The notes below the pieces were generated by a model. The model was not told the origin of the DNA and made no database searches. It saw only the letters and a list, made by a program, of their open reading frames with translations. 64,000 bases of DNA from Flavobacteriia bacterium (GTDB lineage Bacteria > Bacteroidota > Bacteroidia > Flavobacteriales_D > Crocinitomicaceae). The position numbers and the translations under genes were made by a program. Each line of letters starts with the position of its first letter. Within the stretch, counting starts at the first letter, position 1. The stretch is taken from assembly GCA_947463445.1 (NCBI GenBank), contig CANHRS010000003.1, positions 1-64,000 on the forward strand, read 5' to 3'. This document shows, piece by piece, positions 1 through 64,000 of the stretch.

Positions 1-1
1 T

Positions 2-430
2 ATAAGTGGTTTATTACTAATTGTAGGTCTCATACTCTATTTTAAATTCAGAAAGAAAAAAGTCCAAAGTACACCAGAAATTTTGCTTTCTCTAAAAGAA
101 GCAACCTTACTAGAAATGGATAATTTGTTCGCTAAACGTTTATGGGAACAAGAAGGATTAAAAGAACATTATTATCAACTTTCCTTAATTCTTCGTAACT
201 ACCTGGGTAAACGCTATACCTTATCCTTCATGGATAAAACAAGTTACCAAATTGAACTATTATTAAGGCAATTAAATGTACATCAAGATTTACAACGCGA
301 AATAAATTGGATGTTGAATCAGTCGGATTTAGTAAAATTCGCGAAATCTTCACCAGATATTTCCGAGGTAATGCAAAGCATCCAACGCGCAAAAGAAATT
401 GTAACTAAAACAAGTAAAGTCGGTGAATAA
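2..430 (+). CDS. C-terminal part of a Bat-cluster hypothetical protein (DUF4381-like), 5'-truncated by the window edge
   Basis: Frame open from nt 2 with a hydrophobic TM-like segment (ISGLLLIVGLILYFKF) before the listed ORF 83-430; overlaps the start of a vWA BatA gene. Confidence 0.6.
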   Translation: MSGLLLIVGLILYFKFRKKKVQSTPEILLSLKEATLLEMDNLFAKRLWEQEGLKEHYYQLSLILRNYLGKRYTLSFMDKTSYQIELLLRQLNVHQDLQREINWMLNQSDLVKFAKSSPDISEVMQSIQRAKEIVTKTSKVGE

Positions 431-1454
431 ACTATTAACCATACAACTTGGGAATTATGAATTCTTGTCACCACATTGGTTGTGGCTACTCTTGCTTGTG
501 CCGTTTTTCTTGTGGCGTGTGTTTATGAAAGATCGTTTGAGAAAGGGCGAAATGGTTTTTTCTAAATCGGAAAGCGATCAAGCAGCCTTAGAATTACCAT
601 GGATTGCTACTGTTCGAAAAGCATTATTTTATACGTATGCACTCATTTTTATTCTATTAATTATCGCATTTGCAAGACCTTATAATTGGAAAAGTACCGA
701 AACATTTGACCATAAATACAAATATGGAATCGACATTATTTTAGCAATGGATATTTCTGCTTCCATGTTAGCGAAAGATTTTGAACCGGATCGTTTGGCG
801 GTTTCCAAACACATGGCGAAAGAATTTGTGGATGGTAGAGTTGGAGATCGCATTGGCTTAGTAGTCTATGAAGGGGAGGCATATACGGCTTGTCCTGCGA
901 CCTTAGATTACGAGATTCTGAAAGCACAAATTGATAATGCGCAGCCCGGAAATCTAGAGGGAGGAACTGCTATTGGAACAGGTTTAGGGACTGCAGTAAC
1001 CCGTTTAAGAAATGATAGTATCCAATCAAAAGTAATTATCTTATTGACCGATGGAAGTAATAATTCGGGAACTATTTCTCCGGAAACAGCAGCAAATTTA
1101 GCACGACAAAAGCATGTTTGTGTCTATACGATTGGTGTTGGTTCGATGGGAATGGCTCCTACACCAATGATGACTCCATTAGGGATTCAATACGTTGATG
1201 CTCCCGTTGAAATCGATGAGGAAACACTGCAAAACATTGCCAGTATTACTGGGGGTAAATATTTCAGGGCAACAGACGAACAAAGTTTACGCGAAATTTA
1301 CAAGTCGATTGATAAATTGGAAAAACAAAAAATCGAACAAAAAAATTACAATTCAGAGCCACCAACAACACCAGAGCCATTTATTCTTACCGCAATTATT
1401 TTGTTACTTGCCACATTAGTTGTTAAACGCATTGTACTAAAAACCAATGAATAA
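423..1454 (+). CDS. batA: vWA domain-containing membrane protein, BatA-like
   Basis: vWA MIDAS-type motif DIILAMDISASM, N- and C-terminal TM helices, followed by a second vWA gene, a TPR gene and a BatD-like gene. Confidence 0.85.
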   Translation: MNKLLTIQLGNYEFLSPHWLWLLLLVPFFLWRVFMKDRLRKGEMVFSKSESDQAALELPWIATVRKALFYTYALIFILLIIAFARPYNWKSTETFDHKYKYGIDIILAMDISASMLAKDFEPDRLAVSKHMAKEFVDGRVGDRIGLVVYEGEAYTACPATLDYEILKAQIDNAQPGNLEGGTAIGTGLGTAVTRLRNDSIQSKVIILLTDGSNNSGTISPETAANLARQKHVCVYTIGVGSMGMAPTPMMTPLGIQYVDAPVEIDEETLQNIASITGGKYFRATDEQSLREIYKSIDKLEKQKIEQKNYNSEPPTTPEPFILTAIILLLATLVVKRIVLKTNE

Positions 1455-2664
1455 GTCGAAACACACCTATCCAATAACACAATTAGTGAAGAAGATACTC
1501 TTGTTCGAAGGGGTATTTATTGCTGTTTGTTTGGTACTTGGTGCAGCGATTAAAGCATTAGATTTTAAGAAAGCATGGGCGAAAGAACTTGTTCCAGATT
1601 CCATGCAAGAAGGAGCAAAAGACTTTGCACAAAATTACGTAACCCAATCGCTAGATTTTAGTTTTTTACATCCTGCTTATTTATTTATACTTCTTCTGAT
1701 TCCTGTATTTTTTGGAATAGAATGGGGTTTTATGCGTTGGAAAAACAAAAAAATAAATGCCTTAGGATCTTTACAAACCCAAGCTATTTTATTACCTGAA
1801 ATACACGTTAAAGCCTTATTTTGGAAGTATTTTTGGTTGAGAAACACCTTATTTTTCTTCGCATTTACATTGGCACAACCTATTTTTGGAGAAGGTAAAG
1901 TAACAACTACCGGTCGAAATGCTGAAATTCTAATAGCATTAGATATCTCCAATTCCATGAATGTGCGCGATATTAATCCTACGGAATCGCGTTTGTCGAT
2001 TGCTAAACGCTCCTTAATACAATTAATAAATTCTTTGCGTGGCGAAAAAATTGGTATCTGTGTGTTTGCAGGAAATGCATATGTACAATTGCCCTTAACT
2101 GGTGATTATGATGCTGCGAAGATGTATGTCAATGAGATTGAAACGGATATGGTATCTGAACAAGGAACCAACATTGGCGAAGCATTGTTGAATTCTGCAC
2201 GTATGTATTCGAAAGCAAAGAATTCCAAGTTATTATTGTTGGTGACAGATGGAGAAAATCACGAAGGAGGCATCGATGAATCTGTACAAATTTTAAACGA
2301 AAATAAAGTTCAATTAGCAATATTAGGTCTAGGTACAAAGCAAGGTGGTTATGTTCCAAACGACCCATACAAGCCTGAATTTGGCTACAAGATTTTAGAG
2401 AACGGAAAAAAAGTGGTGTCTAAATTGAATCCGAAAATGTTGGCAGAAATAGCGCAAAAAGCAAATGGTTTTGCAATTACAAGTGCGAGTAGTTTCCCAG
2501 ACTTAGAAAACATTGTGAATCAAATACGCAATTTAAAAACAGGAGAATCTGAAGTAAGCGATGTGGAAGTGAAACAAAATTGGTATCAAATCCCATTGTT
2601 TTTCGGGATACTATCTTTGTTGTTATATTTTGGGATTGGTAAAAAGTGGAAAGAAAATGAATAG
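1447..2664 (+). CDS. batB: vWA domain-containing membrane protein, BatB-like
   Basis: MIDAS motif EILIALDISNSMNV, TM segments, overlaps the batA end by 8 nt. Confidence 0.85.
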   Translation: MNKSKHTYPITQLVKKILLFEGVFIAVCLVLGAAIKALDFKKAWAKELVPDSMQEGAKDFAQNYVTQSLDFSFLHPAYLFILLLIPVFFGIEWGFMRWKNKKINALGSLQTQAILLPEIHVKALFWKYFWLRNTLFFFAFTLAQPIFGEGKVTTTGRNAEILIALDISNSMNVRDINPTESRLSIAKRSLIQLINSLRGEKIGICVFAGNAYVQLPLTGDYDAAKMYVNEIETDMVSEQGTNIGEALLNSARMYSKAKNSKLLLLVTDGENHEGGIDESVQILNENKVQLAILGLGTKQGGYVPNDPYKPEFGYKILENGKKVVSKLNPKMLAEIAQKANGFAITSASSFPDLENIVNQIRNLKTGESEVSDVEVKQNWYQIPLFFGILSLLLYFGIGKKWKENE

Positions 2665-3463
2665 TATAAATTTTATCACAAAGTCCATAAAGCATACCAA
2701 AAAGTGCTCAGAGAAGTTAGTCCACAAAGTACTTTCTTGGAGAACTAATGCGCAAAAACTCGGTGACCTTTGTGAAAAAAACTCGGTGACCTTTGTGTTA
2801 AATAAACAAGTTTCTGTTTTACTTTTCGTCTTTTTCGTTTCCTCTCTTTCTTTTTCCCAATCTTGGCGTCAAACCCTAGAAACTGCCCGTAATCAATATG
2901 CTATAAAGAATTATCCTGCAGCATATAAAACCTATCAGCAGGTAGCAAAACAACTTCCATCGAATATAAATTTGGATGCTGAAATTGGGCAGGCAGCCTA
3001 TAAAGCTGGAAATTACACCAAAGCAGCACAGTATTTTTCTAAACAAAAAAATGCAGTAAAAACTAAAAAAGCTAGATTAAATCATAATTTAGGAAATGCG
3101 TATTCACAACAAAAAAACTACCAAAAAGCAATCGAAGCATATAAAAAGTCGTTACGAACTAATCCAAGTGATGATAAGACACGTTATAATTTAGCACTTG
3201 CTATGCAAAAGCAAAAAAATCAGCAAAAAAACACACCTAAAAACAATGAAAATAAACAAAATCCGAAGCAAAATCCGCCAAAAAACAATCCACCTAAAGA
3301 GAATAACCAAGAGAAAAAACAACCAGAAGAAGCGGATAAGCAATTAAAGCAAAATGCTACAGACCGAATGTTAGATGACCTAATGAAAAGAGAATTAGAT
3401 ACAAAACAAAAACAGAAAGGTAAACCAAATAAAAATACAAATGAAAATGGTAAAGATTGGTAA
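2657..3463 (+). CDS. batC: TPR protein, BatC-like, with an atypical N-terminal extension before a signal-peptide-like segment
   Basis: ORF 2630-3463; ATG at 2657 is a more likely start. TPR-like repeats (AAYKTYQQVAKQLPSN..., AIEAYKKSLRTNPSDDKTRYNLALAMQ); signal-like VSVLLFVFFVSSLSFSQS lies about 50 aa from the N-terminus. Confidence 0.75.
   Translation: MNSINFITKSIKHTKKCSEKLVHKVLSWRTNAQKLGDLCEKNSVTFVLNKQVSVLLFVFFVSSLSFSQSWRQTLETARNQYAIKNYPAAYKTYQQVAKQLPSNINLDAEIGQAAYKAGNYTKAAQYFSKQKNAVKTKKARLNHNLGNAYSQQKNYQKAIEAYKKSLRTNPSDDKTRYNLALAMQKQKNQQKNTPKNNENKQNPKQNPPKNNPPKENNQEKKQPEEADKQLKQNATDRMLDDLMKRELDTKQKQKGKPNKNTNENGKDW
2754..2797 (+). repeat. Direct repeat, two copies of AAAAACTCGGTGACCTTTGTG at 23-bp spacing
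   Basis: Exact 21-nt copies at 2754-2774 and 2777-2797. Confidence 0.95.
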
Positions 3464-5219
3464 ACTATCAACATCGATCCTTGCTTTACTATTAACAGTT
3501 AGCAGTTTCGTTTATAGTCAAAAACCAAACATTCAACTTACTGTAAATGTAAAACCAATTGAAATAGGTCAAATGGTTGCATTTACGGTGAAGTCCAATG
3601 TAAATGGAAATATTTCGATTAATCTACCCACAACATTTACGGAGGCTGGTGTCATGAATGGCATGGAACAAACCATGGACGGCAATGGAAATATGTTGAT
3701 TTCTATTTCGTATACGCAACAAGGAGTTTTCACAAAACCAGGAAAATATACAATTACTGCAACCATTAAAGACAAAAATAAAACCTATAAATCGAACGAG
3801 CTATCCATAGTAGTTCGTAAAAAAGGAGAAGCCAAATCCAAGAAAAATTATGAGCAATCCGAAGATGATATTTCGAATTCGAATCTAAAAGAAGCGGTTT
3901 TTGGAATTATTGAAAAATCGAAACGTAAGTTGTACGAGGGAGAGCCCTTACTTTTAGAAGCTAAAATATTCTCAAAAATAAATGTTACAAACATCGTTCA
4001 ATACCAACCATTTACAATTAAAGGTACTGTAGAAACCTTTGATGTCGAGAAAACAGATAATGTTTCGATTAACCGAGAGAATTATAAAGGAAATGCCTTT
4101 TTGACATTTTCCTATGGCAAACAATTAGTATTTCCTGCTACAGCTGGTAAATACATTATTAAACCGTTTTCGATGGTCTTGCGCTATAATAATGGTGGAT
4201 TTTTTGATCGGGATTTACAGTTTGAATCAAACGCTACCTATGTAGATGTACTTCCTTTACCAAAAGGAGCTCCGAAAGATTTTAATGGTGGTGTAGGTAA
4301 ATTTAGCATGTCTACAAACATTTCTAAGAAAACAGCGAAAGTAGGCGACATTTTAACGTTTACTATCAAAGTAACAGGAAAAGGAAACATGCATGCTATT
4401 TCTAAACCGAAAATTAATTTACCCGCAAACTTAACCCTATATGGAGATCCAGAAATTAAAGATGACATAGATTATACAGATGAAGGTGCTGAAGGTGAGA
4501 AAACGTATAAATTCTTTGTCAAAGTGGTGAGTGGTGGAAAGGTGGAAATGAATCCTTTTTCCTTAAGTTACTTTGATCCAAGTTTAAAAAAATATATTAC
4601 GCTAAAAGAAAAAGCTTTTGCTTTGGATCTAGAAGGAGAAATTGTAGCTTCAAAAGTAGAAGTTACGGATTCTGTTAGTGTTCAAGGAGACGAAGAAGTT
4701 TTAGCTATTCCAGTTTCAGAAGAAAAACGAGCTGCAAAAGAATCGGTGCCACATTCTACTATTTGGATAGCACTCTTAGGAGTTTTGGTTGTTGTTTTGG
4801 GTGCGGTAATTTTCTTTTTATTGCGTAAACGTAAAAATGAAGTTCCAATTAGTACTAATGTTGTTTCTGAAGAACCATCACCGTCGCGTGTAACCGAAGT
4901 CATTCCAGATTCAAATTTTATACTTGCAGAAGCTCAACAACTAGCAAATGAAGGAAATTACAAAGCTGCTTATGGTGTAATTTCAAAATCTATCACAAAG
5001 AAAATGTACCAGAAATTAGGGGATACTTCAGAAATCATGGCTAAGGATGAATTAACCGAACGAATGAAATTAGATGGTATTTCTGCATCCATCATCGAAG
5101 ATTATTTTTGGGTAATTCGTTCCTGTCAAGAGGCTGAATATGCAATTTGGGATACCCATGAAAACTGGGAGGAGGTAGTAGAGAAAACAAAAGGGATATT
5201 TCGTTATTTCAATTTATAA
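3441..5219 (+). CDS. batD: BatD family protein (oxygen tolerance), signal peptide plus C-terminal TM
   Basis: Signal peptide, beta-rich region, TM IWIALLGVLVVVLGAVIFFLLRKRK, position after batC. Confidence 0.8.
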   Translation: MKMVKIGKLSTSILALLLTVSSFVYSQKPNIQLTVNVKPIEIGQMVAFTVKSNVNGNISINLPTTFTEAGVMNGMEQTMDGNGNMLISISYTQQGVFTKPGKYTITATIKDKNKTYKSNELSIVVRKKGEAKSKKNYEQSEDDISNSNLKEAVFGIIEKSKRKLYEGEPLLLEAKIFSKINVTNIVQYQPFTIKGTVETFDVEKTDNVSINRENYKGNAFLTFSYGKQLVFPATAGKYIIKPFSMVLRYNNGGFFDRDLQFESNATYVDVLPLPKGAPKDFNGGVGKFSMSTNISKKTAKVGDILTFTIKVTGKGNMHAISKPKINLPANLTLYGDPEIKDDIDYTDEGAEGEKTYKFFVKVVSGGKVEMNPFSLSYFDPSLKKYITLKEKAFALDLEGEIVASKVEVTDSVSVQGDEEVLAIPVSEEKRAAKESVPHSTIWIALLGVLVVVLGAVIFFLLRKRKNEVPISTNVVSEEPSPSRVTEVIPDSNFILAEAQQLANEGNYKAAYGVISKSITKKMYQKLGDTSEIMAKDELTERMKLDGISASIIEDYFWVIRSCQEAEYAIWDTHENWEEVVEKTKGIFRYFNL

Positions 5220-5223
5220 AATT

Positions 5224-5231
5224 TACCTTTG
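5224..5231 (+). promoter_or_regulatory. Bacteroidota -7 box (TAnnTTTG) upstream of kbl
   Basis: TACCTTTG, 35 nt before the ATG at 5266. Confidence 0.55.
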
Positions 5232-5265
5232 CACCCTAAATTAGATTCAAATTAAATTAAAATAT

Positions 5266-6456
5266 ATGTACGGTAAAATGAAAGATTTTTTAGCGGAGGA
5301 GCTAAAAACAATTGAAGAAGGCGGAATCTTTAAGAAAGAACGTATCATTACCTCCCCACAAGGAGCACGTGTTACAGTTTCTTCGGGAGATGAGGTAGTA
5401 ATTATGTGTGCAAATAATTACTTAGGATTATCCTCCCATCCTGCGGTGATTCAAGGTGCAAAAGATGCATTGGATTCTCATGGTTACGGAATGTCTTCGG
5501 TACGATTCATTTGTGGTACACAAGATATTCATAAGACATTAGAAAAGAAGATTGCTGATTTTTACGGTACAGAAGATACTATTCTGTATGCTGCTGCATT
5601 TGATGCAAATGGTGGGGTTTTTGAACCATTGTTTGGAGAGGAAGATGCAATTATTTCGGATGAATTAAATCATGCTTCGATTATTGATGGTGTTCGTTTA
5701 TGTAAGGCGAAAAGATATCGTTACAAGCACTCCGACATGGCTGATTTAGAAGCACAATTAATTGCTGCACAAGATCAACGTTTCCGTATTATTGTTACAG
5801 ATGGGGTATTCTCTATGGATGGGGATATTGCTAAAATGGATCAAATTTGTGACTTAGCGGATAAATACAATGCATTGGTAATGACTGATGAGTGTCACTC
5901 TGCTGGTTTTATCGGTAAAACTGGTCGTGGTGTTCCTGAATATTGCAATGTTATGGATCGTGTAGATATCATTACGGGTACTTTAGGAAAAGCATTAGGT
6001 GGTGCAATGGGTGGTTACACAACAGGTAAAAAAGAAATTATTGAAATGTTACGTCAACGTTCACGTCCTTACCTATTCTCTAACTCTTTATCTCCTGCAA
6101 TTGTTGGTGCATCCATTAAAGTATTTGATATTTTAAGTTCTACCACTGAATTACGTGATAAATTAGAGTCTAATACAAAATACTTCAAAGAAAGAATTAT
6201 TGCTGCTGGATTTGACATTAAACCTGGCGATTCTCCAATCGTTCCAATCATGTTATACGATGCTGCTCTTTCGCAAAAATTTGCGGATTTATTATTGAAA
6301 GAAGGGGTTTATGCAATTGGATTCTTCTATCCAGTAGTTGCAAAAGGAGCTGCGCGTATTCGTACACAGATTTCTGCTGCACATTCCATCGAAGACCTAG
6401 ATAAAGCAATTGCTGCATTTATTAAAGTTGGAAAAGAATTAGGGGTTATCAAATAG
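5266..6456 (+). CDS. kbl: Glycine C-acetyltransferase (2-amino-3-ketobutyrate CoA ligase)
   Basis: AOS-family PLP enzyme: [59 protein letters not shown]. Confidence 0.88.
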
Positions 6457-6474
6457 TACCTTATTCATAAAAGC

Positions 6475-6512
6475 AAAAAGGGCGATTTCTTCTGGAAATC
6501 GCCCTTTTTTAT
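6475..6512. terminator. Bidirectional hairpin terminator between convergent kbl and pyk
   Basis: AAAAAGGGCGATTTC TTCT GGAAATCGCCCTTTTTT. Confidence 0.85.
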
Positions 6513-6529
6513 GCGTTATAATTGGTGAA

Positions 6530-7948
6530 TTATTCCACGTAACTTAACTTCAACATGTTTGTTTTGCTATCTTCTTCCAATGGAATAGCAGCAATATTAA
6601 TCACTAAATCACCAGTTTTTAATAACCCTTCTTTGCGTAAAATGTATTTAATATCCGCAATGGTATGATCGGTACTGTATTGCTTATCATAATAAAATGC
6701 TTTCACTCCCCAAACGAGGTTCAATTGTGTTAAAATTTGTTCGTTAGAAGTAAATACATATACTGGTGCCTTTGGTCGTTGTGAAGCAATTTTGTATGCG
6801 GTATATCCAGAGAAAGTCATGGTTATAATTGCATCAGCATCCACTCGTTGTTCTAAACGACACGCATTAAAACAGATAGAATCGGATATAAAACGAGGGT
6901 TTGTTTTGCTCGGAGAGACTTCTTTATGGTAGATTCCTTCAAAGGTTTCCATTTCTTTGATGATGTTTGACATCGCACGAATCGTTTCAATAGGAAAAGC
7001 GCCAACAGAGGTTTCCCCAGACAACATAACACCATCTGTTCCATCTAATACTGCATTTGCTACGTCATTTACTTCCGCACGGGTTGGAGATGAATTTACA
7101 ATCATACTTTCCATCATTTGTGTAGCAACAATGATCGGTTTTGCTTTCTCCATACATTTTTTGATCAGCATTTTCTGAATCAATGGCACAGATTGAAAAG
7201 GTACTTCTACACCTAAATCACCACGCGCAACCATCAATCCATCACTCGCTGCAATAATCTCATCAATATCCTCGATAGCTTCTGGTTTTTCAATCTTTGC
7301 AATGACTTTTGCTTTTGCCCCTTTCTCTGATATGATATGTTTTAATTCTATAATATCGCGCGCATTACGCACAAAGGATAAACCTACCCAATCCACATTG
7401 TGAAGCAAAGCAAATTCTAAATCCGCTCTATCTTTTACTGTAAGAGATGGTAACGAAATATTCGTATTAGGAAGATTAACCCCTTTTCTGGAGGATAAAA
7501 TTCCACCATGGATCACTTTACAACTGATTTTATCTACACCATTCGTATCTACAACTTCTAAACTTAATTTCCCGTCATCTAATACAATTTTCTCCCCAAT
7601 TTTTACATCTTTCGGTAAATCTTTATAATTGATAGAAATGTGGGTAGAATTCCCTACACATTTATCGGTAGAAACAGTAATTATATGATCTTTTTCTAAT
7701 AAAACCCCATTATTCTCTACTTCATCGACACGAATTTTTGGTCCTTGTAAATCTACTAAAATGGCCGTATTTAAATGCAATTCATCATTTAACGATCGGA
7801 TCAATTCTATTGCTTCCAAATGTTGATCATACGTACCGTGTGAAAAATTTAAACGACATACATTAACACCTTCTAAAATCATTTCTTTTAGTACTTCTCT
7901 TTTAGAGGATGCTGGACCAATCGTTGCTATTATTTTTGTTTTTTTCAT
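6530..7948 (-). CDS. pyk: Pyruvate kinase
   Basis: KIIATIGPASS start, VDLQGPKIRV, MVARGDLGVEVP, ATQMMESMI, full length 472 aa. Confidence 0.97.
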   Translation of the reverse strand: MKKTKIIATIGPASSKREVLKEMILEGVNVCRLNFSHGTYDQHLEAIELIRSLNDELHLNTAILVDLQGPKIRVDEVENNGVLLEKDHIITVSTDKCVGNSTHISINYKDLPKDVKIGEKIVLDDGKLSLEVVDTNGVDKISCKVIHGGILSSRKGVNLPNTNISLPSLTVKDRADLEFALLHNVDWVGLSFVRNARDIIELKHIISEKGAKAKVIAKIEKPEAIEDIDEIIAASDGLMVARGDLGVEVPFQSVPLIQKMLIKKCMEKAKPIIVATQMMESMIVNSSPTRAEVNDVANAVLDGTDGVMLSGETSVGAFPIETIRAMSNIIKEMETFEGIYHKEVSPSKTNPRFISDSICFNACRLEQRVDADAIITMTFSGYTAYKIASQRPKAPVYVFTSNEQILTQLNLVWGVKAFYYDKQYSTDHTIADIKYILRKEGLLKTGDLVINIAAIPLEEDSKTNMLKLSYVE

Positions 7949-8379
7949 TATTCAAATATTATAAATTCGGTGGAAGGAAAATCAGTAGGATCAAAAGAAT
8001 ACGCTCCATGGATTGTCGGAATAGATTTTAATTTGTTTATTAAATCTGGAATTTTATAAAAATTATTATGTACCAAGAAGAAAAAATAATCGATTTGTTT
8101 ATTCTCAGGAATTAAATATTTTGCTTCAAATTTATTTTTGATAAAAAACATTTCTAAATAATTCTCTTCGTCTGAAAACTGATAGAAAGGATGTTCCGAT
8201 TTCTTTTCTCCTTTATTATTTACAATGATAAAATCTTCGATACCTTTTTCTAAACGTATGTTTAACAATTCGTTCATAGCCCACACAATGCGATAATCAT
8301 TATTCGGCGAAGAAATGCCAATCATATCGTAATCATAATCGACTTCAAATTCTAAAGTATATTTCTTTTTCTTTGTCAT
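7948..8379 (-). CDS. IPExxxVDY family protein
   Basis: Contains LIPENKQIDYFFF; located directly upstream of pyk. Confidence 0.7.
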   Translation of the reverse strand: MTKKKKYTLEFEVDYDYDMIGISSPNNDYRIVWAMNELLNIRLEKGIEDFIIVNNKGEKKSEHPFYQFSDEENYLEMFFIKNKFEAKYLIPENKQIDYFFFLVHNNFYKIPDLINKLKSIPTIHGAYSFDPTDFPSTEFIIFE

Positions 8380-8557
8380 TCTAGCAAACGAATGTACAAT
8401 TTTTAATCGAGAAACACTATTAGTAATTTGTTAACTTCTATTCCAAATTATTAGCTTTTATTCAGTTTCTACCACTTTTTTTTAGCAAGGAAAATAGTTT
8501 TTAAATCTAAGATTAAAAAAACATGTAATTTAAATACCATGGTAGATAATATTGTTG

Positions 8558-8565
8558 TACATTTG
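8558..8565 (+). promoter_or_regulatory. Bacteroidota -7 box upstream of the yceI-like gene
   Basis: TACATTTG, 29 nt before the ATG. Confidence 0.55.
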
Positions 8566-8593
8566 AAATATCAACGTAAAAAACGAAAATAAT

Positions 8594-9136
8594 ATGGCAA
8601 CATTAATTAAAACAACTTGGGCAATAGATCCAACACACTCGGAAGTAGAATTCAAAATCAAACACTTGGTAATTTCTACTGTAAAAGGAATTTTTAAAGA
8701 ATTTACAGGTTCTGTAGATGTAGATGGCGACGATTTCACAACTGCTGAATTTCAGTTTGAAGCAAATGTAGATTCTATCTTTACTAACCAAGCAGATAGA
8801 GATGGGCACTTAAAGTCAGCGGATTTCTTTGATGTTGCTAACTACCCGAAAATTTATTTCAAATCAACAGAAGTAACTAAAAAATCAGACAATACATATA
8901 CAATCGCTGGAGATTTAACAGTAAGAGATATCACTAGAACTGTTCATTTAACAGCTGATTTTGGCGGTGTTGCAACTGATCCTTACGGAAATGTTAAAGC
9001 TGGTTTCGAAATTACAGGTGCGATCAACCGTAAAGATTTTGGTTTAACTTTCCACGCAGTTACGGAAGCAGGAAATATTGTTCTTGGGGAAGACATCAAA
9101 TTAAACATCAACGTACAATTTGCAAAACAAGCTTAA
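8594..9136 (+). CDS. YceI family protein
   Basis: WAIDPTHSEVEFKIKHLVISTVKG, typical YceI lipocalin-like fold sequence. Confidence 0.92.
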   Translation: MATLIKTTWAIDPTHSEVEFKIKHLVISTVKGIFKEFTGSVDVDGDDFTTAEFQFEANVDSIFTNQADRDGHLKSADFFDVANYPKIYFKSTEVTKKSDNTYTIAGDLTVRDITRTVHLTADFGGVATDPYGNVKAGFEITGAINRKDFGLTFHAVTEAGNIVLGEDIKLNINVQFAKQA

Positions 9137-9163
9137 ATAAAGGTTTTCACTTAATGAATTCTG

Positions 9164-9193
9164 AAAAGGTTGTCAAAAATGACAACCTTTTTT
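9164..9193 (+). terminator. Rho-independent terminator after the yceI-like gene
   Basis: AAAAGGTTGTC AAAAAT GACAACCTTTTTTT. Confidence 0.85.
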
Positions 9194-9211
9194 TATATTC
9201 ACAAAAAATAT

Positions 9212-9239
9212 AATGTATAACTCATAGTTCATAATTCAA
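9212..9239 (+). repeat. Heptameric short tandem array (7-nt period)
   Basis: AATGTAT|AACTCAT|AGTTCAT|AATTCAA directly before the GTG start at 9243. Confidence 0.6.
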
Positions 9240-9242
9240 AAA

Positions 9243-10271
9243 GTGCACCTAATCTCCAAAAAGAAACTAATCTACCCTATTTCGGACTTACTGCGAAAGT
9301 ACCTGCGTCAATATGGTCGAGATGTGAAAACATCGCTTAAATATTCCGAATTAATGGAATATGAAAATTTCATCAATGTATATGATCGGGATGGAAATAA
9401 TACGTATTGGATTACCGTGATCTATAACCACGCAGTAGCTGACGAAATCAATGAAAAATTAAAACATGTTTATGCAATCCTAAAAGCTGCTGGAGATGTT
9501 TCCGTAATCAATCACTTATATATAGACCGGATTGACTTCTGTTTATTCGCCAACACTGGACCATTTCGTGTGCGTGTTGTGAATCGACTAAACGACAACT
9601 TCGATTATTTCTATGTCAAAAAAGCAGATGCTTCACGTATCTATGGTCTTGAACTAGAACACTTACTTTCCCCTAATCATATCAGTTATTTCGTAAACGA
9701 TGAAACATTGATTGAGGAACATATTATCGGAATTCCAGCAGACCAATTCTTAACCAAAAACAATACTGTTCACCAAAATTTCGAAGAAACACGTTTAGCA
9801 AAAGAATTTGTAAAATTCAACGAACGTTGTTTTGTACGATTATTAGGAGATATGCATTCGAGTAATTTCGTGATTGACGTTACTCCAGACTTTGAATCCA
9901 CACACTACCGCATGCGTTCCATCGATTTTGACCAACAATCCTTCGAAAAACGAAAAGCGGTTTATCTACCACAATTTTTCAAGCAAAACCTTCCGTTTGT
10001 CGATTTAGTAAGTAAGCACCTTACTCCACAATCGATCCAACAATACCAACGAGAAGAACGTTCCTTAATATTTAACCGTATTCGTAATTCGCGGTACCAA
10101 ATTCGGGATATCGTACACGTAATGACACGTGATACAATTGCTCCTCAAGAAAATATCGAGCAATTAAAAGAAGAATTAGCAAAACATTATAACAATACAG
10201 AGTTTTTACGCTGTAAAACGATGGGACATATTCTACGAATTAGTTTGAAAATTCTGATAAAAGGGAAATAA
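9243..10271 (+). CDS. Conserved hypothetical protein with a kinase-like (DUF2252-like) catalytic-loop motif
   Basis: RLLGDMHSSNFVID ... MRSIDFDQQSFEKR; GTG start. Confidence 0.7.
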   Translation: MHLISKKKLIYPISDLLRKYLRQYGRDVKTSLKYSELMEYENFINVYDRDGNNTYWITVIYNHAVADEINEKLKHVYAILKAAGDVSVINHLYIDRIDFCLFANTGPFRVRVVNRLNDNFDYFYVKKADASRIYGLELEHLLSPNHISYFVNDETLIEEHIIGIPADQFLTKNNTVHQNFEETRLAKEFVKFNERCFVRLLGDMHSSNFVIDVTPDFESTHYRMRSIDFDQQSFEKRKAVYLPQFFKQNLPFVDLVSKHLTPQSIQQYQREERSLIFNRIRNSRYQIRDIVHVMTRDTIAPQENIEQLKEELAKHYNNTEFLRCKTMGHILRISLKILIKGK

Positions 10272-10278
10272 AAATCCA

Positions 10279-10286
10279 TACATTTG
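10279..10286 (+). promoter_or_regulatory. Bacteroidota -7 box upstream of ctaB
   Basis: TACATTTG, 18 nt before the start at 10304. Confidence 0.55.
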
Positions 10287-10303
10287 TATCAAATTTCTAA
10301 ATT

Positions 10304-11206
10304 GTGAACACCACCCTAGAAGAAAAAATGACTTGGAGAGATAAACTAAAATCTTATTTAGTTTTTACAAAATTTAGGCTTTCAGCACTCGTAGTTATTT
10401 CTGCATTATCTGGATATTTATTTGTTGTTTTCCGTGACGGAGCTCCAGTAAATAGCAGTATAGTATGGTTGTTAATGGTAGGTGGATCACTAGTTACTGC
10501 AGCATCGAACGGTTCCAACCAAATCTGGGAAAAAGAAATTGATATCTTAATGAAACGTACACAAGGTCGCCCTTTACCACAAGGTAAAATGAGCATGCGC
10601 GAGGCCTATATAGTAGTAACTGTTTGTCTACTTGTTGGTACATATTTACTGTATCGGATAAACATATTAAGTGCCATTTTAGGTTTTGCTGCATATATTT
10701 CCTATGTATTCATTTATACACCAATGAAACGCATATCACCATGGGCTGTTTTTGTTGGGGCTTTCCCTGGAGCTATTCCTCCAATGTTGGGTGCAATTGC
10801 GCATACCAATGCATTCGGAATGGAACCAGGAGTACTCTTTTTTATTCAATTTGTATGGCAATTTCCGCATTTTTGGGCAATAGCTTGGGTATCATTCGAC
10901 GACTATAAAGCAGGTGGATTTTCGTTACTCCCCTCCAAATTTGGTAAATCAAAAAATTCCGCTTATCAAATTACAATGTATTCCTTATTTCTAATACCAT
11001 TTACACTCTTACCTTGGGTATTAGGATGGGCTGGAACAACAACATTAGTATTAGGTACAATTCTAGGAGCTTGGTTCTTCTGGTATTCCTACCGATTATT
11101 ATTAAGTTGCGAAGACAAAGATGCACGTAAATTGATGTTCGCATCGTTTTTTTATTTGCCATTAGTACAGTTTTTATACGTTTTTGATTATTTACCTAAA
11201 AAATAG
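10304..11206 (+). CDS. ctaB: Protoheme IX farnesyltransferase (heme O synthase)
   Basis: UbiA prenyltransferase pattern: NGSNQIWEKEIDILMKRTQGRPLPQG, followed by cox genes. Confidence 0.92.
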   Translation: MNTTLEEKMTWRDKLKSYLVFTKFRLSALVVISALSGYLFVVFRDGAPVNSSIVWLLMVGGSLVTAASNGSNQIWEKEIDILMKRTQGRPLPQGKMSMREAYIVVTVCLLVGTYLLYRINILSAILGFAAYISYVFIYTPMKRISPWAVFVGAFPGAIPPMLGAIAHTNAFGMEPGVLFFIQFVWQFPHFWAIAWVSFDDYKAGGFSLLPSKFGKSKNSAYQITMYSLFLIPFTLLPWVLGWAGTTTLVLGTILGAWFFWYSYRLLLSCEDKDARKLMFASFFYLPLVQFLYVFDYLPKK

Positions 11207-11211
11207 TTGTT

Positions 11212-12315
11212 ATGCGCAGAGATTACAGTGATGAATTGAATCCTGAAGTACGGGAAAAAATGAAAAAAAATCTTGTCTACATTGCAATTTTTAGTGTAGT
11301 AATGATTTTTGCAGGATTTACGTCTGCATACATCGTTTCCATGGGTGATACTTTTTGGGTAAAATATCCACTTCCAACCGGATTTTGGGTTAGTACTACT
11401 TTCATCATAATAAGTAGTATTTTTTATCATTTTGCATGCAAAAAAGCACAAAAACAAGAAGTAACAACAGTACGTTTACTTATGTTACTTACACTTATTT
11501 TTGGTATTGGATTTTCATTTTTCCAATTTGTAGGGTACAAACAACTAGTTAAAGATGGTGCTGCGGGCGTAAGTCCAATATTTGTAGTAGATGGAAGATA
11601 TGGTGATTACTTTGAAATCAAGTATCAAGGTAAAACGATCGATGTAAATGGCAATGATTACCTACTAGACGGTAAAAAAATGTCTGCATCTCTATATGCA
11701 ACTCTACAGAATTTTGTTAAACCATTTGAAACAACAGCAAATGTGGAAGGATATACGATACATGCATTAAATCCAAATTTTGAATTGTTTTATCAAAACG
11801 AAAAAGTGAATGTTCAAGGTGGTAAGTTAGTTACTTCTAAAGGATTAATTCTACAATACACAGACATGCGACGCTTGCAGAGTTTAGCTTGGAATATTCG
11901 CGATGCACGAGGCGATTTCTTCCACAAAGGAGAATTAGGTAAAGATTTTCATGTTTACTACAAAGGAAAAGAACTACAGTACAAAAACAGAGCGCTGATG
12001 TTAGGAAAAAGACGTCTTTCACCTCCATTACAACTAAAAGCAAACCAAACAAGGGATTTATCTACTTCATATTTGTATATTATTACATTCCTTCACCTTT
12101 TACACATATTTGGTACTACGATTTATTTAATAAAAATGGTGGTAAAAAGCTTAAAAGCAAAGGCTTGGAGCAAAATTGAGGATGGTGAAAAACAAGAAAA
12201 AGCACAGAAAGCATATGAAAAATATGTTTTGAGCTTACGATTAGGTGCAATTTTCTGGCACTTTTTAGGCATACTTTGGTTATATTTACTAATATTTCTT
12301 ATTTATATCCACTAA
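11212..12315 (+). CDS. Cytochrome c oxidase subunit III-like protein with a large soluble insertion
   Basis: Terminal TM helices typical of CoxIII (HLLHIFGTTIYL, GAIFWHFLGILWLYLLIFL) flanking a roughly 165-aa non-TM segment. Confidence 0.8.
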   Translation: MRRDYSDELNPEVREKMKKNLVYIAIFSVVMIFAGFTSAYIVSMGDTFWVKYPLPTGFWVSTTFIIISSIFYHFACKKAQKQEVTTVRLLMLLTLIFGIGFSFFQFVGYKQLVKDGAAGVSPIFVVDGRYGDYFEIKYQGKTIDVNGNDYLLDGKKMSASLYATLQNFVKPFETTANVEGYTIHALNPNFELFYQNEKVNVQGGKLVTSKGLILQYTDMRRLQSLAWNIRDARGDFFHKGELGKDFHVYYKGKELQYKNRALMLGKRRLSPPLQLKANQTRDLSTSYLYIITFLHLLHIFGTTIYLIKMVVKSLKAKAWSKIEDGEKQEKAQKAYEKYVLSLRLGAIFWHFLGILWLYLLIFLIYIH

Positions 12316-12380
12316 AAAAATTAACCCTAAATCATTTAATTATAATTTTTATTCCTTAAACTTGCAAAAACAATTATAGA

Positions 12381-13403
12381 ATGTCAAATCACAACGAAAC
12401 TCAAAACGATTCTGCTACCACTTGGGGTGGTAAAGTTTCTCCTTTTAGTACTAGTTACGGAAAATTAATGATGTGGTTCTTCCTAGTATCGGATGCACTT
12501 ACATTTGGTGGATTGTTAATTGCCTATGGTTTTACAAGACACGCTTGTCAAGTTGCTTGGCCTATTGGGGAAGAAACGTTTAACTCATTACCGTTTTTAG
12601 GACACGGTTATCCATTGTTGTACGTGGCATTGATGACTTTCATTTTGATCGTTTCTTCTGTGACTATGGTATTAGCAGTAGAAGCAGGTCATAGAATGGA
12701 CAAAAAAGGTGTCCAAAAATGGATGTTAGCAACTATCGTAGGTGGTTTATTCTTCGTAGGATCTCAAGCATGGGAGTGGTATCACTTTATACATGGTTCT
12801 GAATTTGGGAAAATTGAATTAGCAGATGGTTCTAAAGCAATTGTTAAAGGTCATTTTGGTGAAATTAAAGATTTTACAGTTGTAGAAGCTGGAAAACACC
12901 ACCACAAAGGAGCAGTTATTAAAGATGATTTATTACACCAATTTCACCACGCAATTGAGCATGGTAAATTAAAAAATGATACAATTACATTACACGATGG
13001 TTCTAAAGCATTGGTTCACCGTGCTAAGGACGAGCATGTTGTATTAGTAATTAAAGAAGACGGGTTAAAATATAAAACTGGTCAACACGTTGATAAAGGT
13101 GCAGATAAAATATACCACGAAGTAATTAATAGTGGTACTCCTCACCGTGTAATATATGGTGCAAACCTAAAGGTGAATGAGTATGGTCCAACACAATATG
13201 CACAATTCTTCTTCTTTATTACAGGATTCCACGGATTCCACGTATTTTCTGGAGTTGTATTTAATTTCTTAATTTTCTTGAAAGTAGTAGAAGGTCGCTA
13301 CCACAGAAGAGGTCACTATGAAATGGTTGAAAAAACTGGTTTATACTGGCACTTTGTCGATCTAGTTTGGGTATTCGTATTTACATTCTTCTACTTAGTT
13401 TAA
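12381..13403 (+). CDS. Cytochrome c oxidase subunit III-like protein with a His-rich soluble insertion
   Basis: GSQAWEWYHFI, GFHGFHVFSGVVFN, GLYWHFVDLVWVFVFTFFYLV; central non-TM segment. Confidence 0.88.
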   Translation: MSNHNETQNDSATTWGGKVSPFSTSYGKLMMWFFLVSDALTFGGLLIAYGFTRHACQVAWPIGEETFNSLPFLGHGYPLLYVALMTFILIVSSVTMVLAVEAGHRMDKKGVQKWMLATIVGGLFFVGSQAWEWYHFIHGSEFGKIELADGSKAIVKGHFGEIKDFTVVEAGKHHHKGAVIKDDLLHQFHHAIEHGKLKNDTITLHDGSKALVHRAKDEHVVLVIKEDGLKYKTGQHVDKGADKIYHEVINSGTPHRVIYGANLKVNEYGPTQYAQFFFFITGFHGFHVFSGVVFNFLIFLKVVEGRYHRRGHYEMVEKTGLYWHFVDLVWVFVFTFFYLV

Positions 13404-13423
13404 TCTTATAAAATATATCTGTT

Positions 13424-13792
13424 ATGGAAAGAGATGATATTATTGAATATTCGTTAGATACACACCACGACGAAGCTACTGGAGTTCAATTGCGTAAAAA
13501 GATTTGGAAAGTAACTGCGTTATTAACAATCATTACAATCGTTGAGGTAGCATTAGGTGCATTTATCAAACAAAGTAGTACTCTTTGGGAACTTGTAAAA
13601 TGGTCATTTATTGCTTTAACTTTAGTAAAAGCAGCATACATCGTACTTATATTTATGCACTTAGGCGATGAGAAAAAAACACTTAAGTATGTGATATTAC
13701 TTCCATATTTTATTTTTATTGTTTACTTAATTTTCATTCTAATTACTGAAGGAAACGCTGTTAGTGCAGCATTGAAAGCAATAGGATTCTAA
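13424..13792 (+). CDS. Cytochrome c oxidase subunit IV-like (caa3-type) protein
   Basis: Three TM helices with the pattern IVEVALGAFIK...FMHLGDEKKTLKYVIL, placed after CoxIII. Confidence 0.82.
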   Translation: MERDDIIEYSLDTHHDEATGVQLRKKIWKVTALLTIITIVEVALGAFIKQSSTLWELVKWSFIALTLVKAAYIVLIFMHLGDEKKTLKYVILLPYFIFIVYLIFILITEGNAVSAALKAIGF

Positions 13793-13794
13793 AA

Positions 13795-14469
13795 ATGATA
13801 AATACTTCAGGTAAAGCCGGACGAATGAAAAAATTGATAGTAACAATTCTTTTATTCGGACCGGCTTCTTTATTAATATTCATCTCTACTCGAGGATGTA
13901 AACATAAGTTTACTGAATTAGAAGATATGGGTGCGATTCCAACGTATGCATTTACAGGTGTAGATGGAAAGAAATATACCGATAAGAATTTTGCAAACAA
14001 AGTAGTACTTTTTACTACAATACAAAAAACATGCCCAGGAGATTGCGCTATTTCTTTGTGGCATCTAGATCAATTAATCTACCAACACCTTCGTAAAAAT
14101 CAGAAGAAACTTGGTTATGTAAAACTTGTGTCTTTTGTTACGGATGGAAAAGGAAATCCTTACAAAGGTTTACAAGATGTGGAATATACCTTAAAAGATC
14201 AAGTGGAACAATATGATTCTTCTATTTGGATATTAGCCCATGGAGATGCAAAACAGGTATATAATCTTACAAGAAACGGAGAAAACCTGATGCAAAAAGG
14301 GAATAAATATTATGGAGGAGAATCTTTTCAAGAGCTTATGTTATTGATTGATAAACGAAATCACCTTAGAATGGCCCTTAAAGGAAATGCTGAAGGGATG
14401 ATACGAAAAATGAAAGAACACATCGCATTATTAGATAAACAATACGATAAAGCAGCACTCAAAAAATAA
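13795..14469 (+). CDS. SCO-like thioredoxin-fold protein (divergent, CPGDC motif)
   Basis: N-terminal TM, FTTIQKTCPGDCAISLWHL, adjacent to a canonical SCO gene. Confidence 0.7.
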   Translation: MINTSGKAGRMKKLIVTILLFGPASLLIFISTRGCKHKFTELEDMGAIPTYAFTGVDGKKYTDKNFANKVVLFTTIQKTCPGDCAISLWHLDQLIYQHLRKNQKKLGYVKLVSFVTDGKGNPYKGLQDVEYTLKDQVEQYDSSIWILAHGDAKQVYNLTRNGENLMQKGNKYYGGESFQELMLLIDKRNHLRMALKGNAEGMIRKMKEHIALLDKQYDKAALKK

Positions 14470-14473
14470 GAAC

Positions 14474-15130
14474 ATGATACGCTCAGTCTTCATTTTACTA
14501 TTTTCTTGGATAGTTGTAGTTTCATGTACTGAACAAAAAAAAGTGCGCGTTCTTCCAATTGTGGGAAACTACGATGTTGAATACGATACTATTGACGGAA
14601 AAGAAATTACTGATACAATATATCCTAAAGTACCTTATTTTACCTACCTAAATCAAGACTCAATAAAGATAACCTCAACTATGTTGAAAGGAAAAGTATG
14701 GATAGCTGATTTTTTCTTTACTTCTTGTCCAACAATTTGTCCAAAGATGACATCACAAATGAAGCGTTTGGCATTCCTAACAAAAGATTTAGAAAAATAC
14801 ATTCAATTCATATCATTTAGTATTAATCCATCTTATGACACACCATACAGATTAAAGGAATATCGTAAACATTATGGAATAAATGCTAAAAACTGGCAAT
14901 TCTTTACTGGAGATGAAAGCGCTACACATGATTTAGGGGTAAATTACTTCCAAGTATTTGCAAATAAAGACATCGAATCTGCTGGTGGTTATGCACATTC
15001 TCCAGCTTTCGTTCTTGTTGATAAAGAAGGATATGTACGTGGTGTATATATCGGAACAGATACCAAACAAGTAGATCTTTTACATAAAGATGTACGCAAA
15101 CTATTAGCTTATGAGTACGATACCAAGTGA
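14474..15130 (+). CDS. SCO1/SenC family copper-chaperone lipoprotein
   Basis: Lipobox-like VVVSC, FFFTSCPTICPKMTSQM (CxxxC), C-terminal AHSPAFVLVDKEG. Confidence 0.88.
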   Translation: MIRSVFILLFSWIVVVSCTEQKKVRVLPIVGNYDVEYDTIDGKEITDTIYPKVPYFTYLNQDSIKITSTMLKGKVWIADFFFTSCPTICPKMTSQMKRLAFLTKDLEKYIQFISFSINPSYDTPYRLKEYRKHYGINAKNWQFFTGDESATHDLGVNYFQVFANKDIESAGGYAHSPAFVLVDKEGYVRGVYIGTDTKQVDLLHKDVRKLLAYEYDTK

Positions 15131-15641
15131 ACAAAAAGTAAAAAACTTTAAACGTTTTACAATTATTGCATCCATTGCCATTCCAGTTGTAGTGGCAATA
15201 TTGTTTGGCGTGAAAATTCCTGGAGTAGATTTAAGTTTTCTTCCTAGAATTTATGCTACTATAAATGGAGTAACAGCATTTTTATTAGTTGGTGCATTAA
15301 TCGCAATTAAAAAGAAAAACATTGCATTACATGAGCGATTGATCAAAACATGTTTGGTATTATCCCTCTTATTTTTGGCAAGTTATGTGGCTTATCATAT
15401 GACGAGTGATTCTACCAAATATGGCGGTGATTTTAAAGCAATCTATTTCTTTATCTTGATTTCACACATTCTATTAAGTATTGCCGTAGTTCCATTGGTT
15501 CTATTTACCTACTTATTTGCTTGGCAAGGGAACTTTGAAAAACATAAAAAATGGACGAAGATAACATGGCCATTGTGGTTTTATGTAGCTGTTACAGGTG
15601 TGATTGTATACTGGATGATTTCTCCATTTTATATACATTAA
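15111..15641 (+). CDS. DUF420-like membrane protein
   Basis: Multiple TM helices with conserved His residues, placed after SCO in the cox cluster; overlaps the previous CDS by 20 nt. Confidence 0.75.
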   Translation: MSTIPSEQKVKNFKRFTIIASIAIPVVVAILFGVKIPGVDLSFLPRIYATINGVTAFLLVGALIAIKKKNIALHERLIKTCLVLSLLFLASYVAYHMTSDSTKYGGDFKAIYFFILISHILLSIAVVPLVLFTYLFAWQGNFEKHKKWTKITWPLWFYVAVTGVIVYWMISPFYIH

Positions 15642-15644
15642 AAA

Positions 15645-15668
15645 AAAGAGAGACAATTGCCTCTCTTT
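15645..15668. terminator. Hairpin terminator
   Basis: AAAGAGAG ACAATTGC CTCTCTTT with flanking A/T tracts. Confidence 0.75.
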
Positions 15669-15689
15669 AAAAATGATAAGTATAAAAGA

Positions 15690-15992
15690 TTAACCGTTTT
15701 TACGTCCTTCTTTTTTTGTTTCTTTCAACTCTTTTTTATCTTGGTGCAATTGTTTTTTATCTTCACGACTAGCCTTTTTGTCCTGATTTAACTCTTTTTT
15801 GTCTGCTTTTAATTCTTTTTTAGCATCTTTATCACCAGCAAGTTTAGCCTCTTTTAATGCCTCTTTGTCTTTTTTGATTTCTGCTCTATTTTGCTCTTTT
15901 TCTACTTTTTTAGCATCGTTTTTTGCACCATCTTGCGCGAATAATGAAGTTCCCGCTAATACAACTAATACAGATAAAACTAACTTTTTCAT
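15690..15992 (-). CDS. Small secreted, highly charged Lys/Asp/Glu-rich protein
   Basis: Signal peptide MKKLVLSVLVVLAGTSLFAQ, then repeats such as KKELNQDKKASREDKKQLHQDKKELKE. Confidence 0.7.
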   Translation of the reverse strand: MKKLVLSVLVVLAGTSLFAQDGAKNDAKKVEKEQNRAEIKKDKEALKEAKLAGDKDAKKELKADKKELNQDKKASREDKKQLHQDKKELKETKKEGRKNG

Positions 15993-16102
15993 AATTTTTA
16001 TTTTTAATTGGTTTATATATGTATGACAAAAGCAACCAACAAAGGTTTAATTGAAAATAGGGAAAAATTGAAAATAAAAATTTAGCTCAAATTTTCATGG
16101 CA

Positions 16103-17485
16103 TTAATTTGATGATTTATTTCCAAATAATACTCTATCACGTAAATCCATTTGTTCTAACCACTTCAAAAAGGATTCAAAATACATATCCCCTTTGATTT
16201 TATATCCTGAAGCTGTAAAATGGACTAAATCATAGCGCATTAAACCATAGGAATACCAAGTTGTAGAGGAACCTAACTCACCCATAATACCATACATATC
16301 CCAAACAGCGCCCTCATATTTCTTTGCTAATTCACGAATCATTTCCCGTTCTCGCGCAACATTTCGATTGAGATACTTCTTTTTAAAATGGGCGTCATTT
16401 GGAACTGTAAGTAAAATCGCACAGTTTGGATTAACACGAAGTACTACCTGAATAAGGGAATCCAAATTAGCTTTGAAAAATTCAGGACTAAAATCTTTAT
16501 ACAGCATATTGGCATCATTTGTACCCACTGAAAACGCAAAAAAATCGGGCGGTAATTCTCGTAATTGTTCTTCAAACAACGTATTACCTAAATGCGTAGG
16601 AAGCGATGCACCATTAACACCAATGGTTGTATAAGAAATACCAGGTTGATTATTAGATAATTGAAAACCTAATAAACGAAAATTGTATGGCAAGTGACTT
16701 TGTTTGGTCAACACCATATGAAACTTATCTAAATTTTTATCAAAATGTATATCTGTATATCCAACATTGACATTTGTTTGAACTCTGATAACAAAAGTGT
16801 CATTTTCAGCAAAAGAAAAAGTATATGGAAAAGCTCCTTTGTTGTGATAAACACGAACTCTATCAAATACGGGTTTAACCTTGGTTTTTTTATACTTAAA
16901 CCGAATGTCAATAATTGAGTCTGAAGTTTCAAGAACCATTCCCAACAAACCATAATCTAAAGAATCTGGGCGATCCAACGTGCTTCTATAATTCGACCAT
17001 TTATTTGATGAATGAAACGAATAATTTCTAGGATTATTTGTTTTTGCTAAATCAAATGGAAATACCCAACCACGTTCACCCGGTAAACCTTTCCAATTCG
17101 TTTGCAACAACGTACGCATTTCATGTGTGTAAATATCGGCTTGTAAATGTGAACCACCTATATGATAAAAATTCAATTTTCTATCTTTAAATCGAACCAT
17201 TTGTTTAATATCAAAATACAATTTCTCAAAATTCGGACTTCCTTTCGTATAAAACTGATAATGATTACGTTCTAAATGAATAAAAGGGTAATTTAGAGTG
17301 AAAGTTGAATCTATTATTCCAAAAAATCTTCGATTTTTATATTCATTTAGTGATACTTCTTTAAGTTTTACATTGGAATCTTCTTGTGTACAACTTTGAA
17401 AAAATAATGATGAAGAAAGTAACAGTACTAAATAAACGTACTGCATAAACCGTGGAAAAACAAAAAATTGTAGATACTTCATCAA
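16103..17485 (-). CDS. SGNH/GDSL-type hydrolase family protein
   Basis: IGGSHLQADIYTHEMR, AFSVGTNDANM, C-terminal DLVHFTASGYKIKGDMYF. Confidence 0.75.
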   Translation of the reverse strand: MMKYLQFFVFPRFMQYVYLVLLLSSSLFFQSCTQEDSNVKLKEVSLNEYKNRRFFGIIDSTFTLNYPFIHLERNHYQFYTKGSPNFEKLYFDIKQMVRFKDRKLNFYHIGGSHLQADIYTHEMRTLLQTNWKGLPGERGWVFPFDLAKTNNPRNYSFHSSNKWSNYRSTLDRPDSLDYGLLGMVLETSDSIIDIRFKYKKTKVKPVFDRVRVYHNKGAFPYTFSFAENDTFVIRVQTNVNVGYTDIHFDKNLDKFHMVLTKQSHLPYNFRLLGFQLSNNQPGISYTTIGVNGASLPTHLGNTLFEEQLRELPPDFFAFSVGTNDANMLYKDFSPEFFKANLDSLIQVVLRVNPNCAILLTVPNDAHFKKKYLNRNVAREREMIRELAKKYEGAVWDMYGIMGELGSSTTWYSYGLMRYDLVHFTASGYKIKGDMYFESFLKWLEQMDLRDRVLFGNKSSN

Positions 17486-17515
17486 GTATGTTTTAACGAA
17501 AAATCGATAAAATAG

Positions 17516-17899
17516 TTACGCTTCAAATAATGGAATTAACCGGAAACGTTGCGCTAGTTTAAAGCATAAAAAACCAAAAAAGACACCTAAAAAATTTGCA
17601 AATAAATCAAAAATACTGGCTTGTCTATACGGTATAAAAACATGTAATAATTCACAAAAAGATGCAAATATAAATCCGTAAACAAGTAGATATTTAGACA
17701 TAGTTGCAACACGACCTAAATAACTAAGCAACATAAAAGGAGTAAAAATCAAACAATGTATGATGTGATCTGAACGAAAACCAAAATAAAAATTAGATAA
17801 TCGTACTGTTCCATTTAATGGTAAAACCAATAATAAAACAATAATCATAACATAAGTGTAAAACACCTTTTTATAAATACTAGTAGAAAAATGGATCAT
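17516..17899 (-). CDS. VanZ-like family membrane protein
   Basis: Several TM helices with SDHIIHCLIFTPF and CELLHVFIPYRQASIFDLFANFLGVFFG. Confidence 0.75.
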   Translation of the reverse strand: MIHFSTSIYKKVFYTYVMIIVLLLVLPLNGTVRLSNFYFGFRSDHIIHCLIFTPFMLLSYLGRVATMSKYLLVYGFIFASFCELLHVFIPYRQASIFDLFANFLGVFFGFLCFKLAQRFRLIPLFEA

Positions 17900-17915
17900 A
17901 AGGAGATAAAAAAAG

Positions 17916-17942
17916 AAAAGGCTACCAAAATGATAGCCTTTT
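17916..17942 (-). terminator. Terminator downstream of the universal stress protein gene (minus strand)
   Basis: AAAAGGCTA...TAGCCTTTT with a T-tract on the minus strand. Confidence 0.75.
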
Positions 17943-17960
17943 AAATAGATAATTTATATT

Positions 17961-18773
17961 CTATCCTAAAGAAAAAGCTGAAATATTTTTTCTTGGATTT
18001 AAAATTAAGATTGGAATATTTGCCTCATTCGTAAGTAAATATTCTTCTGGATTTGAAATTAAACCTGAAAGTAAATTACTTCGATTTAAATTCATAATTG
18101 TAATTAAATCCGCTTCAACAGACTCAGCATGCTTTAATACTTCTTTCTCAAAGTTTTTTGGATTTAAAAAAGAAATATCATACCTGATTCCTTTTTCTCC
18201 TAAAAACTTTTGTGCAAACTTAATATTTACCTTTATCTGAGATCGGAAGATAGTATCTTTTTCATCTGGTATAACTACATGCACTTTTGAATTAAAATAT
18301 TGCGCAATATTTGCAACATATCCTAGTTTTTGTTTCGTTTCAGCATTTAAATCTAATGGGACTACGATAGAATCATAACCTGTTTCTCCAATTTCTTTTT
18401 GTTGCACTACGATAAATGGTACCTCAGAATGCGTAATCACTTTAAGCGCATGTGAACCTGTAACTTGTTGCCAACCCTTAATTCCATGAGTTCCCATAAA
18501 AATTAATTCTGCATGATGCTCAGCAGCAAAATCACCAATATCTTCAAAAATATTACCTACACGAACAGATGGTACTAATTCTATATCCGATTTTTTTTCT
18601 AAGATCACTTTCTTTAACTGTGCTTCTGCAGCTTCAATTTCTTTCAATTTACCAACAACGTGTAATAAGTATATACGTGCATTTACAATTTTTGCAGTTG
18701 CAATTGCATGATTAAGAGCATTGTCAGCTACTGGTGTGAAGTCATGAGGTACAACAAATACTTTATGATTCAT
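17961..18773 (-). CDS. Universal stress protein, tandem UspA domains
   Basis: HDFTPVADNALNHAIATA, LIFMGTHGIKG, VPFIVVQ. Confidence 0.9.
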   Translation of the reverse strand: MNHKVFVVPHDFTPVADNALNHAIATAKIVNARIYLLHVVGKLKEIEAAEAQLKKVILEKKSDIELVPSVRVGNIFEDIGDFAAEHHAELIFMGTHGIKGWQQVTGSHALKVITHSEVPFIVVQQKEIGETGYDSIVVPLDLNAETKQKLGYVANIAQYFNSKVHVVIPDEKDTIFRSQIKVNIKFAQKFLGEKGIRYDISFLNPKNFEKEVLKHAESVEADLITIMNLNRSNLLSGLISNPEEYLLTNEANIPILILNPRKNISAFSLG

Positions 18774-18953
18774 ATAGTTAAGATTTAAATAATTTATGTA
18801 AAAAAAGCTATTGCAAAAGTAGTCAATTAACGATATTTAATAACGTGTTTTTTCGTAAAAATTGTGCCATTTTATAAAAATTTAAGAAAGTTAACCTAAA
18901 GAACTGATTTTTTAATACATACTTAATATGCGTATCTATTTTTAGCATGACTT

Positions 18954-20504
18954 TTGGAACTGCTCAAATTACTAAAAATAGATGTTATGAAATTTGTTGG
19001 AAGGTTAGTAAAGCAAACAGCAAAAATTGAGTATAAACGAAGTTTAAAAAAAGATTTATCCTTTGTTTTACAATTAGATACTTTACAGAAACTCTTAAAA
19101 ATAGGGAAACGAACAGCCTTAGGAAAAACCTATAATTTTAGCAAGATTCTATCCCAAACCGAAATCATTGGTCGATTTCAAACAGAAGTCCCCATTCAAA
19201 ATTATGACGAGTTTTATGATACATGGCTAAAGTTTGCCGTTGAAGGGAAAAAGAATGTCATTTGGCCCGGAAAAATAAATCATTATGCCCTTTCTTCCGG
19301 AACAACTGGATCTCCTAGTAAACAAATTCCAATCACAAAACAAATGATCAAATCGTTTCAAAAAACAAGTTTGAAACAGATAGTTACGCTTTGTCAATTA
19401 GATTTACCTACAGAATTTTTTCAAAAACAAGTATTGGTAGTTGGCGGTTCTTCCAAATTGACAAAAATGGATAAACGGTATGAAGGAGATTTAAGTGGGA
19501 TTTTAAAGAAACACACGAAAAAAATCGCAATGCCATTTACAAAACCATCCAAAAGTATTAGCGATATAAAAGATTGGAACAAAAAATTAGAAAAAATAGT
19601 CGAAGAAGCTCCTAAATGGGATATTGGAATAATCGCTGGGATTCCTAGTTGGTGTGTATTAGTCATGGAAGAAATTGTGCGTCAACATCAGTTGCAATCC
19701 ATACACGATATTTGGCCAAATTTGAAAGTATACATTCATGGTGGTATTTTCATAGAACCATACGAAAAACGCTTAGCTCAAGTATGTGAAAAACCATTAT
19801 TTCAATTCGATACATACCTTGCTAGTGAAGGGTATTTTGCATACCAATTAAATGAAAATGAAAAGGTTATGCGACTTTTAATAGATAATGGGGTGTTTTT
19901 TGAATTTATCCCTTTCAATGCTACCTATTTTGATTCAGAAGGAAACTTAATCAATAAATACAAGGCATATACCTTAGCGGAAGTGAAAGAGGGGGTAGAT
20001 TATGCAATGATTATCACCACGAATGCAGGATTATGGCGATACCAATTAGGAGACACGATTCGTTTCACAAATGTGGCTAAACGCGAAATTAAAATTACAG
20101 GAAGAACGAAACAATATCTCTCTTTGGCAGGTGAACATCTATCGCTCGATAATATTCGGGAAGGATTAGTGGAAGTAAGTAAAGAATTAAACGTTGTTAT
20201 AGAAGAGTTTACGGTTTTCGCCAATGAGGAAAATGCAAACCATTCCTGGTATATTGGTACAGACAAAAAAATAGACGTGGAAATCTTACAAAAATGTTTG
20301 GATAAACATTTGTCGATCTTGAATGATGATTATACATCCGCACGAAAAAATACCCTTGGGGCGCCAAATATTCATCTGATTTCTAGCGACTTATTTTATA
20401 GATATTTAGCTAAAATTGGAAAATTGGGAGCACAAAATAAATTCCCACAAATACTACGAGGACAACAAAAAATTAAATGGGTAGAATTTCTTAAAAACAA
20501 CTGA
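18954..20504 (+). CDS. GH3 auxin-responsive promoter family protein
   Basis: YALSSGTTGSPSKQIPIT, LASEGYFAYQ, YQLGDTIRFT, GRTKQYLSLAGEHLS. Confidence 0.9.
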   Translation: MELLKLLKIDVMKFVGRLVKQTAKIEYKRSLKKDLSFVLQLDTLQKLLKIGKRTALGKTYNFSKILSQTEIIGRFQTEVPIQNYDEFYDTWLKFAVEGKKNVIWPGKINHYALSSGTTGSPSKQIPITKQMIKSFQKTSLKQIVTLCQLDLPTEFFQKQVLVVGGSSKLTKMDKRYEGDLSGILKKHTKKIAMPFTKPSKSISDIKDWNKKLEKIVEEAPKWDIGIIAGIPSWCVLVMEEIVRQHQLQSIHDIWPNLKVYIHGGIFIEPYEKRLAQVCEKPLFQFDTYLASEGYFAYQLNENEKVMRLLIDNGVFFEFIPFNATYFDSEGNLINKYKAYTLAEVKEGVDYAMIITTNAGLWRYQLGDTIRFTNVAKREIKITGRTKQYLSLAGEHLSLDNIREGLVEVSKELNVVIEEFTVFANEENANHSWYIGTDKKIDVEILQKCLDKHLSILNDDYTSARKNTLGAPNIHLISSDLFYRYLAKIGKLGAQNKFPQILRGQQKIKWVEFLKNN

Positions 20505-20509
20505 TTTTC

Positions 20510-20523
20510 CTCGCTACTCGCCA
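20510..20523 (+). repeat. Short heptameric tandem repeat (2 units)
   Basis: CTCGCTA|CTCGCCA; reverse complement TGGCGAGTAGCGAG resembles the GAGTGAC array at 22810. Confidence 0.4.
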
Positions 20524-20531
20524 CTTTTTAT

Positions 20532-20539
20532 TAATTTTG
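20532..20539 (+). promoter_or_regulatory. Bacteroidota -7 box upstream of purM
   Basis: TAATTTTG, 17 nt before the ATG. Confidence 0.55.
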
Positions 20540-20555
20540 TGTTTTTCTATTCGTT

Positions 20556-21722
20556 ATGTCAGATACAAGATACAATTTACGTGGTGTTTCCGCTGGAAAA
20601 GAGGATGTTCACAACGCCATTAAAAAAGTGGATAAAGGGTTATTTCCACAAGCATTTTGCAAAATCGTACCAGATACCCTTACCGGGGATGAAGAATATT
20701 GTGTTGTAATGCATGCAGATGGTGCTGGAACAAAATCTTCCCTAGCATACATGTATTGGAAAGAAACGGGTGATTTGTCTGTTTGGAAAGGAATAGCACA
20801 AGATGCATTAATCATGAATATTGATGATTTATTGTGTGTTGGAGCAGTAGATAATATTCTACTTTCTTCCACTATCGGTAGAAATAAAAACTTAGTTACT
20901 GGAGAAGTTATTTCCGCAATCATCAATGGTACGGAAGAATTATTGACAGAATTACGCAACCAAGGGATTGGTATTAACTCAACGGGTGGTGAAACAGCAG
21001 ATGTAGGTGATTTAGTTCGAACTTTAATCGTGGATTCTACCGTTGTGTGTCGCATGAAACGTTCTGAAGTTATCTCTAACCACAACATCCAAGATGGAGA
21101 TGTGATTATTGGATTGGCATCCTATGGACAAGCAAGTTATGAAACAAGTTATAACGGAGGAATGGGAAGTAATGGTTTAACTTCCGCGCGCCACGATGTA
21201 TTCTGCAAAGAATTAGCAGAAAAATATCCAGAAAGTTTTGACCCTTCCGTACCAGAAGAATTGGTTTATTCCGGAAAATATAGATTAACAGACAAAGTGG
21301 ATGGAAGTCCTATTAATGCTGGTCAATTGGTGCTTTCTCCAACACGAACATACGCACCAATTATTAAGAAAATTTTAGATAATCATCGTGCAGAAATACA
21401 TGGAATGGTGCATTGCAGTGGTGGAGCACAAACGAAGGTGTTACATTTCGTAGATAATGTGCATGTAATCAAAGATAATTTATTTGATGTTCCCCCATTA
21501 TTCAAAACCATTCAAGAAGAATCCAATACGGAATGGAAAGAAATGTACAAAGTTTTTAATATGGGTCACCGCATGGAGATTTATGTTCCACAAGCAATTG
21601 CTGCAGACATAATTTCTATTTCTGAGTCTTTCAATGTACCTGCAAAAATTGTGGGGCGTGTCGAAAAACATACCGGCAAAAAATTAACTATCACTTCCGA
21701 ATTTGGAGAATTCATTTATTAA
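20556..21722 (+). CDS. purM: Phosphoribosylformylglycinamidine cyclo-ligase (AIR synthase)
   Basis: HADGAGTKSSLAYMYW, GIAQDALIMNIDDLLCVGA, MVHCSGGAQTKVL. Confidence 0.9.
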   Translation: MSDTRYNLRGVSAGKEDVHNAIKKVDKGLFPQAFCKIVPDTLTGDEEYCVVMHADGAGTKSSLAYMYWKETGDLSVWKGIAQDALIMNIDDLLCVGAVDNILLSSTIGRNKNLVTGEVISAIINGTEELLTELRNQGIGINSTGGETADVGDLVRTLIVDSTVVCRMKRSEVISNHNIQDGDVIIGLASYGQASYETSYNGGMGSNGLTSARHDVFCKELAEKYPESFDPSVPEELVYSGKYRLTDKVDGSPINAGQLVLSPTRTYAPIIKKILDNHRAEIHGMVHCSGGAQTKVLHFVDNVHVIKDNLFDVPPLFKTIQEESNTEWKEMYKVFNMGHRMEIYVPQAIAADIISISESFNVPAKIVGRVEKHTGKKLTITSEFGEFIY

Positions 21723-21728
21723 ACATCG

Positions 21729-22808
21729 ATGCAAGATTTATTAAAAAAATTAGAAGCGATTGAATATCGTTTTACCGAAGTAGGAACACTCATTGTCGAT
21801 CCAGACATCATCTCGGATATGGATCGATATGTGAAATTAAACAAAGAATACAAAGAATTAGAAGAGGTGGTTAACGCCTACAAAAAATATAAAAACATCA
21901 TCGACAATCTTCAAAGTTCCAAAGAATTGCTAGCAATTGAGGAAGATCCTGAAATGCGTGAAATGGCAAAAATGGAGATTGATGAATTAGAAAACATTCG
22001 TCCAAGTCTAGAGGAAGACTTGAAATTATTATTAATCCCGAAAGATCCTGAAGATAATAAAAATGCGATCATGGAACTTCGCGCAGGAACTGGTGGAGAT
22101 GAAGCATGTATATTCGTAGAAGATTGTTTCCGAATGTACACGCTGTTTTTCAAAGAAATGGGATGGCATTATGAGATTCTAAATTCACAAGAAGGAGGTA
22201 CTAAAGGAATCAAGGAGATTTCTCTAGAAATTTCTGGTGACGGAATTTATGGTATGCTTAAATTTGAATCCGGGGTACACCGTGTTCAACGTATTCCTGA
22301 AACGGAATCACAAGGCCGTGTTCATACTTCAGCAATAACAGTTGCAATTTTACCTGAAGCAGAAGAGGTTGATTTTGAATTAGATATGGGCGATGTGCGC
22401 AAAGATACGTTTAGAGCATCTGGTGCAGGTGGTCAGCATATCAATAAAACAGAGTCTGCGATACGATTAACGCATATTCCTACCAATACAGTCGTTGAAT
22501 GTCAGGATGGCCGTTCACAACATAAAAATTTAGCTATGGCGATTTCTGTACTGCGTTCCCGTTTGTACCAAAAGGAATTAGATCGTGTGCATGAAGAACG
22601 TGCTGCTAAACGTAAAACATTGGTTTCTACAGGAGATAGATCTGCAAAAATTAGAACCTATAATTACCCACAAGGACGTATTACAGACCACAGAATCAAT
22701 AAAACAATCTATAACCTTTCTGCATTTATGAATGGAGATATCAAGGATATGATAGACTCTTTAAAAATGGCGGAAAATGCAGAAAGAATGCGTGGTGAAG
22801 CAGAATAA
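21729..22808 (+). CDS. prfA: Peptide chain release factor 1
   Basis: GGQ motif RASGAGGQHINKTESAIRLTHIPT; ELRAGTGGDEA; DLLKKLEAIEYRF N-terminus. Confidence 0.96.
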   Translation: MQDLLKKLEAIEYRFTEVGTLIVDPDIISDMDRYVKLNKEYKELEEVVNAYKKYKNIIDNLQSSKELLAIEEDPEMREMAKMEIDELENIRPSLEEDLKLLLIPKDPEDNKNAIMELRAGTGGDEACIFVEDCFRMYTLFFKEMGWHYEILNSQEGGTKGIKEISLEISGDGIYGMLKFESGVHRVQRIPETESQGRVHTSAITVAILPEAEEVDFELDMGDVRKDTFRASGAGGQHINKTESAIRLTHIPTNTVVECQDGRSQHKNLAMAISVLRSRLYQKELDRVHEERAAKRKTLVSTGDRSAKIRTYNYPQGRITDHRINKTIYNLSAFMNGDIKDMIDSLKMAENAERMRGEAE

Positions 22809-22809
22809 T

Positions 22810-22837
22810 GAGTGACGAGTTACGAGCGACGAGTTAA
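22810..22837 (+). repeat. Heptameric tandem array (4 x 7 nt)
   Basis: GAGTGAC|GAGTTAC|GAGCGAC|GAGTTAA. Confidence 0.85.
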
Positions 22838-22847
22838 GATTTTATAT

Positions 22848-23510
22848 ATGAAATATTTAATTTTTTTGGTGGTGTTTTTTACAATGAGTTCCTGCATAGA
22901 AATCATTGATGACTTGACATTTAAAAGCGATGGATCCGGAACATTTAAGTATACCTTAAACTTAAGCGCAAGTAAAGTAAAAGTAAACTCCGTCTTAGCC
23001 TTGGATAGTTTAGATGGTAAAAAAGTTCCTTCTATACAAGAGATTAAAGATAAAATAAGCAAATACAAAGAAATCATTGTACAAAAAGAAGGAATTTCGA
23101 ATGTAAAAGTGGAAACAGATTTTACAAACTTTATACTAAAAATTCAATGTGATTTCACTTCCATCATAGCATTACAAAAAGCAATCAAAGAAATAGTTAT
23201 AGATGAGAGTAAAAACAAGAAGGAAATTGAATCGTATTGGTTGACTTGGGAAGGCAACAAACTTATTCGTTCTGTCCCTTCTATTACTGGCGATTTAACA
23301 TCTAGACTTAAAAAAGAAGATATAGAAGGATTAAAAAAAGGGAATTATATGTCTATTACACGTTTTGATAGGCCAATTGAAAAATGTGAAAATACTACCA
23401 GTTTAATTTCTGCGAATAAAATGGCTGTAATGCTCAAAATTACTCCTTATGCATTGATACAAAATATAAATCTATTAGAAAACAGCATTGTATTAAGCGA
23501 TAAAAAATAG
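22848..23510 (+). CDS. Hypothetical lipoprotein
   Basis: ATG at 22848 gives MKYLIFLVVFFTMSSCIEIIDDL (lipobox). The listed upstream GTG (22812) lies in the heptamer array. Confidence 0.75.
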   Translation: MKYLIFLVVFFTMSSCIEIIDDLTFKSDGSGTFKYTLNLSASKVKVNSVLALDSLDGKKVPSIQEIKDKISKYKEIIVQKEGISNVKVETDFTNFILKIQCDFTSIIALQKAIKEIVIDESKNKKEIESYWLTWEGNKLIRSVPSITGDLTSRLKKEDIEGLKKGNYMSITRFDRPIEKCENTTSLISANKMAVMLKITPYALIQNINLLENSIVLSDKK

Positions 23511-23519
23511 AAGATACCT

Positions 23520-25379
23520 ATGAAAAATATATGCTTATTTGTTATTTGTTTGTTTAGCCTTACCTCTTTTGGGCAAACATCTGATGACTTAATTCCAAAA
23601 GAAGCAGTAACTGTTTTAGGAATTAACAACACCTCCTTACTGAAGAAAATTTCGATGGATTCCTTAATTCAATATGAATTTATGGAAGAAGTTCAATCCG
23701 AAATGTTTGATGGATCTGCAGACAACAAAACACTAAAAGATGCAGGATTTGATTTTGGACAAAAATTACATGTTTTCAATGGAAAAACAGCTAATTATGA
23801 AGTATCTGGATTTTCATTTGGTATAACTAATTTAAAGGATTTGCTTTTAGTTTTTGACGATTTTGATAAAGTTAAAAGTCCAATAAACGGAATAGATTAT
23901 TATAACTCGTATTTTAATCATTTGATTATCAAAGGTAAATCCGGACTAGTCTTGCGTGTGGATCCTTCCTACGAAAAAATAAAACACGTAACAGATTCTA
24001 TCTGGATTAAACGTGGAAATGGTTATTTTTTCGACGACAAAGATAAAAAACAGGACAATGAAGGCGATGAAGAATCGGAAGAACCTATTAGCAAAATACT
24101 GAAAGATGGTGAGTTGGAAGCAGATGATTCCGAAGTTAAGTTAAATGCAAAAGACCTCATTAATAAAACCTATTGGGAACTAAAAGATAGTGTTACAAAT
24201 GTTTTACAAGTAAAATATCTACAAAATATTTTGGTAGACATCTTTGAAAAAAATATCCATTTAAAAAGTCAGGATGCCAAATTTGCAATGCAATTAACCC
24301 ATGAATCCGAAGGTATTTTCTACATGGATAATTCACGTAACCTACAAAATGCAAAAGGATTATGGTATTTTCAAACCATGTTTCCAGAGTTATTTAAAGA
24401 TATTAAAACGTTATATTCTGGGAACATTGTTGTTGGAGATATCTATTTAAAAGACAACTCTATCGAATTTAAATTACAAGCAAACTATGGAGAAAATCTA
24501 GGGAAAATCTATGCAAAACTAAATAGCACCAAATTTGATAAAAATGTATTACGTTATATACATGAAGATTGTGCTGGATTTTTCACCTATAATATCAACT
24601 TGAAGGAAGGGTATAGACAAGCGTATGATATTATTATACCTCTCTTAAGTCAACAAAAAGATCCTAGAGTGACGAGTAATGTATTAAAAGCAGAACTACT
24701 GAATGAATTCATCAATTTAGATGCTTTATTTGACACCTACCAAGGAAGTATGTTTGGTACATTTAGCGGAGTTAAAAAGGTAAAGACAAAACGAATCGAA
24801 TTTAGTTACGATGAAAAGACGTTTGAATACAGTGAGAAAGAAATTATTGGGGAAGAAGAAATGCCGATGTTTACGGTGGGTTTCTCTACTGGAAGAGCAG
24901 ATATACCGGAGAAAATCTTAAATTACATGGGGAAAATGACTACCCGATTTAAGAAAATAGATAATTATTGGAAAATAGATGATGCTGTTTTTAATTCAAT
25001 ACCTGTATATGTAATTAATCGTAATGGTTTATTAGTGGTTACAAACGATGAAAGTTTAGTCGTAGACCACCTTGATGGATATGGTAATCATGCACTTTCC
25101 GGAAAAAAAGCTAAAAATGCTAAGAAAAGTAGATTTATGTATTCCTACTTCAATATTGGAGAAGTATTAAGTAAAATACCAAAACAAGTATTTACTGCCA
25201 AACAAAATAAAGTCTTAGATTCCATGCGAGGAAAAGAAGGATATATAGAAATGACCACGTTAAAAACTTCTAGTTCATATACCGATTTTGAAATCAACTA
25301 TTTCTTTCAAGGGAAATATACCGATTCAGGAAAATACCTATTAGACCTTATTAATTCTGCATTTATATTGGCTAAATAA
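23520..25379 (+). CDS. Secreted hypothetical protein (possibly DUF4836-like)
   Basis: Signal peptide MKNICLFVICLFSLTSFGQ, LIPKEAVTVLGINNTSLLKK. Confidence 0.6.
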   Translation: MKNICLFVICLFSLTSFGQTSDDLIPKEAVTVLGINNTSLLKKISMDSLIQYEFMEEVQSEMFDGSADNKTLKDAGFDFGQKLHVFNGKTANYEVSGFSFGITNLKDLLLVFDDFDKVKSPINGIDYYNSYFNHLIIKGKSGLVLRVDPSYEKIKHVTDSIWIKRGNGYFFDDKDKKQDNEGDEESEEPISKILKDGELEADDSEVKLNAKDLINKTYWELKDSVTNVLQVKYLQNILVDIFEKNIHLKSQDAKFAMQLTHESEGIFYMDNSRNLQNAKGLWYFQTMFPELFKDIKTLYSGNIVVGDIYLKDNSIEFKLQANYGENLGKIYAKLNSTKFDKNVLRYIHEDCAGFFTYNINLKEGYRQAYDIIIPLLSQQKDPRVTSNVLKAELLNEFINLDALFDTYQGSMFGTFSGVKKVKTKRIEFSYDEKTFEYSEKEIIGEEEMPMFTVGFSTGRADIPEKILNYMGKMTTRFKKIDNYWKIDDAVFNSIPVYVINRNGLLVVTNDESLVVDHLDGYGNHALSGKKAKNAKKSRFMYSYFNIGEVLSKIPKQVFTAKQNKVLDSMRGKEGYIEMTTLKTSSSYTDFEINYFFQGKYTDSGKYLLDLINSAFILAK

Positions 25380-25384
25380 ATAAT

Positions 25385-26716
25385 ATGGTTCGTAAAGTCA
25401 CCTTTATTTTATTCTTGCTTTCCCTGTTGATTGCTTTCTTTTATTTTCGACCATTACTTACTAGTACGAAACCACAACCATCCTTAATGGACCGAATGCC
25501 AGATGGTGATTACATAGGAAAATTAAATGTTTTAAGCATTGCGAAAGAATCCAATGCTATGTTATATTTTAATAAAATTCCGTTTAGAGATTTAATTACA
25601 CCAGAGTTTTTATTAGCACAAGGTAAAAGTTATGGATTAAATTTTCAACGTCCCTCCTACTTTTTTGCAAATATGAATGGGGAATGGGGAGCATTAATTC
25701 ATGTTGCTGATTCAAGTAAAATTTATTCAGGTATAGTTCGCTTAAAGAAAAAAATTGATTTACAAGATACCATTGTCGGACAACAAAAAGTATATTCTTT
25801 CAAAAAGAAGAGTTCATATATCACATATGGTAAAAACTGGATTTTCATTTACCAAGGGAAAAAACTAGTAAAACGAATGTATCACGTAATGTACTCTGAG
25901 AAAGGAGATATTACGAAGACATGGAAGAAATTTTCACAAGAAAAACAATTTCAATTTGAAAAACTTGTAATTTACTCTAATTACAAAGGATTGATGGATA
26001 AAGGTATTTCTACAGCAATGTTTGCACACGATACGGATTCTTCCTCGGTGAAATTAAAAGTCTATTTTCGAAGTAAAGTGCCATTAGCAGTAAGCACAAA
26101 AAAAGAAGGAGTTGCATTTAGAAACTATTATTATACAGGGCGTTTAATGAACATTCATCTAAATGTAGACCGCTTACGTATGTCGAAAAATGATCCTTTT
26201 TATAAAGTGATGAATGGATTCAGTAAACGTGTTAGTTTTCCGTTAAATTCATTTTTAAATGCTTGGGAAGGAGATATTTCATACCATCAAGGTGGTTCGA
26301 TTACAGTAAAAGAAAAAATAATCGAATCTGTGCTAGATGAAAATTTCAATGTTTCTCAAGTAGAGACCTTAAAAGAGAAGAAAGTACCTGGTTTTGCTAT
26401 GTTAATCTCGATAAATAAAAACATTCATGATTTATTGTACCAACTTTTTGTAAAAGGAATTCTACGTAAAGAAGGTGAGCAACTACGCTTTTTATTTTCC
26501 CCTGCAATCAAAATGAAATTAACACCAAACATCGCCTATTTCTATTCATCTGATAACGTGCCAATGACCGAAATGTCTTCTTACAACGGTGGAGTTTGGA
26601 CCCATAATTACACAAAATATGGTTTTCAATTGGATTCAATGAATCGCAAAGAAGTGTTTGGATCAGTTAATATACCTGTACAACGAATTATTAGATATGT
26701 AAAAGGAAATTTATAA
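25385..26716 (+). CDS. Hypothetical membrane-anchored or exported protein
   Basis: N-terminal TM, LMDRMPDGDYIGKLNVLSIAKES; 5 nt downstream of the previous gene. Confidence 0.6.
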   Translation: MVRKVTFILFLLSLLIAFFYFRPLLTSTKPQPSLMDRMPDGDYIGKLNVLSIAKESNAMLYFNKIPFRDLITPEFLLAQGKSYGLNFQRPSYFFANMNGEWGALIHVADSSKIYSGIVRLKKKIDLQDTIVGQQKVYSFKKKSSYITYGKNWIFIYQGKKLVKRMYHVMYSEKGDITKTWKKFSQEKQFQFEKLVIYSNYKGLMDKGISTAMFAHDTDSSSVKLKVYFRSKVPLAVSTKKEGVAFRNYYYTGRLMNIHLNVDRLRMSKNDPFYKVMNGFSKRVSFPLNSFLNAWEGDISYHQGGSITVKEKIIESVLDENFNVSQVETLKEKKVPGFAMLISINKNIHDLLYQLFVKGILRKEGEQLRFLFSPAIKMKLTPNIAYFYSSDNVPMTEMSSYNGGVWTHNYTKYGFQLDSMNRKEVFGSVNIPVQRIIRYVKGNL

Positions 26717-27532
26717 AGCCTCTTTCGACCAAGAACCTTTTATAAATGATTGATACGTAAATCCTCCGACTTCTTCTATTTTTTCGAATTGTAAATAAAT
26801 CGTTCCATTTAAATACCGTAGTTCATCTTTTCGTATTTCCGCAATAAATTTATCGTCTTTTTTAATTTTCAACGCACTCGTAAAACCACCTGTACCTGGT
26901 GTGCCAACGATCATGTATGAATCTTTTCCGGACGCTATAAACCCTTGAAAAGTAGTCGCAAATTCTTTCTCTTGATTTAAAGCGCGCATTGCACGATCAA
27001 TACTACAAACAGTTTTTGGAACTGCTTCAAACTTTGCTTTTTGGAGTGATACCTCAGAAACTGCCTTTCTTTCTTTCGACTTTAAACAAATACCATTTGG
27101 CGCATAATAGGAAATACGTTCTATAAAATCAGCACTCGTATTCGTAACAAAAATTTCTTTACTCATAAACACTTTACCATCATGCAAGTAAAAAGAATTG
27201 GTGCCCATACTTGTTGCGTCTTTATCTGTAAAATTTTCGACCAATTTCACGATATTTTCTTCATTATCTAAATGAGCATCCACATGAATGGTGGTCTTAT
27301 CTTCCTTTCCATAATCTAAAGAACTAGCAAATTTACCATACGCTAAAACAAAAGAATCAATTTCCATCATTTGTTTATCAAACGATTTCTCATCTTTCAA
27401 TGTATAGACAATTAAATCCTTTTGCGGTTTTTCAGTTTGATCGATAGACTTTTTTGAATTATTAGATTTACATGCTACCAATAATAGCACCATGGAAAGA
27501 AAATAGAAGCTTAATGTTTTCATACTTATCAA
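26711..27532 (-). CDS. Hypothetical lipoprotein
   Basis: MISMKTLSFYFLSMVLLLVACKSN lipobox; convergent with the upstream CDS. Confidence 0.65.
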   Translation of the reverse strand: MISMKTLSFYFLSMVLLLVACKSNNSKKSIDQTEKPQKDLIVYTLKDEKSFDKQMMEIDSFVLAYGKFASSLDYGKEDKTTIHVDAHLDNEENIVKLVENFTDKDATSMGTNSFYLHDGKVFMSKEIFVTNTSADFIERISYYAPNGICLKSKERKAVSEVSLQKAKFEAVPKTVCSIDRAMRALNQEKEFATTFQGFIASGKDSYMIVGTPGTGGFTSALKIKKDDKFIAEIRKDELRYLNGTIYLQFEKIEEVGGFTYQSFIKGSWSKEAL

Positions 27533-27598
27533 TTACTGTGATTAATACAAATGTAAAATAAAAAAGGAGACAAACTTATTTCTAAAAGTAACGAAGTA

Positions 27599-27865
27599 AT
27601 GAAAACAAATATTGTAACACCCTATATTTTTTTTATAGTTCTTCCCTTCCATTTAATAAATTTATTAACTTTACATCAATTATTATTGACAATAAAACAG
27701 CATCAAATGAATATTCTAGGAATTGTAACCTTTTTCTTAATCGCTGGAATGGCGTTTTGGGTACTTGTATTTTTATTAGGATTTGTACTTCCTTTTTGGA
27801 TTACATTAGGTGTTTTTGATAAACTTCGTCCTAAAAGAGTATTTGACGAAGAAGAAACTGAATAA
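27599..27865 (+). CDS. Small membrane protein
   Basis: Two TM segments; an alternative ATG at 27707 is possible. Confidence 0.5.
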   Translation: MKTNIVTPYIFFIVLPFHLINLLTLHQLLLTIKQHQMNILGIVTFFLIAGMAFWVLVFLLGFVLPFWITLGVFDKLRPKRVFDEEETE

Positions 27866-27887
27866 TTTTAGTGTAAAATATTTTTCT

Positions 27888-27917
27888 AAAGACCGGTAAT
27901 ACTGGTCTTTTTTTATT
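27888..27917. terminator. Hairpin terminator between convergent genes
   Basis: AAAGACCGGT AAT ACTGGTCTTTTTTT. Confidence 0.75.
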
Positions 27918-27925
27918 TATATACA

Positions 27926-29758
27926 CTACATCTGATCTTCAATATCTAACTTATCTCCGCGTAATATACGCAAGCGTTTTCGAGCCTCTACAACATATAG
28001 ACTCCCTTTATATTGGAAGATGATTTTTTTGTAGTTTTCAATCGCTTTCTCTTTATCTCCTAAATGATTTTCGTAGATATCTCCCAACTGAAATAAGGCA
28101 TCATCCGCTAAAATATCCTCCGAATACGATTTGAGAAGTTTTTCTAAATAAAGAATTGCTTCTTTCCAATTTCCTTGTTGCTGAAATGCTTGTGCTTTTC
28201 GTAATAATATTTCATCCGCTAAACCATGGTATGGAAATGCAGTTAAAATAGAATCATACAAAACAAACGCTTGACTATACTTTTGTTGTTCTAATAAAAG
28301 ATCTGCTTGCGCAAATTGATGCATTGCGGTATAGTTACTATCCAAACCATAATTATCTGTAATTAATAACGATAATTTCAGCGCATCGTTTGCAATCAAT
28401 TTAGAAGTGGATTGTTTCAAAATATCCAGTTGGGATTGTGCAAATTGAAAATCACCATCGTAATAAAAAACACGTGCATTTTTAAATTTTGCTTCAAAAC
28501 CAATCGTTTCAAATTTATAATCATTGTCAATTTGCATATACAGCAGAGATGCTTCCCATATTTCATTTTTCAAGACATAAAAATCAGCAAGTACCATTTT
28601 TATCTCCGAGCTCTGGATAGCAGACAATCCAGGAAGTAACATTATTTCTCGCAATAAGGTAATTGCTTCATCGACTTGATTGGCATATAAACCTTGAATT
28701 TGTGCCAATTCTTTTAATATAGTAATCGTGTTTCGGGACTTTCCAAGTCTTTGAATAACCTCTTTATAATTGGTGATAATGGATTGAAGCGTGTCTACTG
28801 ACAAATTACGTTTTTCCGTCACTTCTAAAAAATATGTGTGTAGGATAGCATTTTCAGACATAAAATGAAAGCCCTTCTCCTTACCATGTGTTAACACATA
28901 CTTATACCCTTTACGTGCGAGTACATAATCCTTATTTTGAGCAAATACGCTTGCTAATTCATATACTCGGTACCCTGTATTATTTTCCCGTTTATCCAAT
29001 GCCTGCGCCTGCGTTAAAGCCAATGCAAATTGTTTGCGTTGCGTAAAATACCATTGCAGCATTTCTGCATATATCAAGTCACTCGAACGAGATTGCGAAA
29101 GATCAATTAACGCTTCTTTCACTAAATCAGAAGTTGGATTATTGGCTTGCGTAAAATCGATACGTTGTGCTAAAGCAGTCTGAACTTGTTCTTTAAATTC
29201 ACTATTAATCTCCAATAAATCTAGGTATTCCTCCACCATCTTTTGGTTTTGATTCAATTGCGCATACACATCTGCAAATTGCAAGTGTAACGGATAGGAA
29301 TCCTCTAAATTTTTTCGTCCTTTTTCTAAAATCTGTAAACAAAGTTCAAATTTCCCTTTCTCTTTAAACGCTTTATATACCTCCAACACTTTAACACTAG
29401 AAGTAGCATTTTCTTCTATTAATCGTTGAAAAATTTTATTTGCTGCTTTTTGTTCTTCATGAGTTTCATAATACTCGGCCAATAAAATGGGATAATCTAC
29501 CGTATATGGATCGAAATCGATTTGTTTTTTGAGTGTCTTTTCTGCTTCGCGGTCTTTTTTAGTTTTAATTAAACACGTGTAATAGCGAAGAAACGTGAAT
29601 TTACTATTCTCTTTTAGAAATACCTGTTGGCAATATGGGAGTGCTTTCTCAAAATCGCCACTTGAATAATAGTATTGCGCTAATTGCTGATCTGTGCTCA
29701 CTTGTGTCAACCCAGAAAGTGTAACAAGTAAAAACAAGAAAAGAATGCAAGTACGCAT
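27926..29758 (-). CDS. Secreted TPR-repeat protein
   Basis: Signal peptide, multiple TPR-like helices (e.g. AILYLEKLLKSYSEDILADDALFQLGDIYENHLGDKEKAIENYKKIIFQYKGS). Confidence 0.8.
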   Translation of the reverse strand: MRTCILFLFLLVTLSGLTQVSTDQQLAQYYYSSGDFEKALPYCQQVFLKENSKFTFLRYYTCLIKTKKDREAEKTLKKQIDFDPYTVDYPILLAEYYETHEEQKAANKIFQRLIEENATSSVKVLEVYKAFKEKGKFELCLQILEKGRKNLEDSYPLHLQFADVYAQLNQNQKMVEEYLDLLEINSEFKEQVQTALAQRIDFTQANNPTSDLVKEALIDLSQSRSSDLIYAEMLQWYFTQRKQFALALTQAQALDKRENNTGYRVYELASVFAQNKDYVLARKGYKYVLTHGKEKGFHFMSENAILHTYFLEVTEKRNLSVDTLQSIITNYKEVIQRLGKSRNTITILKELAQIQGLYANQVDEAITLLREIMLLPGLSAIQSSEIKMVLADFYVLKNEIWEASLLYMQIDNDYKFETIGFEAKFKNARVFYYDGDFQFAQSQLDILKQSTSKLIANDALKLSLLITDNYGLDSNYTAMHQFAQADLLLEQQKYSQAFVLYDSILTAFPYHGLADEILLRKAQAFQQQGNWKEAILYLEKLLKSYSEDILADDALFQLGDIYENHLGDKEKAIENYKKIIFQYKGSLYVVEARKRLRILRGDKLDIEDQM

Positions 29759-29763
29759 AGAAT

Positions 29764-30309
29764 TTATTTTTTTGCTAATTCATCCGCAAATTTTTCTACT
29801 GCGTCTTTAACTTGCGCATAAGCGCGAATATTATCTTTTTGCAACTTGGTCATATCATCGATAATCTGTTGCAAATTATCTACCTTATCATTTTCAAACG
29901 CTAGAAACTTATCATAATTAGCTCTATCACCATCTCCATTTTTGATATCATTCATAAGATTGGCAATGGAATTTTTAACTTTTTGTGAGCCAAACAGAAT
30001 TTTTTCACCGTAGGTTTCAGACAAATTAAGCTTTTTGTAAATACGATTATAGGTGTCCAATTTCTTTGCCATGACGATCGAGAGCGTGTCATCCTCAATA
30101 TCAAATTTAACTCGATATTTTAACTCTTTCATGGTATAAATAATCTCCGAAACGTTATCTTTTTTTAATGCTTCATACTCGCGTTGAATGTGATCTACTC
30201 GTTTATCTAAGATGGAGAGTTCTTCCAATTGTTGTTTTTTTGCTACATCATGACAAGCAACAAATAATAACGAAATGATAAAAAAGATTAAAAATTTCAT
30301 GAGATACAA
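29764..30309 (-). CDS. Hypothetical lipoprotein, coiled-coil-like
   Basis: FIISLLFVACHD lipobox, charged helical sequence, 5 nt upstream of the TPR gene. Confidence 0.6.
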   Translation of the reverse strand: MYLMKFLIFFIISLLFVACHDVAKKQQLEELSILDKRVDHIQREYEALKKDNVSEIIYTMKELKYRVKFDIEDDTLSIVMAKKLDTYNRIYKKLNLSETYGEKILFGSQKVKNSIANLMNDIKNGDGDRANYDKFLAFENDKVDNLQQIIDDMTKLQKDNIRAYAQVKDAVEKFADELAKK

Positions 30310-30498
30310 ACTTGATATTTTATACTGCGAAAATACGACTTTATTTTTCTTTTCATATTGATAAAAAGCATAATCTAATCCGTATAATTAAAAAGATAAA
30401 TTTTCAGCATGTTTAATTCCGTGTATCTTGTCACTCATTTTTAGTGATTTTTGATTGACAAAAACCGATAAAATCATCCTTACTAATAATATAGAATA

Positions 30499-30537
30499 AA
30501 AAAAGGCTGCTCAATATAGTATTGAGCAGCCTTTTTC
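30499..30537 (-). terminator. Strong terminator downstream of the LamG/cohesin/dockerin gene
   Basis: Perfect stem AAAAAGGCTGCTCAAT / ATTGAGCAGCCTTTTT with loop ATAGT. Confidence 0.9.
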
Positions 30538-30558
30538 GTGTACATTACACGCATTTTT

Positions 30559-32829
30559 CTACTCTAACACGATCTGTTTCGTTTGAATACTTTCGTTGTT
30601 TGCATCCACAATATGTACTAGATACATTCCTTTTACTCCGAGGGCTTTCATTGAAACTTCCATGCTTGAAGTGTTTACCTTTTGGTTATATACCTCTTTT
30701 CCTTGCACATCTACAATACGTAGTGTTTTTCCATGTGCATTGGTGATAGTAACCACATCTTTGGTAGGATTTGGATACACAATTACTGCCTCTTGATCGA
30801 TCGTAGTAAGACCTGCAGCTTTCCCGTAACTTAACGATTTCTCTTGCGCATTTGCTACGATATCTAATGTTCCTTGTAGGTTTTCATTCGTTAAAATTGG
30901 AATCACTAAAAACGGTTCGTTTTCTACTAAAGGTGTTGTAGCTGCCAAACCAACCTTGTACGTTGTTGAAGTGATGTTGCTCGCTACTAACGCACTTTTA
31001 TCTTTCACCTCTGGTTGACCAAATACATTGAAATTATCCTTCATATACACATTAAATGCATACAAGGATCCAGTAGCTCTAAACACCAATTGGTTTCCTT
31101 CTTGCGCTACCGTAACATTTGCTGTTGGTGTTTCTCCACCACGTTTTTTTGCATCTGCAGGGAAGGCAGCAATTTGACCAATTGACTTTTGTAAAATCAA
31201 CGAAGCGTCGTTTGCTGTAACGTTCCCTACCGTATCTACGTTTGCCACTGCGATTCTCCAATTTGACCAAGGCAAGGGATCCATGGTAGGTAGTGGATTT
31301 AAACCTACAGAATATTGTAATGCTAAAGCAGCGTCGTATGCTCTCACAAATGAGTTCGTGTCAACATCTCCAAATAACGTTGGTAGTACGCTAAAGCTTG
31401 CGTTTTGTGTTGGGGTAGCAACAATTGCATTACCTCCTAAGTCTTTCCCGGTTACTAAAGTTACGTTTACAGCGCCATTACCTTTTTCTACTACCCACCA
31501 AAAGGTATAGGTGGTATCATTTACTTTTGTAAGGTTTGTGTTAGACAAGGTGTTTTGTCCTGTTAAATTCAATTGCGGAACAGGTGAAACAGTCATTTTC
31601 TCATTGAAATTCACAGTAATCAATAAAGAATCTCCTTTACGCACAGGATTTTGCGTATACGTGATTTTCGCAGTTGGCGGTGTAACATCCAAGGTAGTTA
31701 CGGTATCGGATTTTAAACTGGTAATGGTAGTATTGTTATACATAAAATTAGCTAAGCCAAAAACCCCTTGTCCTGTGGTATTATTCGCTTTGAACTTCAA
31801 CTTTACCAAACTACCAGCACCACTCAATGCTGTTTGAGACATATACCCTACTTGTAGTAAACCATTCTTACTTTTATTGATACCTACGGTGCCAACAGGA
31901 TTTAACGTACCAACTAAATTGCTCCCTACATAAGTGAAACGCGTTGTATCAAAGGAAAAATCTGTTTGGTAAGCGATAACATTGTCTGCTGTGTTTAATG
32001 CTTCTGTGCTAATAGATAATTCTACTTCTTGGTTTTGATTTACCGTTGCTGGTGCATCTACGAAAACCTTGGTGGATGCTAACGCAGATTGAGTAGATCC
32101 AGTATATAGGGCGGTGATTTCTTGTTCTGAAAGTGCGCGGTTGTAGATGGCGATGTCGTCGAGTTGGCCGTTAAAAAATGCATTTCTGATATTATTATAA
32201 TCATATTTACTTCCAAAAAGTAAAGGCCTTGAATTTGAAAATTCACCGCAAACATTTGTTGTTTTACTTTGTAATTTTCCATCAACATATATCTTTAAAA
32301 CACCATTTTCCTTTATGCTAATAACATTTGACCATACATTTAATTTTGTATCATTATCTGATTCTAAAAAATCACCGCATGTGTTTCCTCCACCTAACTG
32401 ACTCCAAACTAATTGCGGTTTATTATTAGGAATTGAGCCTAATGTAGATCGATAACCTAATGTATTACTATTGTAATCCGATTTACAAACCATTACATAT
32501 TCATTAGTTGAATTTGGTTTAATCATTATTTTGTACCAAACCGAGATGGTAAAATTATTTAAATTAAATATGTTATTATTACCGCAGTCTATATCATTTT
32601 GTTTTCCATCAAAACTATACGCACTATTTGCCTTCCCATTTCTATCCGCTGTCAACGTTGCGCCATTCACTGTTCCATTATTTCCATTTCCACTTTCATC
32701 ATTCGCATTTCCGTTAAACGGCCACCAACCAACAAGACCATTTGTTGGAACATAAGAAGGTACATTTTGTGCCATTACATTCGATGCGAATACAAGGACA
32801 ACTATTAATTTAACGTAGTTTTTAAGCAT
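30559..32829 (-). CDS. Secreted multidomain protein: LamG-like, cohesin-like, Ig-like and dockerin-like regions plus T9SS type A sorting domain
   Basis: LVGWWPFNGNANDESGNGNNG (LamG); VNQNQEVELSISTEALNTADNVIAYQTDFSFDT (cohesin-like); GDVDTNSFVRAYDAALALQYSVG...ANVDTVGNVTANDASLILQKSIG (dockerin-like); VYPNPTKDVVTI... C-terminus (T9SS). Confidence 0.82.
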   Translation of the reverse strand: MLKNYVKLIVVLVFASNVMAQNVPSYVPTNGLVGWWPFNGNANDESGNGNNGTVNGATLTADRNGKANSAYSFDGKQNDIDCGNNNIFNLNNFTISVWYKIMIKPNSTNEYVMVCKSDYNSNTLGYRSTLGSIPNNKPQLVWSQLGGGNTCGDFLESDNDTKLNVWSNVISIKENGVLKIYVDGKLQSKTTNVCGEFSNSRPLLFGSKYDYNNIRNAFFNGQLDDIAIYNRALSEQEITALYTGSTQSALASTKVFVDAPATVNQNQEVELSISTEALNTADNVIAYQTDFSFDTTRFTYVGSNLVGTLNPVGTVGINKSKNGLLQVGYMSQTALSGAGSLVKLKFKANNTTGQGVFGLANFMYNNTTITSLKSDTVTTLDVTPPTAKITYTQNPVRKGDSLLITVNFNEKMTVSPVPQLNLTGQNTLSNTNLTKVNDTTYTFWWVVEKGNGAVNVTLVTGKDLGGNAIVATPTQNASFSVLPTLFGDVDTNSFVRAYDAALALQYSVGLNPLPTMDPLPWSNWRIAVANVDTVGNVTANDASLILQKSIGQIAAFPADAKKRGGETPTANVTVAQEGNQLVFRATGSLYAFNVYMKDNFNVFGQPEVKDKSALVASNITSTTYKVGLAATTPLVENEPFLVIPILTNENLQGTLDIVANAQEKSLSYGKAAGLTTIDQEAVIVYPNPTKDVVTITNAHGKTLRIVDVQGKEVYNQKVNTSSMEVSMKALGVKGMYLVHIVDANNESIQTKQIVLE

Positions 32830-32965
32830 ATTTTTGAGAATTTAGATTTAAACAAAAATATACACAATCTAACATATATTAAACACTTATGATTATTTTT
32901 TTAAAAAATTTGTAGAAATAGCACACATCGGTACAAAATAATATAAAATGAAAATGAATGATGCA

Positions 32966-32990
32966 GGGGAGGTAGCTTAGTGGGAAGAGA
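32966..32990 (+). other. Possible 5'-half tRNA relic
   Basis: GGGGAGG-TA-GCTTAGTGGGAAGAGA resembles a tRNA acceptor 5' strand, T8-A9 and D-arm; no anticodon or T-arm follows. Confidence 0.35.
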
Positions 32991-32993
32991 AAT

Positions 32994-33027
32994 TATGCAA
33001 TTTTTTAACACAAAGGGAAGCTAATTG
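32994..33027. repeat. Diverged copy of the 33-bp array unit overlapping the 3' end of the DUF4143 gene
   Basis: TATGCAATTTTTTAACACAAAGGGAAGCTAATTG compared with array TATGCAATTTTTCGATTTTTTATACACAAAGCGAACCCAATT. Confidence 0.65.
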
Positions 33028-34373
33028 TTCCCTTTTTCGTTGACTAACATCTCCAAATACGTGGGCAATTGTGATGCTAAATAATATGGCAGATTCATTA
33101 AGATATATTCTTTTTTACCAGGAGTAATTGCTTGTTCAATACTAAAATTTCCTGCATATAATCGAACAGCAAAAGGATGATTAGAGCGATCAATAAACTG
33201 ATGAAGCGATCTCAAAGTACCTGTCGGACCACTTTTAATTTCAATTGGAATAACATATTTTCCATGCTGATAGATTAAATCAACTTCAGAATTACTATCT
33301 TTTTCTTCCCTAACCCAAAAATTTGGCTTGTAAATTTGATCATCGTGAATAGCTATTATTTCTTGATAAACAATATGTTGAATAATTAATCCTTTGTGAA
33401 AATTACTGAAATTATTTACTAAAAGCATTTCGCCTTGAAGAGATAAGATTTGATTCAAAAGTCCTGTGTCTAAAAACTGTAGTCGAGGTCGCTTTTTTAA
33501 ATCTGCTTGAATGGGAGGCTGTAAGCTCGTTGAGGGATAGATTAATTGTATGATTTTTGCTAAATCAATCGTTCTTAAAGCTTCGCCAACTTCTCGAGAG
33601 CGATAGTTTGAATTTCCAAAGCCTTCAAATTTGATTCTATCTGACTCAAATGGGGCAGAATCGATAACATGGTATATTACTTTTCTATCCAATTCTTTCG
33701 AAGTATATTTCACAACATCGTCTTTATATGCTTGCCAAAGATTTTTATAAGTTTTTTTTAATTGAGAGATGTTTTTGGTTTCCACATAATTCTTAACAAT
33801 TTCTGGCATTCCTCCAATCAATAAATATTCATGAAACAAGTTTAGTAGTGTGGAATGTGCAAACGCAGGTATAGGTTTAGTATTTACTATTTCCAACGCA
33901 GCTAAATTATCTGTTGCACCTAAAAATTCTATAAAATTTAAGGGGTGTAAATAAAGATAGTCTACTCTGCCTACTGGAAAATTAGGTACTTTTTTTAATG
34001 CAAACTCCAACAATGATCCTGCGGCTATCACGTAAATGTCCGGTCTTTCTTCATAAAAATAACGAAGAAGTTGAATTGCTTTTGGAGACTCTTGAATTTC
34101 ATCAATAAAAAATAAAGTCGTTTTTTTATTCTCAATTTTACGTTTTAATAGAAATGCGCTATTAATAATTGTATGTACATCATCTACCACAAATAAATTT
34201 AGATCACTTTCTTTTTCTAAGTTTAATTCGATATAATTATCAAATTCCTTTGCAAATTCTCGGACAATAGTTGTTTTACCAACCTGCCTAGCACCACGTA
34301 AAAGTAAAGGTTTGCGAAACTTATCGTTTTTCCACGCAATAAGTTTACTATAGGAATTACGCTTAATTGACAT
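33021..34373 (-). CDS. AAA ATPase (AAA_14) with C-terminal DUF4143 and PD-(D/E)XK-like motif
   Basis: Walker A LLLRGARQVGKTT, Walker B TLFFIDEIQESP, C-terminal NSEVDLIYQHGKYVIPIEIKSG. Confidence 0.92.
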   Translation of the reverse strand: MSIKRNSYSKLIAWKNDKFRKPLLLRGARQVGKTTIVREFAKEFDNYIELNLEKESDLNLFVVDDVHTIINSAFLLKRKIENKKTTLFFIDEIQESPKAIQLLRYFYEERPDIYVIAAGSLLEFALKKVPNFPVGRVDYLYLHPLNFIEFLGATDNLAALEIVNTKPIPAFAHSTLLNLFHEYLLIGGMPEIVKNYVETKNISQLKKTYKNLWQAYKDDVVKYTSKELDRKVIYHVIDSAPFESDRIKFEGFGNSNYRSREVGEALRTIDLAKIIQLIYPSTSLQPPIQADLKKRPRLQFLDTGLLNQILSLQGEMLLVNNFSNFHKGLIIQHIVYQEIIAIHDDQIYKPNFWVREEKDSNSEVDLIYQHGKYVIPIEIKSGPTGTLRSLHQFIDRSNHPFAVRLYAGNFSIEQAITPGKKEYILMNLPYYLASQLPTYLEMLVNEKGNN

Positions 34374-34398
34374 AGAGAATGAAATTAAAATTCGTAAT

Positions 34399-34406
34399 CA
34401 AATATA
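34399..34406 (-). promoter_or_regulatory. Possible Bacteroidota -7 box of the AAA_14/DUF4143 gene
   Basis: Minus-strand TATATTTG between the repeat array and the start codon. Confidence 0.5.
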
Positions 34407-34416
34407 CTATTTTTAA

Positions 34417-34534
34417 CACAAAGCGAACCCAATTTTAGTGTTTTTTTGTCACAAAGAGTATGCAATTTTTCGATTTTTTATACACAAAGCGAACCCAATT
34501 TTAGTTTTTTTTTGTCATAAAGCGAACCCAATAT
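34417..34534. repeat. Tandem array of four 33-bp units (CAYAAAG-N6-CAATTTT plus T-tract)
   Basis: Unit starts at 34417, 34450, 34483 and 34516, spaced exactly 33 nt; N6 words CGAACC, AGTATG, CGAACC, CGAACC; last unit degenerates. Confidence 0.95.
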
Positions 34535-34569
34535 TCAGATGGTTGTCCATATTGATCTTCATTAAATTA

Positions 34570-35934
34570 TTAAGAAAAAAGTGCTTTTAACACCTCATCA
34601 ATTCGACTACACATAATTAGTTCTATTGTGTGATTTTTTTGCGTGATCCCTTTGTTAAATGAAGAAATGATGATTTTTTCAAATCCTAACTTTTCTGCTT
34701 CCGAAATACGTTGTTCGATTCTATTCACTGGACGAATTTCTCCAGATAAACCTACCTCTGCGGATAAACAAATATTTTTTGGCACTGGTAAATCCGCATT
34801 AGATGACAATACCGATGCAACTACCGCTAAATCAATCGCTGGATCATCTACACGTATACCTCCAGCAATGTTTAAAAAAACATCTTTAGCTCCAAGTTTA
34901 AACCCACAACGTTTTTCCATAACAGCTAACAACATATTTAATCTACGCAAATCAAACCCTGTCGAAGAGCGTTGTGGAGTTCCATATGCTGCAGTACTAA
35001 CCAATGCTTGCACTTCTATCAACATTGGTCGAAGTCCCTCTAAAGTGGATGCAATAGAAATTCCACTCAAGGTAGCATCCGTGTTAGTAATCAAAATTTC
35101 GGACGGATTTTCAACCTGACGAAGTCCAGAACCTAACATTTCATAAATACCTAATTCATTCGTGCTTCCAAATCTATTTTTAATGGTACGTAACAAACGA
35201 TATACATGATTACGATCGCCTTCAAACTGCAATACCACGTCTACCATGTGTTCCAAAACTTTTGGTCCAGCTAAAGCGCCTTCTTTCGTGATGTGTCCAA
35301 TTAAAAATACCGGAACTTCCGTTTGTTTGGCATAGCGTAACAATTGGGCAGTACATTCACGCACTTGGGAAATACTTCCTGGAGAACTCTCTATATGTGA
35401 ACTATATAACGTTTGAATAGAGTCAATAACCAATAATTGCGGTTTTATTTCCTCCGTTTGTAAAAAGATATTTTGAAGATTTGTTTCTGTTAGAATAAAA
35501 CATTCGTTGTTATCTAATCCGATACGTTCTGCACGCATTTTTATTTGTTGCTCGCTTTCTTCCCCTGAAACATACAGAATACGCAAGTTTTTTTCAGTCA
35601 CCGCTAGCTGAAGCATCAAGGTAGATTTACCAATTCCTGGTTCTCCGCCAAAAAGAATTAAAGATCCTGGCACCAAACCTTCACCTAAAACTCGATTTAA
35701 CTCTTTGTCATGGAGTATAATACGTGATTCTGCACGATGTACAATATCTTGAACCGCTTGTGGTTTGGCAGTTTTACCATTGCTAGTTGAAAATGCAACT
35801 ACCGATGAATCATTGTTGCCAATAATTTCTTCCACAAAGGTGTTCCATTCCGAGCAAGAAGGACATTTACCTAACCATTTGGGAGTTTGGTGTCCACAAT
35901 TTTGACAAAAAAATGCTGTTTTTATTTTAGCCAT
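34570..35934 (-). CDS. radA: DNA repair protein RadA
   Basis: FFCQNCGHQTPKWLGKCPSCSEWNTF zinc finger, GGEPGIGKSTL, KNRFGSTNELGIYEM; MAKIKTAFFCQNC start at 35934 preferred over 35958. Confidence 0.96.
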   Translation of the reverse strand: MAKIKTAFFCQNCGHQTPKWLGKCPSCSEWNTFVEEIIGNNDSSVVAFSTSNGKTAKPQAVQDIVHRAESRIILHDKELNRVLGEGLVPGSLILFGGEPGIGKSTLMLQLAVTEKNLRILYVSGEESEQQIKMRAERIGLDNNECFILTETNLQNIFLQTEEIKPQLLVIDSIQTLYSSHIESSPGSISQVRECTAQLLRYAKQTEVPVFLIGHITKEGALAGPKVLEHMVDVVLQFEGDRNHVYRLLRTIKNRFGSTNELGIYEMLGSGLRQVENPSEILITNTDATLSGISIASTLEGLRPMLIEVQALVSTAAYGTPQRSSTGFDLRRLNMLLAVMEKRCGFKLGAKDVFLNIAGGIRVDDPAIDLAVVASVLSSNADLPVPKNICLSAEVGLSGEIRPVNRIEQRISEAEKLGFEKIIISSFNKGITQKNHTIELIMCSRIDEVLKALFS

Positions 35935-35938
35935 AGTC

Positions 35939-35979
35939 AAAATTAAGACAAAAGACAATTAGACAATAGAAGAAAGACT
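35939..35979 (-). repeat. Approximately heptameric array immediately upstream of radA
   Basis: Minus strand GTCTTTC|TTCTATT|GTCTAATT|GTCTTTT|GTCTTAA. Confidence 0.7.
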
Positions 35980-36270
35980 TAATTTTCATACAAAATTGTA
36001 TTTACCTAAATTTCTTCTTTTTCTATTGAATTACTAGGTTCATCCACGAACTTAAAATTTTTATACTAGATTTTAGTAATATTTAAAGGTAGAGATTTTA
36101 AGAACAAGCGAAAGCAATCAAGTCAATAAAATCATCTTAAGCAAAATATTTTAACGCTATTCAAAATTTTTACAAGAAAAATAAGAACCAACTATTTATC
36201 TCTTCCTATATAAAAGTCTAAAAATACTTCACTTAAAATAATTATTATCTTTACTTTCAAATTATTATAC

Positions 36271-37053
36271 GTGAAAAAAGTCAGTTTCTTAATTTTTCTA
36301 TTAAGTGTTTTAAGTTCTTGCATAGTATACAGAATGCATAAATTAACCCATAACCCTTCTGATAGCTACTTTGTAAAAGGAAAAAAATACCATTACAATA
36401 CATTTTATATTGACAGTTTAGGAGATACCATTGTTCGAGGAAAGTTAATCATAGCTCCAACTGGAAAACCTTGGATTGCGCAACCAGGAGTTCAAGAATC
36501 AGTAAATTATTATTATTTTGTAGATAGTTTGGAGTATGTCAAATTTATTGATCCTGAACCATTTTTTGCAAAAAGAAACAGCGACTATTTAGCAAAAAAG
36601 CATAAATTAAAATTTAATAAAAAAGAAAATACAGGTGGTTATATGAAAAGTAATTATTTCTACATCCATCCTCCTAGAACAAATCAATTTAGATTATTAT
36701 TTTATTCTCCACATCCATGGATGACTAATCAATTGTTAAATGACTCGTCTTATAATGAGTTTAATGTAGAATTAAAATTTTTTGGACCTATAATGTCACT
36801 AATGAGTATTTATAAGTTAAAACCAATTTCAAAATCCTCACTTCCTGCATTTCCTTCATCCATCAAAGTTTGGAAAGTGGATATCGATAGTAAAATGAAG
36901 TTCAAAGACACAACTAAAACGTATTATACTGGATTATATAATTCAACTGTTGAGGCTGAATTTTGCAAAGAGTTTGCATATATAAAGATGCATTATCGGT
37001 TTGAAAATGGAATACAAGTACTTTTCAACTTCGAAAAAATGACGGAAGAATAA
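36271..37053 (+). CDS. Hypothetical lipoprotein
   Basis: MKKVSFLIFLLSVLSSCIVY lipobox; start codon is GTG. Confidence 0.6.
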   Translation: MKKVSFLIFLLSVLSSCIVYRMHKLTHNPSDSYFVKGKKYHYNTFYIDSLGDTIVRGKLIIAPTGKPWIAQPGVQESVNYYYFVDSLEYVKFIDPEPFFAKRNSDYLAKKHKLKFNKKENTGGYMKSNYFYIHPPRTNQFRLLFYSPHPWMTNQLLNDSSYNEFNVELKFFGPIMSLMSIYKLKPISKSSLPAFPSSIKVWKVDIDSKMKFKDTTKTYYTGLYNSTVEAEFCKEFAYIKMHYRFENGIQVLFNFEKMTEE

Positions 37054-37091
37054 TTTAATGTTCGTTTCATACAATTTTAACAGATAAAAAG

Positions 37092-37871
37092 TCACAATAT
37101 CTCATACCCCATCCCTAACTCGCGGATTGATTTCTCATTATTTACAATTTTTCCCTCCCCTTCTTCGATAAATTGAGGAAGTTCAAATCCAAATTTTCTG
37201 CATGACTCCGTATAATATTCGTTTCGTGTAGGATGCTGTGATGCACATGCGTTTACAATTTTACCCCAATAATTTTTCACTAAAACTTGAACAATTATTT
37301 GAATACTATCTTTTTGCTCGATTAAATTTACAGGTTGATTACCATTTGGTATACCACTCCGACCAGCAAAAAACTTGGCAGGATGACGGTTTGGTCCAAT
37401 GAGTCCTGCCATGCGTATAATTGTTAAGCGATCTTGTAAATAATTATGTAAGACTTGTTCTGCATATGCAAGGTGATTGGTACTTGCATTTTCTTCCCAC
37501 GTGAAGGAATCTTCTTTTGCATCTCTAATATGCTCTGGATAAACTCCTGTTGTACTTACAAAAATGAAATGAGTTTTTTCGCTAAATTGTTTTGCTACAA
37601 ACAATAAATGTTCGCCATATTCTTGCATATAGTTTACCTTTCCTGGAGGGAAATTTAAAATACAAAAAGCGGTATCCGATACAATTTCTTCTGCTAATAT
37701 TGGGTTATCTTCCCGACTGTTCCAATAAAATGCTTCTAAATTTGTTGATGCAAGTTGCGCGATTTTCTCCACATTACGGGTTGTGCCAACTACCTTGTAG
37801 CCTTGTTCTACGAGTTGTTGACCCAAAGGTGTACCAAGCCATCCGAAGCCTACGATTGCGATTTTAGTCAT
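37092..37871 (-). CDS. NAD(P)-dependent epimerase/dehydratase-like (SDR) protein
   Basis: MTKIAIVGFGWLGTPLGQQLVEQGYKVVGTTR Rossmann start, FVSTTGVYP; overlaps the ppk1 end. Confidence 0.82.
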   Translation of the reverse strand: MTKIAIVGFGWLGTPLGQQLVEQGYKVVGTTRNVEKIAQLASTNLEAFYWNSREDNPILAEEIVSDTAFCILNFPPGKVNYMQEYGEHLLFVAKQFSEKTHFIFVSTTGVYPEHIRDAKEDSFTWEENASTNHLAYAEQVLHNYLQDRLTIIRMAGLIGPNRHPAKFFAGRSGIPNGNQPVNLIEQKDSIQIIVQVLVKNYWGKIVNACASQHPTRNEYYTESCRKFGFELPQFIEEGEGKIVNNEKSIRELGMGYEIL

Positions 37872-39924
37872 TCGTTTCTTCTCCAACCAACACTAATTGA
37901 TTCTTATAGTATTCATATAAAGCCATTTGGGAACGCACAGGATGACCGAGATCGTTGATATGGTGCTTATTTTTTAATTTTTTATCTATCACTCGGGACT
38001 TTTGATTGTCCGACCATTGTAGTCCAAAAATGGTTTGTAATTCATTTTGTAGTACGCGATCATAAATTGGAGCACCCACTTCGATACGTTTGTCTAAATT
38101 ACGTTCCATCCAGTCAAAAGATGAAATATAATAAAGAGGATTTCCATTATTCTCAAAAATCATAAAGCGTGCATGTTCCAAGAAACGATCCACAACACTT
38201 ATTGCCTCTATATTTTCACTCTGATTTTTAATTCCTGGCACCAAACAACAAACACCACGAACGTTTAATTTAATTTTAACGCCCGCATTACTTGCTTGAT
38301 ATAATTTATCAATCATTTTAATGTCAACCAAATTGTTGATTTTAATACAAATACCAGAAGGTAAACCTTTCTTTGCATTGTCAATTTCAGCTTGTATAAG
38401 ACTTGTAAGTTTACGACGATTATTAAAAGGAGAAACCAAAAGATTGCGATATACCCCTCTTTCAATATTATTTTCCATAACACGGAAAACCTTTCTTACC
38501 TCTTGGCAAATAGCCACATTTCCGGTAAAATAGCCAACATCCGAATAAATTTTAGCAGTCTTTTCATGGAAGTTACCCGTACCAATAAATGCAATTATTT
38601 GTTCTTTCCCTTTAACTACACGTGTTATCTTCAAGAGTTTAGAGTGAACTTTTAATCCCTGCACTCCATAAATTACACGGGCACCTTGTTCTTTCATGCG
38701 CTCCGCCCAATACAAGTTGTTTTCCTCGTCGAAGCGCGCTTGAATCTCGAAAATCACCACAACTTCTTTACCATTATTTACAGCGTTTAATAACGCATTC
38801 ATAATTTGAGAGTTATGTGCTACTCGGTATACATTTATTTTAATGGATTTTACGGTAGGATCAATCGCTGCTTCACGAATTGTATCTACTACATAATCAA
38901 ACTTTTGATATGGAAAATGGAGTAGTACATCTTTTTCAGCAAACGTATTTAAATAACTCTTGGTATGAATCAAGTCTGGATGGTCTAAAGCTGGTAATTT
39001 CTCATAAATCAATTCTTTCTTCCCAAAATCTGGAAAACCAGCGAAATCTTTAAAATTATGGTATCTACCTCCTGGTATTGCATTCAATCCCGCTTTTAAA
39101 TTCAATGCTTTCAGCAAATAATTTTTTAAATCAACAGGCATTTTAGCGTCGTAAACAAAACGTACAGGTTCTCCTTTTTTACGATTTTGCAAACTTGCCT
39201 CCATTTTTTCAATGAATGAAACCGATAAATCATCGTCAAGATTTAATTCTGCATCCCTCGTGAACTTAAATGTAAAAGCTTGCATTCCTTTTACATCAAA
39301 AATGGTGAAAATGGAATCTAAATGTAGCCGTATGATATCATCAATTAAAATAAAAAAAGATTTTTCTCCTTGTTGAATTTTATAAAAACGTTGATAGGTT
39401 GATGGTATTTGAATTAAAGCGTAAAATGGTTTCTTTGAATTTTCTTTTTCTAAGCGAACGGCTAAATAAATGTGAGTATCTCTTAATTTCGGGAATGGTA
39501 ATCTAGGATTTAGAATGATTGGAACTATTTCGTGTTTTAATTCCGTGTGAAAATAATTGGATAATTCCTCGCGATGTTCAGCCGTAAGATTCTTTTCGGT
39601 CAGTTGATAGATATTCTTTTCCTTCAATTCTAGTAATAAACCTTGATAACAAGATTCAAACATTTTTTGTTGGTTTAATACCTCTTCTCGGATATCTTCC
39701 AGTAATTCAGCTGCAGTACCATTGTATCCTTGCACAGAATTTTTCTTAATCGAAATAATACGTTTAATATTTGCAACACGCACACGAAAGAACTCATCCA
39801 TATTGTTCGAATAAATTCCTAAAAATCGCATACGTTCTACCAATGGAACGTTTGGATCAATCGCTTCCTGTAAAACTCTTTCGTTAAAGGATAACCAACT
39901 TAATTCCCGATTTACTAACTCCAT
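37864..39924 (-). CDS. ppk1: Polyphosphate kinase 1
   Basis: NRELSWLSFNERVLQEA, NNMDEFFRVRVANI, GTGNFHEKTAKIYSDVG. Confidence 0.97.
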   Translation of the reverse strand: MELVNRELSWLSFNERVLQEAIDPNVPLVERMRFLGIYSNNMDEFFRVRVANIKRIISIKKNSVQGYNGTAAELLEDIREEVLNQQKMFESCYQGLLLELKEKNIYQLTEKNLTAEHREELSNYFHTELKHEIVPIILNPRLPFPKLRDTHIYLAVRLEKENSKKPFYALIQIPSTYQRFYKIQQGEKSFFILIDDIIRLHLDSIFTIFDVKGMQAFTFKFTRDAELNLDDDLSVSFIEKMEASLQNRKKGEPVRFVYDAKMPVDLKNYLLKALNLKAGLNAIPGGRYHNFKDFAGFPDFGKKELIYEKLPALDHPDLIHTKSYLNTFAEKDVLLHFPYQKFDYVVDTIREAAIDPTVKSIKINVYRVAHNSQIMNALLNAVNNGKEVVVIFEIQARFDEENNLYWAERMKEQGARVIYGVQGLKVHSKLLKITRVVKGKEQIIAFIGTGNFHEKTAKIYSDVGYFTGNVAICQEVRKVFRVMENNIERGVYRNLLVSPFNNRRKLTSLIQAEIDNAKKGLPSGICIKINNLVDIKMIDKLYQASNAGVKIKLNVRGVCCLVPGIKNQSENIEAISVVDRFLEHARFMIFENNGNPLYYISSFDWMERNLDKRIEVGAPIYDRVLQNELQTIFGLQWSDNQKSRVIDKKLKNKHHINDLGHPVRSQMALYEYYKNQLVLVGEETND

Positions 39925-39969
39925 ACTTTATTTTATAATAAGGATAAACACAAAAATAAGCATTGATTA

Positions 39970-40620
39970 TTATTTGAATGTTAAATCTACACGGGTTGTG
40001 ATTTTTATATTCTCCACATTACCTTCCACCAAAGATATAGTAAATCCTGCTTCTTCCACTAACGAAGCATCGTCTGTTATTCCTATATGAAAAGGGAGTT
40101 TGTATGCTGTTTCTAATAGACTTCTTTCAAATACTTGTGGTGTTTGCACACTACGAAAATTACTGCGAACAACTGCTTTGGAGGTTCCGTCAGGTAATAT
40201 TTGACGCAAAGACTCTGTAACTTCAAGTACTGGAATTCCAGAACCAGTATTTCTGGCAGAGGCAAAACAACGTTGTATTGTTTCCTGAGAAACATTGGGT
40301 CTCACACCATCATGTACCGCTACAAATTTTCCTGTCGCGTGTTGTAATGCTAATTGAATGGAATGATAGCGCTCCTTTCCACCTGAAATTAAGGTGTGTG
40401 GAACCGTAAATTGATGTTTATCACACAGTTCTTTCCAATAAGATTTCCAGTCTTCAGGAAGTGTAACTAACAATTGTGCGTGAGTATCAAACGTATAAAA
40501 GCAAGCAATGGTTTGCATTAATATTGGCGTATCTCCTAACAACATAAATTGCTTTGGAATGTCCCCACCCATTCTTTTACCAATACCGCCAGCAGTTATA
40601 ATGATTGTGTTTTCGTGCAT
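39970..40620 (-). CDS. ispD: 2-C-methyl-D-erythritol 4-phosphate cytidylyltransferase
   Basis: ITAGGIGKRMGGDIPKQFMLLG, VAVHDGVRPNVS, SNFRSVQTPQVF; MHENTIIIT start chosen over the upstream ATG. Confidence 0.93.
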   Translation of the reverse strand: MHENTIIITAGGIGKRMGGDIPKQFMLLGDTPILMQTIACFYTFDTHAQLLVTLPEDWKSYWKELCDKHQFTVPHTLISGGKERYHSIQLALQHATGKFVAVHDGVRPNVSQETIQRCFASARNTGSGIPVLEVTESLRQILPDGTSKAVVRSNFRSVQTPQVFERSLLETAYKLPFHIGITDDASLVEEAGFTISLVEGNVENIKITTRVDLTFK

Positions 40621-40630
40621 AGAGAAAAAA

Positions 40631-40655
40631 AAAGGTTGTCTAAAAGACAACCTAA
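40631..40655 (-). terminator. Terminator downstream of the 60-aa membrane protein gene
   Basis: AGGTTGTCT AAA AGACAACCT with a T-tract on the minus strand. Confidence 0.75.
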
Positions 40656-40672
40656 AATTATGTTTTTAAAAA

Positions 40673-40855
40673 TTATTTAATCTGATTTGGATTATTTTCA
40701 GCCTCTTGGTTGAATTTACGTTGGTAATTTAACCAATAGAATAAACCAACAAAACCTAGAATTATGCAGGAGTAATTGAATACATTACCAACTATATCAT
40801 AAAATCCAAAAATGAACTGAAAAAAATTTGCGATTCCGTACCAAAGTGCATTCAT
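40673..40855 (-). CDS. Small membrane protein (about 60 aa)
   Basis: Hydrophobic VFNYSCIILGFVGLFYWLNYQRKF followed by its own terminator. Confidence 0.65.
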   Translation of the reverse strand: MNALWYGIANFFQFIFGFYDIVGNVFNYSCIILGFVGLFYWLNYQRKFNQEAENNPNQIK

Positions 40856-41015
40856 AGTTTCTAATTTTTATGTGACAAATTAAGCAATTACTTTTCAAAT
40901 TATCAACAATTGACTCTTTTATTTTGTGTATACAGTAAAATTAAGATCTATATATTACCAAATTCTAGTTGTTTCTGGCATAGAAAATTCTAATATAAAT
41001 CTTATCTTCGCGACA

Positions 41016-41972
41016 ATGACGCGCATTTTTTTAGGGAATCAAATTTATGTACTCTTATTACTGCCCTTTTTAATAGGAGGTTATGTTGCGCTCAATGAAT
41101 TTACAGGTTTCTTCGAAATTTTACCCGAAATTAACCTCGGTCTTTGGGGTAGTTATTTTATCGAAAACCATTTTTGGATTAACTACTTGAGTCTTGGATT
41201 AATTCTACTCAATGCCATATTAGCTAACTTTTTATTCAATTCCAATGAATTTTATGAACGAAACAGCTATATAATCGCTTTACTTTATATTCTGTTTATG
41301 AGTTATTTTCACGCTTTCTATCAAATAGATGGAGTGTTAATTTCACACACACTGCTAATTTTTTGTTTATTTCTTTTCTTTCGATTACAAAACAATTCCG
41401 ATGGTCGTAAAATTGCTTTTAACGGTTCTTTTTTACTTGGAATTGCTGCGACATTTAATCCTACTTTCTTGGTTTTCTTTCCTGTAATTTGGTTTATGAT
41501 TACACGAATTCGTCCATTTGTATTTAGAGAAATAATACTTGCTTCCATTGGATTTTTGTTACCTGTCGGGTACGCTTTAGGATTTATTTTTTATTTTTTC
41601 AATGATTTACATTGGAATTGGTACAAACTATCCGAAAAAATATTACAAAAAACATCAATTATAGGTTCTGCATCTACCATATTAATATTTATTGGATTAT
41701 TAAGTTTATTAACATTGAATTACAAAACTTCAAAAAGTTCACTTAGATTCAAAAAATTACTTGCTATACTAAAACTAGTTTTATTTGTGGGAGTAATCGT
41801 TGGTATGTATCAATATTTCCATGATCGAAATTTTGAATGGGTAAGTGTAGCAATTATACCCCTCTGTTTTTTCTATCCATTTGCCTTCTTTAATAAATCG
41901 TCGTTACTATTAGCAAAAATATTATTTTACACATTGTTCATATTTTCACTTGCTAAATTTTTCATTAAATAA
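41016..41972 (+). CDS. Multi-spanning membrane protein (possibly DUF6427-like)
   Basis: Many TM helices; ATG at 41016 (MTRIFLGNQIYVLLLLPF) preferred over 40926. Confidence 0.65.
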   Translation: MTRIFLGNQIYVLLLLPFLIGGYVALNEFTGFFEILPEINLGLWGSYFIENHFWINYLSLGLILLNAILANFLFNSNEFYERNSYIIALLYILFMSYFHAFYQIDGVLISHTLLIFCLFLFFRLQNNSDGRKIAFNGSFLLGIAATFNPTFLVFFPVIWFMITRIRPFVFREIILASIGFLLPVGYALGFIFYFFNDLHWNWYKLSEKILQKTSIIGSASTILIFIGLLSLLTLNYKTSKSSLRFKKLLAILKLVLFVGVIVGMYQYFHDRNFEWVSVAIIPLCFFYPFAFFNKSSLLLAKILFYTLFIFSLAKFFIK

Positions 41973-41993
41973 TTAACGTGCACGTGAAATGAC

Positions 41994-42001
41994 TACTTTT
42001 G
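41994..42001 (+). promoter_or_regulatory. Bacteroidota -7 box upstream of purQ
   Basis: TACTTTTG. Confidence 0.5.
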
Positions 42002-42054
42002 TAAGGTAAAATTGCCAAATGGCAAAAAAGGTATAAAAAAATAAAACGAAGCAA

Positions 42055-42744
42055 ATGAAATTTGGAGTTGTTACTTTCCCTGGGTCGAACTGCGATGAGG
42101 ATATGGTATATGTATTGGAAACAATGTTAAACCAAAAAGTTGAACGCTTATGGCATAAAGATTCTGACCTTAAAGGGGCGGATTTTATTGTACTTCCTGG
42201 AGGATTCTCTTATGGAGATTACTTACGTTCTGGTGCAATCGCTAAACTCTCTCCAATTATGGGTGAAGTTATTAAGCATGCAAATAAAGGTGGTTATGTA
42301 TTGGGTGTATGTAATGGTTTCCAAATCTTGACTGAGTCAGGATTATTAGACGGTGCATTGTTACATAACGACACGCAAAAATTCATCTGTAAAAATGTAT
42401 ATTTAAAACCTGAGTTTACAACTTCTGCAATTACAAAAGATTTGGATGCAACTAAAACATACCAAATTCCAATTGCACATGGCGAAGGACGTTTCTATGC
42501 TTCAGATGATACAATCAAAAAGATTTACGATAACGAACAAGTGATTTTTAAATACGCTGGACAAGACGGTACCATTAATGAAGAATTCAACCCAAATGGT
42601 TCGATTGATAGCATTGCTGGAATTTGTAATGCTGGGAAAAATGTATTTGGTATGATGCCACACCCAGAAAGAGCTGCTGATGTAGTATTAAATAATTTAG
42701 ACGGAAAATTGTTGTTCGAATCCTTATTGAATAACTGTAAATAA
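42055..42744 (+). CDS. purQ: Phosphoribosylformylglycinamidine synthase subunit PurQ
   Basis: GVVTFPGSNCDEDM, LPGGFSYGDYLRSGAIA, GVCNGFQILTE, MMPHPERA. Confidence 0.97.
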   Translation: MKFGVVTFPGSNCDEDMVYVLETMLNQKVERLWHKDSDLKGADFIVLPGGFSYGDYLRSGAIAKLSPIMGEVIKHANKGGYVLGVCNGFQILTESGLLDGALLHNDTQKFICKNVYLKPEFTTSAITKDLDATKTYQIPIAHGEGRFYASDDTIKKIYDNEQVIFKYAGQDGTINEEFNPNGSIDSIAGICNAGKNVFGMMPHPERAADVVLNNLDGKLLFESLLNNCK

Positions 42745-42751
42745 TTATATA

Positions 42752-44038
42752 ATGAGAGTTTTATTATTAGGATCTGGAGGTAGAGAACATGCAATTGCTT
42801 GGAAAATTGCACAAAGTTCGCAGTTAGACAAGTTGTTCATCGCTCCTGGAAATGCAGGAACACGAAATCATGGGACTAACGTGGCTATTCAACCTACAGA
42901 TTTCGAATCAATTAAAACTTTTGTGTTAGAAAATGAAATTGCAACGGTTGTGGTAGGTCCAGAAGATCCTTTGGTAAAAGGAATTTATGATTTCTTCCAA
43001 GCGGATGCAACTATCAAACATGTCAATGTGATTGGGCCTTCTAAAGAAGCAGCACAATTGGAAGGAAGTAAAGATTTTGCAAAGAAATTTATGCAACGTC
43101 ACAACATCCCAACCGCTAAATACGCAACATTTACAAAAGATACCTTAGAAGAAGGATATGCTTTTCTAGCTTCCATGAAACCTCCTTATGTATTAAAAGC
43201 AGATGGCTTAGCGGCAGGAAAAGGTGTTGTTATTCCAGATACGTTAGAGGAAGCAAAAGCTGAACTAAAATCCATGTTAGCAGATGCTAAATTTGGAGAT
43301 GCAAGTTCGCGTGTTGTAATCGAACAATTCTTAAAAGGAATCGAATTATCTGTGTTTGTATTGACGGATGGAGAATCGTATAAAATTCTTCCGGAAGCAA
43401 AAGACTACAAACGCATTGGAGAAGGAGATACTGGTTTGAATACTGGTGGAATGGGAGCGGTTTCTCCGGTTGTATTTGCGGATAAAACATTCATGGATAA
43501 GATTGAAAATCAAATTATTATACCTACAATTAAAGGCTTAAAAGCAGAAAATTTAGTGTATAAAGGATTTGTGTTTTTCGGTTTGATATCTGTAAAAGGC
43601 GAGCCATATGTGATTGAATACAATTGTAGAATGGGAGATCCTGAAACAGAAGTAGTAATGCCGCGCATCAAATCGGATATATTAGATTTATTTGAAGGTA
43701 TTGCAACAGGTACTCTTTCTGAACGTGATGTTCAGTTTGACGAACGTGCTGCTACTACTGTTATGATGGTTGCTGGTGGTTATCCAGAAGAATATCAAAA
43801 AGGGAAAACAATTCATGGGTTAAATTCCGTAAAAGATAGTATTGTATTCCATGCAGGAACAAGTTCAGATGGACCTGTAGTTCTCTCTTCTGGAGGAAGA
43901 GTACTTGCAGTTACTTCCTATGGTAAAACAATAGAAGGCGCTTTAAATAGATCTTACTCATCCATTGAAGGGATTGAATTTGAAGGCGCAAACTACCGGA
44001 AAGATATCGGTAGAGATTTAATCAATTATACCAAGTAA
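42752..44038 (+). CDS. purD: Phosphoribosylamine-glycine ligase
   Basis: LLLGSGGREHAIAWKIAQS, VLKADGLAAGKGVVI, GFVFFGLI...EYNCRMGDPETEVV. Confidence 0.97.
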   Translation: MRVLLLGSGGREHAIAWKIAQSSQLDKLFIAPGNAGTRNHGTNVAIQPTDFESIKTFVLENEIATVVVGPEDPLVKGIYDFFQADATIKHVNVIGPSKEAAQLEGSKDFAKKFMQRHNIPTAKYATFTKDTLEEGYAFLASMKPPYVLKADGLAAGKGVVIPDTLEEAKAELKSMLADAKFGDASSRVVIEQFLKGIELSVFVLTDGESYKILPEAKDYKRIGEGDTGLNTGGMGAVSPVVFADKTFMDKIENQIIIPTIKGLKAENLVYKGFVFFGLISVKGEPYVIEYNCRMGDPETEVVMPRIKSDILDLFEGIATGTLSERDVQFDERAATTVMMVAGGYPEEYQKGKTIHGLNSVKDSIVFHAGTSSDGPVVLSSGGRVLAVTSYGKTIEGALNRSYSSIEGIEFEGANYRKDIGRDLINYTK

Positions 44039-44044
44039 TTGTAA

Positions 44045-45298
44045 ATGGACCCCCACCTCATAATTCTATTTACACTTTTTATTTCTGCGTTTAGTTCTGG
44101 TGTAGAAATTGCATTTGTATCTTCTAGTAGACTACGTATAGAATTAGATAAAAATAAAGGTTCCTTTACTGGGAAAATATTAGGATTTTTCTACCGAAAT
44201 GAAGGCCATTTCTTAGCGGCGCTGCTACTAGGAAATAATATTGCACTTGTTCTTTTTGGAATACAAGCAGCCGAGATTTTAAATCCTATAATAGCATCTT
44301 GGGGTGTGACTGAACAAGTATTACAACTCTTGATTCAAACTGTAATTTCAACCATATTGGTATTGATAATCGCGGAATTCCTTCCAAAAGCAATTTGTCA
44401 GTTAAATCCAAATGCTTTTATGAAGTCCTTTGCAGTTCCTGCATACCTTTTTTACTGGATCTTATATCTTCCTACATCTATTATCATGTTTATAAGTTTG
44501 CGTTTCTTAAAACTCATGAAAGTGGAAATATCAAGTACTGAAAAAGTGTTTTCGAAAGTTGATTTAGAGCACTATGTACAAGACATGAACGAACGTATCA
44601 AAGAAGAAGAAGACTTTGGAAATGAAATGCAAATTCTACAAAATGCATTAGATTTCTCTAAAATTAAAGCGCGTGATTGTATGGTTCCACGACCAGAAAT
44701 TATTGCTATTGAGGTAAACGAACCGATTACTGATTTACACGCATTATTTATAAAAACAGGAATTTCAAAAGTGGTTGTTTTCCGGGATTCTATCGATAAC
44801 ATCATTGGTTATGCGCACTCGTTTGAATTGTTCAACAAACCAGATTCTATCGCTAAAATATTAAGACCCATTTTATTCGTTCCTGAATCTATTCCTGGAA
44901 AAGAATTATTAGAAATGTTTACAAGCAAATCTGTAAGTATCGCCATTGTGGTAGATGAATACGGAGGTACAGCTGGTGTTATCACTATTGAAGACGTCAT
45001 TGAAGAAATCTTTGGAGATATTGAAGACGAGCACGACAAAGAAGATTGGTTGGAAGAAAAAATTTCAGATTCCGAATACCGTTTCTCTGCCCGTGCGGAA
45101 ATTGATTATCTCAACGAAAATTATAAATTAGGACTCATAGAATCCGAAGAATACGAAACCCTTGGAGGATTGATTATCCACGAATTAGAGTCTATCCCAG
45201 AAGCAGGACAAGAAATCAAAACCGACAAATTACGTTTGGTAATTGAGGAGGTTTCTGACCGAAGAATTGAAGTCGTGAGACTCTTTGTTGGGGAGTAA
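44045..45298 (+). CDS. Hemolysin C/CorC (CNNM plus CBS) family transporter, GldE-like
   Basis: FISAFSSGVEIAFVSSSRLRIE, LLLGNNIALVLFG, CBS region, VVDEYGGTAGVITIEDVIEEIFGDIEDEHD. Confidence 0.88.
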   Translation: MDPHLIILFTLFISAFSSGVEIAFVSSSRLRIELDKNKGSFTGKILGFFYRNEGHFLAALLLGNNIALVLFGIQAAEILNPIIASWGVTEQVLQLLIQTVISTILVLIIAEFLPKAICQLNPNAFMKSFAVPAYLFYWILYLPTSIIMFISLRFLKLMKVEISSTEKVFSKVDLEHYVQDMNERIKEEEDFGNEMQILQNALDFSKIKARDCMVPRPEIIAIEVNEPITDLHALFIKTGISKVVVFRDSIDNIIGYAHSFELFNKPDSIAKILRPILFVPESIPGKELLEMFTSKSVSIAIVVDEYGGTAGVITIEDVIEEIFGDIEDEHDKEDWLEEKISDSEYRFSARAEIDYLNENYKLGLIESEEYETLGGLIIHELESIPEAGQEIKTDKLRLVIEEVSDRRIEVVRLFVGE

Positions 45299-45304
45299 TC
45301 TTGG

Positions 45305-45349
45305 TTTCCCTCTTGGAGGATAGTCCCGAAAGCTTTCGGGAAAGGGAGG
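45305..45349. repeat. Hairpin-forming intergenic element with perfect 16-bp palindrome CCCGAAAGCTTTCGGG
   Basis: TTTCCCTCTTGGAGGATAGT[CCCGAAAGCTTTCGGG]AAAGGGAGG; palindrome at 45325-45340. Confidence 0.8.
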
Positions 45350-45536
45350 TGATACTTATTTTCTATTAAATAATTCATATTTGTTACGAATAACCCCGCT
45401 AATCGTAACATTTTTGTTACGATTAATTTTAGCTTCTATCTCCCTCTAATTTCTCCAAGTTTGGAAGCATAAAAAATTCTTTCCACAATCCTACTATTTT
45501 ATCAAAACAAAGCATTAAAATCTCCTTTTTTTGCCT

Positions 45537-45544
45537 TAATTTTG
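45537..45544 (+). promoter_or_regulatory. Bacteroidota -7 box upstream of purH
   Basis: TAATTTTG, 23 nt before the ATG. Confidence 0.55.
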
Positions 45545-45566
45545 TACCCTATTTTACACGTCCAAA

Positions 45567-47099
45567 ATGAGTACAACTAAAACTATCAAAAGCGCATTAA
45601 TTTCGGTATATGATAAGACTGGTTTAGAGCCAATTATCAATCGTTTAAACGAACTAGGAGTAACTATTTATTCTACTGGTGGAACACAAGCTTTCGTGGA
45701 AAGTTTAGGCGTAGCAGTGGAACGTGTAGAAGACCTGACTTCTTACCCTTCAATTTTGGGTGGTCGTGTAAAAACATTACATCCAAAAGTATTTGGAGGA
45801 ATTTTAAATAGAAGAAATCATTCCGACGACCAAGGACAAATTGCAGAATTTGAAATTCCTGAAATTGATTTGGTGATTGTTGACCTATACCCTTTCGAAG
45901 CTACTGTTGCTTCTGGTGCAAGTCATGAAGACATCATCGAAAAAATTGACATCGGTGGAATTTCTTTGATTCGTGCTGCAGCCAAGAATTATCAAGATGT
46001 TGTAATTATTCCTTCGCAAGAGCAATATGAAGATTTCTTAACTGTATTAAATTCAAATGCAGCAGGAGCCTCTACCTTAGAAGAACGTAAAAAATTCGCG
46101 CGTGATGCCTTCCATGTGTCCTCGCATTATGACACACAAATTTTCCATTATTTCAATCAAGGAGAGAAAGTAACCTTCAACGAAAGTGTGAAAACGAACC
46201 AAGTATTGCGTTATGGAGAAAATCCACACCAAAAAGGAATTTTTCACGGAAATTTAGAAGATATTTTTACGAAATTACACGGAAAAGAGTTATCTTACAA
46301 TAACTTATTAGATGTGGATGCAGCTGTTTTGTTATTGAATGAATTCAAGGCAGACGGACCAACCTTTGCGATATTGAAACATAATAATGCGTGTGGGGTT
46401 GCGACTAGAAATACAATCAAAGAGGCATACGAAGTTGCTTTAGCAGCAGACCCTGTTTCTGCGTTTGGCGGAATTTTAATTTCTAACACAGAATTAGATT
46501 TAGAAACTGCAACGTTAATCAACGAACTTTTTTGTGAAGTAGTAATTGCGCCTGGTTTTCAAGCAGAAGCATTAGAAATATTGAAATCCAAAAAAAATCG
46601 CGTAATTCTTCAACAAAAATTTGTACAACTACCAACAAAACAGTTTCGTACAATTTTAAATGGGGTACTAGAACAAGACAAAGACTTATTGACCGAAACA
46701 ATTGCGGATTTTAGAACGGTAACAAAAGTTGCTCCAACTGCGCAAGAAATGGAAGATATGGTTTTTGCAAACAAATTAGTAAAACATACAAAATCAAATA
46801 CAATCATTCTTGCTAAAAACAATCAATTATTAGCAAGTGGTACAGGTCAAACATCTCGTGTAGATGCATTGGTACAAGCAATTACCAAAGCAAAAGCATT
46901 CAACTTTGACTTAAAAGGTGCTGTAATGGCATCGGATGCGTTTTTTCCTTTCCCTGACTGTGTAGAGATTGCACATAACGAAGGAATAAGTGCAGTGGTA
47001 CAACCGGGAGGTTCTATCAAAGATGATTTATCCGTAAACTACTGCGATACAAATGGTATGGCAATGGTTATGACTGGAAATAGACACTTTAAACATTAA
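45567..47099 (+). CDS. purH: Bifunctional AICAR formyltransferase/IMP cyclohydrolase
   Basis: ALISVYDKTGLEPII, YSTGGTQAFVESLG, GGRVKTLHPKVFGGIL, LRYGENPHQKG, KHNNACGVA. Confidence 0.97.
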   Translation: MSTTKTIKSALISVYDKTGLEPIINRLNELGVTIYSTGGTQAFVESLGVAVERVEDLTSYPSILGGRVKTLHPKVFGGILNRRNHSDDQGQIAEFEIPEIDLVIVDLYPFEATVASGASHEDIIEKIDIGGISLIRAAAKNYQDVVIIPSQEQYEDFLTVLNSNAAGASTLEERKKFARDAFHVSSHYDTQIFHYFNQGEKVTFNESVKTNQVLRYGENPHQKGIFHGNLEDIFTKLHGKELSYNNLLDVDAAVLLLNEFKADGPTFAILKHNNACGVATRNTIKEAYEVALAADPVSAFGGILISNTELDLETATLINELFCEVVIAPGFQAEALEILKSKKNRVILQQKFVQLPTKQFRTILNGVLEQDKDLLTETIADFRTVTKVAPTAQEMEDMVFANKLVKHTKSNTIILAKNNQLLASGTGQTSRVDALVQAITKAKAFNFDLKGAVMASDAFFPFPDCVEIAHNEGISAVVQPGGSIKDDLSVNYCDTNGMAMVMTGNRHFKH

Positions 47100-47188
47100 A
47101 ATTAGTTTGTAGTAAGTGAAACAAAATTTGTGATTTTGCGATATAACAGCATTAAAAAAGTCTTCTGTTAATAGAAGCATATACAAAA

Positions 47189-48214
47189 ATGGGATTATTT
47201 AGTTTTTTAACTCAAGAAATAGCAATCGACTTAGGAACTGCTAACACATTGATTATCATGAATGATAAAGTGGTAGTGGATGAGCCTTCTATTGTCGCTA
47301 AAGACATTCAATCTGGAAATATTGTTGCGATTGGTAAACGTGCACAACAAATGCATGGAAAAACGCACAAATTAATTGAAACTGTTCGTCCATTAAAAGA
47401 TGGTGTAATCGCAGATTTCCAAAGCGCGGAAGCAATGATTCGTGGAATGATCAAAATGATCAATATTGGTAAAAGTTTCTTTACACCAACATTACGTATG
47501 GTGGTTTGTATTCCTTCTGGTATTACGGAAGTAGAAAAACGAGCTGTACGTGACTCTTGTGAACACGCAGGTGCGAAAGAAGTTTACTTAATTCACGAGC
47601 CAATGGCTGCTGCAATTGGTATTGGTATCGATGTGGAAGAACCTATGGGAAATATGATCATCGATATAGGTGGCGGTACTTCTGAAATTGCCGTAATAGC
47701 ATTAGGTGGTATCGTTTGTGATAAATCCATCCGCGTAGCTGGTGATGATTTCACGCAAGATATTGAAGAATATATGCGTCGTCAACATAACATCCTAATA
47801 GGTGAGCGTACAGCAGAATTATTAAAAATCGAAGTGGGTGCGGCAATTCCAGAATTGGAAAATCCTCCAGCAGACTTTGCTGTTCGCGGTCGTGATCTAA
47901 TGACAGGTATTCCAAAAGAAATTATTGTTTCCTATACAGAAGTAGCGCACGCATTAGATAAGACAATTTCTAAAATTGAAGAAGCGATTTTAAGTGCTTT
48001 GGAGATGACCCCACCAGAACTTTCTGCGGATATCTACAAAACAGGGATTTATTTAGCAGGTGGTGGATCCATGCTTCGTGGCTTGGACAAACGAATTTCT
48101 CAAAAAACAAAACTTCCTGTGCACATTGCAGAGGATCCATTGAGAGCCGTAGCACGTGGAACAAGTATCGCCTTAAAAAATATTGATAGATTCCAATTCT
48201 TAATTAAAGATTAA
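47189..48214 (+). CDS. mreB: Rod shape-determining protein MreB
   Basis: EIAIDLGTANTLI, MIIDIGGGTSEIAVIALGGIV, GIYLAGGGSMLRGLD. Confidence 0.98.
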   Translation: MGLFSFLTQEIAIDLGTANTLIIMNDKVVVDEPSIVAKDIQSGNIVAIGKRAQQMHGKTHKLIETVRPLKDGVIADFQSAEAMIRGMIKMINIGKSFFTPTLRMVVCIPSGITEVEKRAVRDSCEHAGAKEVYLIHEPMAAAIGIGIDVEEPMGNMIIDIGGGTSEIAVIALGGIVCDKSIRVAGDDFTQDIEEYMRRQHNILIGERTAELLKIEVGAAIPELENPPADFAVRGRDLMTGIPKEIIVSYTEVAHALDKTISKIEEAILSALEMTPPELSADIYKTGIYLAGGGSMLRGLDKRISQKTKLPVHIAEDPLRAVARGTSIALKNIDRFQFLIKD

Positions 48215-48217
48215 TGA

Positions 48218-48237
48218 AAAGTCCCGCAAGGGACTTT
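48218..48237 (+). terminator. Intra-operon hairpin (GNRA-loop) between mreB and mreC
   Basis: Perfect 8-bp stem AAAGTCCC-GCAA-GGGACTTT followed by TATGTTTTTG. Confidence 0.65.
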
Positions 48238-48253
48238 ATGTTTTTGCTATACT

Positions 48254-49108
48254 ATGCGTAACCTTATCGCGTTTTTTAGACGTTTTCGTATCTTCCTTTT
48301 TTTCGCATTCTTACAAGGGATAGCTTTAACCACGTATTTTAATTATTTAGCATATCCACGTTCACAATACCTTACAACCGCATCCACAGTTTCTGGTAAA
48401 ATGTTGGAGTATCACAATGATATTACGAAACATTTTCAACTAGCATATAACAACCGTAAATTGCAATATGAAAATACATTGTTACGTAAACGCTTAGCAA
48501 CTAGTTTTATTCGTATTGATCAAAACTCTGTGCTTATAAATGATACACTAAACAATCAGCAATATGAATATATTCCTGCAGTAGTTGTTAATTCTACTAT
48601 CAATAAAAGGAATAATTATTTCACGCTAAATAGTGGATGGCGAAAGGGAATCAAGCGTGGAATGGGTGTTTTTTCACCAAATGGCATTGTAGGAATTATA
48701 CATAATGTCAGCGAACATTATTCGGTTGTGAAATCTGTATTAACAGAGGATATCAATATCGATGTAATGGTTGAATCTACTGGAATTCCAGGTCTATTAA
48801 AATGGAATGGTATAAATGCAAAAATAGGTTCCATAGCGAGTATATCCAATGACTTACCCGTAAAAAAATGGGCAAAAGTAGTTACAAGAGGAGGGTCAGG
48901 GATTTTTCCAAGAGGTATTTCAGTAGGAAAAATAAAAGACTTTAAAATGGTAGAAGGAAAACCATTGTGGGATGTCTCCATTTATTATTCTGAAGATTAC
49001 CGTAAAATTCAAAATGTGTATGTAGTAAAAAACTTACTATTGAATGAGCAACACAAAATAGAATCAACAATCCCTAAAGATATTGAAGAACAAGAAGACA
49101 ATCAATGA
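48254..49108 (+). CDS. mreC: Rod shape-determining protein MreC
   Basis: N-terminal TM, NKRNNYFTLNSGWRKGIKRGMGVFSPNGIVGIIHNVSEHYSVV. Confidence 0.93.
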   Translation: MRNLIAFFRRFRIFLFFAFLQGIALTTYFNYLAYPRSQYLTTASTVSGKMLEYHNDITKHFQLAYNNRKLQYENTLLRKRLATSFIRIDQNSVLINDTLNNQQYEYIPAVVVNSTINKRNNYFTLNSGWRKGIKRGMGVFSPNGIVGIIHNVSEHYSVVKSVLTEDINIDVMVESTGIPGLLKWNGINAKIGSIASISNDLPVKKWAKVVTRGGSGIFPRGISVGKIKDFKMVEGKPLWDVSIYYSEDYRKIQNVYVVKNLLLNEQHKIESTIPKDIEEQEDNQ

Positions 49109-49620
49109 TAGAAATAATAAAACATAGTATCCGATTTGTGTTGTTCTTAATAGCACAAGCTTTTATTTTTAATCAATTGGAAATAGGATTAGGTATTCAA
49201 TTAATGGTATACCCATTATATATTTTCTTATTACCATTAGAAATAAATGTTTTTCTACTAATGTTACTTTCATTTGGATTAGGCTTTGGGATTGATTTAT
49301 TTTCAAATACCTATGGTCTACATGCATCTTCAGCACTTGTAATTGCATATGGAAGGCCGTATCTTATTAAATTATTTGAACCTAGAGATGGTTTTGATCC
49401 AGGAATTGAGTTAACAATTTATTCCATGGGTTATGCTTGGTTTAGCTATGTGTTTGGCGCATTTTTACTAGCACACACTATGTGGTTTTTCCTTATTGAA
49501 CAATTCAAATGGAGTGAATTTTGGTATGTAGTATTAAAAACGGCATTAGGTGTCCCACTTTCTTTGATTCTTTGTGTATTACTTCAATTTTTATTCTTCA
49601 AAAAGCCTGTTAAACGATGA
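49105..49620 (+). CDS. mreD: Rod shape-determining protein MreD
   Basis: Small polytopic membrane protein overlapping mreC and pbp2 by 4 nt each. Confidence 0.88.
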   Translation: MIEIIKHSIRFVLFLIAQAFIFNQLEIGLGIQLMVYPLYIFLLPLEINVFLLMLLSFGLGFGIDLFSNTYGLHASSALVIAYGRPYLIKLFEPRDGFDPGIELTIYSMGYAWFSYVFGAFLLAHTMWFFLIEQFKWSEFWYVVLKTALGVPLSLILCVLLQFLFFKKPVKR

Positions 49621-51470
49621 ATACGGACGCACGGAGATATGTAATCATTGTATTTTTTCTATTAGTTGGTTCTATTTATACAATCCGTTTGTTTTATATG
49701 CAAGTGATTGATGATAGTTGGACACTAAGAGCGCAAGAAATTGCTGAAAAAAGACAACAAATAACACCACCTAGAGGAGTATTTTTTGACAGAAGAGGAA
49801 AAAAAATAGTAGCAAATAAAACTTACTTTAATCTCATGATGTGTGAGGCTAAAATGAAGGAAAAGTTTGATACGAATGCATTTGCTAAATTAATAGGATG
49901 GACTCCTATGAAAGTGAAAAGTCGCTTTTGGGAAATAAAATTAGGGGAAGGAAAATACAAAAATCCACATACAGGTAAAACAACATCCAATTACCAAAAA
50001 ATTAGATCCTATCCATTTGTAAAAGAAATGTCGATGGAAGAAATGGCAAACATTGCTCCATATCTTCAAAATTTCCCTGGATTTTACGAAGAAATAACAA
50101 GTATGCGAAGTTACCCGTACGCAAATGCTGCAAATATTCTTGGTTATTTATCTGAAGTAAACGGAGAAGAAGTAAAAGAAGATCACTTTTATCGTGCAGG
50201 TGACAATATTGGTCGTGCAGGTCTAGAACGCTTTTATGAAAAAGAATTACGGGGTGTGAAAGGAATACACTATATCGTAACTTCTGCTTTAAATAATGCT
50301 ATTGAACCTTATGCAAATGGTAAATATGATACAATTGCAAAACAGGGACCCGCACTTCATTTAGGTGTAGATATTGTCTTACAAGCATATGGTGAGAAAC
50401 TAATGAAAAATAAACGTGGATGTATCGTTGCAATCGAACCAAGCTCTGGAGAAGTATTAGCCTTAGTATCTGCTCCAACATTTGACCCAAATTTATTTGT
50501 TGGAAAAAGAAGTATTTCAAAAAATTATTCGAAATTAATAACAGATCCATCAAAACCCCTATACCCACGACCATTATCTGCTGAATATCCACCAGGGTCA
50601 ACATTTAAACTTATACAGGCACTAACTGCATTACAAGAAGGTGTTATTAAACCAAGTACTGGTTTCCCATGTACTAAAAGTATGGTAGGATGTCACAATC
50701 ATCCACATGCACGTGACGTTGCCGAAGCTGTACAATATTCTTGTAATCCCTATTTTTATTACACCGTAAAGAAAATTATCCAACAAGGTAAGCGTAAAAA
50801 AGTGACGCAAGATGCACCGATTGGTTTAGCTAAATGGACCAAATACATGAAGAGTTTTGGTTTCGGTGTGAAATTAGAAACAGATATTACTGGAATTAGA
50901 CCAGGATTAATTCCGGATCCAGCCTATTACGATAAATGGTATGGGCATAACGCATGGGCATTTAGTACGATACGCTCCAACTCCATTGGACAAGGAGAAG
51001 TAAAAGCTACTCCATTACAATTAGCAAACTTAGCAGCCATTTTAGCAAATAGAGGTTGGTTTATCACACCACATTTTGTTAAATCTATTGGAAGTCAAGG
51101 ACCATTGCCTATATATCGCAAGAAACACTATACAATGATTCATCGGGAACATTTTGATCCGGTGATTGAAGGTATGCGTAAAGTAGTCAATGAAAAAGGT
51201 GGTACAGGATCCCAAGCAAGAATTAAGGATATTATCGTTTGTGGTAAAACGGGAACTGTACAAAATCCACAAGGAAAGGACCACTCCGTGTTTATTGCAT
51301 TTGCACCAATGTATCAACCTAAAATCGCCATTGCGGTATTTATTGAAAATGCAGGTTTTGGAGGGACTTGGGCTGCTCCAATTGCCAACTTAATGATGGA
51401 AAAATATTTAAAGAAAAAAATTACCGATAAAGAAAAAGAAGAACATATTTTGGAATCGGATTTAGATTAA
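49617..51470 (+). CDS. mrdA: Penicillin-binding protein 2
   Basis: PRGVFFDRRGKKIVANKTYFNL, EYPPGSTFKLIQALTALQEG (SxxK), VCGKTGTVQNPQGKDHSVFIAFAP (KTG). Confidence 0.96.
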   Translation: MNTDARRYVIIVFFLLVGSIYTIRLFYMQVIDDSWTLRAQEIAEKRQQITPPRGVFFDRRGKKIVANKTYFNLMMCEAKMKEKFDTNAFAKLIGWTPMKVKSRFWEIKLGEGKYKNPHTGKTTSNYQKIRSYPFVKEMSMEEMANIAPYLQNFPGFYEEITSMRSYPYANAANILGYLSEVNGEEVKEDHFYRAGDNIGRAGLERFYEKELRGVKGIHYIVTSALNNAIEPYANGKYDTIAKQGPALHLGVDIVLQAYGEKLMKNKRGCIVAIEPSSGEVLALVSAPTFDPNLFVGKRSISKNYSKLITDPSKPLYPRPLSAEYPPGSTFKLIQALTALQEGVIKPSTGFPCTKSMVGCHNHPHARDVAEAVQYSCNPYFYYTVKKIIQQGKRKKVTQDAPIGLAKWTKYMKSFGFGVKLETDITGIRPGLIPDPAYYDKWYGHNAWAFSTIRSNSIGQGEVKATPLQLANLAAILANRGWFITPHFVKSIGSQGPLPIYRKKHYTMIHREHFDPVIEGMRKVVNEKGGTGSQARIKDIIVCGKTGTVQNPQGKDHSVFIAFAPMYQPKIAIAVFIENAGFGGTWAAPIANLMMEKYLKKKITDKEKEEHILESDLD

Positions 51471-51476
51471 ATAATA

Positions 51477-51556
51477 GAATTAAGACCTAAGAATTAAGAC
51501 CTAAGACAAAATAATATATAGTCTAACGTCTGATGTCTGATGTCTAATATCTAGAC
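51477..51556. repeat. Two heptameric arrays in inverted orientation flanking a 13-nt AT spacer, between pbp2 and rodA
   Basis: GAATTAA|GACCTAA|GAATTAA|GACCTAA|GAC - AAAATAATATATA - GTCTAAC|GTCTGAT|GTCTGAT|GTCTAAT|ATCTAGAC. Confidence 0.92.
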
Positions 51557-51558
51557 AA

Positions 51559-52956
51559 ATGAAAAGAGACGAATCACTTTTAGGAAATATTGATTGGGGG
51601 TTATTTACAGTATTCCTAGTAATGGTATTTATGGGTGTAGCGAATGTTTATTCTGCTGCCTTTAATCCTAAACACCCTGAATTATTTGATTTTTCTCAGA
51701 AATATGGTAAACAAATTATGTGGGTTGGAATCTCCCTATTTTTAGGACTCCTTGTATTCTTAATTGATGCTAGTATCTATCGAAAATTTGCAATACCTAT
51801 CTATCTTTTTTGTCTAGTATTATTAGTAATCGTACTGTTTATGCCTAGTGTAAATGGTGCACACGCATGGCTAGGAATTGGATCGCTTGGTATTCAACCG
51901 GCAGAATTTGCAAAAATAGGAACTGCCATAGCACTAGCAAGTTATGTCAATAGTATCAATGTAAAACAACAAAATGTAAACACGGTTATCATTGCAAATA
52001 TCATATTATTATTGCCAATGATTTTGATATTATTACAGCCAGATGCTGGTACTTTTGTGGTATTTACTGGGTTTTTGTTTGTAATGTATCGGGAAGGTAT
52101 AACCTATGATCCTATTGTATTACATTTGGTAAACTTGATACCTGGTGTACGTTTCAAAAGTACGTGGGTAGGATCTCACTTTATTCCTATCTTTTTCGTA
52201 GTCGTGTTTTTATCAATCACAACGCTTTTAATGAGTAATAATACCATTCATTTCTTTTTAATTCCAGGAATTGATATTCCTGGGTTTTTTGGTGTAATTG
52301 GTGCTTTATTCTTTATGGGACTAGCAACGTATGTAATTCTGAGATTCTTTGCATCTAAACGCGAACGAAATCGAATTACCATGATTGTAATTATTGGTTT
52401 TTTTCTTTGTTCTTTAATTTCCTCCATTGTAAATTTTGGTTTTCAAGGCTTAAAAAAACACCAAAAAGACCGTATTGAACTATTCTTGGGTTTACGCGAA
52501 GATCCAGATGGGGAAGATTATAATCGTAACCGCGCAATGGCTGCAGTTGGGTCTGGAGGTTTTTTTGGAAAAGGCTATGGTAATGCGAGTGTAGCAAGTG
52601 TGGAATCGAATCACGTTCCGGAATCCGAAACAGATTTTATCTTTTGTCCTTTAGCAGAAGAATGGGGATTTTTCGGAAGTTTTACACTGATTTGTCTATT
52701 TATGTTCATGCTTTTCCGTATAGTACAAATTGCTGAACGACAAAAATCGCGTTTTAATCGCGTGTATGCCTACTGTGTTGCTATGATATTGTTTTATCAC
52801 TTCGCTGTAAACATAGGAATGGATATCGGTTTTGCACCTGTAATAGGTATACCTTTACCTTTCTTTAGTTATGGAGGTTCTTCGATGATGTCCTTTAGCG
52901 TAATGATGTTTGTCTTGTTGAAACTAGACAGTCAACGGGGGGATGTGTTAGGGTAA
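51559..52956 (+). CDS. rodA: Rod shape-determining protein RodA (SEDS family)
   Basis: NGAHAWLGIGSLGIQPAEFAKIG, GFAPVIGIPLPFFSYGGSSMM. Confidence 0.96.
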   Translation: MKRDESLLGNIDWGLFTVFLVMVFMGVANVYSAAFNPKHPELFDFSQKYGKQIMWVGISLFLGLLVFLIDASIYRKFAIPIYLFCLVLLVIVLFMPSVNGAHAWLGIGSLGIQPAEFAKIGTAIALASYVNSINVKQQNVNTVIIANIILLLPMILILLQPDAGTFVVFTGFLFVMYREGITYDPIVLHLVNLIPGVRFKSTWVGSHFIPIFFVVVFLSITTLLMSNNTIHFFLIPGIDIPGFFGVIGALFFMGLATYVILRFFASKRERNRITMIVIIGFFLCSLISSIVNFGFQGLKKHQKDRIELFLGLREDPDGEDYNRNRAMAAVGSGGFFGKGYGNASVASVESNHVPESETDFIFCPLAEEWGFFGSFTLICLFMFMLFRIVQIAERQKSRFNRVYAYCVAMILFYHFAVNIGMDIGFAPVIGIPLPFFSYGGSSMMSFSVMMFVLLKLDSQRGDVLG

Positions 52957-53010
52957 TTTTAATATTTATGAAGGGATATGGCCTGCCTTATCCCTACATA
53001 AATATTAATA
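52957..53010. repeat. Hairpin element, AGGGATATGGC core nested in TTAATATTTATG/CATAAATATTAA arms
   Basis: TTAATATTTATG A AGGGATA...TATCCCT A CATAAATATTAA; located between convergent rodA and the SDR gene. Confidence 0.9.
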
Positions 53011-53029
53011 CAAATACTAAATTCAATTA

Positions 53030-53818
53030 TTACAACGATTTCGTTCTACCGCCATCTACTGGAACGTTAATTCCATTAATATAACTTGCTGCTGGAGATG
53101 CTAAAAATGCAATCGCATTTGCCACTTCTTCTGGTTGAGCAATTCTACCCATTGGTGATTCTGCAGCCATTTCAGCAAAAATATCTTCTATCGTTTCATT
53201 CGTTTTTGCGGATTTTGCTTCCGCAATACCTTGCAAACGAATAGTATTTGTAGCACCTGGCAATACGTTGTTTACTGTAATATTAAATGGAGCTAACTCA
53301 GTAGCCAATGTTTTACTCCAACTTGCTACTGCTCCACGAATTGTGTTAGAAACACCTAAATTTGGTAATGGTTGTTTAACGCTTGTTGAAATTATGTTAA
53401 TTATTCGACCATATCCATTCTCTTTCATAATCGGATATAAAGCCTGTACCAAAATATGATTACAAATTAAATGTTGTGTGAACGTATCATAAAACTCATC
53501 GATTGCTGCCTCACGAATTGGTCCGCCTTTTGGTCCGCCTGTGTTGTTCACTAAAATATGGCAACTTACTCCGGATGCAATGTGTTTTTCAACAGCAGCT
53601 TTCAATTCAGTAGGTTTAGTAAAATCAGCAGAAATGTAACTGTGTTTTTGTCCTACTGGAGAAGGTAATTCTGCTAAAGTAGCTTTTAATTTATCTTCAT
53701 TTCGTGAAATTAATACAATAGTTGCTCCCAAAGAAGCCATTTCTAATGCACTAGCTTTTCCTATTCCTTGTGTACTTCCGCACACAAATGCAGTTTTATT
53801 TTCTAAATTTAAATTCAT
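53030..53818 (-). CDS. SDR family oxidoreductase
   Basis: TAFVCGSTQGIGKASALEMA, LVNNTGGPKGG, SPMGRIAQPEEVANAIAFLASPAASYINGINVPVDGG. Confidence 0.92.
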   Translation of the reverse strand: MNLNLENKTAFVCGSTQGIGKASALEMASLGATIVLISRNEDKLKATLAELPSPVGQKHSYISADFTKPTELKAAVEKHIASGVSCHILVNNTGGPKGGPIREAAIDEFYDTFTQHLICNHILVQALYPIMKENGYGRIINIISTSVKQPLPNLGVSNTIRGAVASWSKTLATELAPFNITVNNVLPGATNTIRLQGIAEAKSAKTNETIEDIFAEMAAESPMGRIAQPEEVANAIAFLASPAASYINGINVPVDGGRTKSL

Positions 53819-53881
53819 TTGTTTTGATTTTATTGGAACAAAGATACCAAATGAATATTGGAAAAGGGAAATCTAGGTTTG

Positions 53882-54493
53882 CTATCTATAAAAATTCATT
53901 TCATCCACATATTTTCTAACTTCCTCTGTCAATAAATAGTGAACTTCTTGCTTATTTTTAATTGCATGACGAATATACGTAGAAGAAATTTTCAGCATTG
54001 GCGCTTCATAGCAAAAATGGGCATTCGGGAAATCCTTTAATAAAGTAGAATGGTCATTCTGGAAATCATTTTGTTCCATTTCCTGAACAGTAAGTACCCG
54101 TGGATATATAAACATCGGATAATTGTTGCGGATTAGGTCATAGTTTTTCCACTTTGTAAATCCGCGTAAATTATCTTCTCCAAGTATTAATGCAAATGAA
54201 TGTTTGGGGTGTTTTTCTTTTAGAAACGCTAAGGTATCTATCGTATAATTAGGCTTTGACATTTTAAATTCAATGTCACAAGCTTTGAGTTTATCGTTGG
54301 TTTCAATCGCGAGTTCTACCAAAGCCAAACGATGGTGATCTGCTAATAGAGTTGCTTTTTGCTTTAAGGGATTTTGCGGCGTAACAACCAACCAAACCTG
54401 ATCTAATTCTGGTAAATTAGCAAAATAATTAGCGATCACTAAATGACCTACATGAATCGGATTAAACGTACCAAAAAATAATCCTACGCGCAT
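53882..54493 (-). CDS. nadD: Nicotinate-nucleotide adenylyltransferase
   Basis: VGLFFGTFNPIHVGHLVIAN, LILGEDNLRGFTKWKN, KISSTYIRHAI. Confidence 0.95.
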   Translation of the reverse strand: MRVGLFFGTFNPIHVGHLVIANYFANLPELDQVWLVVTPQNPLKQKATLLADHHRLALVELAIETNDKLKACDIEFKMSKPNYTIDTLAFLKEKHPKHSFALILGEDNLRGFTKWKNYDLIRNNYPMFIYPRVLTVQEMEQNDFQNDHSTLLKDFPNAHFCYEAPMLKISSTYIRHAIKNKQEVHYLLTEEVRKYVDEMNFYR

Positions 54494-54494
54494 T

Positions 54495-55076
54495 TTATCT
54501 GTTTAAAAAATTTGTGACAATTGTTTCTGCTTTCGTGCAGGCATTTTCTAAATTATCGTTTTCTAAAATCACATCAAATTTATATGCTAATGCTAATTCT
54601 TCTTCAGCACGCGCCATACGCATTTGTATTTTTTCTTCCGTTTCCGTACTTCTTGCGCGTAAACGTCGCTCTAACTCTCCAATAGAAGGTGCTTGCACAA
54701 AAATGGAAAGTGCTTGATCCCCCAACTTACTTTTTATATTTATTCCTCCCAAGACATCTACATCAAAGACAACTACTTTTCCCTCACTCCATAATTTTTC
54801 AACTACTTCGTGTAACGTTCCATAATAATTATTTGCATATACTTCTTCCCATTCCAAAAATGCATCCGCTTCGATTTTTTGCTTAAAGCCTTCCACGCCT
54901 AAAAAATGGTAATCATTACCATCCACTTCTCCTGGTCGAGGGTCTCTACTACATGCAGAAATGGAAAAAACTAAATTTGGAAAACGTTCCAATAAATAAC
55001 GAACAATTGTAGTCTTCCCCGCACCTGATGGAGCTGAAAATAAGATACTTTTACCAGTAATTTTTGGTGTACTCAT
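54495..55076 (-). CDS. gmk: Guanylate kinase
   Basis: ILFSAPSGAGKTTIVRYLLE, SACSRDPRPGEVDGNDYHF, FDVDVLGGINIK. Confidence 0.97.
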   Translation of the reverse strand: MSTPKITGKSILFSAPSGAGKTTIVRYLLERFPNLVFSISACSRDPRPGEVDGNDYHFLGVEGFKQKIEADAFLEWEEVYANNYYGTLHEVVEKLWSEGKVVVFDVDVLGGINIKSKLGDQALSIFVQAPSIGELERRLRARSTETEEKIQMRMARAEEELALAYKFDVILENDNLENACTKAETIVTNFLNR

Positions 55077-55079
55077 AAT

Positions 55080-55952
55080 TTATAATGTATTCAATACTTG
55101 TTCTTTAATCTTCTCTAAAGCATCTTTCATATCTACTACTATTTTTTGTAATTCGACATGGTAACTTTTACTGCCTAAGGTATTTATTTCACGACCTAAC
55201 TCTTGTGTAATAAATCCTAATTTTTTTCCTGCTGCAGGAAGTACCATTGTTTCCAAAAAATAATCTAAATGATTCGCTAAACGCATTTTTTCTTCGGAAA
55301 CATCTAATTTTTCAATGTAGAAAATCAACTCTTGTTGAAAACGATTTTCATCAAAACCAACGACAGAACCTGCTTCTTCTAATCCTTTTCGCATCCGTTC
55401 TTTAATGATATCGATGCGCACAGATTCGTAGGAATCTACTTGTTTCAACAAACTTCTAATTTCTTCAATACGCTCTGTAAATTCTTTCTCTAAAGCTTGT
55501 CCTTCCTGACGACGAAACGTATTCAAATTCAAACATGCATCCGCAACAATGGTATGCACGAGAGCAAATTCCTCGTCACTAACAGTAGTATCTTTTGTTT
55601 GGGTGTAAATTTCAGGCATACGTAAAACCATGGCTAAATAATCCGAACTAGACTCTCCGATTAACGCATTTGTTTCTTTTAAATCTTTGTAATATTCCTG
55701 TGCGAGCACTTTGTTTATTTCCACCGATTTTGAAACACCAATACTTTCGATTTGAATGTTTAGTTCTACCTTTCCCCTATCTAAGGCATTGGTCACATAT
55801 TGACGGATTTCTAATTCTTTTTCACGATATGGACTTGCAATACGGGTGTACAAATCCATACTTTTACTATTCAACGATCTAATCTCTACGCTGATTTTTT
55901 TATCTTCAAAGGAGCCGGAAGCTTTTCCATATCCTGTCATTGAATGTAACAT
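55080..55952 (-). CDS. YicC family protein (endoribonuclease-like)
   Basis: MLHSMTGYGKASG, IRSLNSKSMDLYTRI, FITQELGREINTLGSKS. Confidence 0.95.
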   Translation of the reverse strand: MLHSMTGYGKASGSFEDKKISVEIRSLNSKSMDLYTRIASPYREKELEIRQYVTNALDRGKVELNIQIESIGVSKSVEINKVLAQEYYKDLKETNALIGESSSDYLAMVLRMPEIYTQTKDTTVSDEEFALVHTIVADACLNLNTFRRQEGQALEKEFTERIEEIRSLLKQVDSYESVRIDIIKERMRKGLEEAGSVVGFDENRFQQELIFYIEKLDVSEEKMRLANHLDYFLETMVLPAAGKKLGFITQELGREINTLGSKSYHVELQKIVVDMKDALEKIKEQVLNTL

Positions 55953-56103
55953 ATTTGCTCTATTTTTAAAGTAAAATTACCACAAAGAATAACTTTTTGA
56001 ACGCATCGACAAAACTATTTTTTAGGATAGTTGTTTTTGACATGTTCGACTTCCTACATATTTCGTAATTTAGTGGCATAATCTTAATTTTTAATAGCCA
56101 GAA

Positions 56104-57054
56104 ATGAAAGTTATAGATCACTTAAACGAAGCAAAATCAACCCTATTTTCATTTGAAATTTTACCTCCTTTAAAAGGAAAAAGTATTCAATCTATCTTTG
56201 ATGGTATCGATCCTTTAATGGAATTCAAGCCAAAATATATTAACGTAACCTACCACCGCGAGGAATATATTTTTAAAGAACGTGATAATGGTCTACTTGA
56301 AAAAATAGCCATTCGTAAACGTCCAGGTACCGTAGGTATTTGTGCTGCTATTATGAATAAATACCAAGTGGATGCAGTTCCTCACTTAATTTGTGGAGGA
56401 TTTAGTAAAGAAGAAACGGAGAATGCTTTAATTGATCTACAGTTTTTAGGCATCGATAATGTACTTGCTTTACGTGGTGATTCCATCAAAACAGAAAGCG
56501 CATTTAGACCTCATCCAGAAGGCCACTCATACGCCGTTGATTTGATCAAACAGGTAGTAGAAATGAATTCTGGAAAATATATCACCGAAGATTTCCAATT
56601 AGAACCAACTAACTATTGTATTGGTACTGCTGGATATCCAGAAAAGCATTTTGAAGCAATGAACTTAAGTACAGACTTACAGTATTTAAAAGCAAAAGTA
56701 GATGCAGGTGCTGAATATATCGTCACACAAATGTTTTTTGACAACCAAAAATTCTTTGACTTTGTAGATGCTTGTCGTGCGATTGGTATTACAATTCCTA
56801 TTATTCCTGGAATTAAACCGATAAAAACATTAAATCATACTACTTTCCTTCCTAAATTATTTCATATTGACTATCCAGAAGCATTGGCGAAAGAATTGTT
56901 AAAATGTAAAAATAACGAAGCGGTGAAGCATTTGGGTATTGAATGGGGAATCCAACAATCGAAAGAATTAAAGGCACAAAATGTACCTGGTATTCACTAT
57001 TATACCATGTCTAATTCAGATGAAGTGAAAGCAATTGCTTCTCAAGTTTTTTAA
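56104..57054 (+). CDS. metF: Methylenetetrahydrofolate reductase
   Basis: FSFEILPPLKGKSIQSIFDGI, NVLALRGDS, GAEYIVTQMFFDNQKFFDF, PIIPGIKPI. Confidence 0.95.
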   Translation: MKVIDHLNEAKSTLFSFEILPPLKGKSIQSIFDGIDPLMEFKPKYINVTYHREEYIFKERDNGLLEKIAIRKRPGTVGICAAIMNKYQVDAVPHLICGGFSKEETENALIDLQFLGIDNVLALRGDSIKTESAFRPHPEGHSYAVDLIKQVVEMNSGKYITEDFQLEPTNYCIGTAGYPEKHFEAMNLSTDLQYLKAKVDAGAEYIVTQMFFDNQKFFDFVDACRAIGITIPIIPGIKPIKTLNHTTFLPKLFHIDYPEALAKELLKCKNNEAVKHLGIEWGIQQSKELKAQNVPGIHYYTMSNSDEVKAIASQVF

Positions 57055-57062
57055 TTTTTATT

Positions 57063-57602
57063 ATGCGTAACTATTTCCTATTGTGCTTATTAATTTTTGT
57101 TGGTAGCATTTCTTTTTCTCAAAACAAGCACATACAGCTTACCAATGGATTAATTGTAGCTCAATTAGATAGACCAGAAGAAAAGTTTACTTTAGAAATA
57201 AATTTAGCAGAATTATTTGCGAATGAGGGTGTTCAAGTTATTCCATCTTTAAACATTCTAAAACAAGGTGAAATCGCTTCCGTGTTAGCTTCTGACTCAA
57301 TTAATCTATTATTACAATCTAAAAATGTAGATACATACATTTTAGTTTCTATCCGTGGATTTGATAAAAACTTTAAACCATCCACTCATTTTGAAAGTTT
57401 AGCAAACGAGTTAGCATCAAGCCACCTTTTCCCATTATTTCGCGACGAAATTATGTCTATTACTTTTGAATTCACATTTTACCGAAACGGACAAGTAATT
57501 GCCAATGAATTGCTTCGTTTAAAAAATGTAGATTCCAAAGATAAGGTCATGAAAAAATTGCGCAAGAAATTACCGAAGTTGATTTCCAATTGGAAGGTGT
57601 AA
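57063..57602 (+). CDS. Secreted hypothetical protein
   Basis: Signal peptide MRNYFLLCLLIFVGSISFSQ; no recognised domain. Confidence 0.65.
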   Translation: MRNYFLLCLLIFVGSISFSQNKHIQLTNGLIVAQLDRPEEKFTLEINLAELFANEGVQVIPSLNILKQGEIASVLASDSINLLLQSKNVDTYILVSIRGFDKNFKPSTHFESLANELASSHLFPLFRDEIMSITFEFTFYRNGQVIANELLRLKNVDSKDKVMKKLRKKLPKLISNWKV

Positions 57603-57651
57603 TTTTAATACTGTAGGGATATGGCATGCTATATCCCTACAGTATTAAAAT
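57602..57651. repeat. 50-bp hairpin element filling the gap between convergent stop codons; same core as 52957-53010
   Basis: ATTTTAATACTGTAGGGATA-TGGCATGCTA-TATCCCTACAGTATTAAAAT (20-bp perfect stem). Confidence 0.95.
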
Positions 57652-60600
57652 CTATATACCCGCTAAATTCAATCTCAATTTCAATCCAGCACTTGTATTA
57701 GAAGTAGGATAAGAGGTTGCTACTTTCGGTCTATTGATTACCTGATCATAATACATCATCAATGTTAAATTAGGTCCTAGATTATAATCCATAGAAGACT
57801 TAATGGATATAACCATTTGACCTGCTGTAGCCTGATTTGTATTTTCTACAATCTTACGGATAACTGTGAAATTATCTCTAAACGAAAAGTCGAAACGTAT
57901 ATTTAAATCGTTTTCAGGTATTTTACCTTGAATTTTAAATGGGAACTTTACTTTCGAGAATTTTACTCCAGAACCAAAAACCCATTCTTTAGACAGAATT
58001 TCGGTTACTTGTTGATTGCTTAAAGCTAAAGATGCATTACGATCCTTTTTATATTCTACTTTCGTTATCAAACCTTGGCCTAAGAAATTCCAAGTAGCAT
58101 CAAAACCAAATAATGGAGAAAAACGTTCAGTCAACGCAACATTTTGAATTTGGCGTTCTGAAATAAAATTCGTGTTTAAATCCAACGTGGAAGGATTACC
58201 AGACGCATCTAGCTCCGCTTTTAGGTTGGTTTGTATTCCAGAAATACTAACGCTAGAGGCATATGCGTGACGTAAAGTAATATTTTTAGTGCGTTTCTTA
58301 AAAAATTCCATTTTAGAAAACCCATTATAATTTATTGACCAATTAGGTAAAGGTAGTGCTGCTAATGGATTTATATTTCTAGTTGACATCTTGTTATTCG
58401 TATAAGAAGTCAAGAATGACCCAACTAAAACTTCTTGTTGCGTAGAACCATACCCTTTCGCATAACCATTTGTAACGACACTTGAATTTGGATTTTTATT
58501 TCCTAATAACTGACTAACCTGCTCCCTATTATTACGCAATGCAGTAAAAGAAGAAGATTGATAATTATCCTCCGTTTTTATAAATGAAGACCGTAAAGCA
58601 ATTGTAGAATATGTCAAGGTACCAGTTTCTACCAAACTTTGATTCTGATAGCTTTGTGTAGAATCATTCCAACGAAAGAAATCACTAGAATTCATAGAAT
58701 AATTTCGATTAAAATTGAATTCAATAGACACATCTTTCAAAGGCTCAACTGTCATTCTTCCTGAGATATTTTGCGAATGCGTGAGCGTATGTTGTTTATT
58801 TAAGGCTTGATTTTTTACTAACCAACCATTATCCGCAGCAGTTCGAGCAAAATCATAGGCTGTTTTTTTACCATATATATCATAGGTTTGTTGACCAAAC
58901 AAGAAACCTGTCAGTGCGCTTGGAGGAGTAGCAGGCATTCCTAAATAGCGTGTCTCTAAATTATATCCTGGTAGCAATGTACCATCATTTAAGGCGTAAG
59001 TTCCAGAAATAGATCGTACACTCATCACCGCACGACCAATAGTAGCAACAACTGTATTTACGGGTTCTTTAGCACGCTTTTCCCGCTTAGCCTCTCTTTT
59101 TTCCTGTCTAACTAATTTCCGACGGATACGATCTTCTTTCCTTTTTTCCTTTCTAGTTAATTGATTATATGGTTTACCAAAAGATGTGACATTTGGATCA
59201 AATTTTGTTGGTTTTTTAGGCAATACATCTTGCTTAGACGATAATTGTGGGCGCGTATTCGTTTTACCACTTTCTATAATTTTCTTAAGATATGGTACTT
59301 TAGAATAAAAATTTGTCAAGTTTAAAGTAGAAGTTAAATTTACCACACGGCTATTTTGCACCGTATTTCCAAATTGACTTTGACCTAAAGGAGCACGCTG
59401 CCAATTAAAAGTACCGCTGTACTTTGTCGATGCGGTCACAAAATCTAATAAAGGAATTTTATCAAATGGTAGATTATAACTAAATGCATAATCATGGGTA
59501 TAATCCATTGTTTTTCCTAATGTATTCAACTGACGCTTTATCGTATCTAGAAAAATTTTATATCCTTCAGGATCCGCTTTTTTATCTACACGACCATTCG
59601 ATTCATCAAAAATAGCGCGATCAGATGCGTTAAAGGTAAACTTTAGATTTTTTGTGATATCATACCCTAAACTATACGAACGGTTCCACGTAAATGATTT
59701 AACATAAACAGGCGTAAACTCATACGTAGGTGCTAAGTTATTACGTACTTTGCGTTCATTATAATTTCGTAAAACATCATTATTCATCGAAATTGTTTTT
59801 GGTGTCAAGTATAAATTAGCATCTTTTAGGATATTCCACCATTTGGATTTCTGCATGAATTTTACCTTTTTAAATGGCTCGATAGGTTTTGCAGTAAAAC
59901 TATAACTATACGTCAATGCACTTTTCCAACTTCTTGTTCGATCATAATCTATATTAAAATCCCGTTTGTATGTTTCATTATATCCATAAGTAGTAGAAAA
60001 ATTGGATATATTCCAAAAATGAGGTTTCGCATCAGGATTAGCCTCTTTACGAACATTGGTGAAATTATACGATCTTCTTTCTGTAAAATCCTGCCCAGAT
60101 TTAGCACGTTCATTTTTTTCTACTAGAGGATAATCATTCAATTTGATATCTGGATTAAAAGGATCATATTCAGGATTAATTATACCTAAATTATACCCAT
60201 AAAAAAACGGTAAAGAAATTTTTAGCTTACTGCCTAAAAATTGACCCAATTGCATGGTAGTATTAAAATCAAAACCTATTTGTTCGTTCCTTTGTCTCTC
60301 TTGAACTCGACTTTCTATAGACCCCCAATTTAGGCCAGAATAATTTCCAGAAACAGATACGTTTGCAAAATCAGCTGCTTGAACTTGCATTCTACCTACA
60401 GCAGCTGAACCTCCATTACTCTGGAAGTCGGTTAAGCGTAACTCATTTATCCAAATATTACCACATTTAGACAAACCATCATCGTTCCATAATTTATTAT
60501 TCTCTATTGCTGGATTTCGAACTCCAATCATTATTGTTTTAATGCCTTGTAAATTGGGACTCCCTTTTACCTTAAGATAACGCTTAGGGTTAGCTGGATC

Positions 60601-63600
60601 TACCATCACATATTCAGTTGTATTAGTAGTAGTTGAATTAGGATTTTCTGTTACGCTATTTCGTTTTTTCTTAACTAGTAGTAAATTGTCAAAATCAATT
60701 TCCAAATTATTAACATCTGGCCAAATTTCATCCGGTGTAGATACTGGAGAACCCTTCAATGCTGTCTCATTCCAATCAGTCGTTGCCAATGGCATTTCAT
60801 ACTCATAATAATTATCGGTAAAATCAGAGCCTAAACGCACAAATAAAGTAAGATCATTCGATTTTAACGGACTAGATTTAGTTATTTCTTCCGCATGCAC
60901 AAACATTTTTAATTTCTTGTAGGTACGCACATCAAATTGGACATTTTTATATGCAGCTCTAGCGGAACCATCTTTTAAATTACATACCTCAAAAGAAAGA
61001 GATTGTTCATTCATTTGACGTTGTTGTACTTGGGAAGGATCAATCTCACGTAATATTCCTGGAGGTAAGACATAATTTACAGGAGTTCTAGCTGCATTTT
61101 CTTCGAAGTTTACTGCAGAAATATTAAATGTTGTCAAATTAGGATCTGTTTGAAATGTTTCACCTGGTAAATTTAAATCGCCTAAATATTTTCTCCATTC
61201 CCCACGAATAAATTCTAATCGTGCAAATCGAACAACCACTTCTTCATTAAAATCTTTCAAAAACATACGCATAAAACGTATGGAACGGAAATCAGAAATA
61301 CCATTGATAATTTTTTGTGGTTCACGAACAGGTACCTTAAATTGTATCCATTTTTCCACCTTATTACCTACTGGTACATCTACAATATTGGTAATGTAAT
61401 TTTTACCAACTTCTAAATCTTTGGAACGTAAACTCACTTTATATTGATAATAACTCTCGGATTCTGATAGGTTATTGTCTTGATTTAAATCCTCTACATC
61501 TGGCAAATTAGTAGCTTGGGTAGTATAACCAGCAGCATTTATTTTGGCTGACATTTCCAACGAAGGTGAATTTCCTTGGTGTCTATTAAAACGTTTATAA
61601 CGCGTTAATATATCTGCCTTTTCACTATCATACCCATCACTTCTATAATACGTATAATCATCATTTGATGGATCTGATAATATCTTGTCTTTCACTTCAG
61701 GTGCTAAAATTGGATTATTTTGAACCCATTTTACATAGGATGCATAATTCGTTTTTTCAGCATCGTTATTCCAACCATCTAACCCAATATCTTGATACTC
61801 CAAACTTGTTGGATTTGGATCAAATGCATTAATAACCACATTTTGTGTGGAAACACGCGCCCACTGCGTAATATCTATATTATCTGTTGTAGTAGTTGTG
61901 GCTGTAGGTAATCCATTTTCAAACGCTTTTCGAGAATCTGGTAATACATCTTCGGAAATATTTCCTAAATTAAAATATAAATCTCCCCCCGAATGTAGAG
62001 AATTAGGATCTGCTTTTTCAGCATCTTCATTAAATGGATTTAAAATCCAAAATTGGATAAATTCAATGTTTGATAACTCAAAATCATTAGTACTTAAAGA
62101 GCGCATAATTCCCCCCCATTTGGATGCAGGATTTTGAAATTTTCCTAGTTTATCCAACATAGAGGTTGTATCATAATTATACATACCGCGTTCTTTCGGA
62201 TAATAAGCTAAATCTAATACTGGAATATTTTGGAAAGTACCCGTTTGTTGTTGTAAGTTCGGAAACAACTCTTTCTGATACACAACACGCATCCTACTAT
62301 CTGATAACATTTGTGGATTATCAATTATGTGTTTAGGAGTTGTGTTACCTGCTTGATAAAACATCGGATCAATTAAATACCAAGCAATATTTGCACGTTT
62401 AAAACCAGCACTTAAATCTTTATTTTCGGCTTCTGGGAATAAATCAGGTTGATTCTGTGGTATAGAAGCCAATTTCCAAGCTGTTTGTGTACGTAAATCA
62501 ATCGTACTTTGACTCCCTTCAAAATCATCCACATAGGAAATACCTGTTGCAGAAATTGCTTTTGGTGTACCTGGAATTAAATGTGCCACTTCTCCAGTAA
62601 AGGAGATAGAAGATTTAGCTCTGGTAGATAATAATGGCAATAAATCTACAGCTTTTGTTAGAAATGGTAGATCGTGTTTAAATGCAATATCAAAACCAAT
62701 CATATTATTTTTAAATGGTTCAGAACCAATATCTACTTTTTGCGTTATTGGACGTTCTGTCATACGCATCCAGGTTGCTCCAATATTAAAATCTTTATTA
62801 AAACGATAATTTAAATGGGTCCCGAGCATGGATCGCGCCTGAAAGCCAAACACAGAATTACTTTCAACGGAAACTTTTATAGGTGTATTTGACTCTAATA
62901 CCCCTGTATTTAGAATTTTAACACGACCTAAATTATAATCAACAGTATAATCAGTACCTTCTACTAATTTTATTCCACCCGCAGTTACCGAAACTGCTCC
63001 TTGTGGAACATTTAAAGCGTTTAACGGAATGTCTGAACTAACGGATGACTGATATTGACCTTTAAAAATAAACCTATTTTTTGCTGGAATTTGTTGAGCA
63101 GCAGTTTTAGTAGAATCATATAATTCAGTAAACGCAATTTTATCAACTGTAGTAATTGGAATACCTTTTGCAAGCATTTTTTGACGCAAGGTTTGACCAA
63201 AAGGTTCAATCGTAGTGAAATATACACGTCCATTTTTTGGATTTATAGTTCCGCCATTATCTGCCTTATTCCCATTGAAATTTACAGGTGAAAAATCAAA
63301 TAAACCATCCGAAAAAGGTTGATTATTGACATTCATTTTATCCATTCCCAATAAAGAAACCAACTGTTCTTTATCTAAACCATCATACGGGAAAAAATTT
63401 ACAGGTAAACTTGTTGCCGGATTGTTATATAATACATCCAAACGAAATCCATTTCTATCCAAAGAATAAGCACCTATCGAATAGACGTTTTTCATCATCA
63501 AATCCCAAATTTTATTCTTAGGATTAGTCAAGGTTGGCTTCAATAATTTTAAGAAAAGTGCACTTTTACCATCTACTCCATCCGTAGAAAATTGTCCTAC

Positions 63601-64000
63601 TTGATAGGTTTTTCCTTGATAGGTATATTCATATGCAACCGCTAATACCTCATCATTAATAATTGGTTGGTTAAGCGAAATATATCCTAATAATGCATTG
63701 TACGAATATTCCTGATCTGTTAGTTTTCGTGCGTTTTCAACCTTCTCATATTCTACAGTCTGCTTAAATGGACCAGGTGCAGTTACTACATTAGATAAAG
63801 TCGTAACAGCATTTGAAAACCCTTTAATTTGATCTTGCATCAACAACCATGAGTATAAATCATTGGAATTATTATCTGGAAATATAGAAGAAGAAAAGTT
63901 CGTTGGACCAGGATTTGTACCTTGCACATTTTGTGGTAAGGCCTCCCCTAAATCGGTAAATGCAACAATGTTACGTGTATTTAACGTACTATTTACGCGA
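57652..64000 (-). CDS. sprA: Cell surface protein SprA (T9SS/gliding), N-terminus truncated by the window edge
   Basis: More than 2091 aa with SprA-like blocks (GVLESNTPIKVSVESNSVFGFQARSMLGTHLNYRF, YVDDFEGSQSTIDLRT); frame stays open to the window end (RVNSTLNTRNIVAFTDLGEALPQNVQG). Confidence 0.93.
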   Translation of the reverse strand, partial: RVNSTLNTRNIVAFTDLGEALPQNVQGTNPGPTNFSSSIFPDNNSNDLYSWLLMQDQIKGFSNAVTTLSNVVTAPGPFKQTVEYEKVENARKLTDQEYSYNALLGYISLNQPIINDEVLAVAYEYTYQGKTYQVGQFSTDGVDGKSALFLKLLKPTLTNPKNKIWDLMMKNVYSIGAYSLDRNGFRLDVLYNNPATSLPVNFFPYDGLDKEQLVSLLGMDKMNVNNQPFSDGLFDFSPVNFNGNKADNGGTINPKNGRVYFTTIEPFGQTLRQKMLAKGIPITTVDKIAFTELYDSTKTAAQQIPAKNRFIFKGQYQSSVSSDIPLNALNVPQGAVSVTAGGIKLVEGTDYTVDYNLGRVKILNTGVLESNTPIKVSVESNSVFGFQARSMLGTHLNYRFNKDFNIGATWMRMTERPITQKVDIGSEPFKNNMIGFDIAFKHDLPFLTKAVDLLPLLSTRAKSSISFTGEVAHLIPGTPKAISATGISYVDDFEGSQSTIDLRTQTAWKLASIPQNQPDLFPEAENKDLSAGFKRANIAWYLIDPMFYQAGNTTPKHIIDNPQMLSDSRMRVVYQKELFPNLQQQTGTFQNIPVLDLAYYPKERGMYNYDTTSMLDKLGKFQNPASKWGGIMRSLSTNDFELSNIEFIQFWILNPFNEDAEKADPNSLHSGGDLYFNLGNISEDVLPDSRKAFENGLPTATTTTTDNIDITQWARVSTQNVVINAFDPNPTSLEYQDIGLDGWNNDAEKTNYASYVKWVQNNPILAPEVKDKILSDPSNDDYTYYRSDGYDSEKADILTRYKRFNRHQGNSPSLEMSAKINAAGYTTQATNLPDVEDLNQDNNLSESESYYQYKVSLRSKDLEVGKNYITNIVDVPVGNKVEKWIQFKVPVREPQKIINGISDFRSIRFMRMFLKDFNEEVVVRFARLEFIRGEWRKYLGDLNLPGETFQTDPNLTTFNISAVNFEENAARTPVNYVLPPGILREIDPSQVQQRQMNEQSLSFEVCNLKDGSARAAYKNVQFDVRTYKKLKMFVHAEEITKSSPLKSNDLTLFVRLGSDFTDNYYEYEMPLATTDWNETALKGSPVSTPDEIWPDVNNLEIDFDNLLLVKKKRNSVTENPNSTTTNTTEYVMVDPANPKRYLKVKGSPNLQGIKTIMIGVRNPAIENNKLWNDDGLSKCGNIWINELRLTDFQSNGGSAAVGRMQVQAADFANVSVSGNYSGLNWGSIESRVQERQRNEQIGFDFNTTMQLGQFLGSKLKISLPFFYGYNLGIINPEYDPFNPDIKLNDYPLVEKNERAKSGQDFTERRSYNFTNVRKEANPDAKPHFWNISNFSTTYGYNETYKRDFNIDYDRTRSWKSALTYSYSFTAKPIEPFKKVKFMQKSKWWNILKDANLYLTPKTISMNNDVLRNYNERKVRNNLAPTYEFTPVYVKSFTWNRSYSLGYDITKNLKFTFNASDRAIFDESNGRVDKKADPEGYKIFLDTIKRQLNTLGKTMDYTHDYAFSYNLPFDKIPLLDFVTASTKYSGTFNWQRAPLGQSQFGNTVQNSRVVNLTSTLNLTNFYSKVPYLKKIIESGKTNTRPQLSSKQDVLPKKPTKFDPNVTSFGKPYNQLTRKEKRKEDRIRRKLVRQEKREAKREKRAKEPVNTVVATIGRAVMSVRSISGTYALNDGTLLPGYNLETRYLGMPATPPSALTGFLFGQQTYDIYGKKTAYDFARTAADNGWLVKNQALNKQHTLTHSQNISGRMTVEPLKDVSIEFNFNRNYSMNSSDFFRWNDSTQSYQNQSLVETGTLTYSTIALRSSFIKTEDNYQSSSFTALRNNREQVSQLLGNKNPNSSVVTNGYAKGYGSTQQEVLVGSFLTSYTNNKMSTRNINPLAALPLPNWSINYNGFSKMEFFKKRTKNITLRHAYASSVSISGIQTNLKAELDASGNPSTLDLNTNFISERQIQNVALTERFSPLFGFDATWNFLGQGLITKVEYKKDRNASLALSNQQVTEILSKEWVFGSGVKFSKVKFPFKIQGKIPENDLNIRFDFSFRDNFTVIRKIVENTNQATAGQMVISIKSSMDYNLGPNLTLMMYYDQVINRPKVATSYPTSNTSAGLKLRLNLAGI

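Follow-up and report, generated by a model that had tools for sequence, protein, structure and literature searches.

The nearest described regulatory parallel to the locus presented here, by analogy at least, is a defense island repressed by RptR, a dedicated repressor that acts on three direct repeats in the island's promoter (PMC12255303). The likeness, putative on our side, is that a defense locus is repressed by way of a few direct repeats in its promoter. RptR, however, is a small protein whose single conserved site is a 6-bp palindrome (PMC12255303), whereas in our case the array is likely bound by the large ATPase-nuclease, and different proteins go with different words. Iteron-binding initiators such as DnaA and Cdc6/ORC resemble our cassette—an array of short repeats and the gene beside it—in a different way: they, too, combine an AAA+ domain with a winged helix and have helically phased sites by their own gene, and DNA-bound Cdc6/ORC is among the best fold matches of our protein. 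The cassette, in contrast, has no replication origin or replicon, and its specificity appears to reside in a nuclease-like domain. In Tn7, TnsA and TnsC bring an AAA+ ATPase and a PD-(D/E)xK nuclease to repeated end sites, and TnsC, too, is a fold match, but our cassette lacks a DDE transposase, a right end and any shown target duplication. Restriction-modification systems autoregulated by C-proteins are likewise mobile single loci with an operator and a regulator of their own; the cassette differs in having neither a separate regulator nor a methylase.

The protein concerned belongs to PDC-S01, an ATPase fused to a PD-(D/E)xK domain, and is reported as the fourth commonest 'defense' system across prokaryotes, with 29,494 bacterial and 9,986 archaeal copies (PMC12988326). 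Experimental validation is still pending for most such defense candidates (PMC12988326), and PDC-S01, although very common, is uncharacterized and has no proven function. Our copy lies in a 64,000-nt stretch of DNA from a Flavobacteriia bacterium ('the window'), where a 450-aa AAA_14-DUF4143 protein is encoded on the minus strand (33021..34373). By profile it is a PDC-S01 member, a single-gene candidate among the COG1373 / AAA_14-DUF4143 ATPases. Descriptions of PDC-S01 in the literature we searched mention no upstream array, no self-recognition and no cassette borders. The array was not reported in any literature we found, but our coverage was without most subscription journals, and absence there is no proof of novelty.

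Four units of the form CA(C/T)AAAG-N6-CAAT(T/A)TT make up the array. The original prediction described them, from the letters alone, as spaced at exactly 33 nt, and so they are: a scan of the entire window finds zero-mismatch matches only at 34417, 34450, 34483 and 34516, and TRF reports an array at 34410-34532 (period 33, 3.7 copies) with a score of 146, the highest in the window; the runner-up scores 88. The inner words were also read correctly (CGAACC, AGTATG, CGAACC and CGAACC), as was the start of the array 44 nt upstream of the minus-strand ATG at 34373. On the minus strand, the unit nearest the gene has the core TTGGGTTCGCTTTGTGTTAAA (34412..34432), the second TTGCATACTCTTTGTGACAAA (34445..34465), the third TTGGGTTCGCTTTGTGTATAA (34478..34498), and the fourth and farthest TTGGGTTCGCTTTATGACAAA (34511..34531). 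The exact word of this array was found nowhere outside the arrays of two genomes, G000 and G001, among the eight genomes of the genus that were searched. The inner word of unit 2 does differ, as had been claimed, but the slot is not freely variable. Read in the sense direction, this word is CATACTC, and because it resembles the words of relatives—CATCCTC in one sister genome, CCTC or ACTC types in others—unit 2 looks, on sequence grounds, like an older unit alongside three newer GGTTCGC units. The Bacteroidota -7 promoter consensus is TAnnTTTG. Between array and gene, on the minus strand, TATATTTG (34399..34406) matches this consensus and is the likely -7 box of the gene; of 93 relatives, 65 have TAnnTTTG upstream, where shuffled sequences would give about 21.

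A lone unit-like stretch (33002..33028, plus strand; 25 nt at 88% identity, E 0.046 in a search of the own genome) lies across the 3' end of the gene and is probably chance or a remnant. No Rfam match was found for the array as an RNA element. A CRISPR array can be rejected, the 33-nt units having no unique spacers and the words recurring within the array; no cas gene was recognized among the ORFs listed for 28-42 kb. Elsewhere in the window, an intergenic CACAAAG-type repeat at 2754-2797 (also 2660-2800) contains TTCACAAAGGTCACCGAGTTTTT twice, with further CACAAAG copies nearby in the opposite orientation; both its word and its layout differ from those of the 33-bp array. Given this difference, and the restriction of the exact array word to two of the eight genomes searched, the array is not a generic genomic CACAAAG repeat.

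The window array is, instead, one example of a promoter array that precedes nearly every gene of the PDC-S01 family. We scored periodicity in the ~250 nt upstream of each start against 40 dinucleotide-preserving shuffles. Among 123 homologues of the window gene, 111 have upstream tandem repeats beyond all 40 shuffles, with periods of 33 (89 genes), 32 (18), 34 (1), 44 (2) and 37 (1); the same test is positive for only three downstream and one coding control window. Nine of 167 other genes in the same flanks also exceed their shuffles, only two with a period of 31-34, and one of these two is itself an AAA_14/DUF4143 gene while the other shares the array divergently. With those two removed, the comparison at period 31-34 is 108 of 123 homologues against none of 165 independent neighbor genes, which excludes the AT-rich noise that would have refuted the original prediction. 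Orthologues without flanking repeats, a second threat to it, are a minority only (about 10% of homologues have no detectable array), and a search for arrays that lack the gene turned up only decayed remnants, in which a partial array runs directly into the gene's final codons. Upstream of the closest homologues, whose contexts are unrelated, there are two to five units of similar form, and 161 of 180 unit-to-unit intervals are 33. At 25 loci the core of the last unit ends 3 nt before the aligned start. The multiple sites overlap the region of the gene's own promoter; many relatives have units that also cover the -7 box and start codon.

The unit sequence varies from phylum to phylum and also among the paralogues within a genome. 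More distant homologues led to five further genomes, where the test is passed by 15 of 29 DUF4143 genes, mostly with period 31-34; the sites are often palindromic, and each paralogue has its own word. Vibrio and Acinetobacter genes for proteins that are about 70% identical keep the palindrome TTTTATGCGCATAAAA despite different flanks, with three units on one Vibrio plasmid and, at the same locus, one unit on another. Prevotella-type orthologues have few, degenerate units, and 13 of 29 genes pass in that phylum-wide search. Seven of 17 Bacillota-type genes pass the lag test, with periods that include 23 (as lag 46), 32-33 and 37; several others have paired or palindromic sites by eye, the pairs bracketing the promoter. 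A 2.6-Mb Bdellovibrionaceae genome, G060, contains at least 22 DUF4143 genes, and the upstream words differ among those that were read.

What the window gene encodes is as the original prediction had it: Pfam finds AAA_14 (E 1.3e-27) and DUF4143 (E 3.6e-17) and no other domain. An AAA+ ATPase comes first, then a winged-helix-like middle, then a C-terminal PD-(D/E)xK-like domain. The PADLOC profile PDLC04788 (PDC-S01) matches over the full length (E 5.7e-180) and also matches 42 of 42 aligned members. In 42 homologues, the Walker A and B residues (G32-K33 and D91-E92) are invariant, and so are the predicted catalytic residues D365 (codon 33279..33281), E378 and K380 (E-x-K codons 33234..33242; both on the minus strand). 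No solved relative is detectable by sequence. An AF2 monomer model is confident (pLDDT 89.7), and its best PDB fold matches are SSO1545, Cdc6/ORC with DNA, clamp loaders and TnsC. In this model, residues 357-359 (E357-K358-D359; codons 33297..33305, minus strand) form a loop between strands 351-354 and 363-370, the latter of which bears the invariant D365.

It is this loop that covaries with the variable word, and we consider this the strongest of our results. When the unit consensus was compared with the protein alignment at 82 loci of the window's subfamily (effective number ~53), the top pairs joined unit positions +8, +9, +10 and +7 to residues 359, 358 and 357, with Z scores of 10.0 for +8 with 359 and 9.4 for +10 with 358. 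C at +10 accompanies K or R at 358 in 48 of 49 cases, and T accompanies N, T, A, Q, S or I in 29 of 32; at +8, Q359 goes with T or G and T359 with A, while D359 goes mostly with C and E359 mostly with A. Pairing of K/R with G:C, and of N/T/Q/A with A:T, is physically sensible. Independent evolution simulated along a tree built without the loop region reached the observed association in 0 of 2000 runs for +10 with 358 and in 0 of 500 for +8 with 359; the signals at +9 and +7 are weaker (5 of 500 each). When 113 columns of similar entropy served as controls, the highest mutual information among them was 0.52, against 0.77. Among the top 100 pairs taken by region, neither the winged helix nor the nuclease domain is enriched overall; the signal is confined to residues 357-361.

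The rule was also applied to new genes from a later, class-wide search, with the tested letters masked while the sites were being found. C is present at +10 in seven of eight K358 proteins but in only two of 18 others (Fisher p 4e-4), a table that tests the rule in the form 'C if and only if K/R' and omits one locus without an aligned loop and one with tied units. All 12 Q359 proteins have T or G at +8. The stricter prediction of exactly C or exactly T was correct in 18 of 28 cases, and the code has limits: N359 proteins carry a 'GTA' word, which could not have been foreseen from the training set. The protein thus appears to read its own array by means of a short loop beside the nuclease active site.

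Because the gene association, the private words of individual paralogues, the linked mobility described below and the out-of-sample covariation converge, we regard the array as a site for the adjacent protein. The original prediction had proposed a binding, integration or addressing site, a proposal now supported, with 'binding' better supported than 'integration'—in the absence, it must be said, of any binding data. Recognition in cis is well supported as far as sequence comparison can take it; that the sites are specific to the encoded protein follows from covariation and hold-out prediction, not from binding. Our explanation, which we hold to be probable though by no means settled, has the protein bind the array in its own promoter through the DUF4143 loop: it represses its own gene, and travels with the array as a unit. 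The array would be a set of binding sites on which the loop at 357-359, just ahead of D365, reads the variable word, and the winged helix probably reads the conserved half, CTTTRTTACAAA. Several AAA+ protomers might sit side by side on one face of the DNA, since copies of the site are placed at whole helical turns: about three turns in the window, and 23, 32-33, 37 or 44-46 bp elsewhere. Because the units overlap the promoter region, and often the -7 box and start codon, binding would most likely repress: a bound array would shut down its own gene, and the cassette would regulate itself. The predicted fold speaks for this explanation, its relatives being AAA+ winged-helix DNA-binding initiators. 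Physical binding, repression, whatever releases repression, and the real target of the nuclease are all inferred. Against it, a specificity loop in a nuclease-like domain, and intact predicted catalytic residues, are more than a simple repressor needs; an operator alone does not explain why about half of the pairs compared have a sharp border at the first unit; and some homologues lack a detectable array, with fewer than half of the Bacillota-type genes passing the lag test, though several of the others have sites by eye.

Array and gene behave, as judged from their borders, as a portable cassette that moves as a unit between unrelated sites. In the window, the insertion site is the 3' side of the upstream neighbor, radA (34570..35931, minus strand). 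The cassette is missing beside radA in four genomes of the genus (G010, G008, G004 and G009), and matches the G001 copy at 95% identity, whereas the adjoining radA reaches only 82.6%. In an all-versus-all comparison, pairs at 83-98% identity usually have only the array, the gene and ~0-135 nt downstream in common, and 56 of 100 pairs have their left border close to the first unit, between -10 and +15 nt from it. A cassette in four E. coli strains is 95% identical to an Acinetobacter plasmid copy; homology starts at the first unit and, on the right, runs on past the gene. Such a relative (8001-9425 of the E. coli E14 locus) was found in only four of 5,426 complete E. coli genomes, all near-identical chicken isolates. 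On a plasmid of Acinetobacter sp. PK01, unrelated sequence stands in place of the array and first codons, so that array and start are lost together; this copy is unannotated. Deletions recur that span the array to the end of the gene: decayed copies in G005, G008 and G012 retain the final codons of the gene together with a portion of the array. Of the matches from a joined-flank search for clean empty sites, those checked, in G008 and G012, are these decayed copies, with deletions within array and gene.

The surroundings of radA deserve a few words. A 9-bp repeat, ATCAATATG, flanks the window's 4.2-kb insertion and might be a target-site duplication, but the locus carries several rearrangements. 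A secreted laminin-G/Por_Secre_tail gene (30559-32829) lies within the same insertion and is absent from the same four genomes. Near the right edge, at ~30440-30480, is a partly palindromic sequence, TTTTTGTCAATCAAAAATCACTAAAAATGAGTGACAA (also at 3630-3745 of locus L130), with related copies near the solo array of G005; possibly this is what is left of an operator from a different family. In a sister genome, a gene whose product looks by eye like a YhcG/DUF1016-type nuclease (1648-2799 of locus L045) stands between radA and the array, which suggests an accessory hotspot beside radA. Cassettes are also present in MAGs labeled Chitinophaga pinensis (L045, L073, L091, L101); since L045 is identical to a genome that belongs to the same genus as the window, the label is probably wrong.

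These borders invite another reading, that the array is the recognized end of a single-gene mobile element and is cut by the AAA+ nuclease, with insertion elsewhere by its own or host repair activities and promoter control secondary. We think this unlikely, yet leave it open, because the left border is sharp—as between the E. coli E14 and Acinetobacter plasmid copies—and the nuclease residues are intact. That closely similar copies share little beyond the cassette, that the specificity loop lies next to a nuclease site that appears intact, and that deletions recur from array to gene end would all fit. But the pairs that support the border are not independent, left and right flanks are sometimes shared separately, and no right-end copy of the unit is found as a rule (downstream copies are rare, in only 2-3 of 73 relatives). 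Nor did we find terminal inverted repeats, an established target duplication, or a transposase or recombinase domain, Pfam matching only AAA_14 and DUF4143. The units, moreover, keep a fixed position with respect to promoter and start codon, something not required of an element end, and in other phyla the sites bracket the promoter rather than mark one end. Were the cassette nonetheless a new, minimal one-gene mobile element whose protein cuts its own left-end array, loop and word being rewritten together—a doubtful proposition at present—then many elements could coexist in one genome without cross-talk.

Less credible still, and in our judgment quite improbable, is that the array marks 'self' for a DNA-patrolling defense nuclease, which it would titrate, license or block, the function being restriction of phages or rival elements and the array a switch. 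PDC-S01 is among the commonest candidate defense genes (PMC12988326), and the E. coli E14 cassette sits inside an island of MADS, type I restriction and HipA genes. This defense status is by association only, however, with no activity reported in the literature we found; the window copy lies between radA and the secreted laminin-G protein gene, apparently not in a defense island, and no target besides the array is known. Least likely of all, and very improbable, is that the array serves some other regulator as its operator, or is a generic feature of accessory-gene promoters in AT-rich Bacteroidota: units of some relatives do include the -7 box TAnnTTTG, and dedicated regulators are known to repress defense islands through direct repeats (RptR, PMC12255303), but the feature is absent at period 31-34 from all 165 neighboring genes, its words are paralogue-specific within a genome and show covariation with residues of the protein that the gene encodes, and it recurs in Vibrio, Acinetobacter, Bdellovibrionaceae and Bacillota-type genomes.

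A self-binding, autoregulated cassette remains the explanation that we prefer. Nearly every PDC-S01 member now has a predicted cognate DNA site, together with a partial residue-to-base code, and this makes an unknown family testable at once, for binding, cleavage, regulation and swaps of specificity. Counts of the presence and absence of the PDC-S01 'defense system' may, in part, reflect the spread of a self-addressed mobile cassette, instead.

Follow-up and report, generated by a model that had tools for sequence, protein, structure and literature searches.

The inverted heptanucleotide array between pbp2 and rodA was interpreted as a gene-less, arms-only copy of a family of hairpin elements associated with the gene of the 23S rRNA-intervening sequence protein (IVP, PF05635), and as a mainly selfish or neutral insertion; a probability of about 0.66 was assigned to this reading. 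The array consists of two opposed arms of 7-nt repeats, and arrays of the same kind are dispersed through the genome and flank its IVP genes. Among relatives, arms-only and empty states were found at the same gene junctions, and arms had gained or lost whole heptads. The window is the whole stretch of 64,000 nt that was analysed; it belongs to a 2.56-Mb draft genome.

Structure of the pbp2-rodA array

The sequence-only reading of the window had described two inverted 7-nt arrays between pbp2 and rodA. Both were recovered, each with five units, on either side of a 13-nt loop (Table 1). The 7-nt period stood, but the units proposed for the left arm, GAATTAA and GACCTAA, did not, as the repeats are better framed as AGAC(NNN) on the left and GTCT(NNN) on the right. 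In this frame, the left arm reads AGAATTA AGACCTA AGAATTA AGACCTA AGAC, a perfect 14-nt period in the TRF output, and the right arm reads GTCTAAC GTCTGAT GTCTGAT GTCTAAT ATCT. The array produced the top lag-7 autocorrelation within the window. As had been stated earlier, the spacer is the sole long gap in the mreCD-pbp2-rodA run (88 nt versus 4-nt overlaps at the mreC/mreD/pbp2 junctions), and the coordinates confirmed that the array stops 2 nt before the rodA ATG, with the sequence CTAGAC ending at 51556 and the ATG starting at 51559.

RNA folding, which had been put forward as a check, returned a hairpin of -15.7 kcal/mol (z -2.6 to -2.8), equalled by 1-3 of 200 dinucleotide shuffles, and stem-forming terminal inverted repeats are present. 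The pbp2-rodA hairpin lacks the features of an intrinsic terminator: it is A/T-rich and interrupted, and the rodA ATG is not preceded by a T run. An Rfam search of the array returned a sub-threshold U7 match alone (E 0.19), and assignment to a known RNA family was rejected for want of a match above threshold.

Table 1. Positions of repeat arrays and genes in the window, and arms of the four IVP loci of the same genome
Feature	Position	Strand	Remark
pbp2 (mrdA) ORF	49617..51470	+	upstream of element; name from the sequence-only reading, fits the sequence and the mreBCD context
pbp2-rodA spacer, 88 nt	51471..51558	.	nearly filled by element; from ORF positions
Left arm, five heptads, core AGAC (AGAA in two units)	51476..51507	+	
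Loop, 13 nt, A/T, AAAATAATATATA	51508..51520	.	
Right arm, five heptads, core GTCT (ATCT in last unit)	51521..51552	+	
rodA ORF	51559..52956	+	downstream of element
Second AGAC-type array in the window	35941..35978	.	next to two genes of opposite direction
33-nt tandem repeat, about 3.7 copies, TTTTTATCACAAAGCGAACCCAATTTTAGTGTT	34410..34532		gap between two leftward ORFs
GAGTGAC/GAGTTAC heptad array	22810..22836	.	gene junction; same flavour as arms of IVP element L195 (same genome)
TTCATAA-type heptad array	9215..9238	.	precedes a gene; flavour shared with the IVP arms of L212 (genome G008)
IVP locus L193, TAG/CTA arms, clearly inverted			apparent sdhB-sdhA spacer
IVP locus L194, AGAC/GTCT arms, clearly inverted			between fadB and fadA
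IVP locus L195, GTGACGR/GTCACTY arms, clearly inverted			
IVP locus L196, 8-nt period, inverted, ATGTAACA/GTACATTG			between scoA and scoB

Heptad arrays in the genome, the order and the phylum

Periodicity was surveyed in 864 kb of the genome and in the stretches around listed matches. Sites with at least 24 of 35 matches at lag 7 numbered 17 in the 864 kb and 0 in a Markov shuffle, a positive outcome for the genome-wide search that had been proposed. When lags 4 to 14 were compared with lag 7, the nearest was lag 14 (10 sites), with 6 sites each at lags 9 and 12. The pattern of three consecutive GTCTNNN units (GTCTNNNGTCTNNNGTCT) had 55 matches in the genome and its reversed control had none. 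Further array flavours in the genome were GTCACTC/GAGTGAC, TTCATAA and TTAGNNN.

Of 13 congeners, 11 had the GTCT pattern. When permuted 4-mer cores were counted as chains, three units gave too much noise and only four were informative; in the order, 37 of 249 genomes carried four-copy GTCT arrays, and in the phylum 42 of 395 did. TCTGNNN heptads, the reversed control, were abundant in several families of the phylum (f24, f35 and f33), often where the GTCT pattern was rare. Because of this abundance in other families, the 7-nt period may be general and the core lineage-specific.

IVP genes between repeat arms

One pair of arrays about 400 nt apart encloses a 116-aa ORF that matched PF05635 with an E-value of 2e-33, and whose relatives of solved structure are 2gsc and 2rld. 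The genome contains four PF05635 genes and all four lie between short-period repeat arms, which are clearly inverted in at least three cases (Table 1; the operon names sdh, fad and sco are a reading of the neighbouring proteins). In congeners, nearly all IVP genes likewise lie between such arrays, and the arm flavour tracked the orthologue, with TAG at sdh, AGATT at suf, AGAC at fad, and ATTTGAA or ATGTAACA at sco.

PF05635 was detected in 193 of 247 sampled Bacteroidota genomes, with up to 16 copies each, and most of the approximately 120 IVP genes examined across the phylum were flanked by short-period arms. The genomes are mostly MAGs with genes called as ORFs, and the IVP loci were taken from the top of score lists and, through shared ancestry, are not phylogenetically independent. 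Mean flank complementarity was 15.6 for 52 IVPs, compared with 9.6 for 490 genes of the genome and 9.5 for 237 genes of the rodA loci; the Mann-Whitney p of 6e-19 against all control genes applies to best-scoring IVP loci of shared ancestry. Against 132 genes flanked on either side by long spacers, the difference was smaller (15.6 versus 10.7, p=2e-10). Relative to the control level, the flanks of 32 of the 52 IVPs lay beyond 95% and those of 22 beyond 99%. A strong period of 7 was seen in 33% of IVPs and 3% of controls, and one of 8 in 17% and 1%, respectively.

Forty further IVPs of the order, at loci chosen by the GTCT count of the genome, mostly had the same arms by eye, and 30 IVPs from across the phylum scored 16.5 versus 10.3 (p=9e-4, with only ten control genes). 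When joined and folded, IVP arms had a median z of -2.03 (n=94), compared with -0.57 for control flanks (n=120). A few IVPs (L233, L234, L240, L264 and L288) had direct rather than inverted arrays. For the AGATTNN flavour, a match between IVP arms and dispersed arrays across congeners was weakly supported.

In a distant family, GTCT heptads adjoin an IVP match that contains a TGA stop (G300:C7:119148-119583). In-frame stops were also seen in several other IVP genes (G040, G046, G060, G153, G191 and G030), and would fit a continuing decay of copies to the arms-only state.

States of the fadB-fadA junction and co-occurrence of arrays with IVP

At the fadB-fadA junction, an IVP gene with arms was found in 20 genomes, family-wide. 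Arms without the gene occupied the junction in G176 (83 nt), in G668 (109 nt, of the AGAC/GTCT flavour) and probably in G087 (60 nt); the junction was bare in G009 (6 nt), G010 (6 nt) and G075 (12 nt), and the IVP was frameshifted in G008. In G006, two consecutive right arms of different GTCT subtypes lie downstream of the IVP ORF (L202), as if elements had been nested or fused. In two other genera (L313 in G129 and L321 in G678), the spacer is filled by a G+C-richer palindromic repeat, CTTCCCCCTTCAAAGGGGGACAGAGGGGGATG and similar. In G009, an assembly that is 76% complete, no IVP was detected and the GTCT pattern had five matches; this is apparently the genome of L034, which also lacks the rodA array.

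Across the order, 36 of the 37 genomes with four-copy GTCT arrays had an IVP, as did 101 of the 212 genomes without arrays (p=8e-10, tallied by hand from two tables), an association for which genome size and ancestry account in part. For genomes of at least 3 Mb, arrays were present in 31 of 80 IVP-positive and 1 of 12 IVP-negative genomes (p=0.03). One genome (G145) has GTCT arrays though it is IVP-negative.

The pbp2-rodA junction in relatives

The RodA relatives of the window are Crocinitomicaceae and Flavobacteriales MAGs, many of them apparently lake-derived. An array occupies the exact pbp2-rodA position in eight genomes, that of the window and those of seven relatives; in the seven, the spacers measure 74-103 nt. 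Seven of the eight arrays folded with z between -2.4 and -6.5, and the eighth (L036) with -0.96. Variation in unit number, a comparison that the sequence-only reading had called for, was found between species: the right arm has six units rather than five in L032 and L033, and the spacer of 95 nt versus 88 nt in the window corresponds to exactly one extra heptad. The flanks closest to those of the window were in L031 (99% over the last 150 nt of pbp2 and 95% over the first 150 nt of rodA), where the array is of a different subtype, TTCTTTTGTCTTTTAGTCTTT. Horizontal replacement of the entire rodA region is unlikely to lie behind this switch, L031 having the closest immediate flanks of all.

In the close relative L034 the spacer is 0 nt, the TAG of pbp2 being directly followed by the ATG of rodA, and L037 has a 7-nt spacer and no array. 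In more distant relatives and outgroups, pbp2 and rodA mostly overlap or almost touch and the array is absent. The spacer states of L031-L034 and L037, beside near-constant flanks, indicate that the array at this site is gained, lost, lengthened and rewritten as the neighbouring sequence stays almost constant. The GAATTAA units of the window are probably decayed AGAC cores, because two relatives read AGACTTA/AGACCTA there.

No IVP ORF lies in the 88-nt spacer of the window or in the same spacer of its relatives. Since none of the genomes compared had an IVP gene at this site, descent of the rodA copy from an IVP-bearing copy would follow only by analogy with fadB-fadA. Arm subtypes at rodA and at the fad IVP did not match genome by genome.

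Orientation and pairing of the arms

Within gaps, the left gene was bordered by the AGAC arm and the right gene by the GTCT arm, independent of gene direction, in 44 of 47 cases (21 of 22 in the genome and 23 of 25 in congeners, where the loci had partly been picked for having two arms). The neighbouring genes were mainly co-directional, and convergent and divergent pairs also occurred.

The two arms had been said to pair through their cores while the bases between often do not, and the 3-nt spacers indeed paired at chance level. Across 98 spacer pairs, drawn from 29 hairpins with two arms in the window genome and in its relatives, the paired fraction was 0.350, compared with 0.344 after shuffling (p=0.42); pairing of the four core bases in these 29 hairpins is a consequence of how they were selected. 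Since the spacer bases pair at chance level, the arms are not exact inverted duplicates of each other, each arm instead retaining its core at a 7-nt pitch with variable spacers; a continuous duplex formed by inverted duplication was rejected for AGAC/GTCT arms.

Alternative explanations

The arrays might be plain heptanucleotide microsatellites, similar to STRR repeats, made by polymerase slippage that prefers 7 nt in tolerant spacers, unconnected with any gene. Several flavours of degenerate 7-nt array do exist, the rodA site changed in length by one heptad, and heptanucleotide repeats are described as outnumbering every other class of long simple repeat in most genomes surveyed (PMC4679880). 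Slippage alone, however, gives neither inverted arms nor the fixed orientation, and it accounts neither for the combination of conserved core and free spacer in each of the two arms nor for the enrichment around IVP genes, which makes this explanation rather improbable. An order of events in which the arrays came first, as spacer hairpins made by the host and preferred by IVP genes as insertion sites, would turn the arms-only copies into vacant targets. The occurrence of both arms-only and IVP-bearing states at fadB-fadA and the arrays in some IVP-free genomes fit such an order, but fully empty junctions without arms exist too, and the fad, sdh and suf IVP orthologues retain their own flavours (AGAC, TAG and AGATT) across genera, as expected if the arms belong to the element. 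This order of events was considered unlikely.

A hairpin specific to rodA, acting on translation or mRNA stability and selected for the control of cell shape, would agree with the end of the array 2 nt before the ATG and with the fact that most close relatives retain a hairpin although its sequence has turned over. It was judged very improbable: the same arrays occupy dozens of unrelated spacers, L034, L037 and the outgroups lack the array, and Rfam returned no match above threshold. An element specific to rodA was rejected owing to the genome-wide dispersal of the 55 matches to the GTCTNNN pattern. Control of rodA as the reason for the existence of the array is both unsupported and unnecessary, because arrays occur in dozens of unrelated spacers and every gene orientation and the rodA copy is missing in a close relative; a regulatory effect on rodA is nevertheless plausible.

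Proposed mechanism and implications

In the preferred reading, that of an arms-only copy of an IVP-associated element, a complete element would comprise a 7-nt-repeat arm, an IVP gene (PF05635, encoding a four-helix bundle) and an inverted 7-nt-repeat arm, and would be placed after one stop codon and ahead of the following start codon. The arms would lengthen, shorten and be rewritten in 7-nt steps via slippage or conversion, with a selected 4-nt core retained on both; selection of the core is suggested because the cores pair whereas the spacers pair at chance only. The core may be recognised at a 7-nt pitch, perhaps by IVP or within an imperfect RNA hairpin, rather than through selection for a continuous duplex. 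The element is putatively mobile, and any part played by the IVP protein is likewise putative.

The rodA copy would be transcribed within the operon. Where the empty site has adjacent stop and start codons, it appears to put a hairpin plus an A/T-rich leader ahead of rodA, and because of this replacement translation of rodA would be uncoupled from that of pbp2 and initiated independently. The insertion is best seen as tolerated, mainly selfish or neutral, and not as a dedicated regulator of rodA.

A wider proposal, held tentatively and possible rather than probable, is that of a phylum-wide class of IVS-like elements resident in mRNA, in which IVP would recognise a core at 7-nt pitch on inverted arms and spread or maintain these arms, and many protein-less copies, that before rodA among them, would rewrite the spacers of operons and uncouple adjacent genes. 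If this were true, recognition of heptad arms would be a cellular function for PF05635. To our knowledge, PF05635 (four helix bundle/S23p) has no known function, and we know of no explanation for the 7-nt intergenic repeats of Bacteroidota. The two would merge into one question, that of whether IVP binds, copies or processes the arms. Arrays beside important genes (rodA, sdh, fad and suf) are probably remnants of elements before they are regulators. A search of the open-access literature, which takes in few subscription journals, retrieved no description of short tandem arrays on either side of IVP genes; this outcome is not proof of novelty.

Comparison with known systems

REP/BIME and MITE sequences are short, dispersed intergenic palindromes in which non-coding copies exist beside a protein-bearing form. 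The Bacteroidota elements are likewise short dispersed intergenic palindromes with non-coding and protein-bearing forms, and their presence or absence at orthologous sites, a trait of MITE and REP sequences, was observed at both rodA and fadB-fadA. They differ in having heptad-core arms in place of a fixed palindrome, and no target-site duplication was obvious when filled and empty rodA and fadB-fadA junctions were compared by eye.

TAACTGA heptamer repeats occur in intergenic regions of Beggiatoaceae, cyanobacteria and five Bacteroidetes, as described in the available text of PMC4679880. As in the present arrays, these are 7-nt direct repeats in intergenic DNA, often immediately before start codons. 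They are, however, one exact heptamer in almost only direct orientation, whereas the pbp2-rodA arms are inverted and have another core; neither an inverted partner arm nor an IVP gene is noted in that part of the source.

The parallel with cyanobacterial heptanucleotide repeats that had been drawn from the window holds, as the heptanucleotide hairpins of that group are a real analogue. In the P6b region of the Nostoc tRNA-Leu intron, a stem is built of degenerate heptanucleotides, TDNGATT in Class I and NNTGAGT in Class II (PMC4476775, available text). The stem has two arms of degenerate 7-nt units in variable number, one motif class can substitute for another at the same place, and most single-base variation in Class II falls at unpaired positions, all of which are likenesses to the Bacteroidota arms. 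Unlike P6b, which belongs to a group I intron, the array described here lies in a protein-gene spacer and has an AGAC/GTCT core, and the same text mentions no IVP gene, in contrast to the Bacteroidota element family.

The IVS elements of rRNA have inverted terminal repeats around an S23p ORF, have been called selfish and are excised by RNase III (PMC4990558). In diversity-generating retroelements, a structural relative of IVP, Avd, works together with a reverse transcriptase (PMC10053308). As in the 23S rRNA IVS, inverted terminal repeats form a stem around a PF05635 ORF in the sister elements of the rodA copy (e.g. L194), and the distribution is sporadic. Unlike the IVS, the Bacteroidota elements lie in the spacers of protein operons and not in 23S rRNA helices, their arms are built of repeated 7-8-nt units where the IVS has a single 28-bp stem, and many copies, including that at pbp2-rodA, are without the ORF. 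The nearest known relatives are the rRNA IVS elements and the heptamer stems of Nostoc trnL, and the best reading of the family would be an IVS-like element that resides in operon spacers rather than in 23S rRNA.
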